Source: Pirellula staleyi DSM 6068 (GTDB lineage: Bacteria > Planctomycetota > Planctomycetia > Pirellulales > Pirellulaceae). From it: a stretch of DNA of 36,371 nt. The DNA is taken from NCBI GenBank assembly GCA_945900945.1, contig CAMDKL010000050.1, forward strand, positions 1 to 36,371. Reading direction: 5' to 3'. Of the stretch, positions 1 to 36,371 are shown one piece after another. Numbering within the stretch: the stretch's first letter is position 1; each line of letters starts with the position of its first letter. The translations under genes and the position numbers were made by a program. The notes below the pieces were generated by a model. That model was not told where the DNA came from, ran no database searches, and saw only the letters and a program-made list of their open reading frames with translations.

Positions 1-334
1 AACTTGATCCGTCTCAATGAGGTAGTTCCGTGTAGGGTTGAACTTCCTCATGCAAGCGACGATCGCGACTTTGGATTCTTTGCCCTTTGGTTTCAGATGC
101 GCGTAGAAGGCTTTGATCTTCGGGTTACAACCGAATTGCAACCAGCGTAGCCATGTATAGGATTGATCGCACATTGCCGCTGGCTTCCATGACGAACATC
201 ACGTTGGGACTATCCAGTGCTAGGATCAAACAGATCCAAATTCGATGAGGCGATATCAACACCAACCTAAAAAGAGAACACACTGCGATCCAGTTACTCG
301 ACGATCTTAAGAGCCACGAGTAAACGATCTGCAA
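1..334 (-). pseudogene. IS110-family transposase remnant, internally deleted and frameshifted
   Basis: Reading the minus strand, 1-120 translates to a segment with KIKAFYAHLK, then SKVAIVACMRK, which is the C-terminal (Transposase_20) signature of IS110/IS492 transposases. Just upstream (about 128-173) VRSILYMATLVAIR matches the piece normally preceding it, but in another frame: one extra base near 125-130 separates them. Further upstream, about 180-265, VGVDIASSNLDLFD and FVMEASG resemble the N-terminal DEDD-domain motifs of the same family (usual form VGIDVSK..., VVMEATGGYE). The N-terminal motif is therefore followed almost directly by the C-terminal motif, so roughly the middle two thirds of a normal 300-400 residue transposase is missing. 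The element continues past the left window edge. Family assignment of the C-terminal part is firm; the N-terminal part is weaker. It cannot encode an active transposase. Confidence 0.7.
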
Positions 335-628
335 TGCGTTCAGAACGTACTACGCTCTGGAAAAAGCTTATCCGTACTGTTCATCTGACGGTAGATATCG
401 GAAGATACTACGAGTACCATCGCAAGCGATTGGGTACGAGTATGAATGCTCGTCCAATCGAACTGACCAATTCAGGTAGTATTCAGGCCGCCGCTCGCCT
501 TAAACCTGAATTCTAGAGAACACTTAGCTTCGTTTTCGCTAGGCAGTTGCTCAGCGGTCTCCAATAGTTGCTACATTGTATGTTGTGTGGCGTCAAAGCA
601 ATTGCAATAATTTATTGCTCGGATAGAT
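335..628. other. Spacer between IS remnant and GTPase gene, with an inverted repeat
   Basis: No convincing gene is seen here. A 60-codon plus-strand frame (334-516) has no recognisable motif and partly overlaps the IS remnant. The only structure noted is a perfect 9-base inverted repeat, AATTCAGGT at 469-477 and ACCTGAATT at 504-512, with a 26-base loop. It lies about 115 bases upstream of the GTPase start and could be an element end, a weak terminator or chance. Confidence 0.35.
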
Positions 629-1852
629 ATGCTTTTTATCAAGAACTACTGTCGGTCATTACGTGATGCCGTTTTAACGCCGAAGGTCAGTTCTGCCAGG
701 CTTGACGCACTGTTTCGCCAATCGCAAATGAGTTTACCGGTGCCCGTTATCTGGTTGCTTGGCAAAGCCCAGTCGGGAAAGACCTCCATCGTTCGCGCGA
801 TTACAGGCAGCTCGAAGGGGGAGATTGGAAATGGCTTTCAACCTTGTACACGCACCGCCAGTCTTTACGCTTTTCCAGACGAAGCGACGTGCATGCTACG
901 CTTTCTTGATACACGAGGCCTGGGAGAAGCAGGATACGATCCGACCGAGGATTTGGCCTACTGTCAAGAACAGGCACATTTGGTTATGGTCGTAATCAAG
1001 GCGATGGACCACGCACAGAAGCCGATACTCACAGCACTCCGCGCGATCCGCAAAGCGCGACCCAACTGGTCGGTTATCGTTGTGCAGACTGCACTTCATG
1101 AAGGCTATAAGAACCCCAACGATTTGCATGTATTACCCTTTCCTTTTGATACAGAACCTTGGCCGGTAACCATTCCGACCGACTTGGCTCGTTCACTACA
1201 TCATCAGCGCAAGGAGTTTGCTGAATACGCGGACAGATTTATTGCCGTCGATTTGACCTTGCCCGAGGACGGCCTCACGCCTGCCGACTACGGGCTTGAG
1301 TCTCTGTGGACGTCGATTGAGGATGAGTTCCCGCGCGGACTACGTTCTATCCTGGAGGCGAAATCTGAGCTTCGGGCAGAGTTAGGCGATATTTACTATG
1401 CGGCTGCATGGCCTCATATCGTTTCTTACAGCTTGGCTGCTGGGGGAGCGGGAGCAGTACCTTGGCCACTCGTGGATATTCCCGTTGTCATTGCTATCCA
1501 GGCGAAAATGTTTCATGCTCTCTCTTCGATTTACGGACAGCCACTGACGTCACAATTGATGACAGAATTTGGTACCGCGGTGGGTAGTAGCATGCTGGCG
1601 AGAATGGTTCGTAGTATCCTCGCAAAGTTTGTACCCTTCTTCGGCAGTGCGTTTGGGGCCGCATACAATGCAGCCACAACCTATGCCCTCGGCTGTTCTT
1701 TGTGTTGGTACTTCGCTCAATTGCGTCGAGGTACTTCACCCGACTCCGCCAAGCTGCGTGAGTTTTATTCCAAGGAACTCGAAGAGGGCCGACGTCGTTT
1801 CGCTGACTATCTTAAAATCGGCCGCGAACCTACTTCTTCCTCACCTCACTAG
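629..1852 (+). CDS. GTPase with C-terminal DUF697-like membrane region
   Basis: 407 residues. The N-terminal half is a TRAFAC-type small GTPase domain: P-loop GKAQSGKTS at about 45-53, switch-II DTRG at 94-97. The usual NKxD specificity motif is not obvious; the strand where it should lie ends in VVQTALHEG (about 150), so nucleotide specificity is uncertain. The C-terminal part (about 255-375) is rich in Ala/Gly/Val hydrophobic segments and has a VDIPVVIAIQAKM...YGQPLTSQ stretch typical of DUF697 (YcjF-like) membrane regions. Such proteins are thought to work at the inner membrane, but their substrate is not known. The start at 629 lacks a strong ribosome site; Met-34 (728) would leave the P-loop intact and is possible. 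The next gene, another GTPase, starts 20 bases downstream, so the two are probably cotranscribed. The domain call is good; the cellular role is unknown. Confidence 0.8.
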   Translation: MLFIKNYCRSLRDAVLTPKVSSARLDALFRQSQMSLPVPVIWLLGKAQSGKTSIVRAITGSSKGEIGNGFQPCTRTASLYAFPDEATCMLRFLDTRGLGEAGYDPTEDLAYCQEQAHLVMVVIKAMDHAQKPILTALRAIRKARPNWSVIVVQTALHEGYKNPNDLHVLPFPFDTEPWPVTIPTDLARSLHHQRKEFAEYADRFIAVDLTLPEDGLTPADYGLESLWTSIEDEFPRGLRSILEAKSELRAELGDIYYAAAWPHIVSYSLAAGGAGAVPWPLVDIPVVIAIQAKMFHALSSIYGQPLTSQLMTEFGTAVGSSMLARMVRSILAKFVPFFGSAFGAAYNAATTYALGCSLCWYFAQLRRGTSPDSAKLREFYSKELEEGRRRFADYLKIGREPTSSSPH

Positions 1853-1872
1853 CAAAAGCAGCGGCCCATATA

Positions 1873-3486
1873 ATGCTCCGATGGAAACTTCGATTTGCTC
1901 TTGTCGCGATCCTCTGTTTGCTTCCTTATATCGTTCTCATGGGAGCAGGCTGTTTTTGGCTATACGAAAGGGAACTGCTGACTTGGTTCGCAGTGGCAGC
2001 CGCTGTCGTGTCGCTCATGGGATGGAACATCGATCGATTGTTCCGATTAAGAAAACTAGATAGTGTCCGAGTGCGAATCGAAACACTCGGTGCTACTGGC
2101 GAAGTTGATGCACGCGTCGCAGTTGAGGCACTCGCAATCAAAGTAGAAGCAAATCCGCCAGCGATAAACGATGCTGAGGCATGGAAACTGCTTGCGATCG
2201 AGCTCTTCGACACGGTCGCCGTGCGATTCGGTCGCACATCCGACAAACCGGCGCTTGAAATTACGGTACCTGACGCGATGTTCATCGCAGAACTCGTACT
2301 CCATGATTTGCGACTGGCTGCGAAAGAGAATATTCCCGGCTCCCATTTATTGACGATTCGCCAATTTGAACATTTGACACATTTTTGGAAAAGGACAGCG
2401 GCTCTGACCTCGAATGATAGTCCGTGGCGATTAGGCTATCGAATGATTCGGTTCGTAATGAATCCTGTCTCTGGTGTATTTAAAGAGGCAAACGACACTT
2501 TTATAGGGAAGCTGAGTGACGCGGCGTTGGAGGAGGCTAAAAGATGGGCGATTGGATACAGCCTACGTCGGGCAGGGGAATACGCCATTCAACTCTATAG
2601 CGGGCAACTTGCCATGCACGAGCCGGCCTTTCGAGATTTTCGATCACAACAATCGCAGTGGGATAGCGTCCTGGCAGACAGGACCACAGGCCGCCGCGCC
2701 GACGAGCCCTTGCGCATTATCGTTCTCGGGCAAACGAAGGCTGGCAAGTCCAGCTTGGTGAATGCCATGTTTGGAGAGTTACGGGCTGTGACAGATTCGT
2801 TGCCATGCACGACCGGTATTACCCCGTATGTACTTGATCGCGATGGGCTACCGAAAGCGATTGTCTTCGATACGGAAGGATTTGGCGGCAGTGAAGATCG
2901 TCTCGCAATTTCGCGACTTGATGAGGAACTTATCAAATGCGATTTGATCCTAATGGTTTGTTCAGCCACAACGGCAGCTCGAGCGCCGGATCTTCGATTG
3001 CTCGATGAGCTACGCCAACGGTTTGCAGTCAATCAACACCAGTCGCTACCGCCCATCCTGGTTGCATTGTCGCACATCGACAAACTGCGTCCCTTTGGCG
3101 AGTGGAACCCACCCTATGATTTGCGAGATAAAAACTCCATCAAGGCCTGCAACATAGCGTCAGCGTTGTCCGCTTTGGAATCGGATCTGTCTGTACCCAT
3201 CGAAAGGATTACGCCCGTCTGTTTGCGGAGCGATGCAGTCTACAATGTATCCGAGTCGCTGATTCCGCTCGTGCTGCAGGTTCTGCCAGATGCCGAACGC
3301 ACAATGCTGTTAAGGCTTTTGCGAGAATACCATGATGGGGAATATTGGAGCCAACTGCGCCGACAAGCCTACAACTCCGGGCGATTGTTGGTCAATGCAG
3401 CTATTCTTGCCGCTGCCCCTTGGGTTAAAGAGGCGCGGAAAATTGTGACAAGAAATGAATCCCGAAACGAAGAGAGTTCTGGCTAA
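1873..3486 (+). CDS. Membrane-anchored dynamin-like/MMR_HSR1 GTPase
   Basis: 537 residues. Two N-terminal transmembrane helices (about 8-31 and 37-55) are followed by about 220 mainly helical residues, then a GTPase domain. G1 is GQTKAGKS (286-293), the G2 threonine lies at TTGI (about 313), G3 is DTEGFGG (333-339) and G4 is SHIDKLR (400-406), a variant of NKxD also seen in YeeP/YfjP-like and dynamin-like bacterial GTPases. The architecture (membrane hairpin, helical spacer, GTPase) suggests membrane-tethered GTP hydrolysis, perhaps in membrane remodelling or protein assembly at the envelope. The gene follows the DUF697-type GTPase by 20 bases. Its last 32 bases overlap the next gene, which encodes a FliL-like flagellar protein. 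That overlap implies translational coupling and hints at a job linked to the flagellar basal body, though this is inference from position only. Confidence 0.8.
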   Translation: MLRWKLRFALVAILCLLPYIVLMGAGCFWLYERELLTWFAVAAAVVSLMGWNIDRLFRLRKLDSVRVRIETLGATGEVDARVAVEALAIKVEANPPAINDAEAWKLLAIELFDTVAVRFGRTSDKPALEITVPDAMFIAELVLHDLRLAAKENIPGSHLLTIRQFEHLTHFWKRTAALTSNDSPWRLGYRMIRFVMNPVSGVFKEANDTFIGKLSDAALEEAKRWAIGYSLRRAGEYAIQLYSGQLAMHEPAFRDFRSQQSQWDSVLADRTTGRRADEPLRIIVLGQTKAGKSSLVNAMFGELRAVTDSLPCTTGITPYVLDRDGLPKAIVFDTEGFGGSEDRLAISRLDEELIKCDLILMVCSATTAARAPDLRLLDELRQRFAVNQHQSLPPILVALSHIDKLRPFGEWNPPYDLRDKNSIKACNIASALSALESDLSVPIERITPVCLRSDAVYNVSESLIPLVLQVLPDAERTMLLRLLREYHDGEYWSQLRRQAYNSGRLLVNAAILAAAPWVKEARKIVTRNESRNEESSG

Positions 3487-4006
3487 CCTGCTAGGGGGTG
3501 GTCTCAAAAGCAAGTTGCTGGTCGGAGTATTTGTAAGTGGAGTAGTCATTGCCGAAACAATAGTGTTTTTCCTGATGGTGCCATCGGGCGAAGAAGTCGC
3601 AGCACTCGCAGAATCCCGACTCATCGCAGTCGCACAGAAAATAGACGCCAAAAAGGGGAAAGAACACGGGAATGAGGAAAAGGATGCCATCGCCGAATTG
3701 GATCTGGGTATCTACAGCGTCTCTTTTGTTCTGCCAGGGGCTGATCACAATTTTCGGGTCGAATTCAAACTGTTCGGTACTTTGAATAGCGCCGACGAGC
3801 CGCATTTGCAAGCATTGTTTTCAGAGAGAGAAAAGCGTTTCCGACACCGAATGCTGTTGGAAATAAGGAATGCATCCCTGCAGGAGCTACAGGAAAACCA
3901 ATTGGGCTTGATTCAACGCCGCGTTTTAGCGACAAGTACAGAGTTACTTGGCGAACCGGTTCTCCTCAGTGTAGGGTTCTCCGATTACCAGGTTTTGGAA
4001 GAATAG
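3455..4006 (+). CDS. fliL: FliL-like flagellar basal-body-associated protein
   Basis: 183 residues with a short cytoplasmic N-terminus, one transmembrane helix (about 20-42), a charged linker with KKGKEHGNEEKD (about 66-77), then a periplasmic domain of about 100 residues. That domain has the FliL pattern: a strand of the SVSFVL / FRVEFKLFG type, a helix with R-H-R and LLEIRNASLQEL (about 130-145), then a closing strand ending in VGFSDYQVLEE, like the F-x-D/E-F-v-v-Q end of FliL. FliL sits around the stator/MS ring and modulates torque. Sequence similarity is modest; the call leans on fliN and fliO directly downstream. Translation starts inside the upstream GTPase gene (32-base overlap), and starting later would remove the membrane anchor, so 3455 is the likely start. 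fliN begins 26 bases after the stop. Confidence 0.6.
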   Translation: MNPETKRVLANLLGGGLKSKLLVGVFVSGVVIAETIVFFLMVPSGEEVAALAESRLIAVAQKIDAKKGKEHGNEEKDAIAELDLGIYSVSFVLPGADHNFRVEFKLFGTLNSADEPHLQALFSEREKRFRHRMLLEIRNASLQELQENQLGLIQRRVLATSTELLGEPVLLSVGFSDYQVLEE

Positions 4007-4032
4007 TTTGACCTAAAAACACGGACGTTTGC

Positions 4033-4470
4033 ATGTCGGAATCCAGCACTGCCTCCAACGCTGCCGCGACGGAAACCAATTCCGGTCGAGGGCAATCGGA
4101 TACCGAATCGCTATTGAGTCAAGCGGAGTCTGCTTTGCGTGAAGTGGAAGACTCCCTTCTCGCACCCAAGATGCAGCAATATCGACTCGAGGAGCTGATT
4201 GGAAGCGAAGGTCCTCCTGAAAAAGTTTCCATGGACTTGCTGCGCGATGTCACTCTCGATCTCAAAATCGAACTCGGTCGAACCCGAATGCATCTCGATG
4301 AAATCTTGCAACTTCGCAAGGGCTCCGTTGTCACTCTAGATAAACTGGCTGGCGATCTCGTCGACGTCTATGTCAACGGGCGACTCGTAGCACGCGGCGA
4401 AGTATTGGTGCTAAACGATAACTTCTGCGTTCGAGTAGCTGAACTCGTTGGCAGCGACTCAATACAGTAG
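4033..4470 (+). CDS. fliN: Flagellar motor switch protein FliN
   Basis: 145 residues. The C-terminal 70 (about 68-138) are a clear SpoA/FliN domain: RDVTLDLKIELGRT, then ILQLRKGSVVTLDKLAG, VDVYVNGRLVARGEV and NFCVRVAEL, which match the FliN consensus almost end to end. The N-terminal 60 residues are Ser/Ala/Glu-rich and probably helical or disordered, as in other FliN proteins. FliN forms the outer part of the C-ring, binding FliM, and helps deliver export substrates through FliH. Here no fliM is adjacent, although FliN normally needs FliM; it is presumably encoded elsewhere. The gene sits 26 bases after the FliL-like gene and 9 bases before fliO, so one operon is likely. Confidence 0.9.
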   Translation: MSESSTASNAAATETNSGRGQSDTESLLSQAESALREVEDSLLAPKMQQYRLEELIGSEGPPEKVSMDLLRDVTLDLKIELGRTRMHLDEILQLRKGSVVTLDKLAGDLVDVYVNGRLVARGEVLVLNDNFCVRVAELVGSDSIQ

Positions 4471-4479
4471 GCTGACCCC

Positions 4480-5343
4480 ATGATCGATTGCATTTCCGCT
4501 CAAAACGCTATTTGCCGATTTTGCGTGGTCGTTTCTATTTTGATTCTTCAATCGATCCACTTGATTGGAATTGCAAATGCACAGTCGTCCTGGCCTCAGA
4601 CTCAGTCATCACCGAATGATCCGAGCCTAGTCCGGCAGTCCGGCGTCAGTATTCAACAGCCAGTACCACAAAACCAATCCATTGCTCCACCGAGCATTCA
4701 GTCCAACGGGCAACGCGTGTTCGCCCCGAGTCCTAACTCAAACCCTTTTCCAAGTAACGCATTTCCAAGTAACGCTGCTCCTGCAAGTACGGAATCCATG
4801 CGGTCCGAGGTACAGCCAGCAAGTTGGAAATCAGAGTCGCCACCAACGACGATTGCGAGTCCCGGTAAAGCTAAATCGCGAGCGCCGCTCGAACTAAAGC
4901 CTTCTTCCAAGGACAACTCACTCAGCCTGGAAAAACCCAAGAGTTCGTGGGGAGCGGCATTATCGATGTTCTTTTCCCTGGCTGTGGTTCTAAGTTTCTT
5001 TTTATTGGTTGCCTGGTTGGTGAGAAAATCTCAGCCACATTCGTTTTTGAAACTTCCAGGCGATGTCGTTCAAGTGATGGGGCGAACTCCAATGGCACCG
5101 CGCCAACAGATGTATGTGGTACGATTCGGCAGCAAATTACTCCTGATCAGTCACCAACCAGGACAAACGCAAACTCTGGGTGAGATTACAGATTCAGATG
5201 AGGTTCAGCGGCTCGCTGGCCTATGTGAAGCGAACCATCCTAACAGCATTTCCAATTCGTTTCGGGACGTACTAAAACAAGTAACATTAGGAAAATCCGA
5301 ACCTGAACCAAAGGCCGCGCTGCGATTGAGTCGCGGGCGGTAG
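4480..5343 (+). CDS. fliO: FliO-like flagellar export assembly protein with long N-terminal extension
   Basis: 287 residues, about twice the usual FliO length. Residues 1-34 look like a signal sequence (hydrophobic run, AxA-type end at IANA). Residues 35-150 form a Ser/Pro/Gln/Asn-rich linker, including a PSNAFPSNA duplication caused by a 15-base tandem repeat near 4748-4777. A transmembrane helix spans about 157-181 (FFSLAVVLSFFLLVAWL). The cytoplasmic FliO domain follows (about 184-250): LKLPGDVVQVMGRTPMAPRQQMYVVRFGSKLLLIS, split here only by eye, matches the FliO pattern. FliO assists assembly of the FliP ring in the flagellar type III export gate. fliP, fliQ and fliR, which usually follow, are absent; the strand switches 27 bases downstream. 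The signal peptide plus periplasmic linker is unusual compared with enterobacterial FliO but occurs in other phyla. Confidence 0.8.
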   Translation: MIDCISAQNAICRFCVVVSILILQSIHLIGIANAQSSWPQTQSSPNDPSLVRQSGVSIQQPVPQNQSIAPPSIQSNGQRVFAPSPNSNPFPSNAFPSNAAPASTESMRSEVQPASWKSESPPTTIASPGKAKSRAPLELKPSSKDNSLSLEKPKSSWGAALSMFFSLAVVLSFFLLVAWLVRKSQPHSFLKLPGDVVQVMGRTPMAPRQQMYVVRFGSKLLLISHQPGQTQTLGEITDSDEVQRLAGLCEANHPNSISNSFRDVLKQVTLGKSEPEPKAALRLSRGR

Positions 5344-5369
5344 CCTGTGGTTCAAAGTAATTGCCTGCA

Positions 5370-6302
5370 TCAGCTGTCATCAGGGTGCAAAGGATCGTCA
5401 GGGTCAAAGAAAAAATCCCCAAGACCGGTTGGAAGTATATTCCCGCCCACTGCTTTTTGCTTTCTCTTTGCTGCAGCCGAAAGATCGAGCGCCTCGTCCC
5501 CTAAACAAGCCTGCAAGGCCTCTCGCCAAGCATGGTCTTTAGCCACAGGATGGTTCGATTTCTGAGATAATCTTTTTAGCGCATAACGCAATACGTTGAT
5601 GCCATCGCGAGCCGAGAAGTCTAGCTTCAATGAGTGAGCATGTTGCAAGAAATCGACAGTCATTACAAGAACATCCGACTCCGCGAACGGCAAATGGTAC
5701 TTGAGTATCTCAAGTTCGTCTTTGCGATTCGGAAACCCAACTTGAAGCGTAGGTTGCAGTCGACTCAATATGTAATCTGGGATTTCGTAGGTTGAATCGT
5801 CCTGATTCATAGTCACCGCGCAGCGAAACTCTGTGTGCGCGCCGATCGTAATCCCCGCGACGATCGATTCAACGTATCGGCGTTGATCTAGCAATGGTGC
5901 AAGCGATGCCCAGGACTTTTCATTCATCCGATTCCCCTCGTCAAGGACGCATACTGCTCCCCGAATCATAGCGGTCACAAGCGGAGAAGCGTGGTAGGCA
6001 ATCTTCCCGTTGCTAGAAAGCACCGGCGTTACCAACAAATCCTCAGGTCGCGTATCTGCGGTGCATTGGTAAATGTAAAGCTCCTGTTGCCTTGCTGCTG
6101 TTGCGGCCATCGCCAGGGCTGTTTTCCCAACTCCTGGAACCCCCACGAGTCGAGGAGTTAGCGGCAGATCTACCTCGTCCACGGTTAGCCAGCAGGCCGC
6201 CAGTTGACGCAACGGCTCTTCTTGACCAATCCACTTTGCCATATTCGAAACGGAATTGCCGAGAGTCAGCGTGACTCCTTCGATGGTAACCGTTTCGCTC
6301 AT
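5370..6302 (-). CDS. MoxR-type AAA+ ATPase
   Basis: 310 residues from ATG 6302. Motifs: Walker A GVPGVGKT (54-61), Walker B VCVLDEGN (117-124), sensor-1 TMNQD (164-168) and a likely arginine finger in LSRLQP (about 181). The order and the [15 protein letters not shown] wording fit the MoxR/CbbQ/AAA_5 branch, which acts as a chaperone that loads cofactors or remodels a VWA-domain partner. No VWA protein is visible beside it, so the client is unknown. A longer frame would start 20 codons upstream, but GAGAAAG at 6309-6315 is well placed for the 6302 ATG and the extra residues are basic and unlike the family. The gene is convergent with fliO (27 bases between stops) and stands alone. The C-terminal tail, [13 protein letters not shown], is acidic. 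Confidence 0.85.
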
Positions 6303-6308
6303 TACGTT

Positions 6309-6315
6309 CTTTCTC
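6309..6315 (-). promoter_or_regulatory. Ribosome binding site deciding the MoxR-type start
   Basis: On the minus strand GAGAAAG lies six bases before ATG 6302. The upstream alternative at 6362 has no comparable site. This supports the shorter protein. Confidence 0.5.
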
Positions 6316-6615
6316 TGGTTTGGATGTCGTTGGGCTCGCAGCAATGGATAGCGAATCGGCATTTTACCAGGAGTCGGTGAAATCGAGTAACCAGGCCGCG
6401 ATAAATTGAAGCACTCGCGGGAGGTTCGATTGATGAGGGGCAGTAGAAAAAGCTAAATTTGTTAAGTTATGCGGATTTTAACGCTTCTTCGCATTTATTT
6501 TTTGATTTCTCTTTGACATTTGCGAAATGGTTCAAGTTGAATCTTCAATCAAGCCCGGCGTTGGATAAATTGACACTGTTAACGATTTCCTAATTCTCAC
6601 CCACTTAAGACGGAC
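6316..6615. other. Divergent intergenic region between MoxR-type ATPase and the rph operon
   Basis: About 300 AT-rich bases with no open frame of note. Promoters for both flanking units should lie here. TTGACA occurs at 6512-6517 and 6570-6575 on the plus strand, but neither has a good TATAAT at 16-18 bases, so no promoter is called. No RNA gene or repeat was recognised. Confidence 0.35.
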
Positions 6616-7191
6616 ATGTTGAAATTGCCAATACCAATGGAAAGTGAAGTGGAGCTGCTTTTGCGCAATGCTCAGCTTCGCGACGAACTCGAACCCTATT
6701 TGGATGAAGCGGTCGATTTGGTTTCGATTCGGCACATGTCTCTTGCCGAAGAGAACGAATTTTTGGCTTCTATCCTCGCTTGGGAGCGCGCTCCAACCCT
6801 CCCAATTAGCCAATGGTTCGAGCCGGAACTAAAACTGCCAAAACCAGAAACACTACCTGACTTAGAGCTGTCGTCGTTACTTTGGCAAACGATTCAACAG
6901 CTCTACAGCCAGCGGATCGTCCTCGCTCTCACCGACCATCTAAGCGATCGCCAGTTGTACTGTTTGATCGTTCGAGATATCTTGCCGGCTTACGAAAAGC
7001 GCATCGCTGAGCAACGCAATTTTCTTCATTGGCACTGTTTGCAAGATAACGACATGGAAGGTTGGCTCAAATACTATGCGACCGACGCCGAACGAGACCA
7101 ATGGCGTGAAGAAAACGGAGTGGAACCACCTGACCAACAATCGCCACCTTATCCTCGCCGAATGCCCCGCAAGCCAAGTAGCATGAGCTAA
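6616..7191 (+). CDS. Unrecognised protein coupled to RNase PH
   Basis: 191 residues, no recognised family. The protein is acidic and helical-looking, with no signal peptide or membrane segment. It has many aromatic and charged residues in the C-terminal half (NFLHWHCLQDNDMEGWLKYY, about 140-159) and a Pro/Arg-rich tail (PPYPRRMPRKPSS). The stop overlaps the rph start in a TAATG arrangement, so the two proteins are translationally coupled and likely made in fixed proportion. This suggests a link to RNA processing, but it is only positional. Met-8 (6637) is an alternative start. Codon use and the lack of shadow-frame competitors support a real gene. Confidence 0.7.
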   Translation: MLKLPIPMESEVELLLRNAQLRDELEPYLDEAVDLVSIRHMSLAEENEFLASILAWERAPTLPISQWFEPELKLPKPETLPDLELSSLLWQTIQQLYSQRIVLALTDHLSDRQLYCLIVRDILPAYEKRIAEQRNFLHWHCLQDNDMEGWLKYYATDAERDQWREENGVEPPDQQSPPYPRRMPRKPSSMS

Positions 7192-7904
7192 TGCAAGAAC
7201 TCAGACGTGTAACAGTCCAAAGACATTTCACGGAACAAACGCCGGGAAGTGTACTCTATCGTTGTGGAAACACCGTTGTGCTGTGCACGGCAAGTCTTGA
7301 GAAAAAAGTCCCGGACTGGATGGCGGGTCGAGGAAAAGGCTGGATCACCGCTGAATACAATATGCTGCCGGGAAGCACGTCGCCACGCAAAAGCCGGGAA
7401 CGCGCAGGCAAAGTCGACGGACGCACCACCGAAATTCAACGTCTAATCGGCAGATCGTTCCGTTCAGTTGCCAATCTCGACAAACTCGGCGAACGATCCC
7501 TGACGATCGACTGCGACGTATTGCAAGCGGATGGCGGTACTCGAACGGCAGCCATCACCGGCGGTTTTATTGCTCTGGTGGATGCTGTCAATTCCGTGTT
7601 TCGCGGTGTTCCAGCCAACGAGTATCCCCTTCGAGGCAGTGTTGCGGCCGTAAGTGTCGGCATCGTAGATGGATCCCCTACTCTCGACCTTGATTACGCG
7701 CGCGACGTCCGAGCCGACGTCGATATGAACGTCGTAATGACCGGTGATGGAAAATTTGTCGAAATTCAAGGAACCGGTGAGGAAGCGACTTTCGACGACG
7801 ACGAACTTTCTGCCCTCTTGAAACTGGCCAAGCGGGGTATTACTCAACTCTGCGAAATACAACAACAGTCGCTCGGCAGCGATTGGCCTTGGTCACCCAA
7901 ATAA
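7191..7904 (+). CDS. rph: Ribonuclease PH
   Basis: 237 residues, the normal length. RNase PH is a phosphorolytic 3'-5' exoribonuclease that trims tRNA 3' ends and helps degrade structured RNA; it forms a hexamer. Family motifs are all present: CGNTVVLCTAS (25-35), the WMAGRGKGWITAEYNMLPGS stretch (43-62), EIQRLIGRSFR (81-91) with the conserved arginines, DCDVLQADGGTRTAAITGG (107-125) that binds phosphate, and the DLDYARDVRADVDMNVV region with catalytic acidic residues (about 166-182). No insertions or losses are seen. It overlaps the upstream unrecognised gene by one base. Confidence 0.95.
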   Translation: MQELRRVTVQRHFTEQTPGSVLYRCGNTVVLCTASLEKKVPDWMAGRGKGWITAEYNMLPGSTSPRKSRERAGKVDGRTTEIQRLIGRSFRSVANLDKLGERSLTIDCDVLQADGGTRTAAITGGFIALVDAVNSVFRGVPANEYPLRGSVAAVSVGIVDGSPTLDLDYARDVRADVDMNVVMTGDGKFVEIQGTGEEATFDDDELSALLKLAKRGITQLCEIQQQSLGSDWPWSPK

Positions 7905-7911
7905 GCATTCT

Positions 7912-8328
7912 CTACTCAGGGTAGAATCGCCAAGAAGGTAACTGCTTTGCAATCAACGGCAGCTCGAGCTTTTTGGCCCGCAACAGCTCAAACGGAACAT
8001 AATTTTCTCGAAGCACCGCGTCGTGAAATTCTCGATTGGTCATCTTGAGACGCCATTTAACATCGTTATCGTAGGTTGCTTGGAGTGGCTCTTGAGTCCC
8101 AACTGCATACTTTAAAAACATCGACCGGTCGTGCAAATCGCAACCAACCATGATAGCCTTAGACAGAATTAGGCCCTCGTTGGAGAATGAAGTGTTTGAA
8201 TATTCCCAACGAGTGTGCCGGATTTTTTCTTGAAAATCAACCCTACATAGCTTCTCCCCGAAAGAATGGATAAACGCACTTTTCGCCGAGCGAAAGGCGA
8301 CACTTGTTTTCCCCACGATGCTTAGCAA
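7912..8328 (-). pseudogene. C-terminal remnant of a DUF885-family protein
   Basis: The minus-strand frame ends with TNREFHDAVLRENYVPFELL, which matches the C-terminal signature of DUF885 (metal-dependent carboxypeptidase-like) proteins, usually written F-D-x-R-x-F-H-D-x-x-L-x-x-G-x-x-P-L-x-x-L. Upstream, KYAVGTQEPLQATYD resembles the RYI-x-W-P-x-Q-A-x-x-Y block and NEGLILSKAIM the N-E-G-W-A-L-Y block, but the zinc-binding H-E-x-x-P-G-H-H motif and everything before it are missing. The hydrolase family is normally 550-600 residues, and the surviving frame is 138. Frames at 8243-8443 and 8322-8762 do not restore the protein. It lies just 7 bases after rph, convergent with it. The REFHDAVL match is the main support; the remainder is tentative. 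Confidence 0.5.
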
Positions 8329-8509
8329 TCCTGTGGTTGCTGAATTGGGACCGGCGGAAGGCCACGTTCCATTGGTGGTTGCATCCGTTCGGATTTACGC
8401 GAAAATACTGTCCCTCGAAAGAACCATTGACCAAACGTGTCAATCTCGGATGGGCTAATGAAGAACTCGGGTTCTCCTAGCATTCTTTTTTGGGTTACGA
8501 ACAGTGTAC

Positions 8510-8516
8510 AGAGGTG
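8510..8516 (+). promoter_or_regulatory. Ribosome binding site of the AddB-AddA fusion gene
   Basis: AGAGGTG lies nine bases before ATG 8526. It argues for that start rather than the TTG at 8490, which would add 12 residues without family support. Confidence 0.6.
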
Positions 8517-8525
8517 ATTTTGTCC

Positions 8526-11500
8526 ATGGCAACCACCAAAATTCCATTTCGTCAGCGACGTCCGCTTCTCGATCAGGCGCAAACCATCCAAGTTCATTAT
8601 CTTGGTTGGTCCGGTCCTATCCTTCACGCTGCCTGTGACTATTTGCAAAAGCAATATACTCGAGGCAATAAATGGGATATGGATCGGTGTTTGCTCGTCC
8701 TCCCTGGCGGATTCGCCGGTCGCCGACTGATGCAGCTGATGGCGACCCGGGCCAGCCAGCAATCGTTGATCCTTCGGCCGCCCGAGTTACTCACTATAGG
8801 AACCCTCCCGGAAAAGCTTTATTCTGCCAAATTTCCTTTCGCTAGCGACTTAGAACAAGTGCTCGCGTGGACCAAGGTCTTGCGAGCAGCCGACCACGAA
8901 CTTCTCAAACCGCTCCTATTCGAAGTACCTGATTTTGCCGAACTAAGACCTTGGATGGACTTGGCCCGCATTCTAAGTACACTCCATCGTGAACTAGCGT
9001 CCGATCTGGTCGATTTCGACGACGTGGTGAAAGAGCTCCAGGGTTCACCCGAAGAAGTCCGTTGGCAAGTTCTTTCGAAACTTCAGCGTGACTACCTGGA
9101 TGAACTTCATATCGCGGGCCTTTGGGATGTCCAGTCCGCTCGTCGATTTGTCATCGACAACAACGAAGTGAGGACTAACAACGAAATCATTTTGGTGGGG
9201 GCGGTCGATTTGAATCGCGCTCAGCGAAGATTTCTTTCGGCCGTATCCGATAGCGTGCGAGTTCTTGTTGGAGCTCCGGAATCCTATGCCGCTGGCTTCA
9301 ATCAAGACGGGACGTTAGCTTTAGAGTATTGGCAAGATATTGAGGTGGCGATCGATGAGGAGCAGTTGCACGTGCGATCGAGCGCTAACGACGCAGCAAA
9401 TGAACTTGCCACACAGCTAGCCAATCTCGGTAGCGACTTCTCAGTCCAAGAAGTCACCGTCGGGATTCCTGACCCACAAATCGTGCCAGCTCTACAAGAG
9501 ACACTGGCCCGTGCGGGTATCACGCTTCGGTATGGTCCTGGTACATCGGTCAGCCAGTCTCCGCCGATGCGGGTTGTTGAACTGATCGCTGACTATCTGA
9601 TCGATGGCACGATTGATGTTTTTAGCAGTCTTGTCCGTACGCCGGCCATTCACGATTGGCTGATTCGCTCTGGCGACGATGAGTCCGGGTCAAATCAACT
9701 ACCCCGCGACTTTTTGGTTCACTTGGATGAGTATCAGCAGTCGAGCCTTATTCGCAGTGTCAATGTCCCTGAATGGCCACAAGGAAAAGGGGAGGACATT
9801 TTTCAGGCGGTCCTAAAAAAACTTGACGAATGGCTGAAGCCGCTTCGAATGGTAAACACAAAATTGAGCATGTGGGCAGGCCCACTTCGACACGTTATCA
9901 AATCGTTATATGAAGGGGTGCACGTCGATCGCAACGATGTCGCGGGTAACCTATCGCTGCGAGCTTGCAGCGAGATCAACCAAGCGCTTTCGAAACTGGC
10001 TGAGCTTCCAACGAATCTCGATGCGCAAGTGACGTATCATGAAACATTGGCTTGGCTGCAGAGTCTGGTTGAAACGGTCAATGTACCGCCTCCGCAAGAC
10101 GAGTCCGCCGTCGAAATGCTCGGCTGGCTGGAACTGACGCTTGACGATACGCGTGTCCTGATGTTGACGGGCATGCACGACGGGATTGTGCCCGAGAGCG
10201 TCAATGGAGATGCGTTTCTCCCAAATCAACTTCGAACGGATCTCGGATTGATGGACAATGCTCGCCGCTACGCGCGAGATTGCTATGCCATGCTGGCGAT
10301 CCTCAATACGCGAGAACGTGTCGACCTGGTTCTCAATCATCTTAGTCTGGATGGCGATCCACAGACTCCAAGCCGATTGCTTTTAGCGGTTCCATCGGAT
10401 TTGCTTGCTCGACGTGTAAAGTTATTGCTTTCGCCACAGGAAACTGCCGACGATCAGCTCATTTCGGATACTTGGGTGCCTCGTGTTGGTCAAACCAACA
10501 TTCCGATCCCCATTCCGGACGCCAGCAAACGCGTTCGCGACATGGCGGTCACTGATTTTAAAAAGTACGATCAGTGCCCTTATCGTTTTTATCTGAATCG
10601 AGTCGAAAAAGTCCGAGCGTTCGAACATGATCGGTTGGAGCTAGATGGCGGAGGATTTGGCGATCTGTTGCATTTGTGTCTAGAGGGACTTATCGATTCA
10701 CCTGTGGCAGCCTCTACTGATGTGAAAGCGACTGCGGACTGGCTCACCAAGAACCTCAAGGCTATTGCCAGAAAGAAGTTTGGGGTGAAGCCAACGCCCG
10801 CGCTGCAGATCCAGCTCGAACAAGCGGTGCGTCGTCTCGAAGCGTTTGCTGAACTTCAAGCTGTCCAGATCGCAGAGGGTTGGCGAATCAAGACCATCGA
10901 ACACAAAGTCGAAAAATCGCATGGTATCACGCTCGACGTTGACGGTGAGTCAATGATTGTGCATGGTCGTATAGACCGAATCGATTATCATCCTCGGGAT
11001 GGTCGGTTTGCGGTGTGGGATTACAAAACCGGCGATCATGCTGGCAAACCAAAAGATGCCCACCTAAAACCGAACGGAACATGGACGGATTGGCAATTGC
11101 CACTTTATGGTCTGCTGATCCAAACGCTGAAAATCGAGGACTTATCGAAAGTCAGTTTCGGTTACATTCTGCTTCCCAAAAATCCTTCCGAGACGCAATT
11201 CATCATCGCTGACTTCAAGCCGGAGCAGCACGCCCAAGCCATCGAATCTGCCAAGGGGATTGCTCGCAAAGTGATGGCTGGCGAGTTCTGGCCACCTAAA
11301 TACAAAGGTATCTCGAATTTCAATGAAGCCAATGCGATCACGCAGTTCCCAGTCGTTCGACGTTGGGATCAAATGACGGCGAACAAAGAACTCGAATCCA
11401 AGCGTCAACTGGAATTGGCCGCTGCGATCCATCCTGTAGTTGATTTTCAAATCGATCATGGTTCGGAGACGGAAGCGACACCCTGCAAAAGCGATAGCAA

Positions 11501-14500
11501 GCTTCGATTGGATCGCTCGCATGCTGCACTCGATGCTGAGCGGCGCAAGAACGCCGAGCGACCACCGAATAAACTCCAATTGGAAAAGCATCTCGCAAAG
11601 GGACAAGCTGACAAGGATTGGTTCTCGCCTCAAATGATCTTGGCCTCGGCTGGGACCGGTAAGACTTACAATCTGGCTTCGCGAGCGCTGCGACTGCTTT
11701 TTACCGATCAGGAGCTAGACTCGATACTGGCCACCACATTTACTAGGAAGGCAGCCGGCGAGATCCTTCACCGAATACTTTCGTGGCTGGCAGATGCCGT
11801 TGAGAGCGAAGAGGGATTCGTTCGTTTGGTAGGCGTCCTCAAGCCGTTGGAAATCACACGCGACACGGTTCGCTATCAACTTGGTCGGCTATGTTCGCAT
11901 CTGCACCGATTTCGAGTCAGTACGCTCGACAGTTTTTACTCACAACTTGCTCGCTCCTTTGCCCTTGAGTTGAAATTGCCACCCGGCTGGATGCTGTCCG
12001 ATCCATTTCAATCCGATCAATTGCAGCAAGAAGCGATCAGTCGCATGTTTGACACGATGGACCAATCGGCGCTCAAGTCGCTGGTCTCGCAATTATCAAA
12101 GGGAGAAGCGACTCGCGGTATTCGGCGTGAAATCGAAAACGTCGTATCGACCGGTTACGATCTATTTCGAAAGACGTCCGAAGAGGCCTGGAATCAGCTC
12201 ACGGTGCCGAAGGGGCCGACAGCGGAGCAAGCCAACGAGTCCCTAATCGTATTTCGCGGATCGCAATTGGATCATAAAGGTTATGGGGCAGCTCGCGATA
12301 AAGCGGTTGCAAAATTCGAGTCGAGCGAATGGGGCGAGTTCCTCGGACTGACCTTGGTTCAAAACGCTTGCAATGACGTTGCGAAGTACTCCTCTAAGGA
12401 ATTGCCAGGCGAGACGATCAAGGCTCTGCTGACGTTGGCAAAGAAATCGGCGGTAGAGGAATTGGCGAGCCGCCGAGCACAGAACGAAGCGGCTTATCGC
12501 ATGTTGGCCAGCTACCATGAACAGCTCCAATGGGTAAAGTCGCGACGACGCATAGTCTCGTTTGATGACATTTCGGAGCGGCTCTCCAAGTGGATGCAAG
12601 AGACAGTTGTTGCCATGAAGGGTATTGCAACCCGTTTGGACTGCCCGATCGACCACTTGCTGCTCGACGAGTTTCAAGACACCTCTCCTATGCAATGGAA
12701 CATTATCAAACCGTTTGCTGAGGCGATCGTTGAGGGCTCGACCACGAACAAATCATTTTTTTGTGTTGGGGATAGCAAACAGGCGATCTACGGCTGGCGT
12801 GGTGGCGTCTCAGAGATCTTTGAATCGGTCGGCAAGCAGATTGATCATGTTCGACAAGAGAAATTGGTAAAGAGCTATCGCAGCTCGCCCATTGTGATCG
12901 ATTTTGTGAACTCCGTGTTCACACAACTTGCTAAGCACGATCGCTACTACAACGAGGACGAATCGGAAATCATCGCCAGCGATACGCAAGCGGTGACCGA
13001 CTGGATGGGCCGGTATTTTTCTAACCATGAAACCTCACGAGAAGGGTTGCCCGGTTACGTCGAGTTTCGTAACGCAGACTGCGAAAAGAACAAGGACCAA
13101 AACGGGGAGGAGAGCAGCTATGGACTGTTCGATGAAGTTGCTGACCGAATCGCCGACTTGCACCAAAAATCGCCACAAGCGGAAATCGGAGTTTTAACTC
13201 GGACCAATCGGGACGTTGGACGCATGATCGGATTGCTGCGAGAGCGCAAAGTCGATGCAAGTCAGGAAGGTGGCAATCCGCTGGTCGATTCGGCTCCCGT
13301 ATTGCTTCTATTGAGCGTCATGAAGTTAGCAAATCATCCATCCGACTCGTTGGCTTATTTTCATGTTAGGCATTCTCCTTTGATAGAGCGATTGCCAAGC
13401 GATGTTGCGGGCGAGCGTGTAACGCTATCCGCCTATCTTCGACAGCATCTTACCGATTTCGGATTTGGTAGGACCCTGGGATGTTTTGCGAATTTAATTG
13501 CGAACGAATGTACCGATCGAGATCAAGATCGACTCAAGCAGTTCGTTCAGTTGGGCTACCGGTTTGACGCGATGCGAAACCAACATATCCATGACTTCGT
13601 CGAGTACATCGAGCGACAAAAAGTGTCGGTTCCAGGTATAAGCAAGGTCCGGGTCATGACGATCCACCAATCGAAAGGGCTTGAGTTTGACGCTGTGTTT
13701 TTGCCGACGCTGGATCAAACCATTATTTCTCGGCCACCTACATTTGTTGCTATGTACGAGGATCGTACCAAGCCGCCGATCGGTGTCGTGCGATATATGA
13801 ATCGAGACCTTCAAAAGTACCTCGATGACTCGTGGCGGATCGCATTTCGGGAGTTTGCAAACCAGCAATTGTCGGAGGCCTTATGTGTTTTCTATGTGGC
13901 TCTGACTCGTGCACGACATGCTCTGTACTTATACACATCACCCTCCTCAAGCCCCAAGAAGCGATGGGGATCGGTATTGCATTCGATCTTCGCTGGTCCC
14001 GGGCAAAGCGAGCAAGCGGGGGTCGTGGTTCGGAGTTTTGGCAACGAAGATTGGTACGCATCACTCGAACCAACAGCGATCGATGCAACCGCAGAGGAAC
14101 GGGTTGGAAACCTTGACGGGCCGCGAGTTCGCACCATTGATTTGAAACGGGATGCAGCTTCCGTTCGACGAATTCCATGGCTTCGTCCTAGCCAAAGTTC
14201 TTTGCCGACCGTTGTCGATTTGGCTACCCAGTGGTCGGACGACAATCAATCGGGTTCTGTCATCGGCAAGCTAGTGCATCGCTGGTTTGAAGAAATTCGC
14301 GGCTGGATTGAGGATTATAAGCCGAACAAGAAGCGGCTTAAGGAAATCGCTGGCGCAACGTTGACGCAGGAAGAGATGGGACAGGTCAAGCTGAACGACT
14401 GGGTCGATCGTTTCGTTAAGTATTGCGAAATGCCTTCGGTGTTGCTGGCATTGAGTTCAGGTCGTTACATGCCTTGGCATCAACCGAGGATGCTTCATTT

Positions 14501-14807
14501 GGAGGTGACGAACGAACGGCGTTTATTGCAAATCGTTGACGGTCAGATGTTGAGTGGCGTAATTGATCGGTGCGTTTTGGGCTTTGATGGCGATCGCGTG
14601 GTTCGGGCTGAAATCTTAGATTTCAAGACGGATCGCAAACCCGAGTCGTTAACGGTTTCGGAATGGTCCAAAGAACGAGCGGATTTTCATGCTACTCAAT
14701 TGCGCTGCTATCGTCGCGTTTTGTCGGACCAGTTTGGACTCCATCCGAATAACATCCAGCTTACTTTACTATTGTTGAGTGAAGACATGCAAATCGAAGT
14801 TCAGTAA
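8526..14807 (+). CDS. addAB: Single-chain AddB-AddA helicase-nuclease (fusion)
   Basis: 2093 residues. The N-terminal part (1 to about 960) is AddB-like: an inactivated helicase region (PGGFAGRRL near 58; LTGMHDGIVP near 550, like the RecC/AddB GLNDGxxP block) and a PD-(D/E)XK nuclease with CPYRFYL (684-690), GRIDRID (about 814-820) and WDYKTGD (D832, K834). The C-terminal part (about 1030-2093) is AddA: Walker A ASAGTGKT (about 1040-1047), TTFTRKAAGE, Walker B LLLDEFQDTSP (about 1378), GDSKQAIYGWRGG (about 1415), KSYRSS, HQSKGLEFD (about 1713), YVALTRARH (about 1789) and a second nuclease with GVIDR (about 2010) and LDFKTD (2031-2036). AddAB resects double-strand breaks and loads RecA. Both nuclease and the AddA helicase sites look intact. 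The three C-terminal cysteines that with CPYRF form the AddB Fe-S cluster are absent. The order B then A matches the usual addB-addA operon, so the fusion probably arose by loss of the stop between them. Confidence 0.9.
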   Translation: MATTKIPFRQRRPLLDQAQTIQVHYLGWSGPILHAACDYLQKQYTRGNKWDMDRCLLVLPGGFAGRRLMQLMATRASQQSLILRPPELLTIGTLPEKLYSAKFPFASDLEQVLAWTKVLRAADHELLKPLLFEVPDFAELRPWMDLARILSTLHRELASDLVDFDDVVKELQGSPEEVRWQVLSKLQRDYLDELHIAGLWDVQSARRFVIDNNEVRTNNEIILVGAVDLNRAQRRFLSAVSDSVRVLVGAPESYAAGFNQDGTLALEYWQDIEVAIDEEQLHVRSSANDAANELATQLANLGSDFSVQEVTVGIPDPQIVPALQETLARAGITLRYGPGTSVSQSPPMRVVELIADYLIDGTIDVFSSLVRTPAIHDWLIRSGDDESGSNQLPRDFLVHLDEYQQSSLIRSVNVPEWPQGKGEDIFQAVLKKLDEWLKPLRMVNTKLSMWAGPLRHVIKSLYEGVHVDRNDVAGNLSLRACSEINQALSKLAELPTNLDAQVTYHETLAWLQSLVETVNVPPPQDESAVEMLGWLELTLDDTRVLMLTGMHDGIVPESVNGDAFLPNQLRTDLGLMDNARRYARDCYAMLAILNTRERVDLVLNHLSLDGDPQTPSRLLLAVPSDLLARRVKLLLSPQETADDQLISDTWVPRVGQTNIPIPIPDASKRVRDMAVTDFKKYDQCPYRFYLNRVEKVRAFEHDRLELDGGGFGDLLHLCLEGLIDSPVAASTDVKATADWLTKNLKAIARKKFGVKPTPALQIQLEQAVRRLEAFAELQAVQIAEGWRIKTIEHKVEKSHGITLDVDGESMIVHGRIDRIDYHPRDGRFAVWDYKTGDHAGKPKDAHLKPNGTWTDWQLPLYGLLIQTLKIEDLSKVSFGYILLPKNPSETQFIIADFKPEQHAQAIESAKGIARKVMAGEFWPPKYKGISNFNEANAITQFPVVRRWDQMTANKELESKRQLELAAAIHPVVDFQIDHGSETEATPCKSDSKLRLDRSHAALDAERRKNAERPPNKLQLEKHLAKGQADKDWFSPQMILASAGTGKTYNLASRALRLLFTDQELDSILATTFTRKAAGEILHRILSWLADAVESEEGFVRLVGVLKPLEITRDTVRYQLGRLCSHLHRFRVSTLDSFYSQLARSFALELKLPPGWMLSDPFQSDQLQQEAISRMFDTMDQSALKSLVSQLSKGEATRGIRREIENVVSTGYDLFRKTSEEAWNQLTVPKGPTAEQANESLIVFRGSQLDHKGYGAARDKAVAKFESSEWGEFLGLTLVQNACNDVAKYSSKELPGETIKALLTLAKKSAVEELASRRAQNEAAYRMLASYHEQLQWVKSRRRIVSFDDISERLSKWMQETVVAMKGIATRLDCPIDHLLLDEFQDTSPMQWNIIKPFAEAIVEGSTTNKSFFCVGDSKQAIYGWRGGVSEIFESVGKQIDHVRQEKLVKSYRSSPIVIDFVNSVFTQLAKHDRYYNEDESEIIASDTQAVTDWMGRYFSNHETSREGLPGYVEFRNADCEKNKDQNGEESSYGLFDEVADRIADLHQKSPQAEIGVLTRTNRDVGRMIGLLRERKVDASQEGGNPLVDSAPVLLLLSVMKLANHPSDSLAYFHVRHSPLIERLPSDVAGERVTLSAYLRQHLTDFGFGRTLGCFANLIANECTDRDQDRLKQFVQLGYRFDAMRNQHIHDFVEYIERQKVSVPGISKVRVMTIHQSKGLEFDAVFLPTLDQTIISRPPTFVAMYEDRTKPPIGVVRYMNRDLQKYLDDSWRIAFREFANQQLSEALCVFYVALTRARHALYLYTSPSSSPKKRWGSVLHSIFAGPGQSEQAGVVVRSFGNEDWYASLEPTAIDATAEERVGNLDGPRVRTIDLKRDAASVRRIPWLRPSQSSLPTVVDLATQWSDDNQSGSVIGKLVHRWFEEIRGWIEDYKPNKKRLKEIAGATLTQEEMGQVKLNDWVDRFVKYCEMPSVLLALSSGRYMPWHQPRMLHLEVTNERRLLQIVDGQMLSGVIDRCVLGFDGDRVVRAEILDFKTDRKPESLTVSEWSKERADFHATQLRCYRRVLSDQFGLHPNNIQLTLLLLSEDMQIEVQ

Positions 14808-14955
14808 ACCGGGATGCCAAATCTATGAGCGTCAGCCGAGAGATGGGATTACACTCGTTCCCGAGCTCCGGCTTGGGAACACACACTCTGGAAGCTCTGC
14901 TTCCCGGCCCCTGCATTCGACCGACACACGCCATCAGCCCTTGGAGCCAACCAGT
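14808..14955. repeat. Intergenic tandem hairpins between convergent genes
   Basis: Two adjacent inverted repeats: GTTCCCGAGC-tccg-GCTTGGGAAC at 14857-14880 (ten pairs, one a G-U wobble) and GGAAGC-tct-GCTTCC at 14890-14904. Neither is followed by a T run on either strand. The 'gttccc-agct-gggaac' type of hairpin is a known interspersed class in planctomycetes and other bacteria. It sits between the convergent addAB and xylB ends, where it may act as a bidirectional terminator or mRNA 3' end stabiliser. Confidence 0.7.
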
Positions 14956-16473
14956 CTATAGCTGGCTGATTTCGGCGAAGTTCTTTTTTAACGATGCATA
15001 CAAGCGTTGGTAAACTGGGAATGCAGCATCGTATTTCTTTTGCGACGGCTTCTGTGGCGATATCTTCTCAACAACATGAATGGTCGCTTTACAAGCCTCT
15101 TCGATATTCTTGTAGGCACCATCGCCAACAGCGGCTAGCAATGCTACACCGTAGGCAGGTCCTTGTTCCGCGTTGATAGTGCATGCTTTTTGGCCAAACG
15201 TGTCAGCCAAGATTTGCTTCCATAGTGGGCTTTTTGAACCACCGCCGCTGACCCGAATCTCCTTCACTGGAACTTGCAATTCTTGAAGGATAGAAAGGCT
15301 TTCTCGCAATGAGAATCCAACGCCTTCCATCACGGACCTTGCCATGTGTCCTCGCGTATGCTTGTTCGTCAAACCGATGAAGCAGCCTCGTGCGTTGGGA
15401 TCGGCATGGGGTGAACGCTCGCCGGCAAGATACGGCAAGAAGAACAATCCATCGCTACCAGGGGATACGGCTAACGCCTCTTTGTTGATTGTTTTATAAG
15501 GATCGCTTCCCTTTTTCATTGCAAGCTCGGTACAAAGTTGACTCACAAACCATTGCAGTGAGCCTGCCGCTGACAACGTGACCCCCATCATGTGCCATTT
15601 GCCGTGAACCGCATGGCAGAACGTATGTAGTCGACCTTGAGCATCGTATTGCGGCTCATCGCTATGGCAAAACATAACTCCGGACGTGCCTAGCGACGCG
15701 GTGAGAACCCCTTGCTTGACGATTCCGTTTCCAACAGCTCCTGCTGCACAATCGCCAGCACCCCCGACTACCTTGCAATCCGTGGAGAGACCTAGTTCGG
15801 CTGCGACGTCGGGCAAAAGTGTTCCGGTCACCTGTTCGGATTCAAATACGGGAGCCAGGATCGCAGGGTCGATATCTAGTTTGCCGAGCAACTCCTTTGA
15901 CCAAGTGCGATTCTTGACGTCCAGCAACAGCATTCCGCTTGCATCGCTTGCATCGGTAGCAAAGACCCCAGTCAATCGGCGGCGAACATCGTCCTTTGGC
16001 AAAAGGAGGTGTGTAAGAGCATCGTAATTTTTGGGTTCACGATTTCTCAACCAAAGCAGCTTGGGTGCCGTAAAACCTGTCAAAGCGGGATTGGCCACCA
16101 TTTTGATGAGGGCTTCACGACCGCCAGCCTTCGTTGTTATTTCTTCACATTCTGCCACGGTGCGTTGATCGTTCCAGAGCAACGCAGGCCTAATCACGGC
16201 CCCTTTTTTGTTGAGAAAAACAGAACCATGCATTTGTCCAGACAACCCTATCGCCTTGATGTCCGACTTCTTTGCTTTGCTTGTTTTGATGACCGATTTA
16301 ATCGTTTTCTTGACCGCCTGCCACCAGTCTTCTGGATCCTGCTCAGTCCAAAGTGGCTTGGGCATGTGAATTGGATACTCGGCGGTCGATTCAGCCAGGA
16401 TCGTGCCTTGTTCGTCCATTATTAGGCTCTTGGTGCCGGATGTGCCGATGTCAACGCCAATATAAAGTGCCAT
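14956..16473 (-). CDS. xylB: Xylulokinase
   Basis: 505 residues, the usual length for this FGGY-family kinase, which phosphorylates D-xylulose to D-xylulose 5-phosphate with ATP. Visible: phosphate-binding loop GVDIGTSGTK (6-15), substrate-binding LSGQMHG (77-83), NDQR (101-104), GGAGDCAAGAVGNG with catalytic Asp-241, and the second ATP-binding motif VSGGGSKSPLW (about 410). The xylulose-specific MHG and the WxDxR-like WNDQR favour xylulokinase over glycerol kinase. AAGGCGG lies well before the ATG. It is not in an operon with a xylose isomerase; the next gene upstream is divergent. The C-terminal residues (FAEISQL) end normally. Confidence 0.92.
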   Translation of the reverse strand: MALYIGVDIGTSGTKSLIMDEQGTILAESTAEYPIHMPKPLWTEQDPEDWWQAVKKTIKSVIKTSKAKKSDIKAIGLSGQMHGSVFLNKKGAVIRPALLWNDQRTVAECEEITTKAGGREALIKMVANPALTGFTAPKLLWLRNREPKNYDALTHLLLPKDDVRRRLTGVFATDASDASGMLLLDVKNRTWSKELLGKLDIDPAILAPVFESEQVTGTLLPDVAAELGLSTDCKVVGGAGDCAAGAVGNGIVKQGVLTASLGTSGVMFCHSDEPQYDAQGRLHTFCHAVHGKWHMMGVTLSAAGSLQWFVSQLCTELAMKKGSDPYKTINKEALAVSPGSDGLFFLPYLAGERSPHADPNARGCFIGLTNKHTRGHMARSVMEGVGFSLRESLSILQELQVPVKEIRVSGGGSKSPLWKQILADTFGQKACTINAEQGPAYGVALLAAVGDGAYKNIEEACKATIHVVEKISPQKPSQKKYDAAFPVYQRLYASLKKNFAEISQL

Positions 16474-16638
16474 GTAGCCGCCTTGGGAGAGAATGGAAAG
16501 GATAAATCGAAAGTGAGAACTGCAAAAACGCGAAAGTCCATTTTGCTCGATTGCATACTATACTGTTGCAAATCCAATAACAAAATCGGGAGGCAGGAGT
16601 TCAATGGTACCTAATTTGAAGGCAGAGGCACACTTTCG
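16474..16638. other. Divergent promoter region of xylB and the lipoprotein gene
   Basis: 165 bases. TATACT at 16559-16564 on the plus strand could be a -10 box for the lipoprotein gene, but no good -35 is at the right distance. No operator-like palindrome is evident. Confidence 0.3.
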
Positions 16639-18057
16639 ATGCCGATGAAAATGATGCGGAAGTTGGGGTTGGTAGCCCTCGTTATCGGGTTGATCCATGG
16701 ACCAGGGTGCGATTTTGGCTCCAAAAAAAAGGAGATAATTGCCGAGCCAGCCGATTCATTGCGACCGGCCTTGAAGATCTGGATTGTGGGCGCACCTGAA
16801 CTCGAAAAGGAAATTTTGGTTCGTTGGCAAGCCGCTTCCGACCAGGCCTTGAAGATTGAGCATGTTACGCCGGAAAGGATTGCAACGCGTGAGCCTTTTA
16901 ACGCTGACGTGGTGATTTACCCTGGGGTTTTGCTGGGCGATCTAGTCCAGAAAGAAGCGATTGGACGGTTGCCGACGCAAGCGATATCGAAACGGCTAAC
17001 CCAATCCGAGGACCCGGTAACTAACGAAAGCAGTACGGTTTCGTGGCCGGTCCGTTGGCGAAACATTGCGACTTACGGCGGTCAAATTTATGCCGTCCCG
17101 TTGGGCGCCTCCAATCTCGGGGCTGTCATGCTAGGATTGAACCCCGACCCTTTTAAAGAGTTGGATAGTTTGTTGATCAATAGCCGAGATTTAAACGCTC
17201 CATCGATGGAACTATGGACACATTGGCTTAATCAAGCTGAGACTGTATTAGCAGCGAGCCGTGAGGATCGTCGAAAAAAGCTTGAAGATTACCTTTCAAA
17301 AATCAGCCTAGACGAAAAAGCATGGCTAGTCGACCGTTTCCTGTTTATCGCATCGACCACGAACGCCCGAGGTCGAGGGCTATTCGATCTTGTGAAGATG
17401 GAAGCTCGATTGAACCAACCGGAATTCACTATCAGTGCGAGAGTTTTGTCGAGGATGGCGCAGTTATTTCCTGAAACGATCGGCGTCGAGCCCACGAACG
17501 CTTGGGATTCGGTGGTTTCTAGAACACACGCCGCCGCCTCCTTTGCGATTGGTTGGCCAAGCTCAGTCAATAGGCCTGATTTCAAAGGGGCAGTTGAATC
17601 ATCGGGCGAATGGGCAGTCGCGGCGTTGGCATGGAATCCCGTCAGAGGCTTGATCGCATCAATGGGGAAAAAGACTCGTCAAACGGCAGTTTCGTGTCGA
17701 TTTATTCTCTGGCTTTCAGAACCGGAGCAAAGAGAAGCGTTGCGCACCGTATGCTCTGGGATAGAATTGACCACTGAGCAAATCGATCGAAATAGTGTCC
17801 AAGGTGATTACCGAACCTATCAAACGATAAATAGCCGCGACTCTCGGGTAGAAACGATGGAGCTCTCTTTAAGAATGGCCAGCGCCAATCAATATAGAGC
17901 CATCCTTGCTGACTGCTTGGTCGCCTCGATTCGCGAGCCTGATCAAATCGGTCCGATTATGGTTTCTTGCTCATTGAAATGGGATCAACTGACGGCCGAG
18001 CTTGGAATCGAAACGCAACGGATTTCCGAGGAACAATCGCTTGGATATCGCAAATAA
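16639..18057 (+). CDS. Extracellular solute-binding-like lipoprotein
   Basis: 472 residues (start at Met-1 or Met-3). A short basic N-terminus and hydrophobic stretch (about 8-22) end at GPGC, a plausible but non-standard lipobox (Gly at -3), so the protein is probably anchored in a membrane. After that the layout resembles family-1 sugar-binding proteins of ABC transporters: an early strand LKIWIVGAPELEKEILVRW, ADVVIYPG (about 96), YAVPLGASNLGAVMLGLNP (about 152-170), and near the C-terminus FAIGWPSS, WAVAALAWNPVRGL and FILWLSEPEQREALR, typical of such proteins. No permease or ATPase genes are nearby, so it may instead be a sensor or an orphan receptor. Downstream the methyltransferase gene starts 39 bases later on the same strand. 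Confidence 0.6.
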   Translation: MPMKMMRKLGLVALVIGLIHGPGCDFGSKKKEIIAEPADSLRPALKIWIVGAPELEKEILVRWQAASDQALKIEHVTPERIATREPFNADVVIYPGVLLGDLVQKEAIGRLPTQAISKRLTQSEDPVTNESSTVSWPVRWRNIATYGGQIYAVPLGASNLGAVMLGLNPDPFKELDSLLINSRDLNAPSMELWTHWLNQAETVLAASREDRRKKLEDYLSKISLDEKAWLVDRFLFIASTTNARGRGLFDLVKMEARLNQPEFTISARVLSRMAQLFPETIGVEPTNAWDSVVSRTHAAASFAIGWPSSVNRPDFKGAVESSGEWAVAALAWNPVRGLIASMGKKTRQTAVSCRFILWLSEPEQREALRTVCSGIELTTEQIDRNSVQGDYRTYQTINSRDSRVETMELSLRMASANQYRAILADCLVASIREPDQIGPIMVSCSLKWDQLTAELGIETQRISEEQSLGYRK

Positions 18058-18096
18058 ACCAACATTTAGACAAGTCTACGAACGGAAATAAATCTA

Positions 18097-19296
18097 GTGA
18101 CGCCACTCAGGCAAATCATTCTCAATACCGAGAGCAAACGAGCGTTCTCAGGTCGTCATCCTTGGATTCTCGTCAGTTCGATCATCGAACCCGCATCGAC
18201 TCCGCAAGTTGGGGAGCAGGTAGATCTAGTCAATTCCGAAAACAAATGGATTGGCCGCGGACTTTATAATCCGAATAGCCGTATACGTGTGCGCTTGTAC
18301 ACATGGGATAGCAATGAACAGATCACTAAGGAGTTGATTTCAAGTCGATTGGATCGTGCCATCCAGTTGCGAACGAGGCTAGCCAACGGCTCGCACCAGC
18401 AAGCGCTTCGTATCGTTTTTAGTGAAGCGGACCAACTGAGCGGTCTGGTGGTTGACAAGTATGCAGAACATCTTGTCATACAGATCACAGCAGCGGCTCT
18501 GGTCCCATTCCTTGATACGATTGTCGATCGTTTGTTTCACCACTATCGTCCGCTCAGTATTTCCTTGCAAGTGGACGAACGAACAGCTAAAAGCGAGGGG
18601 ATGGAATCCGAGCAACGATTCTTGGTCGGGAGCGCACCTGTGGAACCTGTAATGATCGAGGAAAACGGACTGCTATGGAACGTCGATGTTGTGGGTGGCC
18701 AGAAAACAGGCTACTACTTGGATCAGCGCGAGAATCGTCTGGCTGCGGCGAGATGGACACAACCAAACGCACGTGTGCTTGACATTTGTTGTTATATTGG
18801 TGGCTTTGCATTGACGATTGCAAAATATTGTGCCACACAAGAAATTGTTGCCGTCGACAGCAGTGACAAGGCATTGCAGAGCGCCCAGGTGCATGCAACC
18901 TTGAACCAGTTAGAAAACCGAATCACTTGGGAGCAAGCCGATTTCTTTGAATCGTTGTCGAGCAAATTGGATGCTGGCGAAAAGTTCGACACGATTGTCC
19001 TGGACCCTCCTCGCTTAGCCGGCTCAAGGGAACATTTGCAACGTGCATTGAGCGCATACCATCGGCTGAATTTTCTGGCTGTCCGCATGCTGAATCCAGG
19101 TGGCACGTTGGTGACCTGCAGTTGTTCGGGCCGCGTGTCGCGAGACGACTTCAAGGATATGTTACGAGGGGTAGGAACACGAACGAGGCGAGAAATTCAA
19201 GTGCTTGAGGAACGCGGTGCAGCGCCAGATCATCCAAGCTGCATGAGCTGCCCTGAGACCGACTACCTCAAGTGCATCATCGCCCGTATTCTTTAA
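18097..19296 (+). CDS. rlmI: RlmI-like 23S rRNA (cytosine-5) methyltransferase
   Basis: 399 residues from GTG 18097, matching the ~396 of RlmI, which methylates C1962 of 23S rRNA using S-adenosylmethionine. The N-terminal 75 residues form a PUA-like RNA-binding domain (AFSGRHPWIL, then GEQVDLVNSENKWIGRGLYNPNS). The linker carries GGQKTGYYLDQRENR (about 200-214). The Rossmann methyltransferase domain follows: motif I VLDICCYIGGFAL (about 226-238), acidic motif II VAVDSS, motif IV LDPPRLAG (about 304-311), and TCSCSG (about 345), holding the catalytic Cys region of the family. The C-terminus has a CMSCPETDYLKC segment. Assignment to the COG1092 family is firm; the exact nucleotide is inferred from E. 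coli. A more upstream start is blocked by the lipoprotein stop region, and no ATG fits. Confidence 0.85.
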   Translation: MTPLRQIILNTESKRAFSGRHPWILVSSIIEPASTPQVGEQVDLVNSENKWIGRGLYNPNSRIRVRLYTWDSNEQITKELISSRLDRAIQLRTRLANGSHQQALRIVFSEADQLSGLVVDKYAEHLVIQITAAALVPFLDTIVDRLFHHYRPLSISLQVDERTAKSEGMESEQRFLVGSAPVEPVMIEENGLLWNVDVVGGQKTGYYLDQRENRLAAARWTQPNARVLDICCYIGGFALTIAKYCATQEIVAVDSSDKALQSAQVHATLNQLENRITWEQADFFESLSSKLDAGEKFDTIVLDPPRLAGSREHLQRALSAYHRLNFLAVRMLNPGGTLVTCSCSGRVSRDDFKDMLRGVGTRTRREIQVLEERGAAPDHPSCMSCPETDYLKCIIARIL

Positions 19297-19297
19297 C

Positions 19298-19338
19298 GTT
19301 TAACCGGCGCAGCCGCAATGTTTAACCGGCGCAGCCGC
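19298..19338 (+). repeat. Two tandem copies of a 19-base GC-rich repeat
   Basis: GTTTAACCGGCGCAGCCGC is present at 19298-19316 and again, identical, at 19320-19338; the unit period is 22 bases. It starts two bases after the methyltransferase stop and precedes the thioesterase gene. GTTTAACC...GCAGCCGC repeats are common in planctomycete spacers. No function is evident; it is too short for CRISPR. Confidence 0.85.
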
Positions 19339-19369
19339 GTGCCCCATCAGTCACACTAGAGATCAACGA

Positions 19370-19777
19370 ATGAACATCCCGACGATTTACATTAATCGGC
19401 GAGTCGTCTGCCAGGAGGATCTGGATGAGTTGAATCATGTCAATAACCTTCAGTATCTCCGCTGGACCCTCAAGGCCGCGAGTGATCATTCCAAAAGTGT
19501 GGGCTGGCCCGCCGATCGATACCGTGAATCCGGTACTGGATGGATTGTTCGATCCCATAAAATCACTTACAAGTTGCCTGCACAGTTGGGTGAAGAGATC
19601 TTGATTCGCACTTGGATCGACGTCTTCGATCGTGTGTCTGCGCTGCGTAAATACGATATCGTTCGCAAATCAGATGAGCGCACTTATGCTTTTGCCGAAA
19701 CGAGATGGGTGTTCGTCGATTTGGCGACGTTGAAACTGATAGCAATTCCTGATGATGTACGCTCCGCGTTTGCATAA
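19370..19777 (+). CDS. Hotdog-fold acyl-CoA thioesterase (4HBT/YbgC type)
   Basis: 135 residues, a normal single hotdog domain. The N-terminal strand and helix carry VVCQEDLDELNHVNNLQYLRW (about 9-30; longest part omitted here), where the D-E-L-x-H-V-N-N is the family signature and the Asp is the likely catalytic residue. Later strands KITYKLPAQLGEEI, VRKSDERTYAFAETRWVFVDLAT and a closing DVRSAF match thioesterases of the 4-hydroxybenzoyl-CoA/YbgC group, which cleave small or fatty acyl-CoAs; the true substrate cannot be read. The gene follows the rRNA methyltransferase by 73 bases that include the tandem repeat, so operon membership is uncertain. The stop lies within a repeat-rich spacer. 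Confidence 0.8.
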   Translation: MNIPTIYINRRVVCQEDLDELNHVNNLQYLRWTLKAASDHSKSVGWPADRYRESGTGWIVRSHKITYKLPAQLGEEILIRTWIDVFDRVSALRKYDIVRKSDERTYAFAETRWVFVDLATLKLIAIPDDVRSAFA

Positions 19778-19912
19778 CCCTGACTTTGGTAGCGGTACGG
19801 CGCGAGCCCAAGGGCACCTGCGGTGCGACAGTCACAGGCCCGGTGCTAGCGCCCGCCGGTTCATGAGATCGCATAAATGCCATTGGGTTTGCGACCCTCG
19901 GTTCGCGATTTC
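19778..19912. repeat. Interspersed planctomycete-type repeat region
   Basis: The spacer between convergent thioesterase and FloA genes contains TAGCGGTACGGCGCGAGCCC (about 19789-19808), then GCCCGGTGCTAGCGCCCGCC at 19838-19857 continuing to about 19877. The latter is about 85-90% identical to 24751-24790. Both parts look like members of the dispersed GC-rich repeat families of planctomycetes; CGG..GCTAGCGCC.CCGG is partly self-complementary. Confidence 0.65.
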
Positions 19913-20914
19913 TTACGCGCCGATGGAGGTTCCGTCGCAAATGTGTGGAAAATTGTCCTGAGATGGCGACGGAGAGGAGAAGTGGAAGTTGCCTTGAGCG
20001 TATGCGACGGCCAATGCACTCGGAACCAACGCCTCCGCTAGAATCAATTCGGCCCGTCGTTCGGTGATGCGAGCCGTCATTTCTTGTTCGTATGCCATGG
20101 CCATTGCCAATCGAGACTCCGCTTCGGCAGTTGCAGTTTTCATGTCTGCTTCGGCCTGAGCGATCATAAGGCTCGCGCCAATGTTCGTCCCTACGCTTAC
20201 GTTCACAATATCGATTGAGACGATTGCAAACGACGTATTCGCGTCGAGTCCCCGGTCCAGAACCTTTTTAGAAATAATGCTGGGGGTTTCGAGCACTAGT
20301 TTAAATGACTCCGTCGAGCCGATCGCACTGATGATCCCTTGGCCAACGCGTGCAATGATCGTTTTTTCTGTTGCACCGCCAATTAGTTGATCAAGGTTGG
20401 TCCGCACGGTAACCCACGCTCGCACAAAAAGTTCGATACCATCTTTTGAAACACCGCTGATGCTCGCTTGCCCCAGATCGGCTACGTCCGGACAGTGAAT
20501 GACTTTAGGCGAAACCGTTGTGCGAACCGAGTCGACTAAGTCACGACCAGCGAGGTCGATAGACATTGCACGGTCAAAACCTAATGGCAACTGAGCATAC
20601 TTGGCGGCAATCGTCGCCAGAACTACGTTGATGACGTCGCCACCGGCCAATGCATGAGCTTCCAATCGGGCATTGCTCATACCAGATGCCTGATCAATTT
20701 CTATGCCGGATTGCTTTCCCATGATCTTCGCAGTCACGATAGTTCGCGGGTTGACACCTCGCAGCGACATGCTGATTAACTCCCGCATGCTGACTTCGGC
20801 ACCGCAGGAATAAGCTTCTACCCAAAGCCGACCATAAATGCTCAGCACAATTATCAGGCCGAGCACGAATGCGATCATCAGCAATATCGTGCTGATCGTA
20901 ATGAGCAATCCCAT
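19913..20914 (-). CDS. floA: Flotillin-like SPFH protein FloA (UPF0365)
   Basis: 333 residues from ATG 20914. A membrane-anchoring hydrophobic N-terminus (about 3-30) is followed by the FloA core: RLEAHALAGGDVINVV (about 80-95), IDLAGRDLVDSV, KDGIELFVRAWVTVRTNLDQ, IARVGQGI, KVLDRGLDANTSFAI, VSVGTNIGA, then the coiled region AEADMKTATAEAESRLAMAMAYEQEM and AEALVPSALAVAY. Each matches FloA/YqfA, which scaffolds membrane rafts and affects secretion and signalling. The end is odd: after AYAQGNF the usual D-Y-Y-x-L-x-N-I-Q-A-D-T tail is replaced by a Ser/Pro-rich FSSPSPSQDN... stretch that ends at the edge of a repeat region. A TTG start at 20950 would overlap the upstream gene; the ATG is preferred. 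The upstream gene (stop 20940) encodes a BON-like protein and is probably cotranscribed. Confidence 0.85.
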   Translation of the reverse strand: MGLLITISTILLMIAFVLGLIIVLSIYGRLWVEAYSCGAEVSMRELISMSLRGVNPRTIVTAKIMGKQSGIEIDQASGMSNARLEAHALAGGDVINVVLATIAAKYAQLPLGFDRAMSIDLAGRDLVDSVRTTVSPKVIHCPDVADLGQASISGVSKDGIELFVRAWVTVRTNLDQLIGGATEKTIIARVGQGIISAIGSTESFKLVLETPSIISKKVLDRGLDANTSFAIVSIDIVNVSVGTNIGASLMIAQAEADMKTATAEAESRLAMAMAYEQEMTARITERRAELILAEALVPSALAVAYAQGNFHFSSPSPSQDNFPHICDGTSIGA

Positions 20915-20939
20915 GTTGTCGTCTCGTTGTGGTGAGGTC

Positions 20940-21392
20940 CTAGCGACCAATCATTTTGGGTTGTGACACATTGGACGTAGTCGCTTCGATGGATGCAACA
21001 ATGGTTGATGCAGGGCATCCAGCGTAGACAACTTCGGTACGATCGCCGTTGACGCAAATGTCGATGCGAGCGCTAAATTCCTGCTGGCCCGAGTCTTCGG
21101 TTGCGGTCTTCACGAGATCGATAACCAGTTGTCGTGACTGATAGCTGTTGGCTTGGCCCGTAACGATGATTTGGCCGTCCACATGCCTGACTGACAGTCC
21201 GCGAATGCGATTGCCCGAGGTTCGATGGATCGCCTCTTCCATGGACTGGTCCAGGATGCCGTTTCGTTCGTTCTCACAACAATGGTTCAGGAATTCTTTG
21301 TACCTCGACAACTGCAAAGCATCTGATGCAGAAAGCAATTCTGCAAGCATTGCATTTTCCGCCACGGAATGTCCGACCGGCTCGAAGTTCAT
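20940..21392 (-). CDS. Putative BON-domain-like protein upstream of floA
   Basis: 150 residues from ATG 21392. GAGAGGTG sits at 21399-21406 on this strand, so the 16-residue longer version is unlikely. The N-terminal half (about 1-65) is helical with several Cys (HCCENE). The segment IRGLSVRHVDGQIIVTGQANSYQSRQLV (about 60-90; longest part omitted here) has the V-x-V-x-x-x-G-x-v-x-L-x-G-x-v pattern of a BON domain, which binds phospholipid or protein; a following ARIDICV strand fits too. The assignment is by pattern only. The stop lies 25 bases before the floA ATG; both genes are on the same strand and likely form an operon, hinting at a membrane-associated function with flotillin. Confidence 0.6.
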   Translation of the reverse strand: MNFEPVGHSVAENAMLAELLSASDALQLSRYKEFLNHCCENERNGILDQSMEEAIHRTSGNRIRGLSVRHVDGQIIVTGQANSYQSRQLVIDLVKTATEDSGQQEFSARIDICVNGDRTEVVYAGCPASTIVASIEATTSNVSQPKMIGR

Positions 21393-21398
21393 ACGCCA

Positions 21399-21406
21399 CA
21401 CCTCTC
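21399..21406 (-). promoter_or_regulatory. Ribosome binding site of the BON-like gene
   Basis: GAGAGGTG on the minus strand, six bases before ATG 21392. It decides the start against the further upstream codon at 21440. Confidence 0.6.
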
Positions 21407-21560
21407 GTTGAACCGGACAAAAGACGACTGCGAGGGGCAAGTCTTGAATCTCCGATCCATCGAAGATAACAGATCAGCCATTCTCGACAAGCTTGGAAAG
21501 GCAGAATGTCCAACAAATTGCAAACCGTCGAATGGACGTGGACGGACTGGGTTATTGACC

Positions 21561-21614
21561 ACAAAGACACGAAGACACGAAGACACGAAGAAAAAGGTAC
21601 TTGGTGTCTTCGTG
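21561..21614. repeat. GACACGAA tandem repeat with inverted partner
   Basis: Three successive GACACGAA units (about 21566-21588) are followed after 17 bases by GTGTCTTCGTG at 21604-21614, the exact complement of CACGAAGACAC at 21568-21578 and 21576-21586. This 'AAGACACGAAGACACGAAGA' element recurs in planctomycete and other genomes. It lies in the 300-base gap between the BON-like gene and the metzincin stop, just beyond that gene's terminator. Confidence 0.75.
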
Positions 21615-21630
21615 GTTCATTTTTTGGCAA

Positions 21631-21663
21631 ACGAAAAAAGCCCTGCGAAATTCGCTGGGCTTT
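21631..21663 (-). terminator. Intrinsic terminator of the metzincin gene
   Basis: On the minus strand AAAGCCC-a-GCGAA pairs with TTCGC-a-GGGCTTT (13 positions, one mismatch) and is followed by TTTTTT (complement of 21634-21639). It begins about 28 bases after the stop of the gene ending at 21692. The best intrinsic terminator in the window. Confidence 0.85.
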
Positions 21664-21691
21664 GGTTCGTTTTCAACACATCTGGCTAAAA

Positions 21692-24688
21692 CTACGGCAT
21701 ATCCGTTTGAGGAACTTCGCTGGTTTTGACCGGTTGACCGTCTTGGCCGAAAATACTGAACGAGCCTCCGCCACCACCGAAACTACTGGGCATGTTGTAG
21801 ACATAGATCGCATCAATTGCCTTGACGGTCCGAGTCTGGCATTCTCCCAAGTGAGCCAGAGAATAGGGATCCAAGCTGTTTCGGCCTTCGAGAGTCGCAT
21901 CCAATTTACGCTTGAGTTCCTTGAGTTGCATGAGCGAAAGAGCTGTCACAGGCTTGGTAATGGCGTTCGAATCGGTTGGGATGGCTAAATCGATCAACCG
22001 CTCCAGATGCTCGCGCTGAAGATTCCTACGCCATGAACTAATTCGAGGTTTCCTGGCCGATACTTCGCCTTCAGACTTTGCATCCAACTCGGACCAAATC
22101 TCAGCATAGAGTTTGTCCATCAACTCAGGCAGCGTGACCGCATCCTGTTCAGCAGGCACCAGCGTCTCATTATCAAACACGCGACGGAGTGTGCTTGGGT
22201 TCATCAACATGGTCAACGTCGACGCTTGAACACCCAAGATTCGATCGTGGATTGGGAACGTTGATTCGCCCATGGAACGCATACCTTCGTCGATCCATTT
22301 GTCGTTGGTTAATCGTTCCAGAATGGGTTGCGTGATTCCAAACGCTTCGTCGCGAAATGCGTTTTTGAAAACAAATGCAATCGCTTTGCGCTGACGTTCA
22401 GCGGCGACCGGAATAAGCGATTGACGGTTGCCTGGATCACCCTTCTTGTCGCGATTTACGGTCGCCCCACCAATCCAATTGGCCATCATACTAATAGCTT
22501 TTGTTTGTTCGCCTAAAGTCAATTCGTAACCTTTACGCGCTTTACCCCAGCTTTCTCCATCCTTAACAAACTTGTCGAGCAATCGCGAACGATAAAGCTT
22601 AACGAGTCGCATCTGATTCTCTGCATAATCAAGTGGTTCTTTGCTGTAGTCGTACCGACGCGCCATTGGGTCTGGCCCACCGGTATCCTCATCGGTAGCG
22701 TATTGCAACTCAGGCTCGCTCACCCGTTTGAGGATGTCTGGCAGTTTGGTCTCCTCAGGCGTGTAGCCGTATTCAATGGCCCAATAATCGTATGGACCGA
22801 TTCCAGTCATCGTGAAATCGCCACGTGTTGCCCCTTCGATTTCGTAGGGCATGTTGATAGGAATGTAGTCCATTACCGACGAAGCAAGAGTCTTTTTTCC
22901 TTTGATATCCTCCGAATTGATTTCCTTTAAAGTGTAAACACTCGAAGCCTTGAAGTTGTGCCGCAGTCCGAGCGTGTGACCTGCTTCGTGTGCTACTAAT
23001 TCTGCCAAAAGCGGCCCGATAAAAGCCTCCGGCATACCGTCCAACAGACTCTCCTTGGGCTTTTCGGGTTTCTTTGCCTCAGGCTTCTTTTCCTCAGTTT
23101 TCTTTTCCTCAGTTTTCTTTTCCTCTACCTTTGGCTCGTCCTTCTTTGTCTCGTCCTTTTTTGGCTCTTGATCGGCTGCTTCTGACTGTGGCAAGTTTCC
23201 TTCGTCATCGAAAAGATCAAAAGCCAATCGAGCCATACCCATATCCATCTGTTTGCCAACCGCAGCAGTGCAATAACCGTTTACTTGGCTAGTACGCCCA
23301 ATTAATCCATCGTAAGGCTGATCGCCTATCAAAGCCGAATCAACTTTGGTTAGTGGGTGACCACCGAATGGGAGTTTGGATTGGTTTGCGAAATAGCTTT
23401 TCAAATGATCTCGGTTTGCATTGGGTGCCAGTCGTAATCGAGGGTCCCAGTTCGGATGCGAACCGAGCCAGGAAACCGTCTCAGCACTCATTCCTTCCAT
23501 CGCCAAATCCGGCATCATGTCATGGTATTGGAAAGTAAAGTGCCGTATCCAGCCATCGGTTAAAATGATATCTGCGTCAAGGATTTCGCCAGTGAGCGGA
23601 TGCACACGGCTAGGTCCGATTGCTGTGCCGACATCGTTGTTGAGCCATCGCACAAAGTTGTACTGCACGTCCTCGGGATCGAGGTCCATGTTGTCACCCG
23701 TCTTTGCGTCTTGATAGAAGACTTCTACCGCATCGGAAAATCCAATTTGTTCGAATGCTTTGTTCCAGTATTCGATACCCTGCTTGACCCAACGTCGGTA
23801 GCGAACAGGAGTTGTGTGCTCGATGTAGAATCGAATGGGTTTGACGGGTGGGCTAATTTTCAGGCTTGGATCCCGTTTTTCCAACCTCCATCGAGTGACA
23901 TACCGCACAAGTTTCTTGTCTTCGTCGTAGCTGCCCAAGTCTGTGTAATTCGTCAAAAAGTATCCAACGCGTTGATCCGCTTTGCGTGGTCGGTAGCCGC
24001 TCTCTTCGGGTACCTCACTGAACGAAAAGTGTAATGTCTGCAGTTTGCCTCCTGCAGCAACAACTTCGAACGCAATCTCGGTGTTCTTAGAAAACGACTT
24101 GGCCTTAATTACTTTGATCAGTTGTGGATCTTGAACGCGAACCGAAGGGCCGAAAAATTTGGATGCATTTCCGACAAACAGTGCGTCGGCATCGATGACC
24201 GGTCCACCGCCGCGTGGCCCCATCGCAACGATTGGGACATCCAATAGGACAGTGTCTGTAAACAATCGTTTGACCGACGATTTCGATTCTGGCTCGCCGT
24301 TCGAACGAATATTCATATTCGGTACGATCAGCGCGAGGCGTTTGTTGTACTGACGCCAGTAAACGTAAAAATCGTTACCTTGCAAGCCAGCATACTTATC
24401 GCCGCTATTGACTGTTAAAGCGATAAAATACTTTTTCGTAGCGAAGTCTTTTGGCAATTCCAAAAGCATTTGCCCATCTTTTTCTCTTGTCCAAACGCCA
24501 CACAGCGATTGCTTGTCTGGAGACTTTGAATCGGATTTGACAAAGCCTTCCGTTGCTTTTTCAAAGGGGGGGTATTCTGGCTGAGGAGAGGCCTCTTGAG
24601 CCGAACCCGTTTGCCAGGCAATTAAGCTCGCTCCCAACGCTGCGAAAAGCGTTAGAGATCGCATCAATGATTGACGATCCAGTTTCAT
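21692..24688 (-). CDS. Large secreted zinc metalloprotease (DUF5117/DUF5118-type, met-zincin)
   Basis: 998 residues. A signal peptide covers about 1-30 (hydrophobic SLTLFAALGASLIAW, ending GSAQEA). The middle includes WRQYNKRLALIVPNM, NFVRWLNNDVGTAIGPSRVHPLTGEILDADIILTDGWIR (typical of these proteins), and the extended zinc motif HEAGHTLGLRHNF at about 566-578, where three His bind zinc and Glu is catalytic. This is the HExxHxxGxxH metzincin signature. Just before it (about 500-545) is a Lys/Glu/Pro-rich low-complexity block (repeated EEKK(T/P)E units), which separates the substrate-binding first half from the active site and is unusual. A met-turn may be in SVMDYIP (about 605). The C-terminus ends with a glycine-rich tail. 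Family members occur widely in planctomycetes; substrate unknown. Terminator just downstream; the gene is apparently monocistronic. Confidence 0.85.
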   Translation of the reverse strand: MKLDRQSLMRSLTLFAALGASLIAWQTGSAQEASPQPEYPPFEKATEGFVKSDSKSPDKQSLCGVWTREKDGQMLLELPKDFATKKYFIALTVNSGDKYAGLQGNDFYVYWRQYNKRLALIVPNMNIRSNGEPESKSSVKRLFTDTVLLDVPIVAMGPRGGGPVIDADALFVGNASKFFGPSVRVQDPQLIKVIKAKSFSKNTEIAFEVVAAGGKLQTLHFSFSEVPEESGYRPRKADQRVGYFLTNYTDLGSYDEDKKLVRYVTRWRLEKRDPSLKISPPVKPIRFYIEHTTPVRYRRWVKQGIEYWNKAFEQIGFSDAVEVFYQDAKTGDNMDLDPEDVQYNFVRWLNNDVGTAIGPSRVHPLTGEILDADIILTDGWIRHFTFQYHDMMPDLAMEGMSAETVSWLGSHPNWDPRLRLAPNANRDHLKSYFANQSKLPFGGHPLTKVDSALIGDQPYDGLIGRTSQVNGYCTAAVGKQMDMGMARLAFDLFDDEGNLPQSEAADQEPKKDETKKDEPKVEEKKTEEKKTEEKKPEAKKPEKPKESLLDGMPEAFIGPLLAELVAHEAGHTLGLRHNFKASSVYTLKEINSEDIKGKKTLASSVMDYIPINMPYEIEGATRGDFTMTGIGPYDYWAIEYGYTPEETKLPDILKRVSEPELQYATDEDTGGPDPMARRYDYSKEPLDYAENQMRLVKLYRSRLLDKFVKDGESWGKARKGYELTLGEQTKAISMMANWIGGATVNRDKKGDPGNRQSLIPVAAERQRKAIAFVFKNAFRDEAFGITQPILERLTNDKWIDEGMRSMGESTFPIHDRILGVQASTLTMLMNPSTLRRVFDNETLVPAEQDAVTLPELMDKLYAEIWSELDAKSEGEVSARKPRISSWRRNLQREHLERLIDLAIPTDSNAITKPVTALSLMQLKELKRKLDATLEGRNSLDPYSLAHLGECQTRTVKAIDAIYVYNMPSSFGGGGGSFSIFGQDGQPVKTSEVPQTDMP

Positions 24689-25250
24689 TCGATTGTTCCA
24701 AGAAAGTTGTTAACGAAAATCCAAACGACCAGATGCAAGAGTTGTCGCACGCCCGGGGCTAGCGCCCACCGGTTCACGAAATCGCAAAATTAAAACGCAA
24801 AAGGGGCTGGGCGAAGCCTACGTCAACTTCAATACCAAGTCGGAAGGCGAAATGGAGTTGTTGAGAAATGACGTTGGGAACGCATAACACAAAACACGTG
24901 ACCCGCACAAACATTGCAATCCGTAACGCCAGTCCACCTGACCGATTATTAACCGACCACGGCTTGAAATCTAGCGGATAGGATGCTTTTGCACCGGCAA
25001 TTGTTGCGAAAAATCCGGCAACTTCTCGGCAATAATTCTGCCGATTGGATCCGGATTAAAAGCTATTAACTCGGTGCTTGCCCGTACAAGTTGAATTTTT
25101 TCGGGTTGAGAAGATTGAGTATTCGGGGGCAAGTTGTTAGGATCTAACGGTCGTTGAAAGCACCATCAAGGCGATTTTTTTGCAATTTGCTTCCGCTGCG
25201 ACCCATTCCCTAGTTTCTGTTCTTCGCAAATTCCCCCCAAGAAAGAAATC
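24689..25250. other. Long divergent intergenic region with an interspersed repeat
   Basis: 560 bases with no supported gene. Promoters of the metzincin (minus) and oxidoreductase (plus) must lie here, but no clear -35/-10 pair was found. At 24751-24790 lies a copy of the CCCGG.GCTAGCGCCC.CCGG repeat found at 19838-19877. AAGAAAG (25239-25246) precedes the oxidoreductase ATG. The rest shows no obvious structure. Confidence 0.4.
24751..24790 (+). repeat. Interspersed repeat, second copy
   Basis: GCCCGGGGCTAGCGCCCACC followed by GGTTCACGAAATCGC, aligned with 19838-19877 at about 35 of 40 positions. It is partly palindromic around GCTAGC and sits 60 bases upstream of the metzincin start. Confidence 0.8.
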
Positions 25251-26693
25251 ATGAAACACGTTTCCCGCCGCAACTTCGTCAAGGCCGTGGCCGCTACGAG
25301 TGCACTTTCGAGTGTTCCGTCATCTCACGCTTTTTCACTATCGAATGACGAGATTCGTGTAGGCTTCGTCGGTTGTGGAGGACGAGCCGGCGAACATCTG
25401 GGTGTTTTCTCAAAAATGAATGGGGTTAAGATCGCAGGCCTTTGCGATCCCGATAGCGGAAAGGTTGCTGCAGCCAAAGAAAAGTTTGGACCGAATGCGA
25501 AAGGCTTTGCGGATCTTCGCGCCATGATCGACGACAAACAAATAGACGCGGTCGTCATCGCCGCTTGCAATCACTGGCATTGTTTAGCTGCAATATGGGC
25601 CATGCAAGCAGGAAAGGATGTTTACGTTGAAAAGCCGTTGTCTCATAGCCAGTGGGAAGGCAAACAAACAATTGCAGCCGCTCGAAAATACAACCGCATT
25701 TGCCAAGTAGGAACTCAGCAGAGATCCGATCCGATGCAAGCAGAAATCAAGAAGTTTTTGCACGAAGAGAAAGCTCTCGGTACTATTCTTTCTGCCCGGG
25801 TCAATCGCTATGGCGTGCGAGAATCAATAGGATTGAGAACTTCGCCTCTAACCATCGATCCGAAAGTCGATTACAACTTGTGGCTCGGCCCTGCCCAAGA
25901 CAAGCCGATCTTTCGAAACAATCTTCATTACGATTGGCACTGGGATTGGAATACGGGTTCGGGAGAGATGGGAAACTGGGGAGTCCACGTTTTGGATGAT
26001 CTCCGCAATAACGTTTTCCTAGACAAAGTAACGTTACCGAAGCGGATATTCGGCGGTGGCGGGCGAGTTGCTTGGAAGGACGCGGGCGAGACTCCTAACG
26101 TTCATTTCGTCTATTTCGACACAGGTTCTATTCCTGTTGTCATTGGGCTCACCAATTTGCCAGCCGCACCTGGCAGCAACAAATCGCCAAGTTGCCCAGG
26201 ACCTGGAAGTGGCTATATTGCGTATTGCGAGGGTGGGCGATACGAGGGTCAACGCGGTCGTGGAGCCGCATATGATAAGGAAGGTAAGCTGGTCAAGAAT
26301 TTTTCAGGAAACAGCGGTGGCACGCTTCATCAAAAAAACTTCCTCGATGCGGTTCGCAAACGAGATAGGACTATCCTGAATACTGACGTTCAGGTCGGGC
26401 ATGACTCTACTGGCTGGTGCAACTTGGCGAACATCGCATATCGAACCGGCAAATCCTTTTCGATAGAGCATGCACATGGCGTTGACGTGAAGGAATGGAA
26501 ATCGCTTGTTGGTGAGATGGAGCAGTTGATGAAAGCTCATTCTTTGACCATGGAGAACGCTAATCTTAAGTTAGGACCAATGCTGACCATAGATCCAAAA
26601 ACAGAGCAGTTCATCGGCAGCGATTCCGAGCAAGCGAACCAAATGCTAAAACGAGAGTATCGCGCGCCGTTCGTTGTGCCAGAAACCGTTTAA
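25251..26693 (+). CDS. Tat-exported Gfo/Idh/MocA-family oxidoreductase
   Basis: 480 residues. Twin-arginine signal SRRNFVKAV (5-13) followed by an Ala/Ser-rich hydrophobic run to about 26 (SSHA). The Rossmann fold follows: VGFVGCGGRAGEHL (37-50) binding NAD(P), AGLCDPD (62-68), VVIAACNHWH (101-110) and EKPLSHS (127-133), whose Lys is the family catalytic residue. The substrate domain includes YDWHWDWNTGSGEMGNWG (about 224-241) and HxLDDLR, typical of the large planctomycete group acting on sugar derivatives or glycosides. The Tat signal suggests folding with cofactor in the cytoplasm and export to the periplasm. It stands alone on its strand; a TGA-less end at TAA 26693 is followed by an AT-rich hairpin. 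The actual substrate is unknown. Confidence 0.9.
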   Translation: MKHVSRRNFVKAVAATSALSSVPSSHAFSLSNDEIRVGFVGCGGRAGEHLGVFSKMNGVKIAGLCDPDSGKVAAAKEKFGPNAKGFADLRAMIDDKQIDAVVIAACNHWHCLAAIWAMQAGKDVYVEKPLSHSQWEGKQTIAAARKYNRICQVGTQQRSDPMQAEIKKFLHEEKALGTILSARVNRYGVRESIGLRTSPLTIDPKVDYNLWLGPAQDKPIFRNNLHYDWHWDWNTGSGEMGNWGVHVLDDLRNNVFLDKVTLPKRIFGGGGRVAWKDAGETPNVHFVYFDTGSIPVVIGLTNLPAAPGSNKSPSCPGPGSGYIAYCEGGRYEGQRGRGAAYDKEGKLVKNFSGNSGGTLHQKNFLDAVRKRDRTILNTDVQVGHDSTGWCNLANIAYRTGKSFSIEHAHGVDVKEWKSLVGEMEQLMKAHSLTMENANLKLGPMLTIDPKTEQFIGSDSEQANQMLKREYRAPFVVPETV

Positions 26694-26734
26694 ACGGCCT
26701 TCGGCAATACAAATCGGGAACTCGCTATGCATCA

Positions 26735-26753
26735 CCCAATTTTCAAATTTGGG
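26735..26753 (+). terminator. Possible weak terminator after the oxidoreductase gene
   Basis: CCCAAtTTTcAAAtTTGGG forms a small imperfect stem-loop, 42 bases after the stop codon. The loop is tight and the following sequence (TTAAGCAG) has no T run, so this is only a candidate. Confidence 0.3.
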
Positions 26754-26772
26754 TTAAGCAGAGCCGCAGTCG

Positions 26773-27048
26773 CTAGCGAGGATTATTCACAGGGTATTTA
26801 TTGATCAGCCGCTGGACGTTAGCCACTGCGTCATCGATCTTTACATCGTGCAGCGGATCGACAAAAAAATACTCAAGTCCACTTGTGTTTGGCAGTCCCA
26901 GCGTCAACCAGCGGGCTGGGATTCCCTTGTTGTTCCTGCGTCTTAGAGTGCGTACCAGTCGATGACCAACAAGGGTCTGATCTAACCGTTGATACTCTTT
27001 TGGCCTTGTTTTGCTTTTGCGACAGCTTGTTGCTGCAAGCTCACACAA
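26773..27048 (-). CDS. Short frame possibly the frameshifted C-terminus of the coiled-coil gene
   Basis: 91 codons from a TTG at 27048. Its first 22 codons overlap the end of the coiled-coil gene in another frame; the remainder reads GHRLVRTLRRRNNKG, then IPARWLTLGLPNTSGLEYFF, VDPLHDVKIDDAVANVQRLI. This looks like ordinary protein, not shadow sequence: good residue balance and no competing frame below 26982. No family is recognised. Either it is an independent small gene with a weak start, or an indel near 26985-27040 cut the natural C-terminus from the upstream protein. Stop TAG at 26773-26775. Confidence 0.4.
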   Translation of the reverse strand: MCELAATSCRKSKTRPKEYQRLDQTLVGHRLVRTLRRRNNKGIPARWLTLGLPNTSGLEYFFVDPLHDVKIDDAVANVQRLINKYPVNNPR

Positions 27049-27896
27049 AATCTACGCGTAGCCTTTAATTCATTCGAAAGTCGCTCGATGCGTTGTGCCG
27101 TTTCGAATCGCACTCCCACAGCAACCAACACAGGATCATCATTGGCGATTTCCACAGCCTGCTTCAAAGCAGCTTCTGCTTTGCGGCGGCCTGCTGCCTC
27201 ATACTGCAATCGGTTCTGTAGCTGGGTAGACTGTTCCTGCAATTGCAAAATAGTTTGCCCAAGTTGCTTCTGTTCTTCTACCATCGCCTCGAGGTCTGCG
27301 GTCGCGGTCGCATGCGACTCAATCAACTGGGATTTTTGCGATTCCGCTTCTAAGTGAGCATTTCGGGATTGAGCCAATTTGGTTGCAGCATCGAGTCCTG
27401 ACGTCTCCAGTTCCACCATCTTGGCCGCTTGCTCGACAAGGCTGGCTTCGAGTCGACAAATCGTTGAATCATGCACCGTTATAGATTGCTCGTGTGCCGC
27501 AATCATCTTCGACAACTTTGTAGTCGCTTTGGCAAGTTGCTCGACCAAGCGTACATTCTGCTTTTCAGTTACTTTTTGGGCATTTCGAGCCCGAGCGAGC
27601 TGATCGCTAAAATAGCTTTCGCGTTTCTGGAACTGTCGATCCTTGGCAGCGATCGCAACTTGAATCCGCTGGACTTCTGCGACATACTTTTGCTTTGTAT
27701 CGGTGAGCTCCTGTTTGTCCGAAGGCATGTCGGCAGTTTGATTCGACTCTACCAACTCGGCTAATACATCGAAGGCTTTAGAGAGAGCTGAGTTGGAGTG
27801 GGTTCGATCTTTGGCGACCCTAATTTCGGAGCGAGGTTCGCTGTCTTGCCACCACATGTGTCGACTCCACTGTCGATGATAAAATGCATTCACCAC
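26982..27896 (-). CDS. Coiled-coil protein of unknown function
   Basis: 304 residues. The N-terminal 40 residues are basic and aromatic; from about 60 to 280 the protein is dominated by Ala/Glu/Gln/Lys heptads, such as LARARNAQKVTEKQNVRLVE, EQLAKATTKLSKMIAAH and EEQKQLGQTILQLQEQ, typical of a long coiled coil. No signal peptide or membrane segment is seen, so it is probably cytoplasmic and dimeric. The stop (SING*) is followed in another frame by 70 more protein-like codons (see the frame ending at 26773). The gene starts 82 bases after the ThuA gene end on the same strand, so it may be read from that operon. Function cannot be assigned from a coiled coil alone. Confidence 0.65.
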   Translation of the reverse strand: MVNAFYHRQWSRHMWWQDSEPRSEIRVAKDRTHSNSALSKAFDVLAELVESNQTADMPSDKQELTDTKQKYVAEVQRIQVAIAAKDRQFQKRESYFSDQLARARNAQKVTEKQNVRLVEQLAKATTKLSKMIAAHEQSITVHDSTICRLEASLVEQAAKMVELETSGLDAATKLAQSRNAHLEAESQKSQLIESHATATADLEAMVEEQKQLGQTILQLQEQSTQLQNRLQYEAAGRRKAEAALKQAVEIANDDPVLVAVGVRFETAQRIERLSNELKATRRFCVSLQQQAVAKAKQGQKSING

Positions 27897-27978
27897 TCGT
27901 TTTCATCGTCGATAGAGGAGATCATTCTTTAATGGAAGTCAGAATTCCTCAAGTGGGGGTGTGTTTAGGTTGCCTAAG

Positions 27979-29052
27979 CTATTTGTAGAAAGCTGGCTTC
28001 TGCGGTATGACTTTCAGCTTCTTGTAATCAAATCCGCTATCGAGCGGGTTGTACTCGCCGACAATATCCACGCCGAATTTTGGTTCGATATCCTTCTCCA
28101 TTTGCATGCACCAATAGGCAGCATTCACGGTCAAACGACGTAGGCCCGCACTTTGGAAATCATGCGCACTACCCATGGTGACATGAAAGACTCTCGCTGT
28201 CTTTCCGGAGTTCCCAGTCCACGATTTGACCCAAGCCACGGGCAACGCGATCAACTCAGGATTCACGGCGTCGTCATGTTTACGTCCCATTAGCGGTTGA
28301 CCGTAAACGAGCGGTATACAACTTTCCGGTAGCCGCCCCCCTTCTTTAAAAGTTCGATAGACATCGGAGTTCCCCCAAATATCGGTCACGCTTTCCAAGA
28401 CGGGATGATTCTTGTTCTCTTCAACGGTGATTCCGCGAGTAGAATCCTGATGCCAGCGGCCATGATGACTCCTAAAAGAACCGCCTAGCACATCCTCACC
28501 AAAATCAACTTTCTTTCCTTCCTTTTTGTACTCGAAACCAAGAAAGCCGTGATTAGCCGTGCGTATACCGATGATCGGTTTTCCGGAGTCCAGGTAGTGG
28601 TAAATATGTTCCAGTTGATCCGGCGGCAATGTAATCAAACGGCTAAAAAAAATAACCAAGTCGCTCTTTTCGAGAAATTCCAACCCAGGAATATTGTGAA
28701 TCACGGTCTTGTCTTCATAGCGAATTTTTTTAGTCGGATCGACTTCGTTGTTTTCGTTTTGGCTAAATAGCACTGTGCAATGAAAGCCATGATGCTTAGC
28801 AAGGATTTTCGCCAGCATTGGCATGGAATACTCACTGCGATATTCCTGATCAGCCGCGATGAGGACGATGTGCTTTCCATTGCCGGGTCCTTGTTCGCCT
28901 GCGTACGTAAGCCAAAGCGGGCTTTCCGGAACAGGATGATCGGACGCATTCAGCCCATTTGCCGTCAATAGCATCAGCATCAAGGTCGGCCCTACGGCGA
29001 ACCACACGGTTGAGCGACGTAATTCTCGTTGTGAAGATTGCATGGTATCCAT
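27979..29052 (-). CDS. Secreted ThuA-domain protein
   Basis: 357 residues. A signal peptide spans about 14-36 (FAVGPTLMLMLLTANGLNA). The ThuA-like (class-I glutamine amidotransferase-like) domain follows: HIVLIAADQEYRSEYSMPML (about 61-80), a LVIFFSRLITLPPDQLEHIYHYLDSGKPIIGIRTANHGF block (about 132-170; quoted in part), GSFRSHHG (about 190), and late HVTMGSAHDFQSAGLRRL. This family was named for trehalose utilisation in rhizobia; in planctomycetes it is often exported and lies next to cytochromes and propellers, probably in glycoside breakdown. Start at 29052 is 9 bases after the propeller gene stop; Met-4 (29043) is equally possible. It is the last member of the three-gene operon. Confidence 0.88.
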   Translation of the reverse strand: MDTMQSSQRELRRSTVWFAVGPTLMLMLLTANGLNASDHPVPESPLWLTYAGEQGPGNGKHIVLIAADQEYRSEYSMPMLAKILAKHHGFHCTVLFSQNENNEVDPTKKIRYEDKTVIHNIPGLEFLEKSDLVIFFSRLITLPPDQLEHIYHYLDSGKPIIGIRTANHGFLGFEYKKEGKKVDFGEDVLGGSFRSHHGRWHQDSTRGITVEENKNHPVLESVTDIWGNSDVYRTFKEGGRLPESCIPLVYGQPLMGRKHDDAVNPELIALPVAWVKSWTGNSGKTARVFHVTMGSAHDFQSAGLRRLTVNAAYWCMQMEKDIEPKFGVDIVGEYNPLDSGFDYKKLKVIPQKPAFYK

Positions 29053-29061
29053 CCTGAGTAT

Positions 29062-30567
29062 TTAGCGAACAGGTATTTCATTGACTGTATAGAAGGCATT
29101 GCGATGCAACAACTCCTCACCGTCCTTGGAACGCAACTTGATGAGATCGATTTCATAAACATGTCCACGAGTCAGTTTGTCCAAGACGACGTTGGCCGTC
29201 ATCCCATCTTCCGCAAGTGTGACCGATTTCACGGTTGGCCTTGTTTGCTCAATCTCTGGTCCGCCATAGCCACCGTGATATGGATGTGTGAAGGTGGAGA
29301 TTGAATACAATTCGGGTATAGTTCCGGTTGCTTTGTCCACTGGCTTGGTGAAAGCAACTTTGAAACCATCCGGTTCAATCGTGACCCGATTGATTTCGAA
29401 TGGCATCTTGCCACTCCATTCAACACGTTCTAACGCGAACGATTTCATGCCGCGTACGGGCCAACCTCGATTCGTTCCGCCGCAGAGCAGATTCCCTTGA
29501 GGCGTGAATTCGACATTCAAAATTCCGGTCGAGAGCCCTTCACGAAAGGGATAGCACGCACCTTGCCATACACCATTGACTTGTTCCGTCGTGGCCCGCA
29601 TAAGAATAGAAAGCGTGTAATCGCCGAGAAACATCTGGTCTTCGAATGGTCCAAACTTTCCTTGCGTTCGATTGACGGTGAAGCCCGTGATGGAACGCCC
29701 CATGCGAATATACGGGAAAATTACGGCATAGGGCACTAGTTGCTTTAAGCGTTCTTTCTCGACAACTATGCGTGATCCCGATTTAGGATTTTCGGGAACC
29801 GGACCTAACTCGGGTGCATACTTGTACGAATTGAAACTTGCTGGATGGCCATGAAAGCTGCCTTGTGAAACAGCCTTTAAACTACACGAGCAATTCCAAG
29901 GCCCCTGGCTTTCAACATAAAATAACGCCCCATGTTCATCCATTCCGACACCTGCTGGGCTGCGCAATCCACTTGCAAATGCAGTCGTCTTTCCGTCAGG
30001 CGAAACTTTCAACACAAACCCGCGAAACAACGCGTGCGATTCGTACGATTGCGATAGACCGAGCGTAACAAAGAGATTTCCCACCGCGTCGAACTTTGAG
30101 CCGAATGCGTACTCATGATAGTTCGCGTAGCCCCAAGCATCGGAGATTGTCTCAAAGCGATCTGCCTTGCCTTTGTTTTTCGAATCGCTGACGCGTGTCA
30201 ATTCGCAACTTTGCGTAACGTAAAACGCTTTGTTCCTGTACGAGAGTCCAAAGATCTCATCGAGCCCTGTGGCAAATAATTCAAAGTTAGGATTCGGTTT
30301 CTTGTCATCGATTCCGTCGATCAAATAGATTTCACCATATCGCGTTCCGACCGCCACACGGTTATCGGGCAAAACAGTAAATACACCGGCCTCAATCACC
30401 GTATTTTTCGGAATGGGCAAGTTGACGATTGGATAATATTCTCGTTCACGCTCTTCGGTCCCCCAACGATGCCCTACCTCTTCAGCACGACAGAAGTTCA
30501 GGTCGAACAAAACGACCAAAAAAAGTAAACAAATACGACCAATTCGGTTATTAATTAAGTGGTTCAT
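29062..30567 (-). CDS. Secreted beta-propeller protein (PVC-type 'membrane-bound dehydrogenase' group)
   Basis: 501 residues with a signal peptide (about 9-28, ICLLFLVVLFDLNFC, ending CRA). The body is a repeat-rich six-bladed-propeller-like fold of the sugar-dehydrogenase type: VFTVLPDNRVAVGTRYGEIY (about 62-80), IFGLSYRNKAFYVTQ, FGSKFDAVGNLFVTLG (about 154-169), VLKVSPDGKTTAFASGLRSP AGVG (about 185-208) and MDEHGALFYVESQGPWN. The last 100 residues add a fibronectin/Big-like domain (VTIEPDGFKVAFTKPVDKATG). It is paired with the multihaem cytochrome gene, whose 3' end it overlaps by 17 bases; coupling suggests that the propeller oxidises a sugar-like substrate and passes electrons to the cytochrome, an inference common for this gene pair in planctomycetes. 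No PQQ-binding signature was verified. Confidence 0.75.
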   Translation of the reverse strand: MNHLINNRIGRICLLFLVVLFDLNFCRAEEVGHRWGTEEREREYYPIVNLPIPKNTVIEAGVFTVLPDNRVAVGTRYGEIYLIDGIDDKKPNPNFELFATGLDEIFGLSYRNKAFYVTQSCELTRVSDSKNKGKADRFETISDAWGYANYHEYAFGSKFDAVGNLFVTLGLSQSYESHALFRGFVLKVSPDGKTTAFASGLRSPAGVGMDEHGALFYVESQGPWNCSCSLKAVSQGSFHGHPASFNSYKYAPELGPVPENPKSGSRIVVEKERLKQLVPYAVIFPYIRMGRSITGFTVNRTQGKFGPFEDQMFLGDYTLSILMRATTEQVNGVWQGACYPFREGLSTGILNVEFTPQGNLLCGGTNRGWPVRGMKSFALERVEWSGKMPFEINRVTIEPDGFKVAFTKPVDKATGTIPELYSISTFTHPYHGGYGGPEIEQTRPTVKSVTLAEDGMTANVVLDKLTRGHVYEIDLIKLRSKDGEELLHRNAFYTVNEIPVR

Positions 30568-32905
30568 AGGTAAACGAGAGTGTCGATTTGCCTTGGGGAA
30601 TTTTTAGTTTTAGTAACAGTTCGGAGGACTCCGGATTGTCCGACAGAGTACGCAAAAAAGTTTCTGCGATAGGAATCGTCAATCGCAGTTTCGCGGTCTT
30701 GTAAACGGTATTGGACTCCGCTTCGATGCTGCCAGTAAGTGCCCGATACCAGATCGTCAGAGGTTTTGGCGAGTTGAACTGAAATGCACGTTGCAGCAGC
30801 AATTTTTCGTTGGACTTCACTGCAACCGAACGATCTTGAATTTCAATTGCACCGCTCTGGTACACAAACGTTGGGTTGGCAGCTTCGTCCATAAAGTACT
30901 CCTTGAACTGATAGCCGAGATTTTTGGGGTACAGGGGGTTCTGATTGTTTGGCACTTCTTTCGTCATGACTGGCCGCAATGGCCAAGGCGTTTTTTCATT
31001 GGAGAGTTCAAGGAACGAAACATCCTGTGATAATGCAATCGCTTGACCAGCTGGATTGAAACCGCCAGAGCCTTGTCCACCTCGATCCACTCGAATAAAT
31101 TCGCCTTGCCATATCGAAGTAAGTGTTCCCGTCTCTGCGTTGAAGGCATAGCTCAGCTTCTCCGGAAAACCAACCGCGATTCCCCGAAAACCAGCGACAC
31201 TACTGCGTCCTCGATACGTACGAGTTGTATCCGCGACGGACAATATCGTTTCGGTTCTGCGTATCCCAGGCGGATCTGCGGCCGAAGTCCCAAGGGAAAG
31301 ATAGTACCAGATCGCTTCGATTTGCATTTCCGTATCGCCGTCCAGAATGGTCTTATGAGCAGCCATACCATCTGGCCAAGAGTAAGGCATCACGATGCGT
31401 GGCCGATAGGCACCTGGATTACGAACGAAATTATTGAACCAACCAGGCTGAAGGCGTTGAAACGTCGTCATCATGTCCATTCCCTTATTGATCGGAGATG
31501 GTTTGCCGTTGAAATTGTGACACGCGATACAATTCAATCCTTTATCTCCAAGCAATTCGCGACCAGCCGTGCGCAGCAATTTCTCTCTCTCTTGCTCACT
31601 CTTCGATCTGCTCTCCGTGCTGGGGATTTTTAATTCGACGCTCTTCAAGACATCCAATTGACCTACTAGGTCTGGCAGATGACGAAGGTTTGCTTCGCCA
31701 TATTGTGGCATGCGAGTGGTCATGTAGGGCCGGACACTTTCACCATCGAACAACACCTTCTTCAACCAAACCGGCTGGAGCTTGGCACCAACTAATGTCA
31801 AGGGAGGCGGAATGCGACCGTCATCGCCGAGTGCTTTTTCGCCGGTCTTAAAAAAAGGGTTGCGGTCCTCGGGAACACCTCCAAAATCGTCGCGAATATG
31901 ACACGCAATGCAATTGAACGCGGTCAGTGTCTTCGCGATCTTTACTTTATCCGAGTCAACTTGTTTCTCTTTTTGTAATGCTGCGACAATCGCTTGGACC
32001 TGAGTGTCATCGAGAGCAAATTGGGGGCTTTTATCGAGTGTTTCTGACAAGCAGCCGCGAGTAAGGTCCGCTGTCCTCAAAGAACCCAGAGGTGCGGCCG
32101 CAGGAATATCACCCAGTTTATGACAAGCTGCGCAGTTCATCTCCTGAAAATACTTCCGACCCAATGTTATCAGTTGTTCTTGTGGCTGAAGGGATTGGCT
32201 TTTCAAATGCTGTTCGCTCAATAGATAACCTGCAATGGCTTGCGACTCCACTGGCGTCAACTTCATGTCCGGCATCCGTCCCGAACTTCGCACCCGCAGC
32301 GGCTGAAACAAGAAATCGCTGAGCGATTTATGACTATACTTGGTCGTGAGATGCCCTAGGTCGACGCCTACGACTTTGACGATTTCTTTTTCATCCTCGT
32401 CAACGGTATCTTCCCTGTTCATCGCTTCGCGTGGATTATGGCATGCAACACAACCTACGGAATGAAAAAGCTCTTTACCAACGTTGACATCCGGATTCTC
32501 GAATCCGCTTGAATCAAATTGTTTTGTCGATTGAGCCACCAGGAAATGCGTCAGCGCCTCGGTGATCTCGTCACGCATGCTCTCCGATTCCAAAGCCAAA
32601 AGGTCTGGCATCGTTGTCCCCAAGTGCATTGATGAAGGAGACGCAAGGAATCGCCGTAGATACTCTGGGGCAATCCTGGAACCTACGTCGGACAAGTCCG
32701 GGGCAGATCGTTCGAGCAATGGCTGCTGCTCGTTATTGCTGTGACATGCCGCACAACGTAGTTCTTGTATTAGTAACTCACCGACCTGAGACTGCGTTAG
32801 AGGATGCTTGTTGGCAAGCCCAACAATCACAGTCGAGGCCGAGGCACTTCCTGCCATCAAAACCATGATCCACATTGACCAAACGATTGAACCAATTTTT
32901 GTCAC
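30551..32905 (-). CDS. Exported multihaem c-type cytochrome (five CXXCH)
   Basis: 784 residues; signal peptide (about 1-24, ending SASA). Five haem c motifs: CAACH (51-55), CVACH (152-156), CAACH (258-262), CIACH (332-336) and CIACH (459-463). Each of several has a downstream Met ligand candidate in a MPDL/MPDM/MPQY context (about 99, 211 and 399), typical of class-I cytochrome domains strung in a row. The last 230 residues have no haem motif and resemble a beta-rich, possibly sugar-binding or C-terminal planctomycete domain. The protein is likely periplasmic and accepts electrons from the coupled propeller. First gene of the operon; a 203-base spacer upstream holds its promoter. The next gene overlaps its end by 17 bases. 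Confidence 0.9.
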   Translation of the reverse strand: MTKIGSIVWSMWIMVLMAGSASASTVIVGLANKHPLTQSQVGELLIQELRCAACHSNNEQQPLLERSAPDLSDVGSRIAPEYLRRFLASPSSMHLGTTMPDLLALESESMRDEITEALTHFLVAQSTKQFDSSGFENPDVNVGKELFHSVGCVACHNPREAMNREDTVDEDEKEIVKVVGVDLGHLTTKYSHKSLSDFLFQPLRVRSSGRMPDMKLTPVESQAIAGYLLSEQHLKSQSLQPQEQLITLGRKYFQEMNCAACHKLGDIPAAAPLGSLRTADLTRGCLSETLDKSPQFALDDTQVQAIVAALQKEKQVDSDKVKIAKTLTAFNCIACHIRDDFGGVPEDRNPFFKTGEKALGDDGRIPPPLTLVGAKLQPVWLKKVLFDGESVRPYMTTRMPQYGEANLRHLPDLVGQLDVLKSVELKIPSTESRSKSEQEREKLLRTAGRELLGDKGLNCIACHNFNGKPSPINKGMDMMTTFQRLQPGWFNNFVRNPGAYRPRIVMPYSWPDGMAAHKTILDGDTEMQIEAIWYYLSLGTSAADPPGIRRTETILSVADTTRTYRGRSSVAGFRGIAVGFPEKLSYAFNAETGTLTSIWQGEFIRVDRGGQGSGGFNPAGQAIALSQDVSFLELSNEKTPWPLRPVMTKEVPNNQNPLYPKNLGYQFKEYFMDEAANPTFVYQSGAIEIQDRSVAVKSNEKLLLQRAFQFNSPKPLTIWYRALTGSIEAESNTVYKTAKLRLTIPIAETFLRTLSDNPESSELLLKLKIPQGKSTLSFTYEPLN

Positions 32906-33108
32906 AAATAATTTTCCTGAAATTTCTGATACGCCCTAACTTGAGTCTATAACCATCCTAGGCAAGCGGCAGATTGAAATCTACCTACTACGTACTCCCA
33001 AGGGAGAACGAGACTCATGTCGAGTTTGGCGTTGGCTCGGCGGGCGCCTCGCCCGCCCGGTACATACTATACTGCTTCTCGCCTTAGCATACATGCACCA
33101 TGCAACAA
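32906..33108. repeat. Spacer with GC-rich hairpin between two minus-strand genes
   Basis: A perfect 8-base-pair hairpin, GGCGGGCG-CCT-CGCCCGCC, lies at 33039-33057, and a small CTCCC-aa-GGGAG at 32995-33006 precedes it. Neither has a following T run. The spacer ends the esterase gene (stop 33109) and must hold the cytochrome operon promoter. The first hairpin type is common in planctomycete spacers and could be a 3' end stabiliser for the esterase mRNA. Confidence 0.65.
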
Positions 33109-34110
33109 TCACTTTTTTTCCGGCTTCAGGGTGGGCAGTAGCTTGAGCATTCCTTTGCCCAGCGCATCACCAACCAAGAAATAGGTCTCAGCGTTTCCAA
33201 ACTCATGATGCCCATGGCCGACGTTGGGCGAGTCCTCCGCCTTGCGAACGAAATCATGTGTCGGTACATAGATTACGTTGCCCGCAAATTCTGATCTGCT
33301 TGCAGCCGCAGATTGAGCCTTACGCAAAGCGTCCCAACCGCCTTCGGCTTGTACCCAAGGTCCAGTGAGCTCGCCCACTACTACCGGCAAACCAGGAGTT
33401 TGAAACTCACTGCGTACGTCGTGAATTAAGTTGACAAGATTCTGTTCGTATTCGGGTACTGCCGTCTTAGGATTCACGCCATCATTCCAGCCTTGATACC
33501 AAACCAAGCCAGCTAGTTCGTACCCCAACCCCTTGGTCGACGGAAAGTCGCTCTCCATATTTGCAAGTGAACCCCGCACCTGCGAGATCATCGTCTTGTA
33601 GTATTTCCCGACATCACCACCAGATGACGGTGGGCGAAAATCTTTGTAAAGACTCTTGCCACCCCAAGCAGTCTTGATGAGTAGTACCGGATTTTCAAGA
33701 TTATCCCCGATGACGTGGCCGAATTGCAACTCAGGTCCAAAGTGATGCACATCACCATAGCCGGAAAATCCAAACGCGAGCGGTCCCTTGAGCAGCGGGC
33801 GTTCCTCGCGTTGATAGTAAACAAACACGTCGTCGCGTACGGCCCATTTTCCATCGCTATTCTTCAGATGCGAAAACATCGTGACTTTTGCGGGATCTCG
33901 CATCAGAGTTGCTAGAGTCCCTTTGCCGCTATTGTAGTCTTTGCCAGTGAGGTCAACGACGGCTTGGCCCTCCATATTGGATTGGCCAGCCAAGATGAAG
34001 ACTTGGACGGGCTTTGGGACAACAAAACCGTCTGCCTGTGCGGCCACCGCGATCGTAGCAATGAATGCAGTATTCCAAAGTAGATTTCGAAGGTAAGATC
34101 GATTATTCAT
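33109..34110 (-). CDS. SASA-domain carbohydrate O-acetylesterase (DUF303)
   Basis: 333 residues with a signal peptide (about 8-27, LRNLLWNTAFIATIAVAAQA). The SGNH-like hydrolase fold starts with VQVFILAGQSNMEGQA (35-50); Ser-44 in GQSN is the predicted nucleophile. Further on are KTAWGGKSLY (about 147-156), LAGLVWYQGWND (about 200-211) and, near the C-terminus, VGHGHHEFGNAETYFLVG, giving the His. It likely removes acetyl groups from xylan or sialic-acid-like sugars outside the cytoplasm. Neighbours are also saccharide-related. The gene is 203 bases upstream of the cytochrome operon and is probably separately transcribed. Length is right for the family. Confidence 0.88.
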   Translation of the reverse strand: MNNRSYLRNLLWNTAFIATIAVAAQADGFVVPKPVQVFILAGQSNMEGQAVVDLTGKDYNSGKGTLATLMRDPAKVTMFSHLKNSDGKWAVRDDVFVYYQREERPLLKGPLAFGFSGYGDVHHFGPELQFGHVIGDNLENPVLLIKTAWGGKSLYKDFRPPSSGGDVGKYYKTMISQVRGSLANMESDFPSTKGLGYELAGLVWYQGWNDGVNPKTAVPEYEQNLVNLIHDVRSEFQTPGLPVVVGELTGPWVQAEGGWDALRKAQSAAASRSEFAGNVIYVPTHDFVRKAEDSPNVGHGHHEFGNAETYFLVGDALGKGMLKLLPTLKPEKK

Positions 34111-34277
34111 AGAATTGGAGTTGATTTAGACTCTAGGATGAAGCAGTAATCGCTAAAACGGATCATTCGTTGATTTATTGAATATTGATGTAGCCGGATA
34201 CGGCTTGGTGGGTTATGACGATGTGAATCAAAACAGACTTGCCCGGAAAGCTTGCAATTTGCAATGGCTGTTCCCCC
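34111..34277. other. AT-rich spacer without recognised gene
   Basis: 167 bases. No open frame or repeat was recognised. It should hold the esterase promoter. Confidence 0.3.
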
Positions 34278-34718
34278 CTATTTCGGCGCTACGTAGGCGG
34301 GAATCGCCGTGCCCGCGTACTTGATGTCACAATTGAACACTAGCCCGTTTTCTTTGACGTCTAAATTGAAATCGGAGTTTTTGGAAGCATCGACATTGTA
34401 TTTTGCGGGTAAGTATTGCTTTTCCGAATCGCCGCGATAAATAAATAATCTGACGACGCATGGTCCCAACGCTACGCCCGATTTAACTGTTACAAATTGA
34501 GCCTTATACTGTCCTTTGGAATCGGTCATTCCGTAGGAGGGACGAATCTTTTCCGATGGTGTAAATTCTAATTGAACGCCTTGGATCGGTTCACCATTCA
34601 GCGTGATCGTCCCCGTAACTGAGCCAGTCTTTGGCAGTCCGTCGTCTCCGCATCCCGCGATCCCTGCAAGAATCACCGATGCGATGCATCTCAAGGGTAA
34701 AGAGGTAAGTCTAACCAT
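34278..34718 (-). CDS. Small lipoprotein with a carboxypeptidase-regulatory-like fold
   Basis: 146 residues from ATG 34718; the frame stays open for 28 further codons, but AAAGA before this ATG and the lipobox position favour it. The lipobox LAGIAGC (about 14-20) predicts a lipid-anchored Cys. The mature part is beta-rich: GSVTGTITLNGEPIQGVQLEFTP is the starting strand of a carboxypeptidase-regulatory-like (transthyretin-like) fold, then YGMTDSKGQYKAQFVTVKSGVALG and DFNLDVKENGLVFNCDIK. Such short lipoproteins follow DUF1559 genes in planctomycete genomes extremely often, as here, and are presumably coexpressed. Function is unknown. Confidence 0.82.
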   Translation of the reverse strand: MVRLTSLPLRCIASVILAGIAGCGDDGLPKTGSVTGTITLNGEPIQGVQLEFTPSEKIRPSYGMTDSKGQYKAQFVTVKSGVALGPCVVRLFIYRGDSEKQYLPAKYNVDASKNSDFNLDVKENGLVFNCDIKYAGTAIPAYVAPK

Positions 34719-34829
34719 GTCAAGTCTTTCTGTGCGTGTTTCTAATTCTCTGTTTTTCAAAATCCCATGTGGCAAGCCTGCGATTCCAAACAGGCTCCAC
34801 AAGGTTCAAGCAATCGGCCAAAAGCAGCT

Positions 34830-35807
34830 TTAATCCAAACTCCCGATTACTAGTCCGTCATTGCGCATACCTAGCTTTTGGTAGATACCGTAGTCGGGAC
34901 CAGTAGCTTTGAACTCGACAGCATCGCTTACAAAGCGCACCGATCCGTCCAACATTGCGAAGTTGGCACCTCCGGTATGGAAACTACTGAAGGAGACGCG
35001 AGCACCAGTGGTGCTGAAGAGCGGGTTGAGCGGAGTTTGAACGCCCCCCATGGCCATGCGAGTATGTCCGCCGTTGCCCCAGCTCTTTTCAACGCCCAAC
35101 CAAGTGCATTTATCTTCGATTGTCCCATTAAGCGCTCGTTCGCCCAGTGCAAAAGTGTTGCTTGTCCCGTCCGTGATGATCGCAAACGGAGCATTCGAGT
35201 TGGAGAAAAAAGGGCCTTGGTAAATGTCTGTAATCCCGAAACTAGTTCCAAGACCTCCATTGGAACAATAATTTGAGCGTGCAATGCCAATCGAGTCGTC
35301 TCGCTTGTAATGCTGATCTTGCATATTGTTCATGCCAGGATTTCCTGAAGCACTGGGGCATTGGTGTGTGGCAAGTGTTAAAGACGACCCCGTCAATTCA
35401 ACGAATTGACGAACCGCAGGAGGAAAGCTTTGCCACGGAGTAGCCGTCGTGTGGCTAAAACCTGTAATGATTTGCATGTAGTACTCAAGGTTGACTTCCC
35501 GGACGCGAAGTGCGTTGAATACACTCTGTTGCTCGATGTAAGGCAACGTCATTGTCGCCCAGCTCCAGCCCGCTTCTTGATTGGTGGTGGTATCTGCATC
35601 GTAGAAACCCGAGGGCAATTTGCGAAAGGCGTCATGGTGGAGATGCAAGCCCAAAGCGAGCTGCTTGATATTGTTAGTGCATTGCATTCGTCGAGCAGCT
35701 TCACGCGCCGACTGAACGGCTGGAAGCAGCAAACCGACCAAGATGCCTATTATGGCGATAACGACTAGTAACTCTACAAGGGTAAAGGCAATTCTTCTTT
35801 TTCTCAC
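34830..35807 (-). CDS. DUF1559 pseudopilin-like protein
   Basis: 325 residues from GTG 35807, with AGGAG at 35818-35822. The N-terminus is a type II pseudopilin signal: RRIA-FTLVELLVVIAIIGI, with Phe at +1 and Glu at +5 of the predicted cleavage and a long hydrophobic helix. DUF1559 follows: SAREAARRMQCTNNIKQLALGLHLHHDAF (about 31-60, quoted in part), then NTFALGERAL (about 215) and the C-terminal H-X9-DG motif, HTGGANFAMLDGSVRFV (about 276-292). These proteins are hugely expanded in planctomycetes and are thought to join a type II-like secretion or surface system. The GTG start is supported by the RBS. The lipoprotein gene starts 112 bases downstream. Confidence 0.95.
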   Translation of the reverse strand: MRKRRIAFTLVELLVVIAIIGILVGLLLPAVQSAREAARRMQCTNNIKQLALGLHLHHDAFRKLPSGFYDADTTTNQEAGWSWATMTLPYIEQQSVFNALRVREVNLEYYMQIITGFSHTTATPWQSFPPAVRQFVELTGSSLTLATHQCPSASGNPGMNNMQDQHYKRDDSIGIARSNYCSNGGLGTSFGITDIYQGPFFSNSNAPFAIITDGTSNTFALGERALNGTIEDKCTWLGVEKSWGNGGHTRMAMGGVQTPLNPLFSTTGARVSFSSFHTGGANFAMLDGSVRFVSDAVEFKATGPDYGIYQKLGMRNDGLVIGSLD

Positions 35808-35817
35808 AATACTATAT

Positions 35818-35822
35818 CTCCT
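35818..35822 (-). promoter_or_regulatory. Ribosome binding site of the DUF1559 gene
   Basis: AGGAG on the minus strand, ten bases before GTG 35807. Supports the GTG start, which is also the first codon compatible with the pseudopilin signal. Confidence 0.6.
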
Positions 35823-35883
35823 AAAAAAAATTTGAACAAAGGGCTGCCCGCTCAGAGCGAATAGCCAATGAATTAAAATTGAT

Positions 35884-36087
35884 TTACGGGGTCTGGTTTG
35901 GCGGATGTTCGTTGATCCAGATTGTCATCGATCCTTTTTCTCGATTGGCCCATGCGTAGTAGGGCACGGCCGTAAGCGAAACGTTTCGTTGTTGATCGTC
36001 GATTCCTGTGGTTTTAATGATCGGAACGCCACCGAGCATTTCGCCGCGATATTCCGCGACCAATCTAGCATATCTTGTCAATGCCAC
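35884..36087 (-). pseudogene. C-terminal fragment of a GH127/DUF1680 glycosidase
   Basis: The minus-strand frame reads YRGEMLGGVPIIK, then LTAVPYYAWANREKGSMTIW and stops. This is the closing beta-domain of GH127 (DUF1680) beta-L-arabinofuranosidases, where LTAIPYYAWANR is characteristic. Upstream the same frame continues only to a stop near 36143 and gives no GH127 sequence (the enzyme is usually about 600-700 residues). So only about 60 C-terminal residues survive. It lies directly upstream of the DUF1559 gene on the same strand. Deletion or rearrangement at about 36090-36110 is likely. Confidence 0.7.
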
Positions 36088-36371
36088 ACTGAAAGGATCG
36101 ATATTTGGATTATCGATCGCTTGGCGTCGCTTGGGGGCCGATTATGTATCGTTGCCGAATTGGTTGGTAGAATTCACTGACTATGCTTACGCTTTCGATT
36201 TGGGTGTATCTCTTATCCCAATCCTTTTGGCAAGACGTCGTAATGTCCAACAGGAGGACTGTCCTCCTGCGGTATGCGCTGTGGACTCCCCGTTAGAAAA
36301 GGATATGGAATGGGTTGACGCCTTTCTTGAAAAAAGTGGAACAGAATCAGGCATTGAAAGGATCAAGAAGC
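36047..36371 (+). CDS. Unrecognised open frame running off the right edge
   Basis: A plus-strand frame is open from about 36047 to the window end, overlapping the GH127 fragment in part. It reads WLVEFTDYAYAFDLGVSLIP, ILLARRRNV and EKDMEWVDAFLEKSG; no ATG is in frame before 36306, so the true start or even reality is unclear. No family is recognised. An 18-base near-palindrome (36251-36269) lies inside it, which is unusual for coding DNA. It could be the fragment of a gene whose 5' end was lost with the GH127 break. Confidence 0.3.
36251..36269. repeat. Perfect 9+9 palindrome with one-base centre
   Basis: CAGGAGGAC-t-GTCCTCCTG: both arms are exact complements. It contains two Shine-Dalgarno-like cores facing opposite ways. 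It could be a protein-binding site or an interspersed repeat of the planctomycete kind. Confidence 0.7.

Follow-up and report, generated by a model that had tools for sequence, protein, structure and literature searches.

The gene at positions 8526–14807 of the window, the 36,371-nucleotide stretch of Pirellula staleyi DSM 6068 DNA analyzed here, probably encodes a natural single-chain AddAB, in which an AddB half, a linker, and an AddA half together do the work of the AddAB heterodimer (probability roughly 0.86). Open junctions, a single copy, the distribution of the fusion, and the existence of two fused groups with different linkers point to this assignment and to a gene that was probably fused twice. 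What is new is a variant of a known enzyme, AddAB itself being known; because there is one frame and not the usual pair of polypeptides that form a heterodimer, we treat the protein as an AddAB variant and not as an ordinary member.

The frame runs on the forward strand from ATG to TAA without an internal stop, confirming the proposal of the initial annotation that AddB and AddA are joined in one uninterrupted chain of 2093 residues, and the motif positions given there proved correct when the motifs were re-located in the translation. In the list of open reading frames the same frame begins at a TTG at 8490 (2105 aa); AGAGGTGA sits 5′ of the ATG at 8526. The order of the chain, as read from its sequence, is AddB half, linker of ~97 residues, and AddA half (Table 1).

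Table 1. Coordinates of the fused addB-addA gene and its parts in the window.
Feature	Position	Strand	Evidence
Fused addB-addA gene, 2093 aa	8526..14807	+	Open frame; ATG with AGAGGTGA upstream; only AddAB found in genome
AddB half, residues 1–925: SF1-like helicase fold without Walker A, plus PD-(D/E)XK nuclease	8526..11300	+	Foldseek, TIGR02786, motif scan
AddB nuclease domain, PDDEXK_1, residues 674–923; H716, D817, D832, K834, Q857, Y861	10545..11294	+	Pfam; residue conservation
Linker between halves, ~residues 939–1036, 97 aa	11340..11633	+	Alignment lengths, pLDDT, pN/pS
AddA half, residues 1040–2093: SF1A helicase, motifs I–VI, C-terminal nuclease	11643..14804	+	Foldseek, Pfam, NCBIfam, motifs
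AddA nuclease domain, PDDEXK_1, residues 1905–2084, DFK 2032–2034	14238..14777	+	Pfam scan of AddA half alone, motifs

The AddB half had been described as an inactive helicase followed by a nuclease, and this description holds. A Walker A motif (G-x4-GK[ST]) is absent from residues 1–930, and the nuclease motifs GDLLH (712–716), GRIDRID (814–820), DYK (832–834), and QLPLY (857–861) are intact; the six nuclease residues listed in Table 1 are conserved in all 48 aligned AddB sequences. Foldseek places five AddAB chain-B entries at ranks 1–5 for the model of residues 1–1190 (E values 3.6e-24 to 2.1e-22), and mean pLDDT is 81.5 and 84.6 for the models of the AddB and AddA halves, respectively. The best NCBIfam AddB match is addB_alphas, TIGR02786 (E value 8.5e-25; 87 bits vs an equivalog cut-off of 486.5). 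The four-cysteine iron-sulfur cluster, which occurs in a subset of AddBs, was not found: residues 600–959 hold two columns with Cys in >30% of the 48 rows, column 684 (46/48) and column 939 (32/48; Thr in the window protein). The four-cysteine rule applies to B. subtilis AddB, and both Walker A and the Fe-S cysteines are reportedly present only in subsets of AddB.

The AddA half is likewise complete, as first proposed, with every helicase motif present (ASAGTGKT, 1040–1047; LLDEFQDT, 1379–1386; VGDSKQAIYGWRGG, 1414–1427; MTIHQSKGLEFD, 1711–1722; YVALTRARH, 1790–1798) and intact nuclease motifs (GKLVH, 1914–1918; IDR, 2013–2015; DFK, 2032–2034; QLRCY, 2058–2062). Pfam assigns PDDEXK_1 (674–923), UvrD-helicase (1034–1438), and UvrD_C (1668–1804) on the whole protein; the second PDDEXK_1 (E value 6e-8) appears on scanning the AddA half by itself. 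AddAB chain A occupies Foldseek ranks 1–4 for the model of residues 1000–2093, and addA_alphas (TIGR02784) matches with an E value of 1.7e-59 and 202 bits vs an equivalog cut-off of 860.75. Two observations count against the single-chain assignment: all 19 NCBIfam models listed score below cut-off for the fused protein, and the TM-scores to AddAB chains are moderate (0.46–0.56 by query length), with large rmsd. That both nucleases look active, as stated earlier, is a prediction from the motifs of the two sites; one fused relative, G438, lacks the AddA nuclease.

The closest structural counterpart is B. subtilis AddAB (PDB 3u44, 3u4q, 4ceh, 4cei, and 4cej), which the window protein resembles in the fold of both halves, the helicase motifs, the two PD-(D/E)XK nucleases, and the pseudo-helicase character of AddB. 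It differs from the B. subtilis enzyme in being one chain instead of two, in lacking Walker A in its AddB half, and in having only the two well-kept Cys columns. Proteobacterial-type AddB and AddA provide the best NCBIfam AddB match, but the window protein falls far below their cut-offs and is fused. RecB, RecC, and AdnA/AdnB chains are among the next Foldseek matches. AdnAB carries Walker A in both halves, unlike the first half here, and RecC, of RecBCD, is absent from the window's own genome (no PF04257 match; the control search matched E. coli only, of 14).

The initial annotation had named two observations that would speak against a fusion, a stop or frameshift at the junction and separate addA and addB genes elsewhere in the genome. 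Neither was found. In the window's genus (g1), 27 genomes were searched; 26 of them, counting the window's own, span the junction, and in every one of these it is open, the 25 others sharing ~50–86% identity. A whole-protein search of the window's own genome, which is 99.96% complete, returned, apart from this copy, only three partial matches of the UvrD type and no second AddAB. The same query reveals a second, diverged AddAB pair in the congeners G401 and G415, so a second copy in the genome would have shown up.

The fusion extends to two further genera, with open junctions in 2/2 genomes of g321 and, read directly, in 11/15 of g288, a twelfth being assigned by frame length; open junctions number 39 genomes in total, 26 from g1 and 13 from the other two genera. 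Of the 149 genomes with AddB in a sample of the family, 17 carry the fusion, every one from these three genera, and the 131 other AddB-bearing genomes listed have no frame longer than 1291 codons. Frame length can mislead: the listed frames of 2058 in G462 (genus g312) and 2005 in G517 (genus g293) are separate genes when the DNA is read, those of G462 lying in the same frame with a single TGA between them. Both were therefore excluded, and fusion was accepted only where the DNA had been read, or otherwise marked as resting on frame length. A 1980-aa frame in G329 was also rejected, as it belongs to addA and lies in a different frame from its addB. In most unfused planctomycete relatives read, addB is followed by an adjoining addA in the same order (e.g., L124 and L113; ~31–39% identity in either half), the two being separate reading frames that often overlap or are separated by some tens of bases. 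Outside the phylum, among plasmid records, 262 records match and none covers 80% of the query in one place. Two relatives count against the assignment: the congener G394 has a frame break within the AddA part, and G516, a fused relative, no longer has the lysine of Walker A.

The fused genes fall into two groups that differ in their linkers (61–117 aa in 15 aligned g1 and g321 sequences; 51–56 aa in 10 of g288) and are parted by a single unfused genome, G440 (genus g290). A single fusion in the common ancestor of g1, g321, and g288, followed by a split in the g290 lineage, would also produce this pattern, and that G440 is the only unfused genome between the groups, the sole genome in its genus, and on a long branch (0.94 and 1.15) lends this history some credit. 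We nevertheless regard it as rather unlikely. Two quick trees place G440 beside g1 and g321 (SH-aLRT 96 and 97), and AU tests reject a single fused clade (p = 0.012 and 0.011, values that are somewhat optimistic because the group was tested after an earlier tree had been seen); the AddA-only tree was not used in these results. The G440 genes also carry no linker remnant, with AddB stopping six residues past the shared ICQ motif and the AddA frame starting ~13 residues before the aligned part. The difference in linker length between the two groups likewise speaks against one fusion, and a single origin is disfavored by the sequence trees (AU p ~0.01).

The linker itself bears on whether the chain stays whole in the cell, as it probably does. 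A single precursor could be cleaved in the linker, or AddA could be initiated within the frame, yielding an ordinary two-chain AddAB; the variability of the linker and its partly low confidence in the model (residues 921–1000, block means of pLDDT 37–67) would suit the former, and an in-frame ATG at residue 1037, present in all 15 aligned g1 and g321 sequences, would suit the latter. The bases checked for this ATG, however, contain nothing like a Shine-Dalgarno sequence, and because the ATG lies three codons ahead of Walker A, the resulting AddA would lose the segment upstream of motif I. Start codons at other alignment columns of the linker are each shared by at most 6 of 25 sequences, and the frame is open across the junction in all 39 genomes, which makes a two-chain enzyme quite improbable. 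The linker evolves under coding constraint, with pN/pS of 0.30–0.41 vs 0.05–0.20 in the halves, synonymous sites being close to saturation. The fixed 1:1 ratio suggested earlier follows, provided that the chain is neither cleaved nor internally initiated.

A defense helicase-nuclease merely resembling AddAB is a very remote prospect: PADLOC gives matches to GajB-type UvrD helicases, but those listed fall inside the helicase half, as they do for the AddA-like protein of L150, and the gene is kept across the whole genus and is the counterpart of the addB-addA pair carried by relatives, no other AddAB having been found in its genome. A sequencing or assembly error, in which a lost stop or a frameshift merged two ordinary genes, has next to no probability, since, although the window's genome is a draft of 313 contigs, the junction is open in all 26 g1 genomes that span it and in two further genera, the single-contig genomes G392 and G557 being among the genomes with an open junction.

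A single-chain AddAB would load onto double-strand ends, where the AddA motor would unwind the DNA and the AddB pseudo-helicase would scan the 3′ strand. The AddA nuclease would trim the 3′ strand and the AddB nuclease the 5′ strand, as in the strand roles given for B. subtilis AddAB in PMC4824097, and a 3′ tail would remain for RecA. The fold would be a pseudo-heterodimer assembled in cis, its halves packing like separate AddA and AddB, with a flexible linker joining the AddB nuclease to the AddA motor. The fusion probably arose when neighboring addB and addA genes lost the boundary that separated them, which is more likely to have happened two times than a single time in one planctomycete family.

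In passages of PMC6452273, PMC1193525, and PMC4824097, AddAB figures as a complex of two subunits, and none of the literature matches listed describes a natural AddA-AddB fusion in its title or abstract opening. If true, a natural one-chain AddAB would lend itself readily to single-molecule work, being encoded by one gene, fixed in stoichiometry, and free of subunit exchange, and would show whether subunit dissociation plays any part during the cycle or after chi. The AddA nuclease is missing from one fused and five unfused relatives, and the fused, unfused, one-stop-from-fused, and nuclease-less relatives amount to a series of natural mutants that could reveal which of the two nucleases resection needs. 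We give even odds to a broader history, in which two lineages of one family independently made AddAB an obligate single-chain resection machine and the AddA nuclease was lost more than once nearby, once in a fused chain, giving one-nuclease AddABs, one of them single-chain, that process the strands unequally.

The single-chain enzyme would presumably respond to chi; the altered chi handling proposed in the initial annotation is unsupported, as no result points to it. Arg570, aligned by spacing only with the B. subtilis AddB latch residue Arg629, is kept in 47/48 fused and unfused sequences, a conservation that says little either way about chi because the anchoring profile alignment is very weak (1.4 bits). 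The gene 3′ of the fused gene in the window encodes a carbohydrate kinase on the opposite strand and not a phosphoesterase, which counts against the preferred reading; in favor of that reading, a calcineurin-like phosphoesterase gene, which we take to be SbcD-like, directly follows addB-addA in both relatives tested, L109 (fused) and L124 (unfused).

AddAB normally consists of two proteins, whereas here a single frame of 2093 codons without a stop (window 8526–14807, + strand) carries both halves, AddB then AddA. A known two-protein enzyme in one chain is a new form, and a literature search, with most subscription journals outside its reach, found among the matches listed no paper describing a natural one-chain AddAB. 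The motif positions named in the initial annotation were borne out by a motif search of the protein. NCBIfam models are AddA/RecB-like in the second half and addB_alphas at residues 427–876, with scores under the cut-off for all 19 listed models.

Pfam domains of the fused protein
Domain	Residues	Source
PDDEXK_1	674–923	Pfam
UvrD-helicase	1034–1438	Pfam
UvrD_C	1668–1804	Pfam
PDDEXK_1, second copy	1905–2084	Pfam, AddA half scanned alone

An AlphaFold model of residues 1–1190, built from a 48-row alignment (mean pLDDT 81.5), has as its best five PDB matches the five AddB chains of Bacillus subtilis AddAB, and the best four matches of a model of residues 1000–2093 (mean pLDDT 84.6) are AddA chains of AddAB, with RecB next; TM-scores to AddAB are moderate (0.46–0.56 by query length) and rmsd is large. 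A Walker A sequence was looked for in the AddB half and none was found. The AddB nuclease residues H716, D817, D832, K834, Q857 and Y861 are kept in all 48 aligned AddBs, fused and unfused. B. subtilis AddB harbors a four-cysteine iron-sulphur cluster, whereas in residues 600–959 of the alignment cysteine exceeds 30% of rows at only two columns, 684 (46/48) and 939 (32/48), the latter being threonine in the window protein; such a cluster is therefore unlikely to be present here.

In B. subtilis AddAB, one account (PMC4824097) assigns the 3′ strand to the AddA nuclease, until chi, and degradation of the 5′ strand to the AddB nuclease. With both nuclease sites intact, the single chain would be expected to act in the same way, with the same strand roles. 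The same account gives R629 as the B. subtilis latch residue; its candidate counterpart here, R570, is lined up by spacing only, and is kept in 47/48 aligned sequences under a very weak anchoring alignment (1.4 bits). The altered chi handling initially proposed found no backing: there is no sign of altered chi control, nor of lost chi control.

A whole-protein search of the genome that carries the gene (6.47 Mb in 313 contigs, 99.96% complete, contamination 1.97) returned the protein itself and three partial UvrD-type matches. The same query detects a second, diverged AddAB pair in the congeners G401 and G415, so a second pair of such kind would show in this genome. RecC was searched for in the genome and is absent. 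The congeners' pairs, adjacent and addB-addA-like, lie besides the fused gene at L150:1074–7681 (G415) and L151:941–7542 (G401); the L150 pair, the one scanned, resembles the Gram-positive type (TIGR02773, TIGR02785).

In the window's genus (g1), 27 genomes were searched, its own among them, and the gene is fused in all 26 covering the junction; in G409 the contig edge is reached first. A single frame of >2100 codons was confirmed from DNA in 17/27, with G413, G417 and G407 confirmed on matching named contigs and G407 on L123 as well. Among the other nine fused genomes, G394 (L055) has a frame break within the AddA part, and the rest stop at or near contig ends. Two further genera of the family carry the fusion: g321 in 2/2 genomes, and g288, where 12/15 genomes have an AddB nuclease match, all 12 in frames of 1386–2139 codons (11 read directly as fused, G596 by frame length alone); the three remaining g288 drafts (completeness 73–84%) gave no such match. 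The junction was read as fused in 39 genomes in all. In a family sample, the AddB nuclease was found in 149/159 genomes, 148 of them among the matches listed; of these, 17 are fused (g1 8/8, g321 2/2, g288 7/7), and in the other 131 the longest frame is 1291 codons, some frames being cut by contig ends so that the junction is not visible in every one. The unlisted genome, G494, has addA in a 1110-codon frame with a stop ahead of it (L078). The unfused genomes of this sample represent 62 other genera.

Across the phylum (n = 294), AddB matches occur in 69 genomes, and among the 54 with E <1e-20 only the window's has a frame of >1272 codons. Of the weaker matches, one lies in a longer frame: 1337 codons in a distant planctomycete, where the resemblance to AddB reaches only E 5e-4 (G084:C2:240202–240909). 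In another phylum search (392 genomes), addB and addA are separate, among the matches listed, in all but the window's genome. A scan of named genomes gave 11 loci, all titled metagenome-assembled, eight under Pirellula and three under other planctomycete names.

In most unfused relatives read, addB precedes addA with an overlap or a few tens of bases between, and in G462 (L090) the two share one frame separated by a single TGA, an arrangement that is one step short of fusion. Elsewhere, the addA and addB matches lie far apart on a single contig (G167:C1, 1.84 and 2.10 Mb) or on different contigs (drafts G513, G472, G432, G480, G460 and G510). In joined-half trees, unfused G440, the sole genome of its lineage, adjoins fused g1 and g321, with fused g288 outside (SH-aLRT 96 and 97), and placing all fused genes in one clade is rejected in AU tests (p 0.012 and 0.011); the trees are quick searches, and the group was put to the test after an earlier tree had been seen. 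Linkers between the halves measure 51–56 residues in 10/10 aligned g288 sequences and 61–117 in 15/15 of g1 and g321, with no obvious likeness between the two sets in the alignment. Tree placement, AU tests and differing linkers thus favor two fusions. One fusion in a shared ancestor, followed by a split in the G440 lineage, draws on G440 being a single genome on a long branch; it is less favored, as the trees, the AU tests and the unlike linkers speak against it.

The linker is under coding constraint, yet changes faster than both halves (pN/pS 0.30–0.41 in five pairs vs 0.05–0.20), ratios that are rough because pS, 0.52–0.88, is near saturation in four pairs. AlphaFold confidence is low at residues 921–1000, with helices at 949–968 and 990–1010. 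Only one start codon, the ATG that encodes Met1037, is common to the 15 aligned sequences from g1 and g321, and it has no Shine-Dalgarno-like match in the bases checked.

The C-terminal nuclease is missing from 6/48 aligned AddAs (L091, L093, L100, L101, L116 and L140), in which the chain stops after the helicase. An AddA-nuclease HMM gave no match to frames of at least 50 codons at these loci and L142; it matched two nuclease-bearing loci, both contributors to the HMM. Pfam concurs on the absence in 3/6 and detects the nuclease in L113, which is unfused. Five of the six are unfused (g293 twice, g301, g307 and g328) and cluster together in two trees. The sixth (G438, L091) belongs to g288; it is fused, has 1850 codons and retains GRIDR, DYK and QLPLY as its AddB nuclease motifs. 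A one-nuclease AddAB, with its nuclease in the AddB half, therefore seems to have had two or more origins. Other fused genes show altered motifs: in G516 (L106:4955–8293) Walker A reads ASAGTGTT, with threonine in place of the lysine, which would mean either an inactive motor or an error in the sequence, and in G541 (L111) the AddA nuclease motif is EFK in place of D(F/Y)K.

In two relatives, L109 with a fused gene and L124 with separate ones, a calcineurin-like, SbcD-like phosphoesterase gene overlaps the addA end. It is absent after the fused gene in the window, where an FGGY kinase gene follows on the opposite strand. Elsewhere in the window, two adjacent genes at 629–3486 encode GTPase domains, DUF697 also being present in the first; a FliO-like gene occupies 4480–5343, and a 784-residue protein (30551–32905, − strand) has several cytochrome c matches, none with a stretch that passes by itself.
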